Assembly: GCA_017521285.1 (NCBI GenBank) | Contig: JAFXDG010000019.1 | Location: 1 to 57,820, forward strand | DNA: 57,820 bases | Reading direction: 5' to 3' | Origin: Bacteroidaceae bacterium | Lineage (GTDB): Bacteria > Bacteroidota > Bacteroidia > Bacteroidales > Bacteroidaceae | Part shown: piece by piece, positions 1-57,820 of the stretch | Numbering within the stretch: position 1 is the first letter of the stretch | Layout of the letters: each line of letters begins with the position of its first letter | Position numbers and translations under genes: made by a program | Notes under the pieces: model-generated | What the model was told of the DNA's origin: nothing | Databases searched by the model: none | The model's input: the letters and a program-made list of their open reading frames with translations, nothing else

Positions 1-13
1 CTTCTTCTGCTAC

Positions 14-505
14 CTAGGAACCATAAGAGAGTTCAAGTTTCAACTTGGTAAGGGCGTGGGTCATCGTGAGGTTTGCGGCACTGGATGTAAGATCAGTGGC
101 GGTGGCCACAAGCCAGTCTGTTTGGTCTGTGGCTGTCACGGTGATGTTATTATCAGTAACTGTGGTGTAAGGCGAGCAAGCGTAAATCTTCTGCGATGAA
201 CTTGCGCCTTCGTAGAGTACATTTGTCTCGCTATTCCAGCTCGTACCATCGTGTTCCCACTTTAGATTGGTGGCATTGTACTTGTCTGCTGTGCCTCCAG
301 TAACGAATACGCTCATAGTTGCATGGCTATCACTGGTGCCCACGAGTTTGTCATCCGTGATGACACGTGTCGCCAGCTCCACCACACCGGCCGAAGCGAT
401 GGTGATGGGGGTGTCTTTGGTGTTGTCGATGTTGAAATCATCGTTGTTCTTGTCGCAAGCGGCCATTATTGCGGCCAAGGCTGCCAAGGTGAAAATCTTT
501 CTCAT
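14..505 (-). CDS. Fimbrillin-family (Mfa/FimA-like) lipoprotein, N-terminal part, apparently truncated
   Basis: The 163-residue product starts with a lipoprotein signal (MRKIFTLAALAAIMAAC; lipobox Cys at residue 17). The pattern that follows is typical of Bacteroidales fimbrillin/Mfa-like proteins: a self-assertion region with an Arg (ATRVITDD), a 'W...W' stretch, YACSPY, and HALTKLKLEL near the end. Family members are surface pilin or pilin-like adhesins exported as lipoproteins and usually have about 300 residues or more. Here a TAG stop follows LELSYGS about half-way through the expected fold. The frame stays open for the few codons left before the window edge (VAEE). This suggests a nonsense mutation or a decayed gene, but the rest lies outside the window. 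The family call is fairly safe; the pseudogene status is inference. Confidence 0.6.
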   Translation of the reverse strand: MRKIFTLAALAAIMAACDKNNDDFNIDNTKDTPITIASAGVVELATRVITDDKLVGTSDSHATMSVFVTGGTADKYNATNLKWEHDGTSWNSETNVLYEGASSSQKIYACSPYTTVTDNNITVTATDQTDWLVATATDLTSSAANLTMTHALTKLKLELSYGS

Positions 506-569
506 ATTCTTTCTCTTTAATGTTTATAATTTCTTTTTCTTATCTCTTATGATACACGGCTGACACAAA

Positions 570-603
570 CGAAAACGTCCCGAACAGGGGAACTGTCGGG
601 ACG
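570..603 (-). terminator. Intrinsic terminator of the DUF4143 ATPase gene
   Basis: Positions 576-587 (CGTCCCGAACAG) pair with 593-603 (CTGTCGGGACG) with one bulged A. On the minus strand the stem is followed by TTTTCGTTTG. It lies 15 bases past the ATPase stop codon and before the fimbrillin start, so it fits an intrinsic terminator separating the two genes. Confidence 0.75.
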
Positions 604-617
604 AAAGAAGAAGGGGG

Positions 618-1808
618 CTAATCCTCTAAGAGGGATTCAAGGTCGGCAGAGAGAAACTCTTCTATCGGTATGCCTCCCGAACCGACAATTAAAGTGTGCA
701 GAGGGGTGAACCGCTGTGCGAACACTTTCATCCCGTTATTTGTGGTGCGACGACCGCTTTTCACCTCAATGGCTATGCAACGGCGGTTGTGCTCTATGAT
801 GAAGTCAACCTCATCGTTGCGCTCGCGCCAATAGTAGAGGCGGAAATCCAGTTCGTCGGCCATATTGAGCAAGTGGGCGCCTACAGCCGTCTCCACCCAT
901 CGGCCCCATACCTTGGGCGTAGTGAAGGTCTTGGCAAAGGTGATACCGGACAGGGCACTGAGCAATGCTGTATTATAGACCATCATCTTAGGGATGGAGT
1001 TGTACTTGCGGGCATTGTCGGCGGCATACTTGTGCATGCCACAAAGCAGGCGCGACTCATCGAGCGTGGTCAGATAATTGGCCAATGTGGTCACATTGCC
1101 GGCATCCTGCAACTGCCCGAGCAGTTTGGTGAGCGATATTTCTTCGCCCGAGTAGGTACACCCCAGTTCAAACAACTGACGCATCAGTTCGGGCTTATAC
1201 ACAAACTTGGTCATCAGAATGTCCCGCTCGATGGCAGGTGCAATGATGCTGTCCTTCACGTAGCGCCGCCAGCGTGCTTCGCTCTTCATGAAGTTGACAC
1301 CACCAGGATAACCGCCGAAGAAGATGTAGTGGTCGATGTCGATGCCAAAAGCTTCATTCATCTCGCTGTAACTCCAGTGGGGCATACGTATCAGTTCGTA
1401 GCGACCGGCAAGCGACTCGGTAAGTCCGTCCTTGAGCAGCAGACGCGACGATCCGAGCAACACCACCTTGATGTTCACATCGGCAAACGTGTCGGCATCC
1501 CATTCCTTTTTCACCGCTTCGCTCCAGTTGTCTATCTTGTGTACCTCGTCGATAACCAACAGGTACTCGGATGCCCGCTGCATTTTCATGCGCGAACGGG
1601 CGGTGTTCCACATCTCACCAATCCAGGTCGTGTTGCTTGGCTGCACATTGTCTGCTGACAGCAACAAATGCGGAATTGTCACCTCCTGTAATACCTGCTT
1701 TACCAAAGTGGATTTCCCTACCTGTCGCGGTCCAGAGATAACCTGTATCTTATTGCGAGGTTCACCTATTCGCTCTTTTAATTCGTCAAATTGTCTTCTT
1801 TTGAACAT
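618..1808 (-). CDS. AAA+ ATPase with DUF4143 C-terminal domain
   Basis: A 396-residue product from the ATG at 1808 (MFKRRQFDELKERI). An upstream in-frame start at 1859 adds 17 residues unlike the family. The P-loop is GPRQVGKST at about residues 26-34 and the Walker B is LVIDEV at about 84-89. The C-terminal half carries the DUF4143 signature, ending in a PD-(D/E)XK-like segment (YYWRERNDEVDFIIEH...AIEVKSG). Proteins of this architecture are widespread stand-alone bacterial and archaeal ATPases; their function is not established, though some have been discussed as toxin-antitoxin or DNA-handling modules. The gene has its own terminator and is separated by about 760 bases of repeat-rich DNA from sufD, so it is probably monocistronic. 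Family assignment is confident; the role is unknown. Confidence 0.85.
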   Translation of the reverse strand: MFKRRQFDELKERIGEPRNKIQVISGPRQVGKSTLVKQVLQEVTIPHLLLSADNVQPSNTTWIGEMWNTARSRMKMQRASEYLLVIDEVHKIDNWSEAVKKEWDADTFADVNIKVVLLGSSRLLLKDGLTESLAGRYELIRMPHWSYSEMNEAFGIDIDHYIFFGGYPGGVNFMKSEARWRRYVKDSIIAPAIERDILMTKFVYKPELMRQLFELGCTYSGEEISLTKLLGQLQDAGNVTTLANYLTTLDESRLLCGMHKYAADNARKYNSIPKMMVYNTALLSALSGITFAKTFTTPKVWGRWVETAVGAHLLNMADELDFRLYYWRERNDEVDFIIEHNRRCIAIEVKSGRRTTNNGMKVFAQRFTPLHTLIVGSGGIPIEEFLSADLESLLED

Positions 1809-1869
1809 AACTTGCTGATATTTTTGTGCAAACATACACAAAATGCTCAAAAGTTGCAAACAAAATACT

Positions 1870-1877
1870 CAAAAGTA
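1870..1877 (-). promoter_or_regulatory. Possible -7 element for the ATPase gene
   Basis: CAAAAGTA on the plus strand reads TACTTTTG on the minus strand, matching the Bacteroides -7 consensus TAnnTTTG. It would give a leader of about 55 bases before the start at 1808. No good -33 TTTG is at the expected spacing, and the surroundings are a near-tandem AT-rich repeat (1822-1890), so chance matches are likely. Confidence 0.3.
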
Positions 1878-2071
1878 GCAAACAAAATGTTCAATTCTGT
1901 TCTTTTCTTTCGTCTGGGTCAGTATGTCAAAGAACGCCTGAGCCGAGCGGAGAAGGAAAGTTTATTTTCACTATCCCGAGGCGATGGTGTTCTTGGGTGT
2001 AACCAAAGAACGATTTGTTTCAGTCTTCGGAACCCACAAAAGTAGGAAAAAACACCGAATAAACTATAAAT

Positions 2072-2189
2072 GAACCTGCTTACTTTTTCATTTCATGTCG
2101 TGAAATGTTCATTTCACGCTTTGGAATGAGTATTTCACGACGTGAAATATTCGTTTCGCGACGTGAAATAAAGAAGTAAGCAGGCTCTT
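2072..2189. repeat. Quad-palindrome element 1 (outer inverted repeat with four palindromic units)
   Basis: Outer arms CCTGCTTACTT (2075-2085) and AAGTAAGCAGG (2174-2184) are perfect complements. Between them lie four consecutive ~19-22-base palindromic units of the theme TTTCACGaCGTGAAA: near 2090-2108, 2109-2130, 2131-2151 and 2152-2170. The third is ATTTCACG-A-CGTGAAAT. The element lies in the 762-base gap between sufD and the ATPase gene. Two elements with the same plan but different sequence occur at 31165-31317 and 56826-56935. Confidence 0.8.
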
Positions 2190-2266
2190 TCTGATTTTAT
2201 AAGCCATTATAAAACTTTTTATTAGTGTCTGCTAAAACTTTTGTGGCTAATTTGGCTTTACGGTTC

Positions 2267-2391
2267 ATACTGTTTCTGTCATCCTGAACGGAGTTTACGG
2301 AGTGAAGGATCTGTAAACGTCAACATAAATTGCTTCTGCTTACGTTCACAGATTCTTCGTCCTATCGTCCTCAGAATGACAGAGACAGCAT
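2267..2391. repeat. MITE-like dispersed inverted repeat, copy A
   Basis: The left arm (TCTGTCATCCTGAACGGAG onward) is complementary to the right arm ending TCAGAATGACAGAGA, around a variable centre. A second copy with the same arms is at 53251-53364; the block CAGATTCTTCGTCCTATCGT is identical in both. There is no open reading frame. It could be a non-autonomous mobile repeat or a long stem-loop at the 3' end of the suf operon. Confidence 0.75.
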
Positions 2392-2394
2392 AAG

Positions 2395-2570
2395 CCTTTG
2401 AACCTTAAACTTTGAACCTGAAGCCTTGAACTTGAAACCTTTAACTTGGAACTTGAATGTTGGCGATGGCTATGGCAATGGCGATGGCTGATGGCGATGA
2501 ATCCCCTCAACGCATCAACGCATCAACCTTTGACCTTAGACCTTAAACCTTTGACCTTAGTCCTTCCCTC
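2395..2570. repeat. Word-iterated low-complexity repeat downstream of sufD
   Basis: Iterated short words (TTGAACCTT/TTGAACTTG, then GGCGATGGC, then CAACGCATCAACGCATCAAC, then CCTTTGACCTTAGACC) fill the gap up to the sufD stop codon. The second half is closely repeated in inverse orientation at 19668-19765 beside the GH30 gene. Noncoding; function unknown. Confidence 0.7.
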
Positions 2571-3974
2571 TTACTTACACATCGTGCACCCCTGGCATTT
2601 GCCTATCTCACCACGGAAACGTTTTTCGACGAGGTAATGAAGACGGTCGCGAAGAGCATCGAGACGGATGGTGTCGATAACCTCGTTGACAAAGGCAAAC
2701 ATCAGCAGCAGACGGGCCTCTTTCTCGGAAATACCGCGCTGGCGCATGTAGAAGAGGGCACTCTCATCGAGCTGTCCCACCGTGGCACCATGACTGCACT
2801 TCACATCGTCGGCATAGATTTCCAACTGGGGTTGGGTGTACATGCGGGCTTCACGAGTGGCACAGAGGTTGCGGTTGGTCTGTTGGGACGAAGTATGCTG
2901 TGCATCGGGACGCACCAACACCAGACCGGCAAAGGCTCCGGTGGCACGCTCGTCGAGAACGTACTTGTAGAGTTCATTGCTCCGACAATTGGGCACAGCA
3001 TGGTCAATGAAGGTATGATTGTCCACATGCTGTTCCTTATCAGCTATGGCCATTCCGCAAAGATTGATTTCGGCCTGCTCGCCGGCCAATGTCACTTGGG
3101 TGGTATTCCGGGTAATGCCATTGGTCAGGGTCATACCATTCAGCAAGACGTTACTGTCTGCCTCCTGCTTCACATAAAGATGACTGAAACGCACGGTGGA
3201 AGTGTGACTCTCTTCCAACTCGTAGAAATCGAATACGGCACGTTCGCCCACATAGACTTCCACCACTTGGGTCGAGAGGAAATCCACGTTGTCCATCGTA
3301 TGGTCACATGCCAACAGGCGAACCTGTGCCCCCTCTTCCAAAATGATGAGCACGCGACGGTTTACCATAAAGTTGACGTCGGCACGCAGGATGTTGACCA
3401 ATTGGATGGGTTTCTCCACAATCACGTTACGAGGAACATAGAGAAATACACCGTCTTGAGCCAACATGGTATTGAGGGCAACTACGGCATCCTTGGAAGT
3501 ATCGGCCAACTTGCCATAGTACTTGGCAACCAGTTCGGGGTATTGTTCGGCCATCTCTTTAAGGCTGCCCATCAGTACACCATTCCCAGCTGACGAATTG
3601 ACGAGTTGACGAGTTGACGGGGAGCATACAGTTCCATTCCTTGCCTGTTTGTCAACTTGTCCCTTGTCGCCTTTATAGAAAGAATCATTCACCACGAAGT
3701 AAAGCGCTGTGCTCATGTTGGGCACATCGCACCTGAAAGCATCGTAGGGATTGACGGGGATATCCAACCGGTTGAGGTTGAGTCCATAGTCGGGTGCGAA
3801 CAGTTTGCTCACATCGGTATATTTGTAGTCCTCTACCTTACGGGTGGGGAATCCCTGTTGCTTGAAATCGGCAAAAGCTTTTGTTCGCGGTGCATTCAAC
3901 ACCTCAGCACTATGCTTGCAAATCATTGCTTCGCACTGCCCGAAAAGCTCGATATATTGTTGCTCTGAGTTCAT
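2571..3974 (-). CDS. sufD: Fe-S cluster assembly protein SufD
   Basis: A 467-residue SufD, partner of SufB and SufC in the cytosolic SufBC2D scaffold that builds Fe-S clusters. Recognisable features are MSTALYFVVNDSFY in the N-terminal part, a SufB/SufD beta-helix core (e.g. YVPRNVIVEKPIQLVN, FDFYELEESHT), the conserved block ADDVKCSHGATVGQLDE, and a Cys-rich C terminus KCQGCTMCK that I recall as usual for Bacteroidales. It is the last gene of the suf operon; a GxxExxY cassette separates it from sufC. Oddity: about residues 103-130 (ending PSTRQLVNSSAGNG) are encoded by an intergenic-type tandem/inverted repeat, see 3591-3668. The start MNSEQQYIEL agrees with the family. Identification is confident. 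Confidence 0.95.
   Translation of the reverse strand: MNSEQQYIELFGQCEAMICKHSAEVLNAPRTKAFADFKQQGFPTRKVEDYKYTDVSKLFAPDYGLNLNRLDIPVNPYDAFRCDVPNMSTALYFVVNDSFYKGDKGQVDKQARNGTVCSPSTRQLVNSSAGNGVLMGSLKEMAEQYPELVAKYYGKLADTSKDAVVALNTMLAQDGVFLYVPRNVIVEKPIQLVNILRADVNFMVNRRVLIILEEGAQVRLLACDHTMDNVDFLSTQVVEVYVGERAVFDFYELEESHTSTVRFSHLYVKQEADSNVLLNGMTLTNGITRNTTQVTLAGEQAEINLCGMAIADKEQHVDNHTFIDHAVPNCRSNELYKYVLDERATGAFAGLVLVRPDAQHTSSQQTNRNLCATREARMYTQPQLEIYADDVKCSHGATVGQLDESALFYMRQRGISEKEARLLLMFAFVNEVIDTIRLDALRDRLHYLVEKRFRGEIGKCQGCTMCK
3591..3668. repeat. Palindromic word repeat embedded in the sufD coding sequence
   Basis: TGACGAATTGACGAGTTGAC and the following GAGTTGACGGGG form a tandem of an 11-base word. 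It is partly complementary to TTGTCAACTTGTCCCTTGTC at 3649-3668, giving a stem-loop of about 78 bases inside the gene. The frame stays open and the left part encodes PSTRQLVNSS. The words resemble those of intergenic repeats elsewhere in the window. Confidence 0.65.
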
Positions 3975-3994
3975 AATAATATGCTGCTATAATC

Positions 3995-4426
3995 TTATTT
4001 TTCAGACGCAGATGACGCGGATGACGCGGATTTATTTTTTTCGACCAACCTTTCTCTATAATAATGAGAGAAGACTTTACGCTCAATTTCTGGCTTAGGG
4101 CCAAAATTCAGAAGGAGGCCAACTTCTATATCTGTCGCTTTCAGATAATTAACCAATTGAATCTCATGTTCCATGGTCAAATGAGCGACAGCCTTAAGTT
4201 CAAGTATTACCGAGTCATAAGCTATGATATCTGCTTCGTAATATCCAACAGGCTCATCCTTATAATAGACGGTAATTTTCGGATGAGCGATACACGGGAT
4301 TCCTCTTTTCTGAAGTTCTCTGTACAGGGCATTCTGATATACGTTTTCTATAAATCCATACCCTAATGCATTATAAACTTCATAAAAAGCAGCTATAATT
4401 TCTTGAGTTTTCTCAGCTTGAGTCAT
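3995..4426 (-). CDS. GxxExxY family protein (PD-(D/E)XK nuclease-like)
   Basis: A 143-residue protein with the name-giving motif G24-F-I-E27-N-V-Y30. The pattern AD66-II...ILE76-L-K78 and a later QLVNY (90-94) fit the PD-(D/E)XK nuclease fold; NFG at 107-109 is another family hallmark. The biochemical function of the family is not established to my knowledge; nuclease activity is inferred from motifs. The last residues (SASSASSASEK) are encoded by the left terminal repeat of the cassette. The gene lies between sufC and sufD in the same orientation, so it should be co-transcribed, but it has no known link to Fe-S assembly. Flanking inverted repeats suggest it is a mobile or formerly mobile insertion. 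Confidence 0.88.
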   Translation of the reverse strand: MTQAEKTQEIIAAFYEVYNALGYGFIENVYQNALYRELQKRGIPCIAHPKITVYYKDEPVGYYEADIIAYDSVILELKAVAHLTMEHEIQLVNYLKATDIEVGLLLNFGPKPEIERKVFSHYYRERLVEKNKSASSASSASEK

Positions 4427-4467
4427 AACTAAAATGGAATCCGCGTCATCCGCGTTATCTGCGTCTA
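4003..4467 (-). mobile_element. Candidate GxxExxY cassette bounded by ~30-bp terminal inverted repeats
   Basis: The left repeat 4003-4032 (CAGACGCAGATGACGC... ending CGCGGATT) and the right repeat 4438-4467 (AATCCGCGTCATCC... ending GCGTCTA) are reverse complements at 28 of 30 positions. Poly-T/A tracts lie immediately outside on the left and right (ATTTTT and AAAAAA). They enclose almost exactly the GxxExxY gene. A solo copy of the same sequence is at 19636-19666 and partial copies are near 12866 and 18284. No target-site duplication is evident by eye. Confidence 0.6.
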
Positions 4468-4496
4468 AAAAATTATTTCAGGATGAAAAGGCATTA

Positions 4497-5351
4497 TCAT
4501 TCGTTCACTTCCTTCTTTATCCAATCGAAGCCGCGGGATTCGATTTCTTGAGCCAAATCGGGACCACCGGTCTTCACAATGCGGCCATTCAAGAGGACGT
4601 GTACAATGTCGGGCTTCAAGTAGTCCAACAGGCGCTGGTAGTGGGTGATGACCATGGCGCTTGTCTGCGGCGTACGCAATTTGTTGAAGCCTTCGGCTAC
4701 GATACGGAGAGCATCCACATCGAGACCTGAGTCTGTCTCGTCAAGAATGGCAAACGTGGGCTCCAGCATTGCCATCTGGAAGATCTCATTGCGTTTCTTC
4801 TCACCCCCACTGAACCCTTCGTTCACACTGCGGTTGGCCAGTTTGCCATCCAATTCCACAATGGCACGCTTCTCGCGCATCAGTTTCAGGAACTCGCTGG
4901 CAGAAAGGGCCGGCAATCCCTTATACTTACGCTGTTCGTTGACAGCTGTACGCATGAAGTTCACCATCGACACTCCTGGAATCTCCACCGGATGTTGGAA
5001 TGAGAGGAAAATACCCTCGTGGGCACGCTCTTCGGGACTCATGGCAAGCAAATCCTTGCCGTTGAACGTCACGCTACCCTTGGTCACCTCGTAGGCCGGA
5101 TGTCCTACAAGCACATTGCTCAGGGTACTCTTTCCCGCACCGTTCTGTCCCATCAAGGCATGTACTTCACCTTCACGGATGGTCAGGTTGATACCCTTCA
5201 ATATCTCTTTGCCATTGATGCTGGCATGCAAATCTTTAATTTCAATAAGAACAGTAGAATCACCGGCCCCTTCCCCTTGCCCCTCCCAAGGGAGGGGAGT
5301 GGAATGCCCAGCCTGCATTTGTTCCTTACTATCTGTTTTATACTTATCCAT
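4497..5351 (-). CDS. sufC: Fe-S cluster assembly ATPase SufC
   Basis: A 284-residue ABC-type ATPase that powers the SufBCD scaffold. It has a Walker A MGQNGAGKST (residues ~68-77), the ABC signature FSGGEKKRNE, and a Walker B FAILDETDSGLD. The family normally starts close to LIEIKDLHASINGKEI. Here about 33 extra residues precede it (MDKYKTDSKEQMQAGHSTPL...), and part of the extension (STPLPWEGQGEGAGDS) is the translation of a dispersed GGGAGGGG hairpin (5262-5302). No ATG, GTG or TTG lies between the repeat and the core, so translation must begin upstream of the repeat, at 5351 or at the internal Met at residue 12. Upstream neighbour sufB ends 116 bases away; a second copy of the same hairpin lies in that gap. 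Confidence 0.95.
   Translation of the reverse strand: MDKYKTDSKEQMQAGHSTPLPWEGQGEGAGDSTVLIEIKDLHASINGKEILKGINLTIREGEVHALMGQNGAGKSTLSNVLVGHPAYEVTKGSVTFNGKDLLAMSPEERAHEGIFLSFQHPVEIPGVSMVNFMRTAVNEQRKYKGLPALSASEFLKLMREKRAIVELDGKLANRSVNEGFSGGEKKRNEIFQMAMLEPTFAILDETDSGLDVDALRIVAEGFNKLRTPQTSAMVITHYQRLLDYLKPDIVHVLLNGRIVKTGGPDLAQEIESRGFDWIKKEVNE
5262..5302. repeat. G/C-rich hairpin repeat inside the sufC 5' coding region
   Basis: CCCCTCCC-AA-GGGAGGGG (5280-5297) is a perfect 8-bp stem, preceded by CCCCTTCCCCTTG. The same sequence family occurs at 5417-5458 and 7474-7518. Here it is in frame within sufC. Confidence 0.8.
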
Positions 5352-5416
5352 GATAATATATCTTTTTTCTTATTCCTTATTATATATAAGTATATTATGT
5401 ACACATATTACCCAAC

Positions 5417-5458
5417 TATCCTCTCCCCTCCCTTGGGAGGGGCAAGGGGGAGGGTCTG
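5417..5458. repeat. G/C-rich hairpin repeat in the sufB-sufC gap
   Basis: CCCCTCCC-TT-GGGAGGGG (5425-5442) followed by CAAGGGGGAGGGTCTG. It is the inverse orientation of the copy within sufC 120 bases away, so the two can also pair with each other. It may act as an mRNA processing or stability hairpin between sufB and sufC. Confidence 0.8.
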
Positions 5459-5467
5459 CTGGGGCTT

Positions 5468-6937
5468 TTATCCCACACTGCCCTCCAACGAGATGCTGAG
5501 AAGTTTCTGAGCCTCGACGGCAAACTCCATGGGCAGTTTGTTGATGACCTCCTTGGCATAACCGTTGACGATGAGTCCTACCGCATCTTCAGTAGAGATG
5601 CCTCGCTGGTTGCAATAGAAGATCTGGTCTTCGCTAATCTTCGATGTCGTAGCCTCATGCTCAACGATAGCCGTTTCGTTGCGGATGTCCATGTAGGGGA
5701 AGGTGTGTGCGCCACACTTGTCGCCCAACAGTAACGAATCGCACTGGCTATAGTTGCGGGCATTGTCGGCCTTTTCGGCCACGCGCACCAAACCACGGTA
5801 TGAGTTTTCGCTCAATCCGGCAGAGATACCTTTACTTACAATGGTACTCTTAGTGTTGCGTCCCAAGTGTATCATCTTCGTACCCGTATCGGCCTGCTGG
5901 TGATTGTTGGTCACGGCCACACTATAGAACTCGGCTACGGAGTTGTCGCCCGAAAGGATGCACGAAGGGTACTTCCACGTGATGGCACTACCGGTCTCAA
6001 CCTGTGTCCACGAGAGTTTGCTGTCCACTCCCTTGCAATGGCCGCGCTTGGTAACGAAGTTATATACACCACCCTTTCCTTCTGCATCACCCGGATACCA
6101 GTTCTGCACGGTACTGTATTTTACTTCAGCACGGTCGTGCACCACAATCTCCACAATGGCGGCATGAAGCTGGTTCTCGTCGCGCATGGGAGCGGTACAT
6201 CCTTCCAGATAAGAGACATAGCTGTCATCATCGGCCACGATGAGTGTGCGCTCAAATTGCCCCGTATTGGCGGCATTGATACGAAAATAGGTAGAGAGTT
6301 CCATAGGACAACGAACGCCCTTGGGAATATAGACAAACGAACCGTCGCTGAAAACGGCCGAGTTGAGTGCGGCAAAGAAATTGTCACGGTAAGGAACGAC
6401 TGAACCAAGGTACCTCTGCACCAGATCGGGATGTTCACGTACGGCCTCGCTGATAGAGCAGAAGATGATACCCTTTTCCATCAAGGTTTCCTTGAAAGTA
6501 GTCTTCACCGACACGGAGTCCATCACCGCATCTACGGCCATACCGCTCAAAGCCATCTGTTCCTCCAAGGGAATACCCAGTTTGTCGAAGGTCTTCAACA
6601 ATTCAGGATCAACCTCATCCAAACTTTTCGGTCCCTCTTTTTTCTTCGTCGGGTCGGCATAATACGAAATAGCCTGATAGTCAATCTCAGGGATGTTGAG
6701 GTGTGCCCATGTAGGCATCTCCATCGTCAACCAATGACGATAGGCTTTCAACCGGAATTCCAACAACCATTCCGGCTCGCCTTTTTTGGCTGAAATGAGG
6801 CGCACAACATCCTCATTCAGCCCTTTTTCAATAATTTCCGTGTGAACATCCGTAGTGAAGCCATACTTGTACTTCTCCTGCGTGAGTTCTTTCACGTATT
6901 TATTAGGTTCTTCTTTCTTTATATCTTTACTTTCCAT
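5468..6937 (-). CDS. sufB: Fe-S cluster assembly protein SufB
   Basis: A 489-residue SufB, the scaffold subunit on which the nascent Fe-S cluster is thought to form. Conserved blocks are [39 protein letters not shown] and [19 protein letters not shown]; the Cys in GDKCGAHT corresponds to the functionally important Cys405 of the E. coli protein. A His-Glu ([10 protein letters not shown]) follows, and the C terminus has the SufB/SufD-shared [10 protein letters not shown]. Length and start ([14 protein letters not shown]) fit Bacteroidales homologues. It is the first suf gene, 8 bases after the cvpA stop codon, in a unit led by rimP-nusA-infB. Confidence 0.97.
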
Positions 6938-6945
6938 ACGGGAAA

Positions 6946-7461
6946 TTACAAATTCTGGCTCTGCCCCACAATTTGCTCTCCCGCCACTTTTATGGCAGGG
7001 ATGAAGGCTCCGGCCAGATCATACATAGGTTTATATAACACCGATTCATCTTTAACAGTTCGAGGCAACAACTCATTTTCTGTGTCCACAAACTCCAACA
7101 ATTGAGCGGCCATGCCTACGAAAAGCATAAACTTGATGGCTCCCAATCCGCCACCCAACCAGCGATTCACCCAACCGAGGTGTACCGCCTGCAACGCCTT
7201 GGTAAGAAACGAAGCAAAAAGGGAAAAGAGCAACGGCACAATAATCCACAACATAAAAAAGGCCAGTACCCGGCCGATGGTTGCTGATACTCCTATAGCA
7301 GGAGCAACCCAGTCACCCACTTCGACAAACAAGGCACGTGCCACTAACAAACCGACAATCAAACCCACCAATGAGGAGAGTTGGCGTATGAATCCCTTCA
7401 TCATCCCCCACACGGTGCCGATGCCGATAAATACAAGTATAACAATGTCTATTACGGTCAT
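6946..7461 (-). CDS. cvpA: CvpA family membrane protein
   Basis: A 171-residue protein with an N-terminal transmembrane segment ([19 protein letters not shown]) followed by the CvpA-typical [19 protein letters not shown] and further membrane helices ([18 protein letters not shown]). The ATG at 7461 matches family starts. A longer open frame back to 7521 only reads through the G-rich hairpin repeat. CvpA proteins are needed for colicin V production in E. coli and are linked to envelope homeostasis; the exact role here is unknown. It is located between infB and sufB in a tight operon. Confidence 0.88.
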
Positions 7462-7473
7462 AATTATAAAAAG

Positions 7474-7518
7474 GCCCTCCCACATGCCCTCCACAAGGGA
7501 GGGGCAAGGGGGAGGGTC
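7474..7518. repeat. G/C-rich hairpin repeat between infB and cvpA
   Basis: GGCCCTCCC...CCCTCCACAAGGGAGGGG then CAAGGGGGAGGGTC. This is the third copy of the family seen at 5262 and 5417. It lies immediately upstream of the cvpA start. Confidence 0.75.
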
Positions 7519-7531
7519 CACTATTTATTAT

Positions 7532-10399
7532 TTACAACGTCTGCTGTACTTCAACCTCCTGGAAGGATTCGATGATATCGCCCACCTGAATGTCGTTGTA
7601 GTTCACCAGACTGATACCACACTCGAAATTGGTACCCACTTCCTTCACATCGTCCTTGAAGCGCTTCAAGGCATTGATGCTTCCGGTAAAGATTACAATA
7701 CCGTCGCGGATAAGGCGAGCCTTGTCCGAACGCTTCACCTTGCCTTCCTTCACCATGGCACCAGCCACAGTACCGACCTTGGTGATGCGGAACACCTCGC
7801 GCACTTCGATGGTAGAGGTTACCTCCTCTTTCACTACCGGAGCAAGCATACCCACCATGGCGGCCTTCACCTCTTCGATGGCATCGTAAATCACAGAATA
7901 CTTGCGGATATCGACACCATTCTGCTCGGCCAACTTGGCGGCTGACGCAGAAGGACGTACCTGGAAGCCCACGATGATGGCCCCTGATGCAGAAGCCAAT
8001 ACCACGTCTGACTCGGAAATCTGTCCCACACCCTTGTGCAACACATTTATCTGAATCTGTTCGGTAGAGAGCTTGATCAACGAGTCGCTCAATGCTTCCA
8101 CAGAACCGTCCACGTCACCCTTCACGATAATATTCAATTCATGGAAGTCACCCAAAGCCAAGCGACGGCCCACTTCGTCGAGTGTAAGCATCTTCTGGGT
8201 ACGCAAGCCCTGTTCGCGTTGCAACTGCTCACGCTTGTTGGCAATCTCGCGTGCCTCCTGCTCAGTTTCAATCACGTGGAAGGTATCACCGGCGGCAGGT
8301 GCACCATTCAAACCGAGAATCAACACAGGCTCGGCAGGTCCGGCCTCTTTGATGCGCTGGTTACGTTCGTTGAACATGGCCTTAATCTTACCATAGTGTG
8401 TACCGGCCAATACGATGTCTCCCATACGGAGTGTACCGTTTGACACGAGCACGGTAGCCACATAACCGCGACCTTTATCGAGTGACGACTCGATGATGGA
8501 ACCTGTACCCTTGCGGTCAGGGTTGGCCTTCAACTCCAACATTTCGGCTTCGAGCAACACTTTTTCAAGCAATTCCTCCACACCGATACCCTTCTTGGCA
8601 GAGATGTCCTGGCTCTGGTACTTACCACCCCACTCTTCCACGAGGAAGTTCATGGCGGCCAACTCTTCCTTAATCTTGTCGGGATTGGCGGCAGGCTTAT
8701 CCACCTTGTTGATAGCAAACACAATAGGCACACCCGCAGCCATTGCATGGTTGATGGCCTCCTTCGTCTGAGGCATCACACTATCGTCGGCAGCTACGAT
8801 GATGATGGCAATATCCGTTGCCTTGGCACCACGGGCACGCATAGCTGTAAACGCTTCGTGACCAGGAGTATCCAAGAAAGTAATATTGCGTCCATCATCC
8901 AATGTCACATGATAAGCACCGATATGCTGGGTGATACCACCCGCCTCACCGGCAATCACATTGGCCTTACGGATGTAGTCGAGCAACGAAGTCTTACCGT
9001 GGTCAACGTGACCCATCACCGTTACAATCGGTGCACGAGGTTTCAAATCTTCCTCGCTATCCTCTTCCTCCGTAATGGCTTCAGCTACTTCGGCGCTCAC
9101 ATATTCTGTTTGGAAACCAAACTCTTCGGCTACCATATCGATAGTCTCAGCATCAAGACGCTGGTTGATGGACACCATGATACCGATGCTCATACAAGTA
9201 CCGATAACCTTCGTTACAGGCACGTCCATCATGTTGGCAAGCTCGTTGGCAGTAACAAACTCGGTCAGTTTGAGCACCTTGCTTTCCAGCTCTTCCTGCA
9301 TCTCCAACTCCATCTGGCGGTTGAAGGCATTTTCGCGCTTTTCCTTACGGAACTTGGCACCCTTGTTCTTACCCTTGGCAGTCAGGCGTGCCAACGTCTC
9401 TTTCACCTGCTTTGCCACATCTTCGTCGCTAACCTCAGCCTTTACGGGTTGCTTCTTATTGCGTTCGCGATCCTTACGCTTGCGGTCGTTCTTATCTGCT
9501 GACGGAGCACCGGGGAATCCACCTCCACCATTCTGCTTCGGTGTATTCTGGCGAGGAGCATTGCCTGCATTGGCACCCTCTTTGGCTATGTCAACACGCT
9601 CTTTGTTGATACGGTTGCGTTTTTTCTTCTTCTTGGTTTCATCACCACTTCCGGCCTCACCATCCTTACGGATTTCCTTCATGATGGAGTCCTTCAACTG
9701 CTTACGTTGTTCAACACGCTGACGGTCTTTGGCTTCACGCTCCTTTTTACGCTCCTCCTTAGATTTCTTCTTCGGACGAGTAGATTGGTTCAAAGCAGCC
9801 AAATCAATTTGGCCGACCACATTGATTTTTGAGACGAACTCGGGTGTGCGCACTTTGAAGACGGCATCGTCCTTATCTTCTCCGGCGGATTGGATGTCTG
9901 CAGTTTCTACCTCCTTAACAGGAGCCGGTTCTTCTTTCACAATCTTCTTCACAGGTTCAGCTTTCGGAGTGTCAACCACAGGCTCCCCCACTACAGCTTT
10001 CGGAGTTTCAACGGTCTTTTTGGGCTCCTCTTTTTTCTCAGGTGTGGCAGATTTTTTTCCCAGGTTATCCAAATCTATTTTCCCAACAGACTTGAATTTG
10101 GGCTTCAAATCTTCCGAAACACCCAAGCGCATCACTTCTTCTGATTTCTTCTCCGCAGGTTGAGCCGGTTTCTCTTCTTTGGTCTTCTTTTGCCAATCGC
10201 GTGCAACGGGTTTTACCGGTTTGCCACGCAGGGCATCGTCCTTGCCAAACTCTTTGACCAGGGCGTCATATTGTTCATCTGTTATTTTCGCGTTAGAGTC
10301 GGCTTCCACAGTGCCGAATCCTTTCTTTTGCAGAAACTCAACAGCCGTCGAGACTCCCACATTCAATTCTCTTATTACTTTGCTTAGTCTTACTGCCAT
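7532..10399 (-). CDS. infB: Translation initiation factor IF-2
   Basis: A 955-residue GTPase that brings initiator tRNA to the ribosome. It has an N-terminal IF-2N domain ([23 protein letters not shown]), a long charged, Lys/Glu-rich linker (about residues 60-370), a second IF2-N-like region, and the G domain with GHVDHGKTS (~460), DTPGHEAF and NKVDKP. EF-Tu-like and C-terminal domains end at [15 protein letters not shown]. The length is normal for Bacteroidales. It is preceded by nusA and followed by cvpA in the canonical rimP-nusA-infB cluster; an inverted repeat fills the nusA-infB gap (10405-10517). Confidence 0.98.
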
Positions 10400-10404
10400 A
10401 ATTT

Positions 10405-10517
10405 CATTTACAATTTACCATGTACAATTTACAATTCGTCACACCCAAATTTACTTTGTACAACAACAGCATGTCTTTCAGCCTAATTGTACATTGTAAA
10501 TTGCTAAAATTGTAAAT
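10405..10517. repeat. Word-iterated inverted repeat between nusA and infB
   Basis: The left arm CATTTACAATTTACCATGTA (10404 onward) and the right arm ATTGTACATTGTAAATTG... to 10517 are imperfect inverse copies built from the word ACAATTTAC. They flank about 45 bases of unique sequence. A CAAATTTA (10446-10453) reads TAAATTTG on the minus strand, a possible -7 for infB, but no -33 is evident. Confidence 0.7.
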
Positions 10518-10521
10518 GCCT

Positions 10522-11778
10522 TTATTCTTCAAACTCAGATTTCAATATATCAAGTATTTCATCTACGGTATCCTCCTCGAGGTCAGCCTTTTCAATGAGC
10601 ATTTCACGCGGAGCGTTCAACACACCCTTGGCTGTGTCGATACCCAATTTCTTGATGGCATCAATTACCCAACCGTCAATCTCGTCGCGGAATTCGTCGA
10701 GCATAATGTCCTCTTCACCTTCACCCTCTTCCAATTCACGGAATACATCAATGGTAAATTCGGTGAGCATACTTGCCAACTTGATGTTCATACCCTGCTT
10801 ACCGATGGCCAATGACACCTCTTCGGGACGCAGATAGACTTCTGCCTTATGATTTTCAGGATCCAGTTCAAGAGTGCTGACCTTGGCAGGGCTAAGGGCA
10901 CGCTTGATGAACAATTCTATATTGTTGGTAAAGGGAATCACGTCGATATTCTCGTTGCGCAACTCACGCACGATACCACGGATACGCGAACCCTGCACAC
11001 CCACACAAGCTCCTACAGGGTCAATACGGTCATCGTATGACTCTACGGCAATCTTGGCACGCTCTCCCGGGATGCGGGCAATGCGGCGTACGGTGATAAG
11101 ACCATCGTTGATTTCGGGCACTTCATTCTCCAACAAGCGCTGCAAGAAGACAGGAGAAGTACGGCTCAATATAATCTTGGGATTATTGTTCTCGTTGTCC
11201 ACACGGGCGATGACGGCACGCACAGCTTCACCTTTGCGGTAGAAATCAGAGGGAATCTGCTCGCTCTTGGGCAAAAGCAACTCGTTACCTTCATCATCCA
11301 GCAACAGGATTTCCTTCTTCCATATCTGATAAACCTCAGCGCTGATAATGGTGCCCACCTTATCTATATACTTGTTATAGAGGCTGTCCTTTTCCAGCTC
11401 CAGAATTTTAGAAGCTAATGTCTGGCGCAGATTCAGGATGGCACGGCGACCGAATTTCTCAAAGAACACCTCATCGGTAACCTCTTCACCCACTTCGTAT
11501 GATTCATCAATTTTCTGTGCCTCACTCAACGAAATCTGCATATTGGGATTCACCAAATCATCATCGGCAACCACTTCGCGATTGCGCCAGATTTCAAAGT
11601 CACCCTTGTCGGGATTTACAATCACGTCATAGTTCTCATCCGTACCGAACATCTTGGCAATTACGCTGCGGAAGCTTTCCTCCAACACACTCACCATCGT
11701 AGTTCTGTCAATGTTCTTCGTCTCCTTAAATTCCGAGAACGTATCAATCAAACTGATTGTTTCTGCTTTCTTGGCCAT
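10522..11778 (-). CDS. nusA: Transcription termination/antitermination protein NusA
   Basis: A 418-residue NusA. It has the N-terminal RNA-polymerase-binding domain (MAKKAETISLIDTF...), an S1 domain (about residues 130-200), and KH domains with RGIVRELRNENIDVIPF and EVSLAIGKQGMNIKLAS (GKQG loop). A short C-terminal extension contains a HhH-like stretch (LGIDTAKGVLNAPREMLIEK). It modulates pausing and termination. It is located 6 bases after the rimP stop codon, as in most bacteria. Confidence 0.97.
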   Translation of the reverse strand: MAKKAETISLIDTFSEFKETKNIDRTTMVSVLEESFRSVIAKMFGTDENYDVIVNPDKGDFEIWRNREVVADDDLVNPNMQISLSEAQKIDESYEVGEEVTDEVFFEKFGRRAILNLRQTLASKILELEKDSLYNKYIDKVGTIISAEVYQIWKKEILLLDDEGNELLLPKSEQIPSDFYRKGEAVRAVIARVDNENNNPKIILSRTSPVFLQRLLENEVPEINDGLITVRRIARIPGERAKIAVESYDDRIDPVGACVGVQGSRIRGIVRELRNENIDVIPFTNNIELFIKRALSPAKVSTLELDPENHKAEVYLRPEEVSLAIGKQGMNIKLASMLTEFTIDVFRELEEGEGEEDIMLDEFRDEIDGWVIDAIKKLGIDTAKGVLNAPREMLIEKADLEEDTVDEILDILKSEFEE

Positions 11779-11784
11779 AATGTC

Positions 11785-12252
11785 TTATTTGAAGCTTATT
11801 AAGTATTTAGTATATTTTATTTCGTCATAAGCGAAGGTCACATCTTCGTCCACCATCTTGGGACGTTTCTCACCTTCCAGTTTCACCTTTTTGCTGATAG
11901 TCACGATGAAGTGGTTCTCATCAGCCTCTTTCAGTATGCCGGTCTGTTTCTTGCCGTCAGCCTTCAGCACCTCCACCTCTTTGCCAATGTGATTGATGTA
12001 CTGCTGCAACACCTTGAAAGGTTGGCCGATACCGGCAGAACCGACTTCCAGTTCAAAGTCTTCCTGTTCACGGTCAAGCTTTGATTCGATGAATCGGCTC
12101 AGTTCTACACAATCTTCAATCCACACCCCTTCGGCATGGTCAATCTCCACCACAATGCGATTGTCGGGAGTAACGGTTACATCCACTAAGAAATAGTCTT
12201 TTCCTTCCAGCCACTCTTCTACCAGTTGGCTCACTACGCTTTTCTCTATCAT
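11785..12252 (-). CDS. rimP: Ribosome maturation factor RimP
   Basis: A 155-residue RimP needed for 30S subunit maturation. It has the characteristic SxxIxxxLD-like region (CVELSRFIESKLDREQ), the LEVGSAGIGQPFKVLQQY block (counterpart of LEVSSPGIDRPL), and a C-terminal SH3-like domain ending IKYTKYLISFK. The start at 12252 (MIEKSVVSQLVEEWLEGKDY) was chosen because family members start there; upstream in-frame starts at 12267 and 12303 give unrelated N-termini. It is the first gene of the rimP-nusA-infB-cvpA-suf unit. Confidence 0.95.
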   Translation of the reverse strand: MIEKSVVSQLVEEWLEGKDYFLVDVTVTPDNRIVVEIDHAEGVWIEDCVELSRFIESKLDREQEDFELEVGSAGIGQPFKVLQQYINHIGKEVEVLKADGKKQTGILKEADENHFIVTISKKVKLEGEKRPKMVDEDVTFAYDEIKYTKYLISFK

Positions 12253-12324
12253 GCGCGTTTCTAACATGTAATAAAATAAAAATGGGGCCTTATCAAGCCC
12301 CACACATAATCATCATTTCGAGTG

Positions 12325-12356
12325 CAAATATACAAATAAACCACAGAATGACCAAC
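12325..12356 (-). promoter_or_regulatory. Promoter of the rimP-nusA-infB-suf operon
   Basis: CAAATATA (12325-12332) reads TATATTTG on the minus strand. CCAA (12352-12355) reads TTGG, giving a -33-like element with a 19-base spacer. Transcription should start near 12318, leaving a leader of about 65 bases before rimP. Confidence 0.65.
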
Positions 12357-12374
12357 TATTATCAGAAAAAAGCG

Positions 12375-12382
12375 TATTTTTG
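12375..12382 (+). promoter_or_regulatory. -7 element for the small membrane protein gene
   Basis: TATTTTTG matches TAnnTTTG, 20 bases before the start codon at 12403. No clear -33 motif. It is divergent from the rimP promoter within a 150-base gap. Confidence 0.5.
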
Positions 12383-12402
12383 CCGCATAAAAATCAAAAA
12401 AC

Positions 12403-12807
12403 ATGAGAAAAAGAGCCCAAAACAGCAATAAACAGTTCCTCATCGGCACAGCAGCCATGGCTTTTGCAGTCATGGCCGTAGTCATCATTTTTATCAATCT
12501 TTGCCTGCCCTACATCAAACCCGGCATGGAAAAGAAGCAGATAGCCGACCTTTACCAGATAGAATTTTCCAAAGGATTTGCCGGAGATTCAGCCATGGTG
12601 TATCTGAACGACAGCCTTGTCTGGTGCGACCTTGTACCAGCCGACACCACCATCCTGCGCATCCATCGCTTTGCCGACGAAAACACGCTGATGGTAAGCC
12701 GATCGGCCAACGATGCCGTTTCCATTTTCAACATCACTCAGAAGGCCGGCCGCCTTATCCTGCGGAAAAATAAGGATATGGTTTCCATGACTACGCTTGA
12801 TTGGTAG
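12403..12807 (+). CDS. Small single-pass membrane protein, unknown function
   Basis: 134 residues. A basic N terminus (MRKRAQNSNKQF) precedes one hydrophobic helix at about residues 13-35 (LIGTAAMAFAVMAVVIIFIN), then a soluble domain of about 95 residues (YIKPGMEKKQIADLYQIEF...). The topology suggests an anchored protein with its C-terminal part in the periplasm. I do not recognise a named domain. It is transcribed divergently from the rimP operon and convergently to the S41 protease gene. The start has a promoter match just upstream, supporting a real gene. Confidence 0.7.
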   Translation: MRKRAQNSNKQFLIGTAAMAFAVMAVVIIFINLCLPYIKPGMEKKQIADLYQIEFSKGFAGDSAMVYLNDSLVWCDLVPADTTILRIHRFADENTLMVSRSANDAVSIFNITQKAGRLILRKNKDMVSMTTLDW

Positions 12808-12810
12808 AGA

Positions 12811-13040
12811 CATTTACCATTTACCATGTACAATGTACCAGTCAGAAAAAGCCGTCATTTCATTTTTCAGACGCGGATGGATTGGTTTCAGGTTTCAGGT
12901 TCAAAGTTCAAAGTTCAAGGTTCAAGCCATCAGCCATCGCCAACTGCCATCGCCAACTGCCATCGCCATCAGCCATCCGCCATCGCCCAAAGTTCAGATC
13001 ACCTTCCCAATTGTACCTTGCAAATGGTAAATGGTACATG
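12811..13040. repeat. Nested word-iterated inverted repeat
   Basis: The outer arms CATTTACCATTTACCATGTA (12810 onward) and the block ending GCAAATGGTAAATGGTACATG (13020-13040) are imperfect inverse copies. Inside are a partial CAGACGCGGATGG (12869 onward), iterated GGTTCAAAGTTCAAAG words, and iterated GCCATCGCCAACT words. It fills the whole convergent gap between the membrane protein and the S41 protease, so it may terminate both transcripts. Confidence 0.7.
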
Positions 13041-13043
13041 AAT

Positions 13044-14705
13044 TTATTTTTTCACCGCAAACACCGCTGCATAGCTTGCACTGTCGCCCAACACCTCCAG
13101 AGCCTTGTCCAGATCGGGGTCTTTCTTCAGTTGCTGGATGATGACACCGCGTTGGTAATAATAGCGTTTCACAATCTCGGCTTCAATCAGCGGCTTGATG
13201 TCTTCTTTCTGACGGTCAAGGTCGGCCTCCAGATTGTGTTGCAACTTCTTTTCCAATGCTTCAAATTCAGCTTTGGCTCCCTCCAGATACCCTTCAAATT
13301 CAGCTATTTCTTTCAGTTTCTTCAAAGCCCCCTCGCTTTGACGGTCATATTTGAATCCGCTCTCCAACACCATTTTCTTGAAGGTGGCATAATCTTCATC
13401 CGTAAGTGCAAATTCCTGAGGCGGAGCTATCGTTTCATGTGTACGGGCATAATCGGTACCATAATCCAACAACACGTCATCATTGAGCAGATAGTAGAGC
13501 AGGTTCGACTCTTCCTCCACCTTCACCTCCACATCCGGGCGGATTCCTCCTCCGTCCCTCACTTCACGACCAGCAGCAGTATAGAACACATTGGTCAGAC
13601 TGTCCGGCGTGCGCACCGCACGCCCCGACGCATCGCGATGCTGATAGTCAAGCGCCTGTATGCAACGCCCGCTGGGAATATAATATTTCGATGTTGTCAC
13701 CTTCAATTGGCCATTATAGGGCAAGTCACGCGGAATCTGCACCAACCCCTTTCCATAAGTGCGCATTCCCACAATGACGGCACGGTCAAGGTCCTGCAAC
13801 GAACCGGCCACAATCTCTGAAGCCGAAGCCGAAGCCCCATCAACCAACACAGCCAAAGGAATCTCCAAGTCAAGCGGTTCACGGGTCGATTTATACACAT
13901 GACACGCTTGGCGCAACTTACCTTTTGTCGAAATGATTTCCAGCCCCTTAGGCACAAACATATTGACAATCTCCACCGCCTCCTTCAGCGAACCGCCACC
14001 ATTGCTCCGCAGGTCAAGCACCAGTTCTTTGGCACCCTGCTCCTTCAGTTCGATAACGGCACGGCGCACATCGCGGGCACAATTGTCCGTAAAGCCGGTC
14101 AGCTGTATATAGCCGGTGCTTCCGTTGGGCAATATGCCATAGTAGGGCACCGAAGGTGTCTGGATGTTTCGGCGCGTAATCTTGAATTCACGCGGAGCCT
14201 CTTCACCCGGACGCTCCACCTTCAACACAAAGGTTGTTGCCGCTTCGCCACGCAACATTTCGCTCACCTTGTCGGTCATCAGTCCCTTCACATCCTTACC
14301 GTCAATCTCCAGGATGATGTCCCCGGCCTTCAATCCCGCTTCAGCCGCCGGAGTATTTTCATACGGTTCGAAGATAACCACCCGGTCACGCTTCTTGTAA
14401 TAGCGGATGATGGAACCTATGCCAGCATATTTTCCCGTAATCATCTGCTTGAACTCATCCAAATCATCTTCGGGATAATATTCCGTATAGGGGTCAATCT
14501 CCTCCAACATGGCATCAATGCCCGCCCTTATCACCTTCTGCGGATCAATGGTGTCCACATAAAACATGTCCAGCTCCTTATACACCGAGTTGAACACATC
14601 CAGATTCTTGGACACTTGGAAATTATGGCTGTCGCGCTTGAATCCCGTCCAGCAGAAGCAAAGGGCCATCACACCGACGACTATTATCACGTTGTTTCTT
14701 TTCAT
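13044..14705 (-). CDS. C-terminal processing protease (S41 family, CtpA/Tsp-like)
   Basis: A 553-residue envelope protease. An N-terminal signal/anchor (NVIIVVGVMALCFCW) is followed by a PDZ domain at about residues 92-170 (GSIIRYY...AGLKAGDIILEIDGKDV). The S41 catalytic domain holds LRSNGGGS and VDGASASASEIVAG. By spacing to E. coli Tsp, the catalytic dyad is S294 and K319 (in YGKG), with D305 also conserved. The family cleaves proteins from the C terminus or processes envelope proteins in the periplasm. Downstream and upstream regions are repeat-filled, so it is likely monocistronic. A TACTTTTG-like -7 (minus strand, 14738-14745) lies 33 bases upstream. Confidence 0.93.
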   Translation of the reverse strand: MKRNNVIIVVGVMALCFCWTGFKRDSHNFQVSKNLDVFNSVYKELDMFYVDTIDPQKVIRAGIDAMLEEIDPYTEYYPEDDLDEFKQMITGKYAGIGSIIRYYKKRDRVVIFEPYENTPAAEAGLKAGDIILEIDGKDVKGLMTDKVSEMLRGEAATTFVLKVERPGEEAPREFKITRRNIQTPSVPYYGILPNGSTGYIQLTGFTDNCARDVRRAVIELKEQGAKELVLDLRSNGGGSLKEAVEIVNMFVPKGLEIISTKGKLRQACHVYKSTREPLDLEIPLAVLVDGASASASEIVAGSLQDLDRAVIVGMRTYGKGLVQIPRDLPYNGQLKVTTSKYYIPSGRCIQALDYQHRDASGRAVRTPDSLTNVFYTAAGREVRDGGGIRPDVEVKVEEESNLLYYLLNDDVLLDYGTDYARTHETIAPPQEFALTDEDYATFKKMVLESGFKYDRQSEGALKKLKEIAEFEGYLEGAKAEFEALEKKLQHNLEADLDRQKEDIKPLIEAEIVKRYYYQRGVIIQQLKKDPDLDKALEVLGDSASYAAVFAVKK

Positions 14706-14846
14706 ACCTTATATATATATCAGAAGCATTCAACTTGCAAAAGTAATGAAACATTCTCAGTTGGGTGCATATACTGCAAACATTTAACTTTATTTGGTGG
14801 TTCGGAAACAAAAGGTAACTGTTCAGCGGAAGATTGTTATTATAAG

Positions 14847-15152
14847 AAAACGCTGAGACGCAGAGGCGCAGAGATTCTTTCCATTCGATAGAGAGCATCC
14901 AGAGTGCGCAGAGATTTGACAGACAAGTCTGCCTCCTCAAAATGCCCGTAGGACGTTTTACACTCCAAGTTTCTATTAAACTCTAAAAAAGAGGCCTCTG
15001 CGTCTCGGCGTCTCGGCGTTTTTATTATCAGTTACAACAAAAGGATTATCCCCCCTTTTTCACGCAGCTTGCTGCATTGACCAACACAGCTGGCTCCGAT
15101 GGCCAACGCAGCTTGCTCCATCGGGCATCGCAGCCAGCTGTGTGAAAAAGGG
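14847..15152. repeat. Two inverted repeats in the 470-base gap upstream of the S41 protease gene
   Basis: The gap 14706-15175 has no gene. Arms 14847-14873 (AAAACGCTGAGACGCAGAGG...) and 14995-15023 (CCTCTGCGTCTCGGCG...) form one long inverted repeat around 120 bases. A second stem pairs 15053-15069 (CCCTTTTTCACGCAGCT) with 15136-15152 (AGCTGTGTGAAAAAGGG), with internal repeats of GCAGCTTGCT between. The second stem lies 24 bases past the stop codon of the 15176-17284 gene and probably serves as its terminator. Confidence 0.7.
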
Positions 15153-15175
15153 CAATTCTGACACGGGACGGAGAA

Positions 15176-17284
15176 TCATTTCATCATCACTTTCCCGCTC
15201 TCGCGCCATTCGTCAGGATAGGTCACGATGTAGAGATACGTGGCTGGAGTCTTTTTCACCTTCACCGATGCTTTGCCGCTTGCAAAGTTGGCTTCGCCCA
15301 CCTTGATGGCTTCCATGGTGTAGACCTCCAGCTTCACGGCTGTGGAGGAGGTACAGAGGAGGGTGGAGCCATTGATTTGTATGCGGGTGTACTCTTTGGA
15401 AAGGAATGGTATGTTATCTACTCGTGGTGTGGTACAATCTATAAAATCGGGGTGCAGATACAGACTTTCTTCGTTATTGCTCAGACAGGTGATGCGGCTT
15501 GGATTATAGACGACTGATTGTGAAATGTCGAATCCGTCAATCGGGAATACTCGGTTCAGTGAACCTATGCCTTCAACCCACACGTCTTCACGGTCTCCTG
15601 TCAAAGTGAGTCGTTTACGCTTCATTCCATCAATCTCTACTGAATCCACCTTTGAAACAAAGCACGTATCATAGCGAAGTATGGGGAAAGAGAATCTTGT
15701 CGGATCTTCAATATCATATGAGGCCAATAGTTTGACTTCGTCGCCTTCCTGCAAAGTGAAATCATAGCATAAGTCGAAACGATGATAATATTCATCATAA
15801 GCATATACCTTGCCGTTGAATTCCTGCAGTTTATCGTATGGAATACTATACATGGATTCCGTCCAATCAAAGGTAAACGTACCGGGTCTGACTTCCTCTT
15901 TCAGCATAATTTGTCTGAATTGCCCATCTGAAGTGTCGCTGTACCCCCAATTCTGTGTCCATATCATTCCTTCCTTCATCCACGGGGTTAACTCAGGATT
16001 GGCGAACTCACCATTAAAGTATATGTTTTGACCGTTGGACACCACTTGATACAATTTTATCCCTCCGGAAGAGCCGTCTGTAGCCCAAGGCATCCAAGCA
16101 CTGAAAAATGGGGAACTGATTCTTCCTATACCTTCTATCCACTGAAGACCAGAGTCAAAACTTATCACTTTACGTCCATGTACCTCACGTACTTCTTTTA
16201 CTGTAATTGGATAGAAAAAGTCTTCATCAAATTCATCCCATTCAGGACCTATACAGTCCAGACTGATTTCTTTTATGAACCCTGGGTAGTAATCACTCTC
16301 ATAAATGACATCGCCAACTTGCAGGCTGAAGTCATGGAGTAAGGTCGGCACATCTTTTCTTAATCCGTAAATATTCTCTTCGTTCGGGAAGAACCATACT
16401 TGTCCATTCTTTTCACGGATGGCACCCTGATACACATCATTTTGATAAAAAGATTTCCATATCTCTCCATTACAGATGGTATCTTCTCCTATACTATAAC
16501 AAATGGTGGTATTGCTGTATTTGCTATTTCCAAAAATGAAATTTTCGTAATGAAAATTGGAGTACCACTTTGTACCTGTAATTGAAAATTCAGTAGTTTT
16601 TTGTGTCGTGCTGCTCTGTTCTTCATTATATATTGTCCAATTCTCAGTTCCCGCATCCATGTCTTCAGGATTGTAAACGGAGTTTTTGACAATGTCTTTC
16701 ATGGTTCCTACATGTCCAACCTCCTCATCCTTGTCAACTGGTTCTACAATTATCCGAAGATTCATATTTGTTGTTAACCACAGCTTTCTGGATTCAGCAT
16801 AGTAGGTAAATGGATTTATGAGGAAAAAGGCAATTCTGTATCCATCCATAATGCTCTCTTCAAACAAAAGGACTTCTGCAGGATATGTAATAAGAGGGTA
16901 AAGCGAACTTCCTTCTTCATTATCTGTACCTTCTTCTGTTGGCATGGGTAAAGAGTTTGTCCCAAGTGTGATAGCTCTGGGATACTCCTCTTCCTCCTTT
17001 GACAAGAAAGAAAATGACTTCACCTGAAAGTTGTCGGGAAGCAGGATTTCGTATCTGATATATGGCAAAGCAGGTTTGTGTTCATCGTCGTTGTATGACC
17101 ACAAATGTACCAGTCGGTCCGGTTTGACAAAACAACCGTTTTCGTTTTCCGTAACAGTCATATTCTCCTTTACAAACTTGAAAGAAAAGGTTCTTTCGTA
17201 GGTTTGGGCAATCGCCCCCATACTCCCTAACATCAAAAAAAATGCAGAGAGCAACCATGCTACATAAATTTTTCCAATTCTCAT
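15176..17284 (-). CDS. Large secreted protein with T9SS-like C-terminal tail
   Basis: 702 residues with an N-terminal signal peptide (MRIGKIYVAWLLSAFFLMLGSMGAIAQ, hydrophobic core about 8-25). The body is rich in aromatic and acidic residues with no catalytic motif that I recognise. The last ~75 residues form a beta-strand-rich tail (LEVYTMEAIKVGEANF...ATYLYIVTYPD...GKVMMK) resembling a type IX secretion sorting domain. The tail is nearly the same in the otherwise unrelated protein at 35903-38116, including at DNA level. It is probably exported and surface-attached through PorU/PorV. A minus-strand TATCTTTG (17327-17334) with TAAA about 20 bases further upstream is a plausible promoter. Confidence 0.75.
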   Translation of the reverse strand: MRIGKIYVAWLLSAFFLMLGSMGAIAQTYERTFSFKFVKENMTVTENENGCFVKPDRLVHLWSYNDDEHKPALPYIRYEILLPDNFQVKSFSFLSKEEEEYPRAITLGTNSLPMPTEEGTDNEEGSSLYPLITYPAEVLLFEESIMDGYRIAFFLINPFTYYAESRKLWLTTNMNLRIIVEPVDKDEEVGHVGTMKDIVKNSVYNPEDMDAGTENWTIYNEEQSSTTQKTTEFSITGTKWYSNFHYENFIFGNSKYSNTTICYSIGEDTICNGEIWKSFYQNDVYQGAIREKNGQVWFFPNEENIYGLRKDVPTLLHDFSLQVGDVIYESDYYPGFIKEISLDCIGPEWDEFDEDFFYPITVKEVREVHGRKVISFDSGLQWIEGIGRISSPFFSAWMPWATDGSSGGIKLYQVVSNGQNIYFNGEFANPELTPWMKEGMIWTQNWGYSDTSDGQFRQIMLKEEVRPGTFTFDWTESMYSIPYDKLQEFNGKVYAYDEYYHRFDLCYDFTLQEGDEVKLLASYDIEDPTRFSFPILRYDTCFVSKVDSVEIDGMKRKRLTLTGDREDVWVEGIGSLNRVFPIDGFDISQSVVYNPSRITCLSNNEESLYLHPDFIDCTTPRVDNIPFLSKEYTRIQINGSTLLCTSSTAVKLEVYTMEAIKVGEANFASGKASVKVKKTPATYLYIVTYPDEWRESGKVMMK

Positions 17285-17604
17285 AATTGTATGTTATTAC
17301 AAGTTAGTGAAAATCATAGAATGCTACAAAGATAATGCTTTTACTGAAAAGTAAAGAATGAAGTATAAAGAATTTTACAGAAAATATTGAAAAGCATGTT
17401 TTTAGGGAGCTTGGCATGAGTGTTGAATACTGTTTTAGCACTCACATGTACAAGTTCCCAGTATTTGCCATTGGCTCTCTCCCCCCCTTGGGAAAGTTAG
17501 AGGAAGCTTTCCATCCTCCAAATTCTTTACACCACACAGTAATAAATTCCAAATCCCATTTCTTCTCTATTTCATCAGAGGGTAACGCTCTGTAACGGGT
17601 ACTT
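17285..17604. other. Noncoding gap upstream of the 15176-17284 gene
   Basis: Apart from the probable promoter near 17327-17357 and a short hairpin (TGAGTGTTGAATACTG...AGCACTCA, about 17417-17445), I see nothing with support. The short open frames here have no recognisable product. Confidence 0.4.
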
Positions 17605-18047
17605 TTTTGTATGTTTATACAATGCACAAAGGCCGGAAGACAGAAAACGGAAAGTGCGTGTACACAAGTGCCGCCGACCGTGTGCACACGGTCGGCGGAG
17701 TTTCTTCAGATACTCTACTATAGGTTGTACTGACGGCCGACAGAGGATGTGACACACGGGTAGAAAAGGATGTGCAGCAAACGGGCGAAATGTATAATTA
17801 TACATCACGATTGTATATTTATGCAAAACCGACCGCACGAGAATCGCGTATATGCACGCAACTTTTCTTTCGGACGAAAATAGACGAAAATTTCAATCAA
17901 GGGATAAGCAACTGATATTCAACCCAAGGCTAAGGTGACATCAGCCTTGGGATGAGGTAGGTTTAGCCTTGGGATGAGGAAGAGCGGCAGACGACGTTTT
18001 TCAATTTCTTGACAAAGGGAGAGCAACTATCTTTACAAGCACCACCA
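17605..18047. repeat. ~444-bp duplicated noncoding element, copy 1 (upstream of sufS)
   Basis: Collinear with 45151-45594 over its whole length, with long identical blocks (for example GAGGATGTGACACACGGGTA onward to the second palindrome, and GAATCGCGTATATGCACGCA onward). It contains three AT-rich palindromic boxes (17608-17621, 17791-17804, 17812-17825) and a hairpin CCCAAGGCT/AGCCTTGGG (17923-17931 with 17943-17951). No reading frame is conserved between copies, so it is a noncoding element. It ends about 280 bases upstream of sufS. Confidence 0.85.
17789..17827. promoter_or_regulatory. Tandem ARG-box-like operator pair (possible ArgR site), copy 1
   Basis: TGTATAATTATACA (17791-17804) and TGTATATTTATGCA (17812-17825) are palindromes of the form TGnATwwwwATnCA. 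Taken as 18-bp boxes they are separated by 3 bp, 21 bp centre to centre, which is the arrangement of classical ArgR operators. A third box TGTATGTTTATACA is at 17608-17621. ArgR binding is inference. Confidence 0.5.
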
Positions 18048-18198
18048 TACTGCGATAAGAATCATCGGATTTTGAGAGATCATGTCCGAAATGTTTGTTC
18101 GCAGAGGGAAGAATAAGGGGAAGGAGACTGAAAAGGCGTGAAAATCGGAATAGAAGTCCTAAAAATGATGTGAAATTTGGAATAATACGCCCGAAATG

Positions 18199-18229
18199 TT
18201 TGTCTCCAAAAAGAAAACAATTACTTTTG
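18199..18229 (+). promoter_or_regulatory. sufS promoter
   Basis: TTTG (18199-18202) and TACTTTTG (18222-18229) with a 19-base spacer match the Bacteroides -33/-7 consensus. This gives a leader of about 90 bases before sufS. Confidence 0.7.
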
Positions 18230-18325
18230 TCATCGAATTCAAGAGTAATGATTGAACTGGAAGGTGTGCCACAATAAACTTTCCAGACGCAAATGATGCA
18301 TTTTTGCCCCTCATTGATTTGAAAT

Positions 18326-19546
18326 ATGATGTACGATATATATAAGGTAAGAGAAGATTTCCCCATCTTGGGACGCGAAGTATATGGCAAGCCGTTGGTG
18401 TATCTGGACAATGGGGCCACCACACAGAAGCCACGCATGGTGGTGGATGCCATGGTGGAAGAGTACTATAGTGTGAATGCCAATGTGCACCGCGGGGTGC
18501 ACTTCCTCTCGCAACAAGCTACGGAGTTGCACGAAGCGAGCCGCGAGACGGTGCGCCGGTTCATCAATGCCCGCTCGACCAACGAGGTGATTTTCACCCG
18601 AGGTACGACGGAGAGTATCAACCTGCTGGCTTCGTCCTTTGTAGAGGGGATGATGAAAGAGGGGGACGAGGTGATTATCTCCACCATGGAGCACCACAGC
18701 AACATTGTGCCCTGGCAACTGATGGCGGCCCGACGAGGAATAGCCATCAAGGTAATCCCGATGAACGACCGGGGCGAACTGCTGATGGACGAATATGAAA
18801 AACTGTTCAGCGAACGCACACGGTTGGTGAGCGTGACCCATGTGAGCAATGTGCTGGGCACGGTGAACCCCGTGAAGCAGATGATTGCCACGGCTCACGA
18901 GCATGGGGTGCCCGTGTTGGTAGATGGTGCGCAAGGTGTGCCTCATGCAGCGGTGGATGTGCAGGACTTGGATGCCGACTTCTATGCCTTCAGCGGACAC
19001 AAGGTGTATGGTCCCACAGGCGTGGGTGTGCTCTATGGCAAGGAGGAGTGGCTCGACCGCCTGCCTCCCTATCAGGGCGGAGGCGAAATGATACAGACCG
19101 TCACTTTCGAGAAGACCACCTTCAACGAACTGCCCTTCAAGTTTGAGGCCGGCACACCCGACTATGTGGCAACAACGGCTTTGGCGCGCGCACTGGACTA
19201 TGTGACGGCCCTCGGCATGGACAACATTGCCGCCCATGAGCATGACCTTACGCAATATGCCATGAACCGCTTGCGCGAAATTCCCGGTATGCGCCTCATC
19301 GGTGAGGCGGAGCATAAGAGCAGTGTGGTCTCTTTCCTTGTGGGTGACATCCACCATTTCGACATGGGCACTTTGCTCGACCGCCTCGGTATTGCCGTGC
19401 GCACCGGCCACCATTGCGCCCAGCCCCTGATGCAACGTCTGGGTATCGAAGGCACAGTCCGTGCCTCGTTCGGATTATACAACACCCGCGAAGAGGTGGA
19501 TGCCCTCGTCGCGGGTGTAGAAAGAGTCAGCCGGATGTTCCTGTAG
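18326..19546 (+). CDS. sufS: Cysteine desulfurase SufS
   Basis: 406 residues, a PLP-dependent class V aminotransferase-fold enzyme that removes sulfur from L-cysteine for Fe-S assembly. The PLP lysine is K226 in SGHKVYGPTG. The catalytic cysteine is C364 in RTGHHCAQPL, typical of SufS (group II). The start MMYDIYKVREDFPILG is normal; either of two adjacent ATGs may be used. In many Bacteroidales sufS directly follows sufD; here it stands alone on the opposite strand about 14 kb away with its own promoter, preceded by the 444-bp repeat element. Confidence 0.95.
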   Translation: MMYDIYKVREDFPILGREVYGKPLVYLDNGATTQKPRMVVDAMVEEYYSVNANVHRGVHFLSQQATELHEASRETVRRFINARSTNEVIFTRGTTESINLLASSFVEGMMKEGDEVIISTMEHHSNIVPWQLMAARRGIAIKVIPMNDRGELLMDEYEKLFSERTRLVSVTHVSNVLGTVNPVKQMIATAHEHGVPVLVDGAQGVPHAAVDVQDLDADFYAFSGHKVYGPTGVGVLYGKEEWLDRLPPYQGGGEMIQTVTFEKTTFNELPFKFEAGTPDYVATTALARALDYVTALGMDNIAAHEHDLTQYAMNRLREIPGMRLIGEAEHKSSVVSFLVGDIHHFDMGTLLDRLGIAVRTGHHCAQPLMQRLGIEGTVRASFGLYNTREEVDALVAGVERVSRMFL

Positions 19547-19635
19547 GGCTTAAATTAAGGTCACTATTATTCAGCGATTCTTTTTATTTCAAACGCTGAG
19601 ACGGAGGTGTGTCAAAATGCCTTCTTTTCATTCTT

Positions 19636-19666
19636 CAGACGCAGATGACGCGGATAACGCAGATAA
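19636..19666. repeat. Solo copy of the GxxExxY-cassette terminal repeat
   Basis: CAGACGCAGATGACGCGGAT followed by AACGCAGATAAAT matches the left terminal repeat at 4003-4032 except for a few bases. No GxxExxY gene is nearby. It may be a remnant of excision, a non-autonomous copy, or the element's preferred target. Confidence 0.7.
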
Positions 19667-19667
19667 A

Positions 19668-19765
19668 TGGGTTCAAAGGTCTAAGGTCAAAGGTTGATGC
19701 GTTGAGGGGATTCATCGCCATCAGCCATCGCCATAGCCATCGCCATCAGCCATAGCCCAAAGCCC
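19668..19765. repeat. Word-iterated repeat, inverse copy of 2450-2570
   Basis: GGTTCAAAGGTCTAAGGTCA..., GATGCGTTGAGGGGATTCAT, and iterated GCCATCGCCATA words match the reverse complement of the block downstream of sufD. It sits immediately past the GH30 stop codon. Confidence 0.75.
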
Positions 19766-19771
19766 CCACCA

Positions 19772-21286
19772 TCACCACACAAATGTATTGAACGAGTGGG
19801 GAGCTGTCTGTATATTGAGGTACTTCTTGCCAATCTTCACGCTGGCCGTATGCGGCTGGTCGGTGAAGTTTCCGGCAGTAACGATGTAGCCTCCTTCGGT
19901 GGTGCGGAATACGACGATGGGGGTGCGGCTGTAGTCACGTCCGGCATAGCCCACCATCTGTGTGCCGGGAGTGACGAAGTGGCTGAAATGCTTGTAAGCG
20001 AAGTACTCAGCCGTGTAGTGCATCCGGCGTGTCTTGCTGTCCACCTGTATCAGGGCATTCTGCTTCCATCCCCAAGGCGATTCGCCATTGTCGGTGAGGA
20101 TAAAGTTCCAGTTGTAGTATTCGTCGCATCCGTTACCCAGATTGTCTGAAAGCAAGAAGAATGTGTGCTCGCCTGCAGCCCAGTCCATGGAACCGTTGCC
20201 ACACTCACTTTCCGACTGCATGAATCGCAGGTTGGGATAACGTTTGCGCAGCTGAGGCAGATTGTTGCGGCATTCCCACTGGGTACCCACTCCCTTCACG
20301 TTCTTCTGCAGGGTGGGGTCGTCCAGAATCTTTTCCACATAATCCAACCGGTTCGTATTGAATGTACCTATCCACAATTCCACATCGGGATGGCGTTTGG
20401 CCAAGGTGGGAGCCAGATATTCATTGTTGAAGCGCAAGGTTCCTTCCGCCGTCCAGGCACAGCCGGGATAGGGAGTATAGGAATATGCCTCGTTCTGATA
20501 CATGACTTTCGTGATGGGCAATCCCTGTTCGGCATACAGGTCGATGAAGCGGCAGAACATCTCGGCATAGCATTGCAGGTAGCGCGGATCCTGAATGAAG
20601 AAATCCTGCGAAGCCAACCGGCGGGGGAAGACACCATTGCGGTCGCCAAGCAGTTTCATCTCGTCGGGGTTCAATGCACGGCCGTCATCCATGTACAGCA
20701 AGTATCCCTGCCGCGAATCCATCGTGTTGTGCTGGCTGGGCACTACGGGGTAGTCCTGGTTTATCTTCATCCATGCCGGTGGGCTCCACGGACTCATGAA
20801 AAGTTGCAACTGGGGGCAGTACTTCTGTGCAGCACGGGCCAAGGGGATGATATTGCGTTTGTCGCGTTCGATATTGAAGTGGCGCAAACCGAGGTCGCCC
20901 ACCACATCATCACAACTGTACCACGAACGGGCATAGTCGTTGGCATTCATCGACACACGACCATGGGTGAAGTGCAAGTCGCCGGTCGGAGCAAACAGGT
21001 TGTGCATGACCTCGTCCTGCTCGTTGCGCGTCAACAGGTTGAAGGCATCCCAATCGAGTTCATTGAAAGTGGTTCCCCAAGCGCGGAAGGTCACTCCCTC
21101 CTCATCACCGCCGAGACTCACCACGGTCACACCCTCGGCTTTGTTGGCAAGGCTCGTCTTGCCCTGTTTCCACTCGGCACCTTCGGTGGTGCTGTATGTC
21201 ACTACTCGCTGTGCCCATACTCCGGTGCCCGTGGCACCCAGCATCACAGCCGTCAGAAACGTTGAAAGGATTCTTTTCATAATCAT
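19772..21286 (-). CDS. Glycoside hydrolase family 30 enzyme (secreted)
   Basis: 504 residues with a signal peptide (MKRILSTFLTAVMLGATGTGVWAQ). The TIM-barrel body has family hallmarks: GTTFNELDWDAF, SPWSPPAWMK (about 165-174), the acid/base Glu E266 in YQNEA, and the nucleophile in MQSESECGNG (E359 or E361). The C terminus is the GH30 beta-domain (VVFRTTEGGYIVTAGNFTD). GH30 enzymes include glucosylceramidases, beta-1,6-glucanases, xylanases and others; the specificity cannot be read here. Two starts are possible, 21286 (MIMKRIL) and 21280. A minus-strand TATCTTTG at 21312-21319 is a likely -7. It is a lone gene, not in a visible polysaccharide utilisation locus. Confidence 0.88.
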   Translation of the reverse strand: MIMKRILSTFLTAVMLGATGTGVWAQRVVTYSTTEGAEWKQGKTSLANKAEGVTVVSLGGDEEGVTFRAWGTTFNELDWDAFNLLTRNEQDEVMHNLFAPTGDLHFTHGRVSMNANDYARSWYSCDDVVGDLGLRHFNIERDKRNIIPLARAAQKYCPQLQLFMSPWSPPAWMKINQDYPVVPSQHNTMDSRQGYLLYMDDGRALNPDEMKLLGDRNGVFPRRLASQDFFIQDPRYLQCYAEMFCRFIDLYAEQGLPITKVMYQNEAYSYTPYPGCAWTAEGTLRFNNEYLAPTLAKRHPDVELWIGTFNTNRLDYVEKILDDPTLQKNVKGVGTQWECRNNLPQLRKRYPNLRFMQSESECGNGSMDWAAGEHTFFLLSDNLGNGCDEYYNWNFILTDNGESPWGWKQNALIQVDSKTRRMHYTAEYFAYKHFSHFVTPGTQMVGYAGRDYSRTPIVVFRTTEGGYIVTAGNFTDQPHTASVKIGKKYLNIQTAPHSFNTFVW

Positions 21287-21390
21287 GTTTTAAAGTGTTA
21301 ATAAATTGCAGCAAAGATAAGGTTTTGTCCGCGAAAGAGCAAGTCATTCCCATTTTCTTTCACTTTTTCTTCATTTTTTCTGCGTAAATG

Positions 21391-21421
21391 TTGCACAGTT
21401 CAAAAATATGCATTACTTTTG
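21391..21421 (+). promoter_or_regulatory. Promoter of the tRNA-Asn pair
   Basis: TTG (21391-21393) and TACTTTTG (21414-21421) with a 20-base spacer fit the Bacteroides consensus. They lie 37 bases before the first tRNA. Confidence 0.65.
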
Positions 21422-21457
21422 CACCGCATTTCGGAAATAACAAGTACGGAATCACCT

Positions 21458-21531
21458 GCTTCAGTAGCTCAGTTGGTTAGAGCACATGACTGTTAATCAT
21501 GGGGTCGTTGGTTCAAGCCCATCCTGAAGCG
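21458..21531 (+). tRNA. tRNA-Asn (GTT), copy 1
   Basis: A 74-base cloverleaf. Acceptor stem GCTTCAG/CTGAAGC, D stem GCTC/GAGC, anticodon loop CTGTTAA with anticodon GTT, T loop TTCAAGC. CCA is not encoded. One U-U mismatch is present in the T stem as drawn. Confidence 0.95.
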
Positions 21532-21578
21532 CAAGAAAAATAAAGCGTTCTCATTTTAAAGGTTAAACAAAAATTATT

Positions 21579-21652
21579 GCTTCAGTAGCTCAGTTGGTTA
21601 GAGCACATGACTGTTAATCATGGGGTCGTTGGTTCAAGCCCATCCTGAAGCG
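21579..21652 (+). tRNA. tRNA-Asn (GTT), copy 2
   Basis: Identical in sequence to copy 1 and separated from it by 47 bases. It probably shares the same promoter at 21391-21421. Confidence 0.95.
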
Positions 21653-21697
21653 CAGGAAAGGATGTGTCGTGAGATGCGTCCTTTTTTGTTGTTATTC

Positions 21698-21905
21698 GTT
21701 GAGGCGTTGAAACGTTCGACGTTGAGGCGTTCGACGTTGAGACTAATAAACCTATCAACGAATAAACCTATAAACGCATCAACGAATAAACCTATAAACG
21801 CATCAACGAATAAACCTATAAACGCATCAACGAATAAACCTATCAACGAATAAACCTATCAACGAATAAACCTATCAACGAATAAACCCATCAACGAATA
21901 AACGA
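21698..21905. repeat. Tandem repeats (24-mer and 16-mer) in the rnhB leader
   Basis: GTTGAGGCGTTCGACGTTGA-type words (21698-21742) are followed by three copies of a 24-mer (AATAAACCTATAAACGCATC + AACG) and about four copies of a 16-mer (AATAAACCTATCAACG). The 24-mer equals the 16-mer plus 8 bases. The array ends 9 bases before the rnhB start codon and may vary in copy number. Confidence 0.85.
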
Positions 21906-21914
21906 ACAAACAAC

Positions 21915-22517
21915 ATGCTCTTACCTTATTTAAATAAAGACGTAGTGGAAGCCGGATGTGACGAAGCAGGACGCGGTTGTCTGGCCGGAGCTGTGTATGC
22001 TGCAGCAGTGATTCTGCCTCAGGATTTCCACAATGAATTGCTGAACGACTCGAAGCAACTGACCGAGCGGCAACGATACGCCCTGCGCGAAGTTATCGAA
22101 CGGGAGGCTATTGCTTGGGCTGTGGGCACGGTGTCACCCCAAGAAATTGACAAGATAAACATCCTGAACGCATCCATCCTGGCCATGCATCGTGCTGTGG
22201 ACGGACTGAAAGTGAGACCGGAGGCATTGATTATCGACGGCAACCGCTTCAAGCCATACCACAATCTGCCCCACACGACGGTGGTGAAAGGCGACGGCAA
22301 ATACCTCTCCATCGCAGCTGCATCCATCTTGGCCAAGACGTACCGCGACGACTACATGAACAAATTGCACGAGGAGTACCCCCACTACGATTGGAAAGGC
22401 AACAAGGGATACCCTACAAAAAAACACCGCGAAGGCATACGCCTGCACGGCACGACACCCTATCACCGCATGAGTTTCAACCTTTTGGGAGACGGGCAAT
22501 TGGAGTTGGACTTTTGA
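21915..22517 (+). CDS. rnhB: Ribonuclease HII
   Basis: 200 residues. It degrades the RNA strand of RNA-DNA hybrids and initiates removal of single ribonucleotides from DNA. The signature [19 protein letters not shown] near residue 14 carries the catalytic Asp-Glu pair. Further active-site residues are in LIIDGNRF and the [14 protein letters not shown] block. The C-terminal [21 protein letters not shown] is typical. The start [14 protein letters not shown] fits the family; the reading frame of the tandem repeat upstream is not continuous with it. Confidence 0.96.
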
Positions 22518-22580
22518 CGGGAATGTACCCAAATGATATCATTACGAATTTTTAGGCGCCTATTTTTCATTTTAATACGC

Positions 22581-22600
22581 CGCCATTAGACTAATTGGCG
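22581..22600. terminator. Hairpin between convergent rnhB and ispF
   Basis: CGCCATTAG-A-CTAATTGGCG forms a short stem in the 92-base gap between the two convergent genes. A T-rich run TATTTTTCATTTT precedes it on the plus strand, so it is oriented best for ispF transcripts (minus). Weak evidence. Confidence 0.4.
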
Positions 22601-22609
22601 CATAGGCAA

Positions 22610-23089
22610 CTACTCTGCCACTATCAACACGGTGGCATAAGCCGAGATGCCCTCCTCACGACCTGTGAAGCCGAGCTTTTCGGTAGTGGTGGCTTTGACA
22701 GAGACATCATCCACATCAATGCCCATTACCTGAGCCAATGTTTCGCAAATATGGGGGATATGAGCCTTCAGTTTGGGACGCTCGGCACATACGGTAGCAT
22801 CAATATTGCCCACCCGATAGCCTTTGGTAGCAATAAGTCCAATGGTGCGGGCCAACAATATTTTGCTATCAATATTCTTATATTCACCGGCATTGTCGGG
22901 AAAATGATAGCCAATGTCACGCATATTGGCAGCACCCAACAAGGCATCACAAATGGCATGAATCAACACATCGGCATCGGAATGTCCCAACAATCCCAAT
23001 TCATGCTCCAAGCGTACACCGCCTAACCAAAGTTCACGTTCAGGAACCAATTTGTGGACATCGAAGCCAAAACCTACTCGTATTTTCAT
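22610..23089 (-). CDS. ispF: 2-C-methyl-D-erythritol 2,4-cyclodiphosphate synthase
   Basis: A 159-residue IspF of the non-mevalonate isoprenoid pathway. The N-terminal FGFDVH supplies metal-binding residues, and LLGHSDADVLIHAICDALLGA contains the conserved SDAD and His. The C-terminal block is KATTTEKLGFTGREEGI. Length and start (MKIRVGFGFDVHKL) are standard. It is last in the rex-FAH-porU-porV-ispF run; a 176-base inverted repeat separates it from porV, so some readthrough is required if it is co-transcribed. Confidence 0.97.
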   Translation of the reverse strand: MKIRVGFGFDVHKLVPERELWLGGVRLEHELGLLGHSDADVLIHAICDALLGAANMRDIGYHFPDNAGEYKNIDSKILLARTIGLIATKGYRVGNIDATVCAERPKLKAHIPHICETLAQVMGIDVDDVSVKATTTEKLGFTGREEGISAYATVLIVAE

Positions 23090-23091
23090 AA

Positions 23092-23263
23092 GGATAATTT
23101 GTTAATGTGACAATGTGATAATTTGCTAATGTGCTAATTTGCTAATGTAGTAATTTGATAATTTGTTAATGTGATTAATATACTAATGCCGCATGCCCCA
23201 TTGACCCATTGACATATTGGCACATTAGCATATTGGCACATTGGCATATTAGCACATTACCCC
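23092..23263. repeat. Word-iterated inverted repeat between porV and ispF
   Basis: The left half iterates TAATTTGCTAATGTG words; the right half iterates their complements (CACATTAGCATATTGG). Together they could fold into one long imperfect stem covering the whole gap. No gene. Confidence 0.75.
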
Positions 23264-23265
23264 GT

Positions 23266-24435
23266 TTATCTTCCAAAAATATCACGCAATCCGTCCATAT
23301 CGAACGACAGGGAGAAACGGAGTGTCTTGTCAAGAGGATTGGTCTGTGCGACCGACACGATGTACGATGCGTCCAATGAAAAGACACTCATCTTGAATCC
23401 GGCACCAACCGTCCAGTACTTACGGTTTCCCTTATAGGGATCCTCGTGGTGATAACCGGCACGCACAGCAAACTGGTTGTTGTACATATACTCGGCACCC
23501 ACGCTCCACTGAATTTCTTTCAACTCTTCGCTGAATCCATCGGGAGCATCGTTGAATGACTTGAAAATACCGGTAATGGGAGAAAGGTCATAATAATCTT
23601 TCTGCAAACGGTCCTGATAATCCTGGTCGCTCTCATCCTCGGCCTGCATAGGACGAGTGGGCACCAACAGTTTGTTGGCATCGGCACTGAACGAAATGGT
23701 ATTGTATTCATCAATAGGGATAAGCAACGAAGCACCGATACGGAAATTGGTAGGAACAAACTCGCTGGTATTTCCTTCGTCGTAAGAAATTTTGCTACCA
23801 ATGTTAGAAATATTGGCACCCAAACCTATCATACATTCCCGTTGCCCCAAAAGAATATAATTGTTATAATAGAATGCAATATCTGCAGCAAAAGCAGAAC
23901 CGGGCGTAATATCTTCCGCTTCATTCCAAGCCAAATCGGAGTAAATGAAACGCAAGGCTACGGCAGCCGAGAAGGTTTCGGACAGCATACGCGAATAGGC
24001 CACATCGACAGCCATTTCATACGGATTGATGGTATTCACGGGATTACCATCCTGATCGTATTCCCCCAAGCCCACTTCACCCAACGAGAAGTAACGGAGG
24101 CCGGCACTCAACGCAGAATAATCGCCAATACGATAGAAACCGGAAACATAGGCCAAGTCCATATCGCTCACCAACTGACGAAGCCACGGAGTATAAGAGA
24201 TGCCCAAGCCTGCACGAGCAATATTAAACGGATACTTGGCAGGATTCCAATACTGGGAATAGACATCGGGATCGGTGGCAGCACCTATATCACCCATACC
24301 ACCACCACGCGAATCGGGAGCCACCATCAACGATGTGACACCGTGCTGTACGGGGTTGAACTGTTCCTTCTGTGCCCATGCGGCCTGCACCACACAAACC
24401 AACAGCAATGTTGTTATAATCAGAGTTTTCTTCAT
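23266..24435 (-). CDS. porV: Type IX secretion outer-membrane carrier PorV
   Basis: 389 residues with a signal peptide (MKKTLIITTLLLVCVVQAAWAQ). The PorV/LptO hallmark follows (VTSLMVAPDSRGGGMGDIGAATDPD, then SQYWNPAKYPF), and a beta-barrel of alternating strands ends in DGLRDIFGR. In Porphyromonas and flavobacteria PorV shuttles T9SS cargo from the translocon to the PorU sortase. It lies 47 bases downstream of porU on the same strand, so the sortase and its carrier are probably one transcript. Confidence 0.92.
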   Translation of the reverse strand: MKKTLIITTLLLVCVVQAAWAQKEQFNPVQHGVTSLMVAPDSRGGGMGDIGAATDPDVYSQYWNPAKYPFNIARAGLGISYTPWLRQLVSDMDLAYVSGFYRIGDYSALSAGLRYFSLGEVGLGEYDQDGNPVNTINPYEMAVDVAYSRMLSETFSAAVALRFIYSDLAWNEAEDITPGSAFAADIAFYYNNYILLGQRECMIGLGANISNIGSKISYDEGNTSEFVPTNFRIGASLLIPIDEYNTISFSADANKLLVPTRPMQAEDESDQDYQDRLQKDYYDLSPITGIFKSFNDAPDGFSEELKEIQWSVGAEYMYNNQFAVRAGYHHEDPYKGNRKYWTVGAGFKMSVFSLDASYIVSVAQTNPLDKTLRFSLSFDMDGLRDIFGR

Positions 24436-24482
24436 ATCTTATTCTTTAAGTTCGTACCTAATAAAACTTGAATCTTCATCTT

Positions 24483-27400
24483 TTATTGCCTTGCCACCAC
24501 TATTTTTCGTGCTTTGGTGACCTCTTCACCTCCAGCAGAGGAAAGGGATACCCGATAGAGATACACTCCATTTCCGATAGGTTGGCCGCCATTGGTCGTC
24601 AAATCCCAAGTGACGTGCAAATTATTGCCCGACGACATACCCGTCTGAGAATGGTTCCACAACAAACGTCCAGAAAAATCAAACAATTCCAGCTTCACCG
24701 TCAGCTCTGTCTGCGGGCGATTATGAGCGATAATGAAAGTTGTAGTCGTCCGGGCTGGATTCGGAGTATTCCATACATAGCCCATCGCAGGCCGCAAACC
24801 TGGCACCACTTCAAACGGGACCTCTACAGCCGATGAATTATTCAACACATCCCATGCACGCACCAACAAGGTATGTTCACCTGCCTCCAACTCGGGCAGA
24901 CTATACATCACCGTCCCGCGGGTATAATCTCCCGGTTCCGAGGTGTAATAACTGTTGAGCACAAATGTTTTCTGAGGATCATTATCAATGATAGCAATCA
25001 AATCATGCCCTATACCACCACCCGTAGCATTGATTCCCTCGGCATCGTATAACGAGAGTATCAGCAACGGAGTCTCGTGCACACGATCTCCCCACACAAA
25101 ATCAGTAGAGTTCAGGAAAACACCAATCTCCGGACCAATGGAATCGTTTACCAGATTATCTTTCGTCCCATTCAAGAAGAAATCACCATAGGTCCCTTGC
25201 GCTTCTTCACGAGAATCATTCTGTGCATAGAAATAGATGTTTCCACAATCCTCGCTATAATTGATGTCCAACGGAACCGGGAAGGTAAAAGTAAACCGGC
25301 CATCACGCACCGAGTCACTACCAATATACACCTTCTGCGAATAGTTCCAGAACTGATAAGCCTCTTCCACTCCGGGGTCGTTCATTTTACAAGTAATCAG
25401 GCTCTTCCCTCCATAAACAGAAGGATATACCAAGCCGTTGAAATTTGTCAAACGATTGCCTGACGCACCTACAATTTCGCCCTTCAGCGTCACCAAACTA
25501 CCGGCTTCGAACTGATGCAACGATGTTTGCCCGACAGCTTTTCCATTCACCTCCGTCACTTCAACACGATATTTGTCCGGCACAGACAAACGAAGGGCAG
25601 GATCACCGATAAGCACATAATGCAGATTGTTCTCGGCATAGGACGGCATATAGGCATTCTTTGCCAGACGCAAGGCCTCACCCATCGGCAAGCCGTCACG
25701 GAACAAACGTTCACAAAAAAGAATATGTAAAGGGTTACTGTTAGTTCCATACGTTGAACGGGTAGCACCCAAGAAAGCTATGGCTCCGGCATTTTCGTTC
25801 AAAAGAGCAATCTCTCCCATATTGTCTTCGGGCAAATCAATCGGAGAAGTATCACAAGCCGCTGTGACCCACAAAGGCAAACGGGGTGAACGGAGAGCTG
25901 TCATCTCATCACTACCCCAAGCCAATTCATGCGAAAGGCTGGCCGCACTACCATGACCGGTATAATACATCATCAATGCTCCCTCAGCCGAAGCCTCACG
26001 AATACGCTGTGTCACTTCGGGGAAACGACGTCCCGTAGAAGCATTCTCGCTGAAATAGGCATCCCAATAAATCTTGTTGACCACCAGACTGGGATTACTT
26101 TCTTGAATACAATCAACAATCTTGTCTGCCTCTATCATGTGACGGTTCGCATCTCCATCATCACCCAAAACACAGACAGTATTTTTCCAAGCCCCTGCTT
26201 CACGATTTTGCAAATAGGCTTCAATCTTGTCCACCACCACAGTGGCATGTGCCAACGAGCGCACCGTCAAACGTCCAACCGCCGCATCAGCTTTTGCACG
26301 AGTCCAAGCAGTCCCTTCATCATCATCCAACAGACAGAAGTACTCTTCCATCACATAAGAGCGGGTCTCACTGCTTGACAGTTCAGATTGGAAGCAAAGC
26401 AAAAAATCATTGGGAGTATTACGCCGCCATTCCGTGGTCAGCATACGATTGTCAGAGGCGCAATCGCCAAACAAGAGCAAGTATTTCGGTGCATCCTCCT
26501 CCGTCTGTGCACGGTCATAGAACATTTTCATAAAACGCCGGATAGCCGTCGCATCAGGAGTGCCGGATGAGAACTCATTATAAATCTGGTCGGCCCGGAC
26601 AACAGCAACCCGCAAAGAGTCATACTGACGATGCAATTCGGCCAAGCGCTCGGCTTGAACCATCCACTTGGCCGATGCCGGTACTACAATCAACATATCC
26701 ATCGCTTCCATGGCATGCAAATCCTGATTGGCGACACGGCCAACAACTTCTACACTGGGGAAAGAAGCTGCCCTCGTATTGACTACCACATACTCATCGG
26801 AAAGTGAAACATTATCAGTGAACTTATATTGGCCGTTATCCAATGTTCCCTGCATTTCAGTACAGGTATAACCAGCCGCTCCATCATCCACAATTTTCCA
26901 TACTGTTGTATGTGCATCGGCACCAGCAACAACAAAGTCCTTTTTCCCTGCCGATGCGGCACGGAAAGGAGTATATGCCCCGCGCAAAGCCAATTGGCGG
27001 GTAAAATTCAGTGTGATATAATCCAGATACCCTGAAGCATCCGTTTTATGAAGAAGCGTTACCGTTGTACGCTCTGCCACACTACCAGAACAATCAAAGA
27101 CCCGGTTATTTGTCTGAAATTTGGTATAACCTGTCGCAGCTGGTATAGACAATGTACCCACGTCAGTACTCGCGTCATCAGCACTCACCGCAACCTTCAC
27201 GGTTGAACTGTTGGCACTGTTAGCGCCAAAGGCCACTTTCACATTAGCTGAACCTTCGGGCACTACTCCAGGGATATAAAAAGTATAACTGTTCGCAGGA
27301 AAGGTCTTATAATCAACATTCTCAAAAAACACTCGTCCACGATGCAGCCAACTGAACTCATCTTTCTCATGCAATACATAATCCGGATAAGTATCAGCCA

Positions 27401-28238
27401 CTACTCCGGCTTCAGCCAAACTCTCTTGAGAGGCAAATGGCAAAGGTTCAACTGAAGCATCTTCTGTCAAGAAATAATAGCCTTTTGTTGAATATGTATT
27501 TTGAGTATGTTCAAAACCGTTAGAAGTACGTTTCCATGAAACTGTACCACGAGCATAGAAAAGGACATCACTACCGCGCCGATAAAGGGGAACTTCCTTC
27601 AAATCGTCCACACAATTCTGTATTTGATCTTCTTGCAACATCCGACCTCCATGTCCATACAAACGTACTTTTGCCGGATTATCAAATCCCATGGCACGAA
27701 GTTCAGTGTTTGAAATTCTATACACACCTGTTTCAGAGACAGCCACTTTGACCCATTTTCCTTGCGACAAGACGGACGAAGCCGCATAGCGTTCTGTATA
27801 ATCCGATGATGCCGCACGAGTCTGTACAACCAATCGTTCAGTCCGGTCAATTGTCAGTTTCAAAGAAGTGATACGCTGATAAGCACCATCCCTCCAAACA
27901 ATAGGAACAAGAGAAGTATAAAGTGCAGCCTGTTTAGAAGCAACCCCGACATAACTGTCCACCTCCGGCCAATCAGGCAAGGCGGACTTCATCTTCTCCA
28001 ATCGTCGTACATCTGCAAGTGGAAGCGGTTCAAATTCGGGATATTCAACACGTACCCGATACTCGTAGCGTTCATAATCAGCCCCCAAAGGTATGGAATG
28101 AGTAAAGACCGGCAATACAGAATCAATCTGCATTTCCTCCCAATCTATATCCAAGAAATCATGAACCTGAGCCCGAACAGGCAACAGGCAAAGCCATACC
28201 GACAAGATTATCAATCCAACACGAATATGAATACGCAT
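24483..28238 (-). CDS. porU: Type IX secretion system sortase PorU (gingipain-family C25)
   Basis: 1251 residues with a signal peptide (VGLIILSVWLCLLPVRAQ). The peptidase C25 domain has the catalytic histidine H762 in YYTGHGS and cysteine C795 in VTAACDTS, in the order expected for gingipain-like enzymes. The protein ends in its own C-terminal sorting-like domain (NTPNPARTTTTFI...GNGVYLYRVSL...KIVVARQ), also as in known PorU. It cleaves the C-terminal signal of T9SS cargo at the cell surface and attaches the product to the membrane. The pairing with porV directly downstream supports the call. Confidence 0.92.
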   Translation of the reverse strand: MRIHIRVGLIILSVWLCLLPVRAQVHDFLDIDWEEMQIDSVLPVFTHSIPLGADYERYEYRVRVEYPEFEPLPLADVRRLEKMKSALPDWPEVDSYVGVASKQAALYTSLVPIVWRDGAYQRITSLKLTIDRTERLVVQTRAASSDYTERYAASSVLSQGKWVKVAVSETGVYRISNTELRAMGFDNPAKVRLYGHGGRMLQEDQIQNCVDDLKEVPLYRRGSDVLFYARGTVSWKRTSNGFEHTQNTYSTKGYYFLTEDASVEPLPFASQESLAEAGVVADTYPDYVLHEKDEFSWLHRGRVFFENVDYKTFPANSYTFYIPGVVPEGSANVKVAFGANSANSSTVKVAVSADDASTDVGTLSIPAATGYTKFQTNNRVFDCSGSVAERTTVTLLHKTDASGYLDYITLNFTRQLALRGAYTPFRAASAGKKDFVVAGADAHTTVWKIVDDGAAGYTCTEMQGTLDNGQYKFTDNVSLSDEYVVVNTRAASFPSVEVVGRVANQDLHAMEAMDMLIVVPASAKWMVQAERLAELHRQYDSLRVAVVRADQIYNEFSSGTPDATAIRRFMKMFYDRAQTEEDAPKYLLLFGDCASDNRMLTTEWRRNTPNDFLLCFQSELSSSETRSYVMEEYFCLLDDDEGTAWTRAKADAAVGRLTVRSLAHATVVVDKIEAYLQNREAGAWKNTVCVLGDDGDANRHMIEADKIVDCIQESNPSLVVNKIYWDAYFSENASTGRRFPEVTQRIREASAEGALMMYYTGHGSAASLSHELAWGSDEMTALRSPRLPLWVTAACDTSPIDLPEDNMGEIALLNENAGAIAFLGATRSTYGTNSNPLHILFCERLFRDGLPMGEALRLAKNAYMPSYAENNLHYVLIGDPALRLSVPDKYRVEVTEVNGKAVGQTSLHQFEAGSLVTLKGEIVGASGNRLTNFNGLVYPSVYGGKSLITCKMNDPGVEEAYQFWNYSQKVYIGSDSVRDGRFTFTFPVPLDINYSEDCGNIYFYAQNDSREEAQGTYGDFFLNGTKDNLVNDSIGPEIGVFLNSTDFVWGDRVHETPLLILSLYDAEGINATGGGIGHDLIAIIDNDPQKTFVLNSYYTSEPGDYTRGTVMYSLPELEAGEHTLLVRAWDVLNNSSAVEVPFEVVPGLRPAMGYVWNTPNPARTTTTFIIAHNRPQTELTVKLELFDFSGRLLWNHSQTGMSSGNNLHVTWDLTTNGGQPIGNGVYLYRVSLSSAGGEEVTKARKIVVARQ

Positions 28239-28266
28239 AGTCTGTAAATAACACTAAAATTTATTT

Positions 28267-28881
28267 TTATCTTACGTGGAAATCAAGCAATTTCTCCCCC
28301 TCAAGATATCCTTGCAGATGCTGTCCCACGCTCACCGGTCCTACTCCAACGGGAGTACCCGTATAAAGCAAATCACCAATCTTCAATGTACAGAACTGAC
28401 TTACATAGGCAATGATTTCATCCACTTTGAACAGCATGTCCGCCGTATGTCCACGCTGCACTGTCTGTCCGTCAATATCCAAGTGAAAGTGCAAATCCTG
28501 TATGGGAGGAAGACTTCCTACAGGGACAAACTTTCCCAGAACAGCTGAATCATCAAAGCCTTTGCAAAGTTCCCACGGCAGACCTTTGCCACGAAAATCA
28601 CTCTGCAAATCGCGGGCCGTAAAGTCGATTCCTACCGTCACAGCATCGTAATAACGATGAGCAAAGCGCGGAGCAATATGCTTCCCTAACCGACAGATAC
28701 GCACCACCAGCTCTGTCTCATAATCCACCCTGTCCGTAAATTCAGGAATAAAGAACGGTTTTCCATCCTTCAGTATCGCTGAATCAGGTTTCATAAAGAT
28801 GACCGGTTTCTCTGGTAATAACGTATTGTTTAACTCTTTATTGTGCGCGGCATAGTTCATGCCAATGGCTATAATTTTCAT
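28267..28881 (-). CDS. Fumarylacetoacetate hydrolase-family enzyme
   Basis: 204 residues of the FAH catalytic fold. It begins MKIIAIGMNYAAHNKELNN (core GxNY) and contains YETELVVRI with the acidic metal ligands, FDDSAVLGKFVP, and GDLLYTGTPVGVGPV. The family hydrolyses C-C bonds of acylpyruvates or decarboxylates oxaloacetate-like substrates; the substrate here is unknown. The start codon overlaps the rex stop by 4 bases (ATGA), which indicates translational coupling. 28 bases separate it from porU. Confidence 0.9.
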   Translation of the reverse strand: MKIIAIGMNYAAHNKELNNTLLPEKPVIFMKPDSAILKDGKPFFIPEFTDRVDYETELVVRICRLGKHIAPRFAHRYYDAVTVGIDFTARDLQSDFRGKGLPWELCKGFDDSAVLGKFVPVGSLPPIQDLHFHLDIDGQTVQRGHTADMLFKVDEIIAYVSQFCTLKIGDLLYTGTPVGVGPVSVGQHLQGYLEGEKLLDFHVR

Positions 28882-29528
28882 TTATTCAGATTTAATCGAT
28901 TAAACATTAGCGCCAAGTGGGCATACAAGGATGTATTCTGTACGACAATATTCTCGGGAACACGGATACGGAACGGAGTAAAGTTCCATACAGCCTGAAT
29001 ACCACCATCCACCATCATATCTGTCACTTCCTGAGCTATACTGATAGGAACTGTCAGCACACCGATATTTACCCCTGCATACTCCTGCATCTTCCGAGGA
29101 AATTCTGTTGTGTGGAAGATGGGAATACCATTTATCTCATGTCCGACCAAAGAAGGGTCTATATCAAAGCCCGCCACAATCTCCAGACCAAATTGCTCCA
29201 ATCCCGAATCGGCCAACAAGGCTCCTCCCAATCGTCCCACGCCAAAAAGGAAAGCGTAATGTCGTTCGGTAAAGCCCAAGAAACGTTCAAGTACATCTAT
29301 CAGCTCATCCACAGTATATCCCACCCGAGGACGCCCGGAAACATTCACAAAGGACAAGTCTTTTGCTATTTGCGAAGCATCCATTCCCAACTGACGGGCC
29401 AGTTGGGTGGAAGAAGCATACCGTTCACCACGTCCCTTCATCAAACGGGCAGTGGACAGATACCAAGGAAGACGCCGAAGAGTTGGTTCGGGCACTTTAT
29501 CAGTCGTTTTTAATGAATACACACTCAT
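28878..29528 (-). CDS. rex: Redox-sensing transcriptional repressor Rex
   Basis: 216 residues. The N-terminal winged helix (VPEPTLRRLPWYLSTARLM...TQLARQLGMDASQIAKDLS) precedes a Rossmann NAD(H)-binding domain with FGVGRLGGALL (about residues 95-105) and the C-terminal swap helix. Rex releases operator DNA when the NADH/NAD+ ratio rises. It leads the unit FAH-porU-porV-ispF. A TATTTTTG (minus strand, 29549-29556) is a likely -7. I see no convincing Rex operator in the short intergenic region. Confidence 0.94.
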   Translation of the reverse strand: MSVYSLKTTDKVPEPTLRRLPWYLSTARLMKGRGERYASSTQLARQLGMDASQIAKDLSFVNVSGRPRVGYTVDELIDVLERFLGFTERHYAFLFGVGRLGGALLADSGLEQFGLEIVAGFDIDPSLVGHEINGIPIFHTTEFPRKMQEYAGVNIGVLTVPISIAQEVTDMMVDGGIQAVWNFTPFRIRVPENIVVQNTSLYAHLALMFNRLNLNK

Positions 29529-29609
29529 ACCACCATCTAATTACGACGCAAAAATACACTTTTTTTTCAAAACGACAGGCAAAATGATTCTTCAACTCAT
29601 TTTATTGCC

Positions 29610-29617
29610 TATATTTG
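29610..29617 (+). promoter_or_regulatory. -7 element for the GH28 gene
   Basis: TATATTTG matches TAnnTTTG, 33 bases before the start at 29650. No good -33. It is divergent from the rex promoter in a 121-base gap. Confidence 0.5.
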
Positions 29618-29649
29618 CGACTGAAATCAAACCATTAAACACTTTTTAT

Positions 29650-31080
29650 ATGAATATTCATGTCCGAACAGCCCTATTTTGTTGCACACTGTTCCTCGCA
29701 CTCACAGGTTGCACAGACAATGCTACATGCAAATCCGAATGCCAATCAGACTCTATCGTTATCGATCAGGCCAACCCCTGGAAAGCCATGGCCGAAGTAG
29801 AGAAACGGATTCAACCCACACAATTCCCCAACCGTACGTTCCATGTGGTAAACGATTACCAAGCTATACCTGGCGAAGACATCTCGGCAATCCTCAGCCG
29901 GGCCATCAGTGATTGCCACCGGGCAGGCGGTGGCCGCGTAGTGATTCCCACAGGGGAGTTTTACACTAAGGCCATACACTTGTTGTCGAATGTCAATCTG
30001 CACCTCGAAGAAGGAGCTATCCTGAAATTCTCGACAAAGCCTACAGACTATGCGCCACAAGTACCTACCCGCTGGGAGGGTATCGATTGCCTGGGCATGT
30101 CGCCACTCATCTATGCCTACCGCCAAGAGAACATTGCCGTAACGGGCAAAGGCATTTTGGACGGACAAGCATCCTGGGAAAACTGGTGGAAACTGCGTGC
30201 CCGCACGTCGGCCGAAGACAAGGCCATCGGCAAGTTTATGGGTAAAGAGAAGTTGCACGATTTTGAGAAACACGTGACCTCTATTGCCGACCGCATCTTT
30301 ACCGAAAACGACGAATTGCGTCCCCAATTCATTCAGTTTTATCAGTGTAACCGCATCCTGATAGAGGGAGTGACACTGAACAATGCCCCCTTCTGGTTGT
30401 TGCACCCGCTGATGTCGAAGAACATTGTAGTGCGTGGTGTCACCCTCGACAGCCATGGCCCCAATAACGACGGATGCGACCCTGAGTCATGCGAAAATGT
30501 CCTCATAGAGAATTGCATATTCAACACCGGTGACGACTGCATCGCCATCAAGAGCGGACGCAACAACGACGGACGTGCCTGGTCGCTCCCCAGCCGCAAC
30601 ATCATTGTGCGCAATTGCCAGATGAAGGACGGTCATGCCGGTGTAGCCATCGGTAGTGAAATATCAGGCAGCTGCTACAACGTGTGGATGGAAGATTGCC
30701 AGATAGGAAGTCCCGAAATGGACCGTCCCTTCCGCATCAAGTCAAATGCCATACGTGGTGGTGTGGTCAGTGGATTCTACATCCGCAACATCGACATCAG
30801 TGAATGTAAGCAAGCCGTACTGAAACTCGAATTGAAGTACGAAAAGGTGACCGAAGGGCCATACTATCCTCTGTTCGAGAATATTCTATTGGAGAACATC
30901 ACTTGTCAGAAGAGCCGCTACGGCATTTGGATAGACGGATTGGACAACCATATTTGCGTGAAGAATGTAACGTTGAACAATTGTCATTTCAACGGTATCA
31001 CCGATGAAAAAGTAAATTCCATTGTTGGTGCCAAGGATGTGACATTCACCAACTCCACATTCAACGGACAGACGTTGTAA
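29650..31080 (+). CDS. GH28 polygalacturonase-like lipoprotein
   Basis: 476 residues from ATG 29650. The longer open frame upstream has no signal peptide and runs through the rex gene in antisense. The N terminus is a lipoprotein signal (LFCCTLFLALTGC). The right-handed beta-helix body carries the GH28 active-site series: NNDGCD (D274, D277), NTGDDC (D295, D296), GHAGVAIGSE (H329) and the following RIKSN. The family hydrolyses galacturonide linkages of pectin (homogalacturonan, rhamnogalacturonan or xylogalacturonan). It is probably anchored in the outer membrane or periplasm. The PL1-like pectate lyase nearby fits pectin use. Confidence 0.9.
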   Translation: MNIHVRTALFCCTLFLALTGCTDNATCKSECQSDSIVIDQANPWKAMAEVEKRIQPTQFPNRTFHVVNDYQAIPGEDISAILSRAISDCHRAGGGRVVIPTGEFYTKAIHLLSNVNLHLEEGAILKFSTKPTDYAPQVPTRWEGIDCLGMSPLIYAYRQENIAVTGKGILDGQASWENWWKLRARTSAEDKAIGKFMGKEKLHDFEKHVTSIADRIFTENDELRPQFIQFYQCNRILIEGVTLNNAPFWLLHPLMSKNIVVRGVTLDSHGPNNDGCDPESCENVLIENCIFNTGDDCIAIKSGRNNDGRAWSLPSRNIIVRNCQMKDGHAGVAIGSEISGSCYNVWMEDCQIGSPEMDRPFRIKSNAIRGGVVSGFYIRNIDISECKQAVLKLELKYEKVTEGPYYPLFENILLENITCQKSRYGIWIDGLDNHICVKNVTLNNCHFNGITDEKVNSIVGAKDVTFTNSTFNGQTL

Positions 31081-31164
31081 GGCGCGAACTGACATAAAGG
31101 ATAAATTCCTCCCCTAACCAAACCTGAACAACCCTTCTTTCATCCCCCCAAAGCCCTATTCCTT

Positions 31165-31317
31165 ATGCATAGGAGGCTCGTTTCTTGAACCGCATCACAA
31201 GGGTAATACGCTTTTATCACATTGGTGATACGATTGTCTGACTTGGGTAATACGAACGCATCACTCTTGTGATATGGTTTAAGAAATTAGGATTCCACCC
31301 ATAAGAAACCTACTTTT
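31165..31317. repeat. Quad-palindrome element 2
   Basis: The outer arms GTTTCTTGAACCgCATCACAAG (first ~20 bases from 31180) and CTTGTGATatGGTTTAAGAAA (31267-31287) are near complements, with a further CTTATG/CATAAG pair outside. Between them are four units on the theme ATCACnnnGGTGATACG at about 31191, 31213, 31235 and 31256, each 18-22 bases. It lies in the convergent gap between the GH28 gene and mnmD. The plan is the same as at 2072-2189; the sequence is different. Confidence 0.75.
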
Positions 31318-31346
31318 AAAGGAACTCCTCACGGCTTTCTATGAAA

Positions 31347-32018
31347 TCACAGTGTACCTCTCAGAATCTCCCGCTTCCCTCCGATGGGGCCGGGGATGCG
31401 CTCCATAGTCAAGCCTAACGAAGCCAACAAACGACGCACTTCGCCTTTGGCACAATAGGTGGTGAGCACAGCCCCCTCATTCATCACCGCCACCAAACGG
31501 CGGAAAGCATCGGGCGTCCACATTTCGGGCTGCTTTTCCGGGGCAAAAGCATCAAAATAAACCACATCCACAGACGCGGGAAGCGGGTCGGAGAGATAGT
31601 CGGCCTGCTTTTTTTCCAATGTAAAATAGGGAGTGATGGGCACAGGCTCATCCCACGGAGCTTCATGGATGGCACGCAACAGAGCCTCATCCAGCAAACT
31701 ATCGTACCGAAGAGCCGTCAACGTGGCACCATCTACCGGATATTTCTCCAACGACACGTAGTGCACCGGATGACGCTCATCAGCAATCATGGCAGTGACA
31801 CAGGCATTCAACCCTGTGCCAAAGCCGACCTCCAACAAGCACAACCGCTCCCCTACACTATTCTGTGCACGATGCAGAAAGGCACAATCGCGATAGATAT
31901 GTTCGGCCTCAGTCAAAGCCCCCTTTACAGAATGGTAATGTTCGTCCAAGGCAGGAACAAAAAGGGTGGCCGACCCATCGTCGGTCACCTCTATGGTTAA
32001 ATGGGGAGGTTGATTCAT
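31347..32018 (-). CDS. mnmD: tRNA mnm5s2U-type methyltransferase MnmD
   Basis: 223 residues. The N terminus shows the DUF752 hallmark HYHSVKGALTEAEHIY, and the SAM-binding LLEVGFGTGLNACVTAM is at about residue 62. The conserved VVYFDAFAPEKQPEMWTPDAFRRL holds the active-site Asp, and the C terminus is GPIGGKREIL. The family methylates the wobble-uridine aminomethyl group of tRNA (stand-alone MnmD, equivalent to the methyltransferase half of MnmC). It lacks an FAD oxidoreductase half, normal for this group. Single gene; repeats flank both sides. Confidence 0.9.
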   Translation of the reverse strand: MNQPPHLTIEVTDDGSATLFVPALDEHYHSVKGALTEAEHIYRDCAFLHRAQNSVGERLCLLEVGFGTGLNACVTAMIADERHPVHYVSLEKYPVDGATLTALRYDSLLDEALLRAIHEAPWDEPVPITPYFTLEKKQADYLSDPLPASVDVVYFDAFAPEKQPEMWTPDAFRRLVAVMNEGAVLTTYCAKGEVRRLLASLGLTMERIPGPIGGKREILRGTL

Positions 32019-32032
32019 ATTCTTTGGAAAAT

Positions 32033-32206
32033 TGTTATTTATTCAAGTTTCGCAAGCCCAACTTTCAGGAGTACAGGAGTGTAGGAGTGACGCTTCGCTT
32101 AGTAGTGTAGACGATAGTGCTGCTTGCATAGTCGAAACTATTATCTACACTCCTACCTCCTACACTCCTGCTACTTCTCTACTTGCGAAACTTGAATTAT
32201 TTATCC
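32033..32206. repeat. Word-iterated inverted repeat (TTTCGCAAG/CAGGAGTG type)
   Basis: ATTCAAGTTTCGCAAG (32041 onward) pairs with CTTGCGAAACTTGAAT (32183-32198). Between them TACAGGAGTGTAGGAGT words pair with CTCCTACACTCCTG words. It fills the gap between the SUI1 protein and mnmD. A related element is at 35403-35705. Confidence 0.75.
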
Positions 32207-32210
32207 TCTT

Positions 32211-32549
32211 TTATTTCGTCTGTGTATAGCCATCCGCTTTCAGCAAATCGATGACGCGTTGCTTGAAGTCGCCTTGTACAATCACTTCGCCATCCTTGGC
32301 ACTTCCGCCTACTCCCAAGCGTCCCTTCAACCATTTGCCCAACTCTTTCAGGTCGGCTTCACCACCTACAAATCCGGCCACAATGGTCACGGTCTTTCCT
32401 CCGCGTCCGTTCTTCTCCATCCTGACACGCAAGCGTTGTTGGTTCTTGGGAAGGGTCTCTGCTTCTTCCTCTTCTCCAGTGTCAAACTGGAAGTCCGGGT
32501 TGGTGGAGTACACCATCCCCAAACGTTCTTTCCAATCGTTATTTTTCAT
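32211..32549 (-). CDS. SUI1/eIF1-family translation factor (YciH-like)
   Basis: 112 residues. An acidic N-terminal linker (FQFDTGEEEEAETL) precedes the SUI1 fold (RLRVRMEKNGRGGKTVTIVAGF...LGVGGSAKDGEVIVQGDF). Bacterial members can affect start-site fidelity in vitro; the physiological role is unclear. The length and domain order match YciH-like proteins of Bacteroidales. Confidence 0.9.
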   Translation of the reverse strand: MKNNDWKERLGMVYSTNPDFQFDTGEEEEAETLPKNQQRLRVRMEKNGRGGKTVTIVAGFVGGEADLKELGKWLKGRLGVGGSAKDGEVIVQGDFKQRVIDLLKADGYTQTK

Positions 32550-32554
32550 CTGAT

Positions 32555-32665
32555 AATTTATTTTAAGGAGTTTAGGAGTTACAGGAGTTCAGGAGTTCAG
32601 ACGATAGTACTGCTTGCATTATCCCTAAACCTTGAACCTTGAACTTTGAACCTTGAACTCATAGC
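32555..32665. repeat. Word-iterated repeat upstream of the SUI1 gene
   Basis: AGGAGTTTAGGAGTTACAGG-type words, the phrase AGACGATAGTACTGCTTGCA (also seen in related form at 32110 and 35590), then iterated CTTGAACCTTGAACTTTGAA. No gene. Confidence 0.65.
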
Positions 32666-32673
32666 TCAGTTTA

Positions 32674-35376
32674 TTACTTGCGAACTTTCATCGTACGCAC
32701 CTGCTTGCCATTGACAACCTTCAGGATGTATGTGCCTGCGGGCAGGTTGTCCGTATCTTTACCCTCAGAAATCAAGATTCCGCCTACGGTATAGAGCTGG
32801 TAACGGGTATTCTCATCGTCGGCCTTCAACGAAGGGATACAAATACTCAACGTCTTGTCGGCCGTAGTGTAGAACCGGATTTTGCGCGTCATACTGCCCA
32901 CATTGTCCTTGTCAGTAACTGTGATTGGAATGGTGTAGAAACTTTCGTTCGTCCCTGGAGTAACGGTCATCACGCCATTTGCATCAGTTTCAAAGAGAAT
33001 GTCAGAATACCTTGATACTACTCTAAACGATGGTTCATTGTCGAATCCGGCAAACAGTTTCTTCAAGTCAAGGACAAAAGGTTCCGTATTACTGATGATA
33101 TAGTGCGGATCGGCCAACCAGTTAAGATAATCCTCCAAAGCCGTGTATCCGTCGCGATCTTCATCCTTATTGTTGTCAGGGGTGTTGACATCCAATCCTC
33201 GTTCCTTCTCCCACCAGTCGGGCATACCGTCCTGATCCGTATCGTAGTTGGCCAGACGATACTCTTCCACAATGTTCAATCCGGTAAATCCCTCCGAGTC
33301 GCTTTCCTTGTCAATCAATCCCGGGTAGCCCGTGCGGTTTCCTTTGTAGGTGTAGGTACCTGTCAGGGTCTCTTTCACCATGCGGGTGTCGTGGTTATCG
33401 AAGAAAGGCTGGTTACATCCCACGTCGGACAACGTAGTCTTGTAGGCCAACTTGGCAGGTTCGATGGTGGCATACGATTCAAAGAACGGTTTGTCCACAA
33501 ACACATCCCAATCGTACTTCTGTTCGGCATTAACCCGATAGGTCACATTCTCCTTGTCCGTAGTGAGTGAACCGTTTCGATTCTCGCGGATGTTTCCACT
33601 GACATAATACGATTGCGAACCCTTACCTGTACCTTCCAAGTCTGCCGTCAGCAGATAGGTGTGCGTAGTGGCAGGACCCATCTTGTAGTAGTTGTTCACA
33701 AACTGTCCTTGGTGCGTACCTCCGTCAGTGGTCCGGTTACGCCAGTTGTAGCACACATTGTTGAACATGTCATGATGTCCGGCATACGAACCACCGCCAT
33801 CCAATCCGCCTGACATACTCCAGTTACGTCCTTCGTTGTGGGCCAACAGGTTGTGGTGATAACTGCCATAGTCGCCACCGATAGTGGCCGCATAGCCATG
33901 TCCCGTGCCAGCTCCGTAATTGGCATGTCCGGCCACATTCAACGCTTCACTGATAAGCGTACGTTGCAAGGTCACATTCTTGGCATTGCGCGAACTGAAA
34001 GCCTCATCAATGGTCCATCCCATCGAGCAATGGTCCATGATGCTATGGTCGTTGCCGGCCATACCCATACCATCACTGGTGTTGGGGTTAGGCGACTTGC
34101 CGTCCCAACTGTCTCCTCCACCCAAGCGCAGGCGCAGGAAGCGGGTGATACCTTCGTTGGCCATACCGAATGCCTTGCCTTTGAGCATGATGCCTGTGCC
34201 CGGAGCCGTCTGTCCGGCAATGGTCACGTATGGGTCAGAGCATACCAGACGGGCCTGCAACGTGATGACTCCTGCCACATCAAACACAATGGTGCGCGGC
34301 CCGCTCACCTTTGTCAGGCCATAGCGCAAGGTTCCTGGCTGAGGATTGGTGGCATCGTCGGCCAATGAAGTGACATGATAGACACTTCCTCCACGGCCAC
34401 CCGTAGCAAAGCGTCCATATCCCTCTGCTCCGGGGAAAGCCAAGTGACGCGGACGGAACATCCAGGTCTCACCCTGATAGACATTGCCATCTGCATCTTC
34501 TTCATCCACACGCCAATAATAGGTATTCATCGAATAGACATCCGACAACGTGTATTTGCCTTCGGCATTCACGGCCACTTCATTCATTCCGTCGGGCGAA
34601 GTGCCTACATGGATATGATTCTTCACAGCACTGGTGGCCATCACCCATGTGAGGTCAATCGTCCCGTCATCGCCATCCACATGTATATCGTTGTTCGCAG
34701 GATAGGGATTCAGTGCTGTCGTCTTCGGATTGGGTTGGTCAAACACCAATGCATTGATAAAGACACCGGTGGTTGTATATGTCTCTCCCTCTTCCAATAC
34801 GGTCGTATAACTGATGGTCACATTCTCCCCTTCCACGGCCGTAAACTTCACATAGGATTGTCCGGCTTCCGAAGGTTTGAGTTCGCGCGAAGATTGCTTC
34901 ACCCCCGTCAACACCACTTCACCATTCACACTCACGTTTATCTTTGCCGGATTCGTCTGATTGCCATCCGTCACATTGTGGTAGGCCAACACCGAGTGTT
35001 CGCCCGCAGGCAATCCCTTCAGCACCAAGTTCAGCGTAGTCGGAACATTGGTCAGCACCGGAGTATTGCCATCGCCATCCAGACCATACACAGCCACACA
35101 ATCACCGATGAGTTTCGAGTTCTTGCTGCTCACCGCATCTTTCCACCAGTTCGACTTCATGGTCTGTCCCTTGGCTCCGGCCATATTCAATTCCAGTGTG
35201 ACCCCATTATCCAGCGTCAGCGTATTACTGCTACCCGTATTGACCGCCCACGGTGTATAGCCCACCTCCGTCACCTGGTTAGCACTTCGTCCGGCCAAAT
35301 TGAAGTCTATTTTCTGCGCCTCGCCCTCTGTTGCCATCGCCATCAACAAGGCTCCTATCCATACATACTTTTTCAT
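32674..35376 (-). CDS. PL1-like pectate lyase with carbohydrate-binding N terminus and T9SS-like tail
   Basis: 900 residues with a signal peptide (MKKYVWIGALLMAMATEGEAQ). The N-terminal ~200 residues are a beta-sandwich domain (TLDNGVTLELN...SYVKFTAVEGENVTISY), followed by a fibronectin-like stretch (LNPYPANNDIHVDGDDGTI). The parallel beta-helix lyase domain begins FPGAEGYGRFATGGRGG and includes PGTLRYGL, DHCSMGWTIDEAFS and HHNLLAHNEGRN. A calcium-repeat-like DTDQDGMPDWWEK block follows. The C terminus (YQLYTVGGILISEG...LPAGTYILKVV) is T9SS-like. The family cleaves polygalacturonate by beta-elimination. It is likely surface-exposed. Confidence 0.85.
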   Translation of the reverse strand: MKKYVWIGALLMAMATEGEAQKIDFNLAGRSANQVTEVGYTPWAVNTGSSNTLTLDNGVTLELNMAGAKGQTMKSNWWKDAVSSKNSKLIGDCVAVYGLDGDGNTPVLTNVPTTLNLVLKGLPAGEHSVLAYHNVTDGNQTNPAKINVSVNGEVVLTGVKQSSRELKPSEAGQSYVKFTAVEGENVTISYTTVLEEGETYTTTGVFINALVFDQPNPKTTALNPYPANNDIHVDGDDGTIDLTWVMATSAVKNHIHVGTSPDGMNEVAVNAEGKYTLSDVYSMNTYYWRVDEEDADGNVYQGETWMFRPRHLAFPGAEGYGRFATGGRGGSVYHVTSLADDATNPQPGTLRYGLTKVSGPRTIVFDVAGVITLQARLVCSDPYVTIAGQTAPGTGIMLKGKAFGMANEGITRFLRLRLGGGDSWDGKSPNPNTSDGMGMAGNDHSIMDHCSMGWTIDEAFSSRNAKNVTLQRTLISEALNVAGHANYGAGTGHGYAATIGGDYGSYHHNLLAHNEGRNWSMSGGLDGGGSYAGHHDMFNNVCYNWRNRTTDGGTHQGQFVNNYYKMGPATTHTYLLTADLEGTGKGSQSYYVSGNIRENRNGSLTTDKENVTYRVNAEQKYDWDVFVDKPFFESYATIEPAKLAYKTTLSDVGCNQPFFDNHDTRMVKETLTGTYTYKGNRTGYPGLIDKESDSEGFTGLNIVEEYRLANYDTDQDGMPDWWEKERGLDVNTPDNNKDEDRDGYTALEDYLNWLADPHYIISNTEPFVLDLKKLFAGFDNEPSFRVVSRYSDILFETDANGVMTVTPGTNESFYTIPITVTDKDNVGSMTRKIRFYTTADKTLSICIPSLKADDENTRYQLYTVGGILISEGKDTDNLPAGTYILKVVNGKQVRTMKVRK

Positions 35377-35402
35377 ATTAGTTGTTTCCTTTACCTTTTA
35401 GA

Positions 35403-35705
35403 TTTTATGATTATTAAGTTTCGCAAGCTCAACTTTCTGGAGTTCAGGAGTTACTTCCCTTCGGTCAGTCGAAAACCTCTTCTGATTCTTACACTAAGGT
35501 ATGGTCAGGAGTTTTATTCGCTTTGCTCATCGAAAACCTCTTTTGATAGTTCATTAAGGTATGGTCGCTTCGCTCAGGAGTTACAGACGATAGACTTGAA
35601 CATCATGTTTAGTATAGTCGAAACTATCGTCTGAACTCCTGTAACTCCTGCAACTCCTGCACTCCTGCAACTTCTTATACTTGCGAAAGTTGAATGATTA
35701 TTCTC
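35403..35705. repeat. Word-iterated inverted repeat (AAGTTTCGCAAG type), second copy
   Basis: The left arm AAGTTTCGCAAGCTCAACTT (35417 onward) is inverse to CTTGCGAAAGTTGAATG (35681 onward). Internal words GGAGTTCAGGAGTTAC pair with GTAACTCCTGCAACTCCTGC. It also contains a short direct repeat TAAGGTATGGTC. Same family as 32033-32206. No gene. Confidence 0.75.
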
Positions 35706-35763
35706 TTTGCAGGTTGCAAATGTACAAAAAATCTGATATTCTCCAATGAGTACCATAATAAAA

Positions 35764-35885
35764 AGCTATGAAGGTGTGTCGAAATGTAGCCATTCCAAAT
35801 TTTAGGCACACCTTCATAGCATTGATTGTAAACAATTAACTCCGTTCGCGTACCGAACAAATACGGCAGGCGAACGGAGTTTGTC
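35764..35885. terminator. Two stem-loops downstream of the propeller gene
   Basis: GCTATGAAGGTGTG (35764-35777) pairs perfectly with CACACCTTCATAGC (35806-35819). ACTCCGTTCGCG (about 35840) pairs with the downstream GCGAACGGAGT. The second is 20-60 bases past the stop codon of the 35903 gene and is the better terminator candidate for it. Confidence 0.55.
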
Positions 35886-35902
35886 CGGCTCAGGTGAACC
35901 AC

Positions 35903-38116
35903 TTACTTCATCATCACCTTTCCGCTCTCGCGCCGTCCGTCGGGATAGGTCACGGCGTAGAGGTATGTGGCGGGAACTTTATCAACCGTCACGGTTGCTT
36001 CGCCATTGGTGAAACGGGCTTCGCCCACCCTTACGGCATCAAGGGTGTAGATTTCCAGTTTCACGGCATTGGGAGAGGTACAGAGAAGGCTTTGTCCCTC
36101 TATCAGGATACGGGCATTCTTCAAATATGGAGTAAACGAGATGCCATACGCTTCATCAAATGTAGCAGAAGACATACCACCACCGAAGAGATGGTTCATC
36201 CAAACCCGGTTTCTGAACTCGTCCACTAATATGCACGACACTTCATTGGATGCTATGCCAGAGTTCATGGTGTTGTAGTTTGTCCATGTTCCGTCACTAT
36301 CCAGACATGTCAGGCCCATTTCCGCGGTACCTATCCAAATGTTGTCATACTTGTCTATTGCAATGTCCCAAATGGTATTGCTCGGAAGGTCAGAGTTTGC
36401 CGTTGTATAGGAAATCCAACGCTCTCCATCGAAACAAGTAAGTCCACTTCCATAGTCCTTTCCTATGTTTCCGTATCTGTCGCGGCAATGCAGCCATATA
36501 CGGTCTTTGCTGTCAATGTCCAGGCACATGGCAAAGGTGGTCGGGAGTGGGGAGTTCTTCGTTGTATAGACTGTCCAAGCGGAACCGTCAAACTTGAAAA
36601 CACCCCCTTCTTCACCCTGGAAACCTACAGTACCCCACAAGGAACCTTTACTGTCAACTTTCAGGTCGGTTATGGCATTGCATGGTATGGGCGAATTGTC
36701 TGTCGTGTAGCATTCCCATGTTTTTCCATTATACCGGTACAGACCGGCATAAGTCCCCCACCATACGTTTCCCTGTGAATCGGAGACAAAGCAGCTCTCC
36801 CGTTGGGTACCGGCTTTCAGTATGGGGTGTGCTGTTCCGGTGAATGCCTCCATGACTACTCCTTCCGGCGACAGTTTTACCACACACGTATCGCTCATAG
36901 ACAATGCCACCCATACATTTCCTTGCAAATCATCCTTTACTGCTTGGATACGATTTTGGACCGGTACGCTTTTGCCGTCAAGTTTAAACAGACTGTGCCA
37001 CCCATTCTCCGTATCAATCTTCAGCAACTCTTGGCGTCCGGCACTCCAAACGTTTCCCACCTTGTCCATACACATGGAAAAAGCCATGTAGTTATCAGCC
37101 AACAACGGGGCAGGAGCAATATCAACGGGGGTAAATTCACCGTTGGCAAACTTGAACAGTCCTTGTTTTTTTGTCCCCACCCACACGGTTCCGTCCTCTT
37201 CGGGCAAAATAGAGGTCATGAAGTTCATATTTTCCATCGGTTCAATCAGATCCGTCTGATATGAAATGAAATCCTTGCCATCGAATTTCACGAGGGAACG
37301 CTGACATGCCAGCCAATATCCCCCCCTGTGGTCTGTTTTTATATCGTAAACCGGGTTGGCAGGAATGTTTGAATTGGATGTATTAAAGGTTGTCAGAGTC
37401 CCATCCGGAGCATAGCCCATCAAACCTTTTCCTTGGGTCGCAATCCAAATGTTTCCATTTTCCCCCGGAGCCAGAGCCGTAACAGCCGATGGTATCTCAC
37501 TTTTCAGTACCGGATACAACTCTTTCCCATCAAATTTCAACAGACGGGTGCTTCCGATTTGCCCTCCGATGTACAGCACCTCCTCTCCGTTTACAGTCGT
37601 GAAAAGGAACGAACTGACAAGCCTATAATTCAGGATAGAAGTATTAGGCAGTTTCCATCCCAATATTTTGTCTGTCCCAAGTTCCTGGTCCTTTGTGTAT
37701 ATGGCCAATGCACCATACCATATACGCCCTGACTGGTCCACATGCAACGTCTGATTGGGCATGGCAGGTCTGACGGGCACTCTTGCCGTTGCTTCCAGTA
37801 CATCAAACCCAGTACCATTGAATTTTGAAATGACACAGTTTTCCGATGATGCCCACACTTCCCCATTACCATCCAGAGCCAAAGCTGTTATTTTGTTATT
37901 GGGCAGTCCGTCGCATCGGTTATAGAAATGTTTCTCGCCTGTTGACTTGTTCAGTTTCACGATTCCTCCATTCGTCCCAATCCACAGATAATCACCATCA
38001 CTGAGCATACACAGTACCATATTGTTATTTGTATAGTTCCCCCAATCCTTCAACTGGGAAAAAACGCAGAGGCATGACAACAACAGTCCTCCTAATGTAA
38101 ATAAAATCTTTCTCAT
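35903..38116 (-). CDS. Secreted two-component-regulator-type beta-propeller protein with T9SS-like tail
   Basis: 737 residues with a signal peptide (MRKILFTLGGLLLSCLCVFSQ). The body is built of about a dozen propeller repeats of the form 'D..G.vWvGt..Gl..f....w..y' (e.g. GDYLWIGTNGGIVKLN, DGTVWVGTKKQGLFKF, YDNIWIGTAEMGLTCL). This is the Reg_prop type otherwise found in the sensor part of hybrid two-component systems. Here no transmembrane helix or kinase follows. Instead the protein ends in LEIYTLDAVRVGEARF...GKVMMK, a T9SS-like tail shared with the 15176-17284 product. Probably a surface protein; the ligand is unknown. Its start overlaps the upstream fragment's stop (ATGA). Confidence 0.85.
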   Translation of the reverse strand: MRKILFTLGGLLLSCLCVFSQLKDWGNYTNNNMVLCMLSDGDYLWIGTNGGIVKLNKSTGEKHFYNRCDGLPNNKITALALDGNGEVWASSENCVISKFNGTGFDVLEATARVPVRPAMPNQTLHVDQSGRIWYGALAIYTKDQELGTDKILGWKLPNTSILNYRLVSSFLFTTVNGEEVLYIGGQIGSTRLLKFDGKELYPVLKSEIPSAVTALAPGENGNIWIATQGKGLMGYAPDGTLTTFNTSNSNIPANPVYDIKTDHRGGYWLACQRSLVKFDGKDFISYQTDLIEPMENMNFMTSILPEEDGTVWVGTKKQGLFKFANGEFTPVDIAPAPLLADNYMAFSMCMDKVGNVWSAGRQELLKIDTENGWHSLFKLDGKSVPVQNRIQAVKDDLQGNVWVALSMSDTCVVKLSPEGVVMEAFTGTAHPILKAGTQRESCFVSDSQGNVWWGTYAGLYRYNGKTWECYTTDNSPIPCNAITDLKVDSKGSLWGTVGFQGEEGGVFKFDGSAWTVYTTKNSPLPTTFAMCLDIDSKDRIWLHCRDRYGNIGKDYGSGLTCFDGERWISYTTANSDLPSNTIWDIAIDKYDNIWIGTAEMGLTCLDSDGTWTNYNTMNSGIASNEVSCILVDEFRNRVWMNHLFGGGMSSATFDEAYGISFTPYLKNARILIEGQSLLCTSPNAVKLEIYTLDAVRVGEARFTNGEATVTVDKVPATYLYAVTYPDGRRESGKVMMK

Positions 38117-38421
38117 ATTTCTTTTTCACCTTGATATAACGTAAAACAGTGGAAGTTTGGATTTACATTGCCAAGTCCATCTATAATGACTTCGTTTGTA
38201 TTAAAAGATTTAAAGATTACCGGACGGACAATATTTGATAAATCCAATGTTTGTGACAGTGAATACCTCCCTCCTTTAAGAATAATCTCAACAGGACTCA
38301 TTTTTTTAGATCCTTTAATATTTGCTATTGCATTATTCAATTTTGTTACATCATCTACAATAACAGACTCTATATCTTCAACATTTAAAGACAATGTTTC
38401 TTTTGCATAATTTATCTTCAT
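38113..38421 (-). pseudogene. Fragment of a right-handed beta-helix protein
   Basis: 102 residues: MKINYAKETLSLNVEDIESV... then SPVEIILKGGRYSLSQTLDL and VIFKSFNTNEVIIDGLG. The latter part resembles the first coils of beta-helix (pectate-lyase-like) proteins, but there is no signal peptide and the frame stops before any active-site region. A diverged copy of its first codons sits in the same relative place upstream of the second LRR gene's stop (42330-42400), so it belongs to a duplicated segment. A truncated remnant is most likely; a genuine small protein is possible. Confidence 0.5.
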
Positions 38422-38447
38422 AACTATTCACTATTTAAGTTCAACAT

Positions 38448-41400
38448 TCATTTTACTAACACTTTCTGGTTTCCTATAATATACACCCCCTTGGACAACA
38501 TGTCCAATTGCTTGGCATTCGTTGCCACTTTCTGTCCGCCCAATGTATATACGGGCAAATTAGTGTTGATATTATTCGGGTCAGATGTGGGTACATCTTC
38601 AATACCTTCTACATCTATTTCTACAATTGTTTTAAATTTTCCCCAATAGGGATGCAGCCAATAACTTACTTTCGACCCCTTGGGCACATACAGTATGACA
38701 GATTCAGTTGCCTTTTCGTCAAATGCCCAAATTTCATCATCAACTTCACATTCTGGCGGAGTCGGATTCAGCATAGTCACAGAAATGAGATTATTGCAAT
38801 TCTTAAAGGCAGACACCCCAATTGTAGTCACGGTTGATGGGATAAGAACAGTTGTGAGATTTTCACAACTATAAAACGCATACGCTTTTACACTCGTAAC
38901 CGTATTTGGAACAATCAAATCTTTAACCTCATACCCATTCAAATATAAATGTTCAGCATAATCTAAAGGGTTTGCAAGATTGCCGACAAACGTCATATTA
39001 CACCATGCTTTCAAATCAGAAATATATACGTCTTGCAAGTTGGCACATTCGTAAAATGCGCAGCCATCTATCAAAGAAAGACTACTCGGAATAACGACGG
39101 AAGTCAAAGCATTACATCGCCAGAAGGTATAAATGCCCAATGAAGTGACACTGTTGGGAATTTCTATAGATGTCAACCCTGTACGCTCAAACGCAGAATT
39201 ACCAATAAATGTCACACTGTTTGGCAGTTCAATAGATGTAAGGATGCTACAACCTGCAAATGCATAATGTCCGATTGAAGTAAGACTATTGGGCAATTCT
39301 ACGGACTCCAAATTTGTAACATCACTAAACGCATAATGACCAATTGATGTCACACCTTCCAATAATGAGACTTTCAGAGCTGGAGACTGTATATCTTTTA
39401 ACCAAACCGCACATTTTTCAATAGGCCCTTCACCATCCATAATTATATGAGTCAAATTGTTACAGTTAGAAAAAGCGTCCTCTCCTATTTGAATCTGTGG
39501 ACGTAACATAATTGAAACCAAGCTTTTACAGTTGTAAAAAGCTAAAGAAGCTATCACCTCAATGTTATTGCCCATTTTTATAGAGGTCAATGCCTTACAA
39601 CCAGCAAATGCGTTAATTCCAATTGATGTTACACTATTCGGCACAATTATTGAAGTTAAGCTACTGCATCCACTAAATACGTAGGCTTCGATACATGTAA
39701 GATTATTATTGTCATTCAAATTTACAGAAGTAAGTCCACTACATCCTGCGAATGCTCTTTCCCCAATAGAAATGACGTTATCAGGAATATCAACAGAAGG
39801 TAATCCGCTGCAACCCGAGAATGCAGATGCACCAATTGATGTAAGGCTGTTTGGTAACACGATAGATTCCAAACTACTACATCCCAGAAACGCCTCTTTA
39901 TCGATGGTCTGGATACCACCAAAGGTAATAACAGATTTCAAAGCACTGCATCCACGGAACGCAGCCTCACCTATAGTAGCCAATCCTTGGCCTAATGTAC
40001 ATGATGTCAACTCGGTACAATCCTTGAATGCAGACGCGCCTATCGACTGAACTTTTTCCGGAATAACTACCGTCTGTAACTTTGACAGTCCTTCACAGGC
40101 ATTAGCACTGATGGAGGTCACATCTTTTGGGAAAAGGACACGCAGCAATTCTGCATTATCAGTGAAGAAATATTCTCCTATGGTGTTATCTTTTGTTTGG
40201 AAACTTTCATAATAGTTCATTCCACCTGCAACGATGTGAGCATCCGTCAAGTCTAAAAGTTTCAAATTCTTCATTTTTCGTACTACCAACAAATCTGTAC
40301 CATTGAAGTCTCCGCTCACTTTTAGGCTGAAGATGCTGTCTATTTTGTCTAACGGAACTTGATTGACCAAATCTCCAGCCTCCTTCAATGCTATGTCAAA
40401 GGTCGGAAAGGCGTATGTATGCACAATATTATCTTGATAGCGGGAAGTCGGTTGAAATACATACTCCCCTTTCTTCAATTCTGCTGAGATGTCATTTCCT
40501 CGAAACATCACCAAACCATATTTGACAGCGTCTTTGTCTGTGATGGAAAAATGGACTTCTTCATTTTCTGCAACCTCCCGATTCATTTCTCCTGAAATAT
40601 TTATGAATGGCAGCCCTTCTTCTACCGCTATTTGTACCGGATATTTTTTAGTTTCACCATCCATTGCATATATAGATTCAACTTTACTCCAATACTCATG
40701 TGAAACATAACTGTGAGTACTTCCCAACGGCACTTCAAGTGTTTGAGCATAATCAATAAGGCAATTCATCCTTGTTCCATAACCATCTGTCCAACGATTA
40801 AATAAAGGTGGGGATTCATGACCCAATTTAATATGCGCTAAGTTGGTACAGTTACAGAATGCTTTCCCGGAAATCTCCGTAACAGTTTTGGGAATATTAA
40901 TAGAAGTCAGCTCACGGCAATACCCAAAAGCCTCTTTCCCTATTGAAGTGACACTATCATGAATAACAACAGATTCTAAAGACCTACAATTTATAAACTT
41001 ATACTCTCCAATACTCGTCACAGAATTAGGGATTACAAGTTGTTTTATTTCCTCTCCATTCAAATATAAATGATGGGCATAATAAAGAGGGTTACACTCA
41101 GCAAAGCTCTCATGCCTAAGTGGTTTATATGATATTTTGCACCAAGATTCTAAATCGCTGATATACACTGCGGTTAAACCTTTACAACCAAAGAATGCAC
41201 AATACTCAATACTCGTCACAGAATTGGGAATATTTATACTTGTCAGATTAGAACAACTTTCAAATGCAGACTCTCCAATACTCGTCACAGAATTGGGGAT
41301 ATCTATACTTGTCAGATTAGTACAATTTTCAAATGCAGACTTTCCAATACTCGTCACAGAATTAGGAATATCTATACTTGTCAGATTAGAACAATTTTCG

Positions 41401-42191
41401 AATGCAGACATTCCAATACTCGTCACAGAATTAGGAATATTTACACTTGTCAGATTAGAACAACCAGAGAATACTTCCGCTCCAATACTCGTTACAGAAT
41501 TGGGGATATTTATACTTATCAGATTAGAACAACCAGAGAATACTGCCATTCCAATATATTTCACAGAATCAGGAATATTTATAGACGTCATATTGTTACA
41601 ATCCATAAATGAATATTCGACCAACCCCACTGTATTAGGACGAAGTGTATATGATTTCTTCTCCTTCTGGATTACACCAACTGCCCAAGTATCAGCATAT
41701 TGTATTCCATCTTCTACGGGTAATAAAGGACAAGACAGGCATACATCTCTCCCCATATATGCTACAGAACCAGGAATAGAAATACTGACAAGATTAGTGC
41801 AATGACTAAATGCCTCTTGCCCTATTGTTGTTACTGAATCAGGAACAACTACTTCCGTCAAGCTTGTACAACGACGAAATGCTTGACGTTCGATACTCTT
41901 CACGGTTTTGGGAATGGAGACACTTATGAGTGAAGAACTACCCAAAAATGCAGCAGAACCTATACGTATCACCAAATAGTTCGTATCATTGTAAGAAACA
42001 CGTTCTGGAATCATCAGTGAACCACTATAATAATAATAAGGAGAACCCGCCCCTTTATACGTTACTTCTACCGTTTTTTCTGTATCCGATAGAACATTGT
42101 AATAAATCCCGTCCACTTCAAAATCATGAGCAAATACTGTCATAGCAGGCCAATAAACCAACCATACTAAAATAACTAATAACTTCTTCAT
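38448..42191 (-). CDS. BspA-like leucine-rich-repeat surface protein (LRR_5), large
   Basis: 1247 residues with a signal peptide (LLVILVWLVYWPAMTVFA). Two blocks of BspA-type repeats (consensus 'sLtsi.iPnsVtsIG..AF.gCs') span about residues 80-470 and 680-1190. They are separated by a non-repeat domain (about 490-650; TKKYPVQIAVEEGLPFINISG...). The tail PVYTLGGQKVATNAKQL...KGVYIIGNQKVLVK is T9SS-like. BspA-type proteins act in adhesion in oral and gut species. The neighbouring gene upstream (42402) is a paralogue. A canonical Shine-Dalgarno precedes the start. Several repeats near 41200-41600 are almost identical at DNA level, so recombination between repeats is likely. Confidence 0.9.
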   Translation of the reverse strand: MKKLLVILVWLVYWPAMTVFAHDFEVDGIYYNVLSDTEKTVEVTYKGAGSPYYYYSGSLMIPERVSYNDTNYLVIRIGSAAFLGSSSLISVSIPKTVKSIERQAFRRCTSLTEVVVPDSVTTIGQEAFSHCTNLVSISIPGSVAYMGRDVCLSCPLLPVEDGIQYADTWAVGVIQKEKKSYTLRPNTVGLVEYSFMDCNNMTSINIPDSVKYIGMAVFSGCSNLISINIPNSVTSIGAEVFSGCSNLTSVNIPNSVTSIGMSAFENCSNLTSIDIPNSVTSIGKSAFENCTNLTSIDIPNSVTSIGESAFESCSNLTSINIPNSVTSIEYCAFFGCKGLTAVYISDLESWCKISYKPLRHESFAECNPLYYAHHLYLNGEEIKQLVIPNSVTSIGEYKFINCRSLESVVIHDSVTSIGKEAFGYCRELTSINIPKTVTEISGKAFCNCTNLAHIKLGHESPPLFNRWTDGYGTRMNCLIDYAQTLEVPLGSTHSYVSHEYWSKVESIYAMDGETKKYPVQIAVEEGLPFINISGEMNREVAENEEVHFSITDKDAVKYGLVMFRGNDISAELKKGEYVFQPTSRYQDNIVHTYAFPTFDIALKEAGDLVNQVPLDKIDSIFSLKVSGDFNGTDLLVVRKMKNLKLLDLTDAHIVAGGMNYYESFQTKDNTIGEYFFTDNAELLRVLFPKDVTSISANACEGLSKLQTVVIPEKVQSIGASAFKDCTELTSCTLGQGLATIGEAAFRGCSALKSVITFGGIQTIDKEAFLGCSSLESIVLPNSLTSIGASAFSGCSGLPSVDIPDNVISIGERAFAGCSGLTSVNLNDNNNLTCIEAYVFSGCSSLTSIIVPNSVTSIGINAFAGCKALTSIKMGNNIEVIASLAFYNCKSLVSIMLRPQIQIGEDAFSNCNNLTHIIMDGEGPIEKCAVWLKDIQSPALKVSLLEGVTSIGHYAFSDVTNLESVELPNSLTSIGHYAFAGCSILTSIELPNSVTFIGNSAFERTGLTSIEIPNSVTSLGIYTFWRCNALTSVVIPSSLSLIDGCAFYECANLQDVYISDLKAWCNMTFVGNLANPLDYAEHLYLNGYEVKDLIVPNTVTSVKAYAFYSCENLTTVLIPSTVTTIGVSAFKNCNNLISVTMLNPTPPECEVDDEIWAFDEKATESVILYVPKGSKVSYWLHPYWGKFKTIVEIDVEGIEDVPTSDPNNINTNLPVYTLGGQKVATNAKQLDMLSKGVYIIGNQKVLVK

Positions 42192-42197
42192 AATCGG

Positions 42198-42204
42198 CTC
42201 CTTT
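42198..42204 (-). promoter_or_regulatory. Shine-Dalgarno of the first LRR gene
   Basis: On the minus strand GAAAGGAG precedes CCGATT and the ATG, a good SD with about 6 bases spacing. Such strong SDs are unusual in this window; the paralogue has the identical leader. Confidence 0.6.
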
Positions 42205-42329
42205 CTTTTTACTGATAGATGATTTTTATTCCTGACTCTATCGTTGCATTGGTGAATTTACCTTCCAACGAAGAATCCAAGATGATTGCATCAATATAAT
42301 GATTTCTTAGGGGTGAATTCAACTTTCAA

Positions 42330-42400
42330 ATGCAAAAAGATAAAGTTCCTTTTGCAATAATTTATCTTCATTGCTATTCACGATTTAAGTTCAACATTCA
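42330..42400 (-). pseudogene. Duplicated remnant of the beta-helix fragment's start
   Basis: On the minus strand an ATG near 42372 starts MKINYCKRNF, parallel to MKINYAKETL at 38421. The flanking ATTTAAGTTCAACATTCATT is shared with 38430-38450. A one-base difference shifts the frame. It marks the boundary of a tandem duplication that produced the two LRR genes. Confidence 0.6.
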
Positions 42401-42401
42401 T

Positions 42402-44723
42402 TTACCAATTCGCTATTTTTTCTGTCTTTTTATCTATTTGCACAATGTACATTCCCTTTTCCAAGGGAATCTGTTCCCCACTATAATTAGCAGATTCATA
42501 TATCTTTATGCCATTGATTGAATAAACCTTTACGGGTAGTCCTTCCGCATTGCTAACACTTAACATGTTTGAAAAAATGCGTATTGTGGGCTTTTCTGAC
42601 TCAATTGAAGGAACTGCAGCAACAATTTCTTCGACAAGCTCATCAATGTCCTCATCCATATATAAGCTAAATTTCAACCAAAAATAAGCATCAGGTTGAA
42701 CCTTTTTTTCAGAGTTCCACCTTTTTCCTATCACAACTTCTATGTCTTCGTATTGTCCTTCCCGTATATTTACGCTCGTTTTCTCCTGCCTTACAGATAG
42801 TGCATAGGGGGCATGTCCTCGGAAAATAATTTTCTCCAATTGTGAGCAACCTTTAAATGTATTCTCTCCTATGTTTTTAAGTGTTTTAGGACAAACGATA
42901 TACTTCAGCCAATATGCATTGACGAACGCATAATGACCCAAACTCTCTATTCCCTCCGGTACTGTTACGAATACTTCTTTTCCTGCCTGAATCACACGGT
43001 TTTTCGCTGTTTCAATAATCATATTGCAGTTATTCCTGCTATCGTAATAGGTATTCCCACTATCTACCGAAATACTTTTTGCAGTTGCGGCACATCCCAT
43101 AAATGCTGATTCGTCAATTTTTACGACTGAAGCAGGAATCCTGATTGTATCCAAAGAACATCCATAAAAAGCATTCTCTCCTATCTGTGTCAAGCCATCT
43201 GGCAAGTTGACTGTAGTCAAAGAAGTGCATCCATAGAACATCTCTTCAGGAATTGTTTGCAGCGAAGATGGCAAAGTTGCAGTTTTCAGATTAGTACAAT
43301 TCATAAATTGTCCACCTTCATAAATATTAATATTATCGGGGAGAAACAATTCTTTCAATGACGTACAACCAACAAAGGCGCCTTCACCGATTTCCAATGT
43401 GCTATCAGATTTTTGGAATTCTATATAAATCAGTTTGTCACACATTGAAAAAGCGCGACCGGATATGCTTTCTACGGATGATGGAATGACTATTGAATCT
43501 ATAGCCAAACCATATAAAGACTGATAGCCTATATGCCTGACTCCATCTGGAACAAAACTGTTTTTGCATCCGAAAAGCAGCGTATTCGTTTGAGTTTCTA
43601 TTACGGCATTGCAATTGTTTCGCGAATCTAAATACGGATTACGAATATCAACCGTAATTGTTTCTACAGAATCCATTTTGAATGCACTCTCAATCGACTT
43701 GACCTTACTGGGAATATAAAGATTCCGAATAGGTTTACATCCAGAAAAAGCACCTCCACCTAAATATTCCAAACTATCAGGAAGCATTGGAGGAGATAAT
43801 TCTGTACAATTATAAAAGGCACTATTTATAATATATCTCAAAGTATTGGGCAAATCAATATTTTCCAAACTATGACATCCAGAAAAAGCAGAAGTACCTA
43901 TATAAATAAGAGAATCTGGGAAAATAATATTAGTGAGATTTGTACAACCTCTGAAAGCGTCGTTATCAATAATTGTCAAAGAATTAGGAAAATCAATATT
44001 TTTCAGGCTTACACAATTTTCAAATGCTTTCTTCCCTATTTCGGACACCGAATTACCAAAAGTTACATTGGTAAGATTGGGGCAATTACTAAAACCGTTT
44101 ACACTTTTCACAGATTCACCAATGAATACATTTACAAGATTGGAGCATCTGTCAAAAGCCCCTTCCTCAATTTTAGCTGACGCAATAGTTACGCTTGTGA
44201 GACTTGTATAATTTTGAAAAGCATAAGCTCCAATATTCGTTATGGAATCAGGTATCTCTAAATTTGTAACTTCTTCTCCATTTATATACAAGCGCTGGGC
44301 ACAAGACAAAGGATTTGCATACGAGAAATAATGGTTCCCTTTACCATCAGAAAAGGAACTGGATTCCGCAAATTCTATTTCGCACCAAGCCTTCAAATCT
44401 GTTATATAAACAGCCGATAAATTGGATGTTCCAAACGCCCGTTCACGAATTTTTTTAATGCTTGGCGGAATTGATACTGTTGTTATTGAATAGCCATTAA
44501 AGGCGCTTCCGGCTATTTCCGTGACAGTATATTCCCGCTTCTTGAATGAGACGGATTCTGGTATAATTATATCTCCTTTATAACTTCCTGAGAATTTTCG
44601 TATGACCGTGACGGTTGAATCGCTTGAAATAGAGTAACAGAGATTATCCATTTCAAAAATGTCCTGTGTGTACATCGCATTTGCACACATCAACCACATT
44701 AAAATAGCTAATAACCTCTTCAT
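42402..44723 (-). CDS. BspA-like leucine-rich-repeat surface protein (LRR_5), second paralogue
   Basis: 773 residues with a signal peptide (LLAILMWLMCANAMYTQD). BspA-type repeats extend from about residue 60 to 650 (e.g. NVTFGNSVSEIGKKAFENC, TVNLPDGLTQIGENAFYGC). A short linker follows and then a T9SS-like tail (VKVYSINGIKIYES...LEKGMYIVQIDKK). It contains embedded segments VDSGNTYYDSRNNCN and VDIRNPYLDSRNNCN, each about 20 residues, which differ from the LRR consensus. It is likely a surface adhesin. The leader and 3' flank are shared with the 38448-42191 paralogue. Confidence 0.88.
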   Translation of the reverse strand: MKRLLAILMWLMCANAMYTQDIFEMDNLCYSISSDSTVTVIRKFSGSYKGDIIIPESVSFKKREYTVTEIAGSAFNGYSITTVSIPPSIKKIRERAFGTSNLSAVYITDLKAWCEIEFAESSSFSDGKGNHYFSYANPLSCAQRLYINGEEVTNLEIPDSITNIGAYAFQNYTSLTSVTIASAKIEEGAFDRCSNLVNVFIGESVKSVNGFSNCPNLTNVTFGNSVSEIGKKAFENCVSLKNIDFPNSLTIIDNDAFRGCTNLTNIIFPDSLIYIGTSAFSGCHSLENIDLPNTLRYIINSAFYNCTELSPPMLPDSLEYLGGGAFSGCKPIRNLYIPSKVKSIESAFKMDSVETITVDIRNPYLDSRNNCNAVIETQTNTLLFGCKNSFVPDGVRHIGYQSLYGLAIDSIVIPSSVESISGRAFSMCDKLIYIEFQKSDSTLEIGEGAFVGCTSLKELFLPDNINIYEGGQFMNCTNLKTATLPSSLQTIPEEMFYGCTSLTTVNLPDGLTQIGENAFYGCSLDTIRIPASVVKIDESAFMGCAATAKSISVDSGNTYYDSRNNCNMIIETAKNRVIQAGKEVFVTVPEGIESLGHYAFVNAYWLKYIVCPKTLKNIGENTFKGCSQLEKIIFRGHAPYALSVRQEKTSVNIREGQYEDIEVVIGKRWNSEKKVQPDAYFWLKFSLYMDEDIDELVEEIVAAVPSIESEKPTIRIFSNMLSVSNAEGLPVKVYSINGIKIYESANYSGEQIPLEKGMYIVQIDKKTEKIANW

Positions 44724-45150
44724 AATCGGCTCCTTTCTTTTTACTGGATTATCATTTTCGGCCGCAATATACCAAACAAATAGAAATTACACAAATTTTC
44801 ACACAAAAAACATTACTCATATATATTATTTAACCGAATGATTGCCTGATATTAACAGTACACAACAGAAGTGTAAACTGAGGATTACAATAAGATTATA
44901 TAAAATTCACTTAATCCACCTAAAAGACATGCATAACCTCCTCCTTTTTTTGGGGGGATTGAGGGACTTCCTTATTCTCTACATCCCTTCGCATCGCAAA
45001 CGAAAGGACAAGAGCTACGGGCGGGCGAACCCCGCCCCTACGGTTATCATGCAACACAAATGGCAAAATTCCCAACACACAAAGGTAACAAATCCTGCAT
45101 TCGTAGAATATTCTGCCCTGCAATTTTTCAAACCCGGCAAAAAGGACAAT
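44724..45150. other. Noncoding gap, AT-rich leader of the LRR gene and unassigned sequence
   Basis: It contains the leader of the second LRR gene and AT-rich DNA to about 44900. After that comes sequence with GGGCGGGCGAACCCCGCCCC (about 45017), a small GC-rich palindrome. A 145-residue open frame at 44842-45279 has no recognisable features and runs into the duplicated element; I do not consider it a gene. Confidence 0.4.
44730..44736 (-). promoter_or_regulatory. Shine-Dalgarno of the second LRR gene
   Basis: Same minus-strand AAAGGAGCCGATT-ATG arrangement as for the paralogue at 42191. Confidence 0.6.
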
Positions 45151-45594
45151 TTTTGTATGTTTATGCAAACGAACAAGAGGTACAAGCAGAAAACAAGAAG
45201 TGCGTGTGCACACGTGCGACCAGCCGTGTGCACACGGTCGGCGGAGTTTCTTCAGGCACTCTACTACAGGTTGTACTGACAGTCAATAGAGGATGTGACA
45301 CACGGGTAGAAAAGGATGTGCAGCAAACGGGCGAAATGTATAATTATACATCACGATTGTATATTTATGCAGAACAGACCGCACGAGAATCGCGTATATG
45401 CACGCAACTTTTCTTTCGGACGAAAATAGGCGAAAATTTCAATCAAGGGATAAGTAACTGACATTCAACCCAAGGACAAGGTAACATCAGCCTTGGGATG
45501 ATGTAGGCTTAGCCTTGGGATAAGGAAGGGCGACAGACGACGTTTTTCGATTTCTTGACAAAGAGAAAGCAGATTTCTTTACATATCCCACCAC
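45151..45594. repeat. ~444-bp duplicated noncoding element, copy 2 (upstream of purB)
   Basis: Collinear with 17605-18047. The three AT-rich palindromic boxes are at 45154-45167, 45337-45350 and 45358-45371; the distance from the first to the second box is 183 bases in both copies. The hairpin CCAAGG/CCTTGG near 45470-45497 is retained. It ends about 110 bases before the purB start codon. Confidence 0.85.
45335..45373. promoter_or_regulatory. Tandem ARG-box-like operator pair, copy 2
   Basis: TGTATAATTATACA and TGTATATTTATGCA, 21 bp centre to centre, identical to the pair at 17789-17827. ArgR binding is inference. Confidence 0.5.
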
Positions 45595-45666
45595 CCGACA
45601 AACGGCAGAACAGATAGCTATTGCAAAAAATAAGGAAAAGAGGAGTGAAAATCCAATAAAAAGCAG

Positions 45667-45674
45667 TACCTTTG
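45667..45674 (+). promoter_or_regulatory. -7 element of purB
   Basis: TACCTTTG matches TAnnTTTG 29 bases before the purB ATG. No clear -33. It lies outside the duplicated element. Confidence 0.5.
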
Positions 45675-45703
45675 CCACCTGATAATTATCATTGATACAT
45701 TTT

Positions 45704-47050
45704 ATGGAGCTCGACATTCTTACGGCCATATCACCCATTGATGGCCGCTACAGAGGGAAGGCGGGAGCCTTGGCCTCTTATTTTTCTGAATTTGCACTGA
45801 TAAAGTACAGAGTGCAAGTGGAAATCGAATATTTCATTACCTTGTGCGAATTGCCGTTGCCACAGTTGGAAGGCTTTGACGCCAACCTGTTTGATGCGTT
45901 GCGCGACATCTACCGCAACTTCTCGGAGGCAGACGCTGCACGCATCAAGGAGATTGAGAGCGTGACAAACCACGACGTAAAGGCCGTGGAGTATTTCATC
46001 AAGGAACAGTTTGACAAATTGGGCGGACTGGATGCTTACAAGGAGTTCATCCACTTCGGACTCACTTCTCAGGACATCAACAACACGTCGGTCCCCCTCT
46101 CCATCAAGGAGGCGCTGAACGATGTCTATTATCCGCTGATGGCCGAGCTGGTTGACCAGCTGAAGGCATACGCCGAGGAGTGGAAGGAGATTCCGATGCT
46201 GGCCAAGACTCACGGACAACCCGCCTCGCCTACCCGCTTGGGCAAGGAGGTGATGGTGTTCGTCTATCGCCTGGAGAGACAACTGGCCGTACTGAAGGCT
46301 TGTCCGCTGACCGCCAAGTTCGGTGGTGCTACGGGTAACTACAATGCCCACCATGTGGCCTATCCCCAGTATGACTGGAAGGCATTCGGCAACCGTTTTG
46401 TGGCCGAGAAGTTAGGACTGGAGCGCGAGGAATACACCACCCAAATCTCCAACTACGACAATTTGGGAGCCATCTTTGATGCCATGAAACGCATCAACAC
46501 CATCCTGATAGACATGAACCGCGACTTCTGGCAATACATCTCGATGGAGTACTTCAAGCAGAAGATCAAGGCCGGCGAGGTAGGCTCAAGCGCCATGCCC
46601 CACAAGGTGAACCCCATCGACTTCGAGAACTCAGAAGGAAACTTGGGCGTGGCCAATGCCGTGTTGGAACACCTTTCATCGAAGTTGCCCGTATCACGTC
46701 TGCAACGCGACCTGACGGACTCAACCGTACTGCGCAATGTGGGAGTGCCCTTCGGACACATCGTGATAGCCGTACAAAGTTCGTTGAAGGGACTCCGCAA
46801 GCTGCTGTTGAACGAAACGGCCATCTATCGCGACTTGGACAACTGCTGGAGTGTGGTGGCAGAAGCCATCCAGACCATCCTGCGCCGCGAGGCTTACCCC
46901 CACCCCTACGAGGCGCTGAAGGCTCTGACCCGTACCAACCAGGCCATTACCGAAGAGTCAATAAAAACATTCATCGAAGAACTAAATGTCTGCGAAGACG
47001 TTAAGAAAGAATTGAGAGTGATTACACCGCGTACCTACACCGGTGTGTGA
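45704..47050 (+). CDS. purB: Adenylosuccinate lyase
   Basis: 448 residues from the ATG at 45704 (MELDILTAISPIDGRYRGK); a TTG 12 bases upstream is less likely. It catalyses two beta-eliminations in purine synthesis (SAICAR to AICAR, adenylosuccinate to AMP). Conserved elements are ISPIDGRY, TSQDINNTS, KTHGQPASPT with the catalytic His, and the superfamily loop SSAMPHKVNPIDFENSEGN. The length suits the long E. coli-type PurB. It is followed 77 bases later by the rluB-like gene on the same strand. Confidence 0.97.
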   Translation: MELDILTAISPIDGRYRGKAGALASYFSEFALIKYRVQVEIEYFITLCELPLPQLEGFDANLFDALRDIYRNFSEADAARIKEIESVTNHDVKAVEYFIKEQFDKLGGLDAYKEFIHFGLTSQDINNTSVPLSIKEALNDVYYPLMAELVDQLKAYAEEWKEIPMLAKTHGQPASPTRLGKEVMVFVYRLERQLAVLKACPLTAKFGGATGNYNAHHVAYPQYDWKAFGNRFVAEKLGLEREEYTTQISNYDNLGAIFDAMKRINTILIDMNRDFWQYISMEYFKQKIKAGEVGSSAMPHKVNPIDFENSEGNLGVANAVLEHLSSKLPVSRLQRDLTDSTVLRNVGVPFGHIVIAVQSSLKGLRKLLLNETAIYRDLDNCWSVVAEAIQTILRREAYPHPYEALKALTRTNQAITEESIKTFIEELNVCEDVKKELRVITPRTYTGV

Positions 47051-47127
47051 GGCTCCTGAACAAAACATAAACAAGAAGATGCCCGAGAGGGCAGCAAGTA
47101 TATCCAAATTAAAGCAAATAAGAGATT

Positions 47128-48504
47128 ATGATGACAGACAATGAAAATTGGCGCAATGGTTCTGATGAGAATCAGGAAGGCGCAACAGGTTACAACAGAA
47201 ATTATAACCACGAGAACCGATTCAACAGTTACAACAATTATAATCGCGAAGAAGGCGGCCAGCGTCCGTTCCGTCCCAGCGGTTACGGAACCCGCATGGG
47301 CAATGGCGCCGGCAATCGCGCCGACCGTCCGCAACGTCCCCGTTTCACCCGCTCGTCAGAGAATGCAGGTGGTGAAGGACGCCCCCGCTTCACCCGCGTA
47401 AGCGGTAACACCGACGGAGGATACACTCCCCGCCACTCACGCCCGCAACGCCCCTATGAAAGCCGTCAGGAAGGTGGCGAAAGCCGTCCGTTCCGTCCCT
47501 CTTCATACAACACGGGACGTACTTCGTATGGCGAACGTCCGCAACGTCCCCGCTTCAACAATGGTGGAGGCAACGGTTACAACAACATGGAAGAGCGTCC
47601 CCGCTTCAACAATGGTGGCGGATATGGACAGGCACGTCCGCAACAGCGCCGCCCCCAACAGGGCGGATATGGCCAAGGCCGTCCCCAACAGGGCGGAATG
47701 CGCCAACGCACAGCCGGATACAACCCCAATGCCAAATACAGCAAGAAGAAGCAGATTGAATACAAGGAGATATTGGCCGACCCGAACGAACCAATCCGTT
47801 TGAACAAGTATCTGGCCAATGCCGGTATCTGCTCACGCCGCGAAGCCGATGAATTCATCACCGCAGGCGTTGTTTCGGTAAACGGTGAAATCGTGACCGA
47901 ATTGGGAACCAAGGTGAAGCGCACAGACGTCATCAAGTTCCACGACCAACAGGTGAGCACCGAACGCAAAGTGTATATCCTGCTGAACAAGCCGAAAGAC
48001 TGTGTGACCACTTCGGACGACCCGCAGGAGCGCAAGACCGTCATGGATCTGGTGAAGGGAGCCTGTGCCGAGCGCATCTATCCCGTAGGCCGACTGGACC
48101 GCAACACGACTGGTGTGCTGCTGCTGACCAACGATGGCGACCTGGCCTCCAAACTGACACATCCCAAATTCTTGAAGAAGAAGATTTACCATGTGTATTG
48201 CGACAAGAATGTGACCAAGGCCGACCTTGACCAGATTGCCGCAGGTATCACACTGGAAGACGGAGAAATCCATGCCGATGCCGTCAGCTATGCCCATGAA
48301 ACAGACAAGAAGCAGGTGGGCATTGAAATCCACTCAGGAAAAAACCGTATCGTGCGCCGCATCTTCGAATCATTGGGTTATAAGGTGACCAAGCTCGACC
48401 GCGTATCGTTTGCCGGACTGACCAAGAAGGGTGTCCGCCGTGGCGACTGGCGCTTCCTGACCGAAGCCGAAGTGAACATGCTGCGCATGGGTGCCTTTGC
48501 ATAA
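47128..48504 (+). CDS. rluB: 23S rRNA pseudouridine synthase RluB-like with disordered Arg/Gly/Asn-rich N terminus
   Basis: 458 residues. The first ~205 are low-complexity, with iterated RPQRPRF, FNNGGG and [10 protein letters not shown] motifs, probably disordered and RNA-binding. An S4 domain follows ([22 protein letters not shown]), then the RluB/RsuA-type catalytic domain with [18 protein letters not shown] (catalytic Asp in GRLD). The C terminus has [15 protein letters not shown]. The Arg/Gly-rich extension is common in Bacteroidales homologues. It modifies a uridine in 23S rRNA; I assign RluB rather than RluE/RluF only from overall similarity. It lies 29 bases before asnS, likely an operon. 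Confidence 0.88.
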
Positions 48505-48533
48505 TAAAGAACACAAAAGAGAGAAATAACAAT

Positions 48534-49937
48534 ATGGAAAAGATTTGTAGAACAAAGATAGTTGACCTGCTGAAGCGTACAGACTTCGGCGCTATGGTCA
48601 ATGTGAAAGGTTGGGTGCGTACCCGCCGCGGAAGCAAACAGGTGAACTTCGTCGCCCTGAACGACGGTTCGACCATCAACAACGTACAGATTGTAGTGGA
48701 CGTAGCCAACTTCGACGAAGAGATGCTGAAGCAGATTACCACCGGTGCCTGCTTGAGCGTGAATGGCGAACTGGTGGAGTCTGTAGGCTCTGGCCAGGCA
48801 GCAGAAATCCAAGCCCGCGAAATCGAGGTATTGGGAACTTGCGACAACACTTACCCCCTCCAGAAGAAGGGACACTCCATGGAGTTCTTGCGCGAGATTG
48901 CCCACCTGCGTCCGCGAACCAACACATTCGGAGCCGTTTACCGCATCCGCCACAACATGGCGATGGCCATCCACAACTTCTTCCACCAGAAGGGATTCTT
49001 CTACTTCAATGCCCCCATCATTACAGCCTCTGACTGTGAAGGTGCCGGCCAGATGTTCCAGGTGACAACCATGAACCTCTACGATCTGAAGAAGGACGAG
49101 AATGGTTCAATCATTTACGACGACGACTTCTTCGGCAAGCAGGCCAGCCTCACCGTATCGGGCCAGCTGGAAGGCGAGTTGGCAGCAACTGCTATGGGAG
49201 CCATCTATACCTTCGGTCCCACATTCCGTGCAGAAAATTCCAATACTCCCCGTCACTTGGCCGAGTTCTGGATGGTAGAGCCGGAAGTTGCTTTCGCCGA
49301 CCTGAAGGAGCTGATGGATCTGGAAGAAGAGTTCATCAAGTATTGCGTCAACTGGGCTTTGGAGAACTGTAAGGATGACTTGGAGTTCCTCAACAAGATG
49401 GTGGACAAGGGACTTATCGAACGTCTGCAGAGTGTGGTGAAAGCCGACTTCGTGCGCCTGCCCTATACAGAAGGTGTCAAAATTCTGGAAGAGGCCATTG
49501 CCAAGGGACGCAAATTCGAGTTCCCCGTATATTGGGGTTGCGACCTCGCCAGCGAGCACGAGCGTTACCTCGTGGAAGAGCATTTCCAGAAGCCCGTCAT
49601 CATGATTGACTATCCGAAGGAAATCAAGGCATTCTACATGAAGCAGAACGAAGACGGCAAGACCGTTCAGGGTACTGACGTACTCTTCCCGCAGATTGGT
49701 GAAATCATTGGCGGTAGTGTGCGCGAAGAAAGCCACGACAAGCTGATGACACGCATCAACGAACTGAACATCCCGATGAAGGACATGTGGTGGTATCTCG
49801 ACACCCGCAAGTACGGAACTTGCCCACATGCCGGTTTCGGTCTCGGTTTCGAGCGTCTGCTGTTGTTCGTAACGGGTATGACCAACATCCGCGATGTGAT
49901 TCCCTTCCCCCGTACACCGCGCAACGCCGAGTTCTAA
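48534..49937 (+). CDS. asnS: Asparaginyl-tRNA synthetase
   Basis: 467 residues, a class IIb aminoacyl-tRNA synthetase. An N-terminal OB-fold anticodon-binding domain ([25 protein letters not shown]) is followed by the catalytic core with motif 2 region ([26 protein letters not shown]) and motif 3 ([29 protein letters not shown]). The last residues are RNAEF. It charges the two tRNA-Asn genes found 27 kb away. A strong terminator follows at 49988-50033. Confidence 0.97.
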
Positions 49938-49987
49938 AGAGAACAAAGACAGACATATTGCTTTGTAAACTTTGCAAAGTGAAGAGT

Positions 49988-50033
49988 AAAAAGGCTCATT
50001 TTTCCTCATTAGGCAGGAAAGATGAGCCTTTTT
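49988..50033 (+). terminator. Terminator of the purB-rluB-asnS run
   Basis: AAAAAGGCTCATTTTTCCT pairs with AGGAAAGATGAGCCTTTTT; the stem is followed by T residues and is 50 bases past the asnS stop codon. Confidence 0.8.
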
Positions 50034-50064
50034 CATAATCTTTTTGAAAGAAAAGCATCAAAAT

Positions 50065-50096
50065 ATTGGTACTTTCGGTAAAAATGGATAATTTTG
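50065..50096 (+). promoter_or_regulatory. Promoter of the DUF4488 gene
   Basis: ATTG (50065-50068) and TAATTTTG (50089-50096) with a 20-base spacer; the start codon is 38 bases further on. Confidence 0.6.
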
Positions 50097-50134
50097 TATG
50101 GCCAGAAAGGCTATTAACTTAAAATTATACCATT

Positions 50135-50614
50135 ATGAAGAAAACTTGTTTATTATCTTTGGTTGTGGCATTGCTCAGCATGTCTGCAACTGTTGCTTGG
50201 GGACAGAAACGGGTCAATCTGGAAGGAATCTGGCAAATGTGTTTCTATGTTTCGGGAGCTCAGGATGCCCCCAGCACCTTGCGCGCAGGAAACACCTTCA
50301 AGATTCTTTCAGAAGACGGACACATCACTAATTTTACTGTCATTCCCGGCAAAGGTGCCATCATCACGGGTATCGGAACCTATAAAGTGAAAAACAATGT
50401 ACTCCGCGAAAGCATGAAGAAGAACATTCATCTGCCCATGCTTGACGGCAAGGAGAACGATTTGAAATTCACACTCAGCGAAGACGGGAATATAATGTCC
50501 GTCAAGTTCTTTGTCAAGGAAGACACACAGGGCAATGTGATTGACGCTTGGCACTACGAGACTTGGCGCCGGGTGGAAATGCCAGCTGAATATCCGCAAG
50601 ACTTGGTAAGATGA
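50135..50614 (+). CDS. DUF4488 domain exported protein
   Basis: 159 residues with a signal peptide (MKKTCLLSLVVALLSMSATVAWGQ). The body (VNLEGIWQMCFYVSG...FKILSEDGHITNFTVIPGKG...YETWRRVEMP) is a small beta-barrel-like fold of the DUF4488/lipocalin-like type common in Bacteroidales. Function is not known. It has its own promoter and a hairpin at 50635-50672 after it, so it is monocistronic. Confidence 0.8.
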   Translation: MKKTCLLSLVVALLSMSATVAWGQKRVNLEGIWQMCFYVSGAQDAPSTLRAGNTFKILSEDGHITNFTVIPGKGAIITGIGTYKVKNNVLRESMKKNIHLPMLDGKENDLKFTLSEDGNIMSVKFFVKEDTQGNVIDAWHYETWRRVEMPAEYPQDLVR

Positions 50615-50634
50615 CAGGATTGTAGAATAAACTC

Positions 50635-50672
50635 AGGGAGAATCTGACTGTGGGCAACAGTAGATTCTCCCT
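50635..50672 (+). terminator. Hairpin after the DUF4488 gene
   Basis: GGGAGAATCT (50636-50645) pairs with AGATTCTCCC (50662-50671), with an inner ACTGT/ACAGT. No T-run follows, so termination strength is uncertain. Confidence 0.6.
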
Positions 50673-50729
50673 CATTGGATAAATTTATAAAAAATGTTTA
50701 TTCTTACAGACAGTACAGAGACTAATACT

Positions 50730-50737
50730 TATATTTG
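50730..50737 (+). promoter_or_regulatory. -7 element of the GH2 gene
   Basis: TATATTTG matches TAnnTTTG 50 bases before the start codon; no clear -33. Confidence 0.5.
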
Positions 50738-50787
50738 CAAAGTAAAACACATACAGCCTTAAAAAAACTGAATATAAAGTGTAATCA

Positions 50788-53184
50788 ATGAGAAAATTGT
50801 TTTTGTCTATGGCAACGCTTCTATGCGCATTTGCCATTCACGCTTCCGCAGAAGGAAGACGTGTCGAGAGTTTTAATTATGGTTGGCGTTTTGTACTGGA
50901 GAATGTGGCCGGTGCAGAGCAACCGCAGTTCGATGACAGCCAATGGCGCACGGTGAACGTGCCCCACGATTTCCAGATTGAGCAGCCGTGGGTGGCTCCT
51001 GACGCCAGTGAAAAGGCCGACAACAGCGACCCCGGAGCCAACATCCGCAGCCGCCTCAGCAGCCGTGGTTTCAAGGAGATGGGAATTGGCTGGTACCGCA
51101 AGACCTTTACTCCCGATGCAAGTTGGAAAGGGAAGCGTGTTGTGCTTGATTTCGAAGGCATCATGTATGTCGGTGACGTTTATCTGAACGGCAAGCTCGT
51201 TGGTGGAACCGACTACGGTTATGTAGGTTTCGAGATTGATGTGACCAATCTGTTGAAGTATGGCGAGCCCAATGTGTTGGCAGTGAAGGCCGATACGCGC
51301 GAGCCCAACAACTCACGCTGGTACACCGGTGGTGGTCTTTTCCGCGATGTGGATGTGGTGATTACCGACCCCAAGTATTACCTGATGCGCCATCCCCTTT
51401 ACATCACAACTCCGCAAGTGTCTGAGCAGGAGGCTACAGTGAGCGTGCAGATTGAAGTTGCCTGCCGTGACCGTCACGCCGTAAAGGCCGAAGTTGTCAT
51501 TACCGATGCCGAGGGTAACGAAGTGGCCCGTCAGACTGAAGAGTTGAAGCGTCGCCAACCCACTTACGAATATCAGTTGAAGGGCATCAAGTTGCAGAAT
51601 CCCAAGTTGTGGGATTGCGAGACCCCTCATCTCTACACCGCCACCGTTTCTCTGATTCGTCCGAATGGCGAAGTGGCCGACCAGGTGTCCGAGCGCTTTG
51701 GTGTACGCACCGTTGAGTTCTCTCCCGCTTTCGGCATGAAGCTCAATGGTAAGAAAGTTCTTCTGAAGGGTATTGCCAACCACCATTCACTGGGTGCTCT
51801 TGGTGCCGCTGCCTATCCGCGTGCTATCGAGAAGCGCATCCAGCTCCTCAAAGAGTTCGGCGTGAACCATATCCGTACTTCACACAACCCCTATAGTGAA
51901 GATTTCATGGACCTTTGCGACGAATACGGAATCCTGGTTGTTGACGAGCTTTATGACAAGTGGCTCGACCAGTATTGCGGCGGCCGTGCTCCTTGGGCAT
52001 TGCTGTGGCAGAAGGATATTCCCGAGTGGATCAAGCGCGACCGCAACCACCCCTCTGTGGTATTCTGGAGCCTTGGTAATGAGTTGCAGACTTACTGGCA
52101 CATTCCTCATGCCGACTGGGGTGTGACTCCCTATCGTATGCAGCGCGAATTGCTGAAGCGCTACGACAACACACGCCTCATCACCGTAGCCATGCACCCC
52201 CGTGGCCGTCACATGGACACCGATTCATTGCCCGCTCCCCTTGTACACGAGACCGACATTGCCTCTTACAACTACCGCTACATGTATTTCCCCGGCGACA
52301 GCAAGAATTTCCCGCACATGAAATTCTATCAAAGCGAAGCCAACACCAGCAACATGGGTCCCAACTTCTTTGAGATGGATCTCGACAAGGTTATCGGTCT
52401 GGCTTACTGGGGACAGATTGACTATTTGGGCGAGAGCGGCGGTTGGCCAGCCAAGGGATGGGCACAGGGTGCATTCGACATTTCCCTCCAACCCAAACCC
52501 ATTGCCTACTTCCTGAAGAGTTTCTTCAGCGACGAACCTTCGGTACACATCGGTATTGTGGAAAGCGAGGAAGATCGCATGTGGAACGGTGTGCAGACTG
52601 GTGTGGCCCGCATGAACGACCACTGGAACCACAAGACTGACGAAGAACTTTCACTCTTCACCTATACCAATGGCGACGAAGTGGAACTGGTCATGAACGG
52701 CAAGAGCCTTGGCAAGAAGCAGAACACAGAAGGCCGCGACCGCAACCGCATCCGTTGGAACAAGGTGAAGTATGTTCCCGGCTATCTCGAAGCAATAGCT
52801 TATAAGGACGGCAAGGTTGTTGCCCGCCACCGCATTGAGACTACCGGTAAGGTGAAGAAACTCGTTGTTGAGCCCGACAACAGCAATTGGAAGGCCGACG
52901 GTATGGACCTCCAGCACCTGCGCGTGTATGCCGTTGACAGCAAGGGACGTCGTGTACCCGATGTGAACAGCCACCTCCGTTTCCGTGTGGAGGGAGATGC
53001 CAGCATCGTAGCCGTAGATAACGGCAACATCGTTTCTCACGAACTCCATGCAGTGCCCGAGCGCGACCTCTTCCACGGTTCGGCTCTCGTCATCCTCCGT
53101 GCCGGTCAGACTCCCGGTGAGATTACCCTCATTACTGAGTGCGACGACTTCAAGACTGTGAAGACGAAGTTGCAGACGAAGTAA
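50788..53184 (+). CDS. GH2 beta-galactosidase-type glycosidase (secreted)
   Basis: 798 residues with a signal peptide (MRKLFLSMATLLCAFAIHASA). A GH2 sugar-binding domain (FNYGWRFVLENV...VNVPHDFQIEQPW) and an immunoglobulin-like domain lead to the TIM barrel. LLKGIANHHSLGALG and HIRTSHNPYS are followed by the acid/base E432 in WSLGNEL and the nucleophile E517 in YQSEANTS. A further C-terminal domain (DUF4982-like, FTYTNGDEVELVMNGKSLGKK) follows. The family covers beta-galactosidase, glucuronidase, mannosidase and related activities; specificity is open. The gene is rich in the codons of highly expressed genes compared with its neighbours. Confidence 0.9.
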   Translation: MRKLFLSMATLLCAFAIHASAEGRRVESFNYGWRFVLENVAGAEQPQFDDSQWRTVNVPHDFQIEQPWVAPDASEKADNSDPGANIRSRLSSRGFKEMGIGWYRKTFTPDASWKGKRVVLDFEGIMYVGDVYLNGKLVGGTDYGYVGFEIDVTNLLKYGEPNVLAVKADTREPNNSRWYTGGGLFRDVDVVITDPKYYLMRHPLYITTPQVSEQEATVSVQIEVACRDRHAVKAEVVITDAEGNEVARQTEELKRRQPTYEYQLKGIKLQNPKLWDCETPHLYTATVSLIRPNGEVADQVSERFGVRTVEFSPAFGMKLNGKKVLLKGIANHHSLGALGAAAYPRAIEKRIQLLKEFGVNHIRTSHNPYSEDFMDLCDEYGILVVDELYDKWLDQYCGGRAPWALLWQKDIPEWIKRDRNHPSVVFWSLGNELQTYWHIPHADWGVTPYRMQRELLKRYDNTRLITVAMHPRGRHMDTDSLPAPLVHETDIASYNYRYMYFPGDSKNFPHMKFYQSEANTSNMGPNFFEMDLDKVIGLAYWGQIDYLGESGGWPAKGWAQGAFDISLQPKPIAYFLKSFFSDEPSVHIGIVESEEDRMWNGVQTGVARMNDHWNHKTDEELSLFTYTNGDEVELVMNGKSLGKKQNTEGRDRNRIRWNKVKYVPGYLEAIAYKDGKVVARHRIETTGKVKKLVVEPDNSNWKADGMDLQHLRVYAVDSKGRRVPDVNSHLRFRVEGDASIVAVDNGNIVSHELHAVPERDLFHGSALVILRAGQTPGEITLITECDDFKTVKTKLQTK

Positions 53185-53250
53185 TTGCTTAAAGTCAGGC
53201 GCGGATTACAATTCATTCGCAAGTAAAACCGCCTATGTTTTAGCACTCTG

Positions 53251-53364
53251 ACGGTCTCTGTCATTCTGAACGTAGTGAAGAATCTGTTAGCACAAGCAAA
53301 AGTTGCTATGCTGACGTTTCCAGATTCTTCGTCCTATCGTCCTCAGAATGACAGAGACGGCATA
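53251..53364. repeat. MITE-like dispersed inverted repeat, copy B
   Basis: GTCTCTGTCATTCTGAACGT (53254 onward) is inverse to the arm ending CTCAGAATGACAGAGAC. It shares both arms with copy A at 2267-2391; the loops differ. Located between the GH2 gene and the lipoprotein gene. Confidence 0.8.
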
Positions 53365-53397
53365 GTGAGCGGATAAACAAACATAAAGAAACACCTC

Positions 53398-53952
53398 ATG
53401 AAGAAATTCATTCTTGCAGCCTTTGCAACTCTCTCTCTTATTGCTTGTGACAGCGATGATGAGCGTGTCGTCACCAACGAAGAGATTCCTGCAGACAAGG
53501 AAGAGGCAGTGGAATTTACAAGTTTCCAAGTCAATTACACCTTTTCTGCAAGCGATGATTGCAGAGATTTCTACCACTTCCTTATCAGCTATATGGACGT
53601 GACCGGTCAACAGCACATTGACACGCTGAAAGATGACAAGTGGCAATACTCTGCTGCACCTATTCCATTAGCTGAAGCTCCTGAGAAGTTTGTATGCATC
53701 GTGCGTATGGAGCGCAAAGATGATTTTCCAGAACTGACAAAGTATGCCTATACGCTCAGCTACGAACAGGACATTTCGGTGACTTTTTCCAACGGCGATG
53801 GCAGTGAAATCCGCACATTCGATGCTGGGCCGATGACATCATGGTCATGGCAGGCATCCCCGTCGGCTTGGGGAGAGTGGCTTGCATTGCACACCAACGC
53901 CACTTTGGTGGATTTTGTCTTGGAGAAATCCGCAATCTCAAGTGCGGAGTAA
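53398..53952 (+). CDS. Small lipoprotein, unknown function
   Basis: 184 residues with a lipoprotein signal (MKKFILAAFATLSLIAC, Cys 17) followed by an acidic stretch (DSDDERVVTNEEIPADKEEA). The body (NYTFSASDDCRDFYHFLISYMDV...) is predicted beta-rich with no named domain that I recognise. Acidic residues just after the lipid Cys resemble the surface-export signal of Bacteroides lipoproteins. Convergent to the DUF4252 gene. Confidence 0.75.
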   Translation: MKKFILAAFATLSLIACDSDDERVVTNEEIPADKEEAVEFTSFQVNYTFSASDDCRDFYHFLISYMDVTGQQHIDTLKDDKWQYSAAPIPLAEAPEKFVCIVRMERKDDFPELTKYAYTLSYEQDISVTFSNGDGSEIRTFDAGPMTSWSWQASPSAWGEWLALHTNATLVDFVLEKSAISSAE

Positions 53953-53955
53953 ATG

Positions 53956-54016
53956 ACTCAGGCGCGGATTACACAGATTAAGAGCGTTTCTTTATCCATG
54001 TAGTCCGCGCCTGAGT
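53956..54016. terminator. Bidirectional terminator-like stem
   Basis: ACTCAGGCGCGGA (53956-53968) pairs perfectly with TCCGCGCCTGAGT (54004-54016), followed by TTTTC on the plus strand. It lies between convergent genes. The CGCGGATTACACAGATT words resemble those of the GxxExxY terminal repeat. Confidence 0.65.
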
Positions 54017-54036
54017 TTTCAATGTTTCTTTTTCTT

Positions 54037-54510
54037 CTATTTCTCTCCCATCATTTGCTGTAGCTCTTCCAATGTCAGGGTGCCCTTCATCAGGATGAGG
54101 TTGAAATCCTCGTTTCCTTCGATGTTCACCAATACATACTCATTGGGTTTGTCCTCATACTGTTTTTGCAGGATGATGGTGTGAGAGTCATCTTCCTTTA
54201 CCCACATCAGTTCCTCGTAACCTTCTTTGGTAGAGAAAACTTCAGCCTCTTTTTTTAATAAAGGTATTATTTCAGGCTTCTCGCAAGTGATGATTTGGAG
54301 GCTTTCCAGTTTGGGCATGACACTTTGCAAATCTATGCCGTCAGCCTTGATACCCATGCCGGACAGCAGTCTGAACATAGCCTTGGAGATGTGTACCGAG
54401 GTGACTCCTTCCATTTCTGCCATTTTGTCGAAGTCGAAGGTCTTGGCCTGTATGGCGGTGGGAATACTCAGAAAGAGCGCAATGGCGATGAGGATTATTG
54501 AATGTTTCAT
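54037..54510 (-). CDS. DUF4252 exported protein, downstream copy
   Basis: 157 residues with a signal peptide (MKHSIILIAIALFLSIPTAIQA). DUF4252 features are FDFDKMAEMEGVTSVHISKAMFRLL, an internal LESLQIITCEK, and the C-terminal VLVNIEGNEDFNLILMKG. The function of the family is unknown. It is the last gene of the four-gene unit with a sigma factor and its likely regulator, 6 bases after the anti-sigma-like gene. Confidence 0.85.
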   Translation of the reverse strand: MKHSIILIAIALFLSIPTAIQAKTFDFDKMAEMEGVTSVHISKAMFRLLSGMGIKADGIDLQSVMPKLESLQIITCEKPEIIPLLKKEAEVFSTKEGYEELMWVKEDDSHTIILQKQYEDKPNEYVLVNIEGNEDFNLILMKGTLTLEELQQMMGEK

Positions 54511-54516
54511 GATTCT

Positions 54517-55056
54517 TTATTCGTTTATTTGGTTCAATGTTCTGTTTATTTTCTCTTGCATCCGTTGGGTTGCCAGCTGGGCAGTAGTCATTTGCTCTAC
54601 TCCCTTGTTCAGGGTATGGGCAAACAGGAGTAACGCCCGTTCGGTTTCGGCGTATGCCCTTTCAGGAGTGAGAGATTCCTCCACAGTTGGTTGTTGCATC
54701 ATTTTCAACCCGATGCTTCCCGCCAACAACAGACAGGCTGCAGCCCCGACTATCCACCACCGGTGGAGAGACCCACTCCATCTCCCCCTGTGAGGGAGAG
54801 TGATTGAATGGCCCTGTCTGTCCTCAGACTCTTGTTTGTCTATCAGCTTGCCCAAGCGTTCTTCCAATCCTTGCGGTACGGGAGGCAGTGTCTGACGCGC
54901 TTCGGTCAGTTGGCGGAACATCTGCTGTTCAGCTTCCCATTCTTTGGGCACATTCTCCTCTTGTGCGAAGTATTGCATCAGCAGAGTTTCTTCTTCCCGT
55001 GTGGTTGTTCCGTCGAAGAAGCGTCCGAGCAGTTCTTTTATTTTATCCTTGTCCAT
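54517..55056 (-). CDS. Probable anti-sigma factor-like single-pass membrane protein
   Basis: 179 residues. The cytoplasmic N terminus is about 100 residues (MDKDKIKELLGRFFDGTTTREEETLLMQYF, typical of small Bacteroidales proteins cotranscribed with ECF factors). One transmembrane helix is at about 101-120 (WIVGAAACLLLAGSIGLKMM), and the outer part has a predicted coiled coil (ERALLLFAHTLNK...). It overlaps the sigma gene by 14 bases, so the two are translationally coupled. Function as anti-sigma is inferred from context. Oddity: residues about 84-96 (SITLPHRGRWSGS) are encoded by an intergenic-type hairpin (54772-54804). Confidence 0.7.
   Translation of the reverse strand: MDKDKIKELLGRFFDGTTTREEETLLMQYFAQEENVPKEWEAEQQMFRQLTEARQTLPPVPQGLEERLGKLIDKQESEDRQGHSITLPHRGRWSGSLHRWWIVGAAACLLLAGSIGLKMMQQPTVEESLTPERAYAETERALLLFAHTLNKGVEQMTTAQLATQRMQEKINRTLNQINE
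54772..54804. repeat. Hairpin repeat embedded in the anti-sigma-like gene
   Basis: TCTCCC (54781-54786) pairs with GGGAGA (54794-54799), flanked by CCACTCCA and GTGATTG. It is read in frame just before the transmembrane helix. It resembles the CCCTCC...GGGAGGGG family but is not identical. Confidence 0.55.
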
Positions 55057-55555
55057 AGTTCCTTATTCGCTCAAATTGTTCACGTATTTTCTTTCTGGCC
55101 CGGCTCAGCATCACCCGTATATTGACGGCAGTGAAGCCCGTAGCCTCTTCAATCTCTTCGTATGAGCATCCCTCCACATCGTGCAGGGTCATCACCGTTC
55201 GTTGTCCTTCGGGCAGACGGTTGATGAGGTTTGTCAGTTGGGTAGCTTCTTCCTGACGCTCCAATGCTGTTGCGGCATCTTCGTTGTCGGCCAAAGGAAA
55301 GTCCTCGGGCGGTGGGCTGTCTTCTTCGGGCCGCTTCTTCCGGAATGCATCTATGCAAAGGTTCCTGAGCAGACTTGTACTGTAGCTCTCCAGATTGGCC
55401 ACATGCTCCAACGCGTCTCGCCTTTCCCACAACTTCAGGTAAGTCTCTTGCACCATATCCTCCGCATCCATCGTATTTCCCATCAGGCGGAAAGCCGTCC
55501 GGTAAAGTCTGATGTGTAGGGGCAGGCATCTTCGTTTGAATTCTTCGGTATCCAT
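55043..55555 (-). CDS. ECF-type RNA polymerase sigma factor
   Basis: 170 residues from ATG 55555 (MDTEEFKRRCLPLHIRLYRTAF). Region 2 contains LMGNTMDAEDMVQETYLKLWERRDALEHV, and region 4 contains LPEGQRTVMTLHDVEGCSYEEIEEATGFTAVNIRVMLSRARKKI with the helix-turn-helix. The start overlaps the upstream DUF4252 stop codon (TGATG). The downstream partner overlaps by 14 bases. The signal that activates it is unknown; the gene order DUF4252-sigma-anti-sigma-DUF4252 suggests envelope sensing. Confidence 0.92.
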   Translation of the reverse strand: MDTEEFKRRCLPLHIRLYRTAFRLMGNTMDAEDMVQETYLKLWERRDALEHVANLESYSTSLLRNLCIDAFRKKRPEEDSPPPEDFPLADNEDAATALERQEEATQLTNLINRLPEGQRTVMTLHDVEGCSYEEIEEATGFTAVNIRVMLSRARKKIREQFERIRNYGQG

Positions 55556-56022
55556 CACTTCTGCTGTGCGGAGTTTAACATGTTGGCTATTTTGTCCAAG
55601 TCAAACTTCCCTTTAATCCGCACCATCTTGTCATCGGTGACTATTAACAGTTGTCGCACGGTGTTTCTTCTCGTCTTCCCCCAAATGCTGACATTATCGT
55701 CTTCGTCCTTCACCTGCACCAACAGCTCCATGCCCCATGGCTTCAAGTTACGGGCTTTTTGGGCAAATTCCCGTTTCACCTCGGGGGAACACTCCTCCAG
55801 GTCCAACACTTTGATGGATTTGACACTTTTTATCACCCGTCCCTCTTCCGATTTGTCCGCGGCAAACGTCTTGGCAAGCCCCATCAGCAGAGGCCCCAGA
55901 TTCTTGCATTCTGCACCCGGCTTGTCTTCATAGCGGTTGAACAGACCGTTTACCGTCTGTGCCATTCCGTTTGTCGTCATCAGCAGCAACATGGCGGCCA
56001 GTATGCATATTATTCTTTTCAT
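55555..56022 (-). CDS. DUF4252 exported protein, upstream copy
   Basis: 155 residues from ATG 56022 (MKRIICILAAMLLLMTTNGMAQ), chosen over an upstream TTG because it begins the signal peptide. The DUF4252 body includes VNGLFNRYEDKPGAECKNLG and TVRQLLIVTDDKMVRIKGKFDLDKIANML. Unknown function. First gene of the sigma unit; stop codon overlaps the sigma start (TGATG). Confidence 0.85.
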   Translation of the reverse strand: MKRIICILAAMLLLMTTNGMAQTVNGLFNRYEDKPGAECKNLGPLLMGLAKTFAADKSEEGRVIKSVKSIKVLDLEECSPEVKREFAQKARNLKPWGMELLVQVKDEDDNVSIWGKTRRNTVRQLLIVTDDKMVRIKGKFDLDKIANMLNSAQQK

Positions 56023-56057
56023 ATTCTTTCTGATATACAAGTATTTTATTCTGTCGT

Positions 56058-56071
56058 TGTAAGCGCTTACA
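56058..56071. promoter_or_regulatory. Perfect palindrome TGTAAGCGCTTACA upstream of the sigma unit
   Basis: A 14-base perfect palindrome with a central CG, in the 102-base gap before the first DUF4252 gene. The form matches LacI/CcpA-family operators. No -7 TAnnTTTG is seen in the minus orientation here, so the unit may use an ECF-type promoter. Operator function is inference. Confidence 0.5.
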
Positions 56072-56124
56072 TAAGGATAGACGTAATTTGTTGCCGGTTT
56101 GTTACACGGGACGACAACTTTTTT

Positions 56125-56748
56125 CTACCTTCTCCTCACATACACCTTGTGGGTTCTGCTTCCTTCGTAGGTGATGCCGCTTTCGGGGTCGTTGCGGAAG
56201 GCTTGCAGCTCCAGGGTGGCGGCAGTGCGCGACAGGCCCGTCAGCGACACGTATTGCGCGATGTTCATGGTCGCGTGATTGTCCAGATATTCCAAGGCAC
56301 GGGCCAGGCGCTCTTCACGGGTATATTTCTGCTTGCGGATGCGTCGGGTAGCACCGCGTGTCAGGGTACAGTTGTAATTCGTGTCGCGGATAAGTTTCTT
56401 GTCCGGTCGGAAATAGACGTCCGTCACCTGCAGGCTCTGTGCATTGAGGCTTGGTTTGCCGTCGTCCAACCCGTCCATTTCCTTACCGCGTTTGAGGCCG
56501 ATACCGGCACGGAAAGTACCCAGTCCGTCAATCGTCACACTGTGTCCCAGTGCCATAGCTACCGCCATCTGGTGCGTGATGTGTTTCAACACACTTTCTA
56601 CGTGTTTCGTGATGAACGGGTCAGCATTCTCCAACCATTCCAAAAACTGCTCGTGCGTGAAATGCAGATTGCGCTTCATGCGGTAATAGACTTTCTTCTC
56701 GCCGGTGCCGTGCAAGTCACTCATTTCTTGCTTGATATACTCTGCCAT
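56125..56748 (-). CDS. HU-family DNA-binding protein, HU-HIG type, with C-terminal extension
   Basis: 207 residues from ATG 56748 (MAEYIKQEMSDLHGTG). An upstream start at 56814 adds 22 residues unlike the family. The N-terminal HU-like domain (FTHEQFLEWLENADPFITKHVESVLKHITHQMAVAMALGHSVTIDGLGTFRAGIG) is of the long Bacteroidales type. A Lys/Arg-rich C-terminal region (about 150-207) contains a helix-turn-helix-like segment (MNIAQYVSLTGLSRTAATLELQAF). These proteins are probably nucleoid or regulatory DNA-binding proteins. It is located upstream of the sigma unit on the same strand. Confidence 0.82.
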   Translation of the reverse strand: MAEYIKQEMSDLHGTGEKKVYYRMKRNLHFTHEQFLEWLENADPFITKHVESVLKHITHQMAVAMALGHSVTIDGLGTFRAGIGLKRGKEMDGLDDGKPSLNAQSLQVTDVYFRPDKKLIRDTNYNCTLTRGATRRIRKQKYTREERLARALEYLDNHATMNIAQYVSLTGLSRTAATLELQAFRNDPESGITYEGSRTHKVYVRRR

Positions 56749-56825
56749 AATACTACTAAAATTAAAAGTGGATTTGCTTGTGTGCAAAGTTAATAAGACT
56801 TGCTGAAAAATCAAAATTGCTTTGT

Positions 56826-56935
56826 TTAAAACTTTAATCAGCAGTGTTGATTATATGATTAGCAGTGTTGATTATGTGATTAGTACTGCTGATTATGTGA
56901 TTAGCAGTACTGATTAAACTTTTCACTTCGCTCAG
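56826..56935. repeat. Quad-palindrome element 3
   Basis: The outer arms AAAACTTTAATCAG (56829 onward) and CTGATTAAACTTTT (ending 56932) are near complements. Four units on the theme ATTAGCAGTnnTGATTATGTG start at about 56836, 56858, 56879 and 56900, each 20-22 bases. It lies in the 370-base divergent gap between the HU-HIG gene and the GH106 gene. Confidence 0.8.
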
Positions 56936-57043
56936 ATTAAAAAGAGCAAGGGGCAAACCAGTTTTAGAGTGCGGCAGATTGGATTTCCCTCATAGGTATT
57001 ATGGGGAATCTCTTCCCTCCCAGTCGTTTTGATGAGGCATTTA

Positions 57044-57075
57044 TTTGGATAAGTCTTCGGCATGTACTATTTTTG
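57044..57075 (+). promoter_or_regulatory. Promoter of the GH106 gene
   Basis: TTTG (57044-57047) and TATTTTTG (57068-57075) with a 20-base spacer; the start codon is 44 bases further on. Confidence 0.7.
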
Positions 57076-57118
57076 CAAACAGAAACAAACTAATATAAAC
57101 AAAGACAACATATTTGGC

Positions 57119-57820
57119 ATGAAAAACCTATTTTTTACACTTCTTCTGCTCCTTTGTGCAGGAGCTACGGCAAAGGCTCAGAGCAATGCGAACCTGGAGC
57201 ACGACTTCCTGAATCCGAGTGACGAACATAAGCCCATCATCATCTGGCAATGGATGGATGGTCTGGTGACCCGCGAGGGCATTACGGCCGACCTTGAAGC
57301 CTTTAAGGAGGCGGGGCTGGCCGGTGTGCAGAACTTCCAGATTGGCGGTCCTCAACAGATACAGGTGAGTGACACCACGAACGCCATTGGCAGTGAGAAG
57401 TGGAAGGAGCTGATGCGTTGGGCCATGGACGAGTGCGAGCGCCTTGGACTGACCTTCGGCACACACAACTGTCCGGGATGGTCATCAAGCGCCTATCCCA
57501 CGGTGGAACCGCGCTACTCCATGCTACAACTGGTCTATAGCGAAGTGCCTGTGCCAACGGACAAGCGCACGAAAGCGATACACCTGCCCCGTCCCGAAGT
57601 GGATACGGTGTGGAATTACTACGAGGATGTGGCCGTGATGGCTGTTCCTGCCGATTCGGTGGCAGAAGAGACGGGCGAAGTGATGGACCTGACAACTTAT
57701 TATAATAAGGAGACGGAAACACTGCAATTGCCCAAGGGACTGCCGACGGACTATGTGGTGCTTCGCATCGGACAGACCACCATCGGCAAGACCAACGAAT
57801 CGCAGTCGCCCGAGTCGGGC
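57119..57820 (+). CDS. GH106 alpha-L-rhamnosidase-type enzyme, N-terminal part (runs off the window)
   Basis: 234 codons visible and open to the edge. There is a signal peptide (MKNLFFTLLLLLCAGATAKAQ), followed by NLEHDFLNPSDEHKPIIIWQ, WMDGLVTREGITADLEAFKE and AGLAGVQNFQIGG, the typical N terminus of GH106 rhamnosidases and relatives. THNCPGWSSSAYPTVEP follows. These enzymes cut alpha-L-rhamnosyl linkages of pectic rhamnogalacturonan and similar glycans, consistent with the GH28 and PL1 enzymes in the window. The active-site region lies outside the window. Confidence 0.8.
   Translation, partial: MKNLFFTLLLLLCAGATAKAQSNANLEHDFLNPSDEHKPIIIWQWMDGLVTREGITADLEAFKEAGLAGVQNFQIGGPQQIQVSDTTNAIGSEKWKELMRWAMDECERLGLTFGTHNCPGWSSSAYPTVEPRYSMLQLVYSEVPVPTDKRTKAIHLPRPEVDTVWNYYEDVAVMAVPADSVAEETGEVMDLTTYYNKETETLQLPKGLPTDYVVLRIGQTTIGKTNESQSPESG

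Follow-up and report, generated by a model that had tools for sequence, protein, structure and literature searches.

Tandem palindrome arrays associated with genes of HU-HIG DNA-binding proteins in Bacteroidales

Intergenic arrays of short tandem units are associated with the genes of HU-HIG DNA-binding proteins in Bacteroidales. We followed these arrays from a window of 57,820 nucleotides of a Bacteroidaceae bacterium, the whole stretch of DNA analysed, which is an entire contig (C40) of a genome of 3.38 Mb in 141 contigs, 86% complete. The nearest named relatives, from one protein compared, are Bacteroidaceae metagenome-assembled genomes from the gut of roe deer, goat and sheep. The arrays are likely to be cognate operator or nucleoid sites of a diversifying HU-HIG family, as position, enrichment and a covarying period point to binding by these proteins. 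HU and IHF, textbook examples of architectural proteins, bind DNA with little to moderate sequence specificity. HU-like paralogues that each have their own phased palindrome array would represent a novel form of regulation or chromosome marking among common gut bacteria, and the arrays offer a testable partner for two questions, namely the targets of HU-HIG proteins and the satellites that keep their length and not their sequence.

Architecture and period of the arrays

The arrays of the window and the adjoining HU-HIG gene are listed here by position.

2072..2189, unstranded: E1 array, member of a dispersed family, between sufD and an AAA/DUF4143 gene; outer arms CCTGCTTAC.. on the left and ..GTAAGCAGG on the right
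2090-2169: E1 units, four of 21 nt, TTTCACGACGTGAAA family
15042..15159, unstranded: fourth array, same architecture with a 22-nt period, CAGCTGGCTG palindromes
31165..31317, unstranded: E2 array, outer arms and four degenerate 22-nt units; single copy
about 31194-31276: E2 units, ATCACC.AGGTGAT-like
56125..56748, minus strand: HU-HIG gene (product P0005, 207 aa), HU-like domain and C-terminal winged helix; lies immediately downstream of E3
56826..56935, unstranded: E3 array, between the HU-like gene and an opposite-strand gene; outer arms AAAACTTTAATCA.. on the left and ..TGATTAAACTTTT on the right
56835-56916: E3 units, four of 21 nt, TAATCAGCAGTGCTGATTA family

E1, E2 and E3 lie where a sequence-only reading of the window had placed them, and each is one long imperfect inverted repeat built of tandem units. 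Direct repeats are spaced by 21 and 21 nt in E1, 22 and 22 nt in E2, and 21, 21 and 21 nt in E3. All three elements fold beyond dinucleotide shuffles, with z of -12.2/-11.3 on the two strands for E1, -7.5/-2.4 for E3 and -5.0/-6.4 for E2 (31160-31325 folded). That reading also held that the three share no sequence similarity, and indeed a whole-genome DNA search with each never retrieves another. The fourth array was absent from that reading's list of elements; in the fetched sequences its close kin lie at L035, L043 and at two places in L056. An Rfam scan of the window returned two tRNAs only, and no known structured RNA above gathering score at the arrays. The two tRNA genes (21458-21531 and 21579-21652) have identical scores and lie a short way upstream of a long array of 24-nt repeats. 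Intergenic DNA of the window is also rich in arrays of 24 nt and of 7-9 nt and multiples, apparently of a different kind (for example 21746-21911, 23093-23258, 12926-12987, 19713-19764 and 2396-2565). A hairpin scan at a loose stem threshold gave 420 hairpins and is too permissive to serve as a count.

E2 has far more degenerate units than E1 or E3. We infer that it belongs to the same class by architecture only. No HU-HIG gene adjoins it and no kin was found in any sequence fetched; in the whole-genome DNA search E2 matches itself only. It is flanked by two convergent 3′ ends, those of a GH28-type gene and of a methyltransferase gene (Pfam Methyltransf_30), the latter of which we take to be MnmD-like. 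At the E2 site, relative L109 carries another 22-nt array, with four units by eye and a related core (TTCACCTTGGTGAA-like), and relatives L107 and L108 have no such array.

The period of these arrays stands out in intergenic DNA. Arrays were scanned by lag autocorrelation in 84-nt windows at z of at least 5, using a sample of the window's own genome made of 60 stretches and the window itself (61 records, 878,563 bases, 101 kb intergenic, about 26% of the genome). The sample yielded 106 hits, 58 of them at period 20-24 (17 at 21 and 32 at 22), versus 1 hit of any period in two dinucleotide shuffles together, an excess over chance. For 80 named Bacteroidales loci (102 kb intergenic), period 20-24 is observed in 18 of 44 hits, 14 of which are at exactly 22, and two shuffles gave 7 hits altogether. 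Palindrome scores of z at least 5 accompany 27/58 (own genome) and 10/18 (Bacteroidales loci) of the period 20-24 arrays, compared with 5/48 and 5/26 of the hits at other periods. The idea of a constant architecture with changing sequence is therefore real and extends to other Bacteroidales beyond the window, with the reservation that the unit number is not constant across the class.

Arrays at HU-HIG genes

The HU-HIG family (PF18291) was reportedly described by Burroughs et al. in 2017. Its members combine an HU/IHF-type domain and an N-terminal beta-hairpin with a winged helix in some cases and a Gly-rich tail in others, and about 15-30 such proteins are encoded per genome in the three genomes counted. 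P0005 belongs to this family with 49.7 bits against a curated cut-off of 26.2, and its family profile matches IHF-beta (1ihf_B, E 1.2e-5). The predicted monomer (pLDDT 82.9, pTM 0.51) comprises the N-terminal beta-hairpin, the HU core and the winged helix. Its best structural match, and the nearest solved structure, is the PF18291-family protein 4fmr of Bacteroides vulgatus (BVU_2165; E 6.4e-5), followed by HU/IHF. Our searches of open-licence literature listed no paper on a DNA target of the HU-HIG family, and none linking HU-HIG genes with tandem palindromes.

We counted an array as upstream if it had a period of 20-24 at z of at least 5 and lay within 420 nt of the start codon. The window's own genome has 21 PF18291 matches; leaving out three cut by contig ends and three canonical-size HU genes, 15 were tested. 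Controls were all sampled ORFs of 120 aa or more with the HU-HIG genes left in, which works against the enrichment claim. Upstream arrays are present at 9/15 HU-HIG genes and 48/519 control ORFs (Fisher 3.0e-6). The enrichment persists against control ORFs whose upstream intergenic DNA spans 84 bp or more (50/395, p 3.7e-5) and after removal of the two discovery genes (7/13, p 7.3e-5). It is also observed in B. heparinolyticus DSM 23917, at 13 of the best-scoring 15 of 22 HU-HIG matches versus 8/116 controls (p 6.5e-11), and in B. cellulosilyticus DSM 14838, at 7 of the best-scoring 15 of 29 matches versus 11/125 (p 6.2e-4). Several close paralogues among the tested HU-HIG genes do not count as independent samples. 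At z of at least 7 the counts are 7/15 in the own genome, 11/15 in B. heparinolyticus and 3/15 in B. cellulosilyticus (control counts refer to z of at least 5). The canonical-size HU genes of the own genome have an upstream array in 0/3 cases.

Position relative to the gene is asymmetric. For the 45 HU-HIG genes of the three genomes, arrays lie upstream of 29 and downstream of 6, with 24 genes having an upstream array only and 1 a downstream array only. Strong downstream arrays of period 20-21 (z 8.8-13.2) occur at L308, L316, L318 and L321 in B. heparinolyticus and at L311 in B. cellulosilyticus. Array-less HU-HIG genes are found in all three genomes; 6/15 in the own genome and 8/15 in B. cellulosilyticus are without an upstream array at z of at least 5, and the array at the own-genome gene L289 falls just under the threshold (z 4.65). 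Among control ORFs the array rate is 2-9%, and therefore most arrays are not beside HU-HIG genes. By eye, the HU-adjacent arrays L315, L317, L323, L328 and L330 are direct repeats with little palindrome. Outside the window's order, four short HU-HIG genes (0/4) and 14 other loci, which were canonical HU genes or loci whose reading frame could not be opened, had no upstream array, with 18 of 28 new loci tested.

Of the P0005-type genes, 17/17 tested in 12 genomes, at 35-94% identity, have an upstream array, in a count made of these genes alone. These are 17 of 20 loci, P0005 itself and two weak matches being left out. The period is 21 in 15/17, 15 of the arrays end 74-107 nt before the start, and several sequence types are represented. 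E3-type arrays adjoin P0005 orthologues in genomes G005, G006 (two places), G014 and G004. An HU-HIG paralogue has E1-type arrays beside it in the own genome (G000, contig C77) and in G014. We regard P0005 as the likely cognate binding protein of E3-family arrays.

A likely mechanism can be assembled from these patterns. An HU-HIG gene is in most cases preceded by its own array (29/45 tested), usually palindromic, with units 21-23 bp apart. This spacing equals two helical turns, so that HU-HIG dimers would occupy neighboring units along the same face of the helix. The array at its own gene probably lets an HU-HIG protein regulate itself. Some paralogues additionally have dispersed copies, as in the E1 and E3 families, many of them located upstream of other genes, and these probably serve regulation or nucleoid structuring. 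The core of the units is paralogue-specific and changes quickly, all units of an array changing together, with the N-terminal hairpin as its putative reader.

Dispersed families, unit number and alternative origins

The genome has E1 at 14 places, including the site upstream of the HU-HIG gene on contig C77, and E3 at 13 places and in one fragment, with 10 complete copies and three cut at contig ends. Contigs C51, C60 and C100 begin inside an E3 array. As the assembly breaks at E3 repeats, copy numbers are probably underestimates. In a set of 41 genomes, the own included, E1 is present in 3 and E3 in 7, all of the window's genus.

The sequence-only reading had described exactly four units per element, and this is the rule within E1 and E3. 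Ungapped alignments give four units in 14/14 E1 copies and 10/10 complete E3 copies, and E2 has four degenerate ones. For the class as a whole, four is not the rule, and 'always four units' was rejected as a class law since automated counts range from 3 to 10 with a peak at 4-5. Beside the 29 HU-HIG genes, there are arrays of 3 (four arrays), 4 (ten), 5 (five), 6 (three), 7 (five), 9 (one) and 10 units (one). The 56 arrays of the own sample, a count that leaves out 2 sub-periodic arrays, have 3 (10 arrays), 4 (16), 5 (14), 6 (11), 7 (4) and 10 units (1), and the 17 arrays of the P0005 group have 3 (1), 4 (7), 5 (7), 6 (1) and 7 (1). Many of the extra units are edge units near threshold, and the automated counts are inflated. 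Unit number depends on method and threshold, because counting palindrome centres gives fewer units than counting repeats when units are degenerate; by centres, four units are obtained in 9/18 arrays of the P0005 group, and by eye four in most. The wide spread of unit numbers that was to speak against the proposal is thus seen across the class and is absent within E1 or E3.

The dispersed copies have no single genomic setting. E3 copies lie between divergent genes in 6 cases, tandem genes in 3, convergent genes in 0 and at an edge in 1, and E1 copies between tandem genes in 8, divergent in 3, convergent in 1 and at an edge in 2. These orientations reject a transcription terminator as a general role; among E1-E3, just E2 lies between convergent ends. 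There are 32 neighbor genes that face an E1 or E3 copy with their 5′ end, and among the 10 chosen for profile scanning no common function was proven. Scanned E3 neighbors include MacB/FtsX permeases, an ABC ATPase, a penicillinase-repressor-type regulator, a sigma-70-family factor and a glycosyltransferase. The E3 copies L067 and L071 and the E1 copy L093 are upstream of MacB/FtsX-type permease genes. Additionally, the gene at L069 starts with the same residues as that at L067, and a fragment at L070 is similar, without a Pfam match.

One alternative, which we regard as unlikely, is a role in RNA. The array would be part of the 5′ UTR of the HU-HIG mRNA or form a free hairpin, and binding of the stem by the HU-HIG protein or a processing enzyme would give autogenous control of translation or stability. 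HU binds structured RNA, the predicted hairpins are strong, often on both strands, and the median distance of 94 nt from array end to start codon (29 HU-HIG genes) possibly places the array inside the leader. Tandem palindromes, however, yield long hairpins automatically, the arrays have no Rfam family, and dispersed copies lie between tandem, divergent and, once, convergent genes. Across the 14 copies of the E1 long hairpin, 88.5% of cells are paired versus 87.2% in shuffles, a weak excess, with 11-27 of 500 shuffles reaching the observed values for paired cells (11), double-sided cells and covariation score (27). Nine of the ten E1 pairs with double-sided changes are in the outer arms and the tenth is in a linker, and this excess is a point in favor of RNA. 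The core behaves differently: the four local palindromes of E1 show no covariation excess (score reached by 270/500 shuffles), and the E3 long hairpin has fewer compensatory changes than each of 500 shuffles. Support for a selected fold is therefore at most weak and restricted to the outer arms, and the pair counts in E1 and E3 reject an RNA or cruciform fold as a selected feature of the core. The earlier suggestion of a structure-defined system is left unsupported there, and the covariation analysis proposed with it bears out the E1 outer arms weakly and nothing further. The letters themselves are conserved among copies, in keeping with recognition at the level of DNA sequence.

Slightly less probable again is that the arrays are miniature mobile elements that resemble MITEs or REPs, contain internal satellites as BrickBuilt does, are spread by an IS or Y1 transposase and lie near HU-HIG genes through insertion preference or co-transfer. 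The dispersed copies of E1 and E3 are 80-98% identical and have inverted ends, the two families are confined to one genus among the 41 genomes, the E2 site differs between relatives by presence and absence, and the arrays form mosaics with other repeats. The sole Y1_Tnp (PF01797) match of the genome (C45:37306-37563) lies about 3.7 kb from an E1 copy (C45:41276-41369). In the aligned flanks, however, no target-site duplication was seen by eye, and E1 and its closest copy have 414 bp in common, which exceeds the element. An array at all 17 P0005-type genes tested, in 15 cases ending 74-107 nt before the start codon and with changing sequence, points to a conserved site and not to repeated insertion. 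A dispersed module (GTCAACTTGCTATACAAATAAGACG...) adjoins several E1 copies (L090:1300-1490, L094, L101, L095 and L092) and is also present at L279, and in G006 its end abuts the left side of an E3-type array; it is possibly the end of an insertion element that favors arrays.

Neutral origin by template switching at palindromes and slippage in relaxed intergenic DNA, which could account for the many 7-9-nt arrays (104/268 noncoding tandem-repeat loci of the own intergenic DNA) and for concerted change across units, is highly improbable given the sharp 21-23 period, the constant unit number in E1 and E3 and the strong enrichment 5′ of one gene family.

Paralogue specificity and known repeat systems

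By eye, arrays at different HU-HIG genes of the own genome differ in sequence. Of ten such arrays (z of at least 4.65) compared with the 26% genome sample, six have dispersed kin (L284, L287, L288, L289, L295 and L297) and L280, L285, L293 and L296 have none in that sample; an AT-rich hit at L281 was left out of the kin count. In B. heparinolyticus, kin were seen only beside other HU-HIG genes, and in B. cellulosilyticus 2/7 arrays have kin in the sampled stretches, with four further partial matches genome-wide for the L317 array. Array spacing tends to follow protein type. Arrays of 23 nt are present beside some HU-HIG genes. For 20/29 genes (null 9.7, p 4e-4) the array period matches that of the protein nearest in sequence, and for 16/29 (p 0.02) when the nearest protein is restricted to other genomes.

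Core sequence can change while the rest of the array is kept. In three G006 orthologues that are 90-94% identical to P0005, the E3 arms and linkers are kept and the core is swapped, with ATCG(A/T)CGAT standing in every visible unit where E3 has AGCAGTGCT-like letters; a contig end truncates the third locus. This change across the whole array looks like concerted change. The earlier idea that arrays are built by a copying process survives to this extent, as the G006 core differs throughout the array. Residues fixed but different between the two core groups are 9, 10, 13 and 19 (M=1; 10, 11, 14 and 20 in model numbering), all in or next to the N-terminal hairpin loop and none elsewhere, winged helix included. 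The loop is modelled at low confidence (block mean 62), and a single orthologue group underlies the link between core and N-terminus. Similarly, seven close B. heparinolyticus paralogues have a common 23-nt period and similar linkers with different cores, three of them nearly identical (by eye).

A broader hypothesis, which we offer tentatively and rate at somewhat under even odds, is that HU-HIG expansion created orthogonal protein-DNA identity systems. Each N-terminal hairpin would read the core of one array of phased palindromes, which labels its own gene and a set of private loci. Array and protein would diversify jointly through concerted core swaps, yielding 15-30 channels per genome without cross-talk. 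If true, such HU 'channels' would serve gene silencing, chromosome architecture or self/non-self marking, and would also explain satellites of constant length and free sequence, perhaps BrickBuilt included.

The constant-length satellites are the subject of a paper said to be by Subirana and Messeguer, 2020. The arrays share with them a noncoding location, a unit of 20-22 nt, several families per genome and unrelated sequences. In the part of the work by Subirana and Messeguer considered here (PMC8161180), noncoding tandem repeats of 20-21 nt are described in many bacteria, with several families per genome and no conservation between families, and the authors consider a protein polymerising on DNA, or small transcripts. 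That part names no partner protein from genomic position, whereas the arrays here are tied to HU-HIG genes; nor do the corresponding parts of PMC8161180 and PMC6749651 mention palindromes (CRISPR aside), hairpins or 'Bacteroid-', whereas the arrays here are mostly palindromic.

The nearest named Bacteroidales element known to us is the BrickBuilt MITE of Porphyromonas gingivalis (Klein et al. 2015, PMC4596501, considered in part), of which ATCC 33277 has 19 dispersed copies. It is intergenic, with a 23-nt tandem unit, predicted long stem-loops and a mention of dyad symmetry, and the table of that paper shows its shortest copy, BrickBuilt_14 (84 nt), flanking a PF00216 DNA-binding protein gene. 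The part of PMC4596501 considered does not use the word 'palindrome' or propose a link to HU-like genes. BrickBuilt has a leader and a tail with IS5-like ends, and copies of 84-991 nt with widely variable unit number (PMC4596501, same part). In contrast, units are 21 nt in E1 and E3 and 22 nt in E2, complete copies of E1 (14/14) and E3 (10/10) have four units without internal gaps, and in 70-nt flanks of the 14 E1 and 10 E3 copies the short arms are all that is common to every copy. Other repeat modules adjoin some E1 and E3 copies.

REP/BIME sequences with their RAYT transposases are likewise dispersed palindromes, one or two together, with one copy beside the gene of the cognate protein. The outline is alike, whereas the partner here is HU-like and not a Y1 transposase, and the units number about four and are phased. 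The own genome's one PF01797 match (E 1.8e-6) is not adjacent to the nearby E1 copy.

A further observation concerns the C-termini of HU-HIG proteins. The motif GTGSNPL follows a Gly/Ser-rich tail in 11/18 HU-HIG proteins of the own genome (L282-L284, L286-L292 and L294), and GGQGENPLG is C-terminal in 8/15 of those of B. heparinolyticus.
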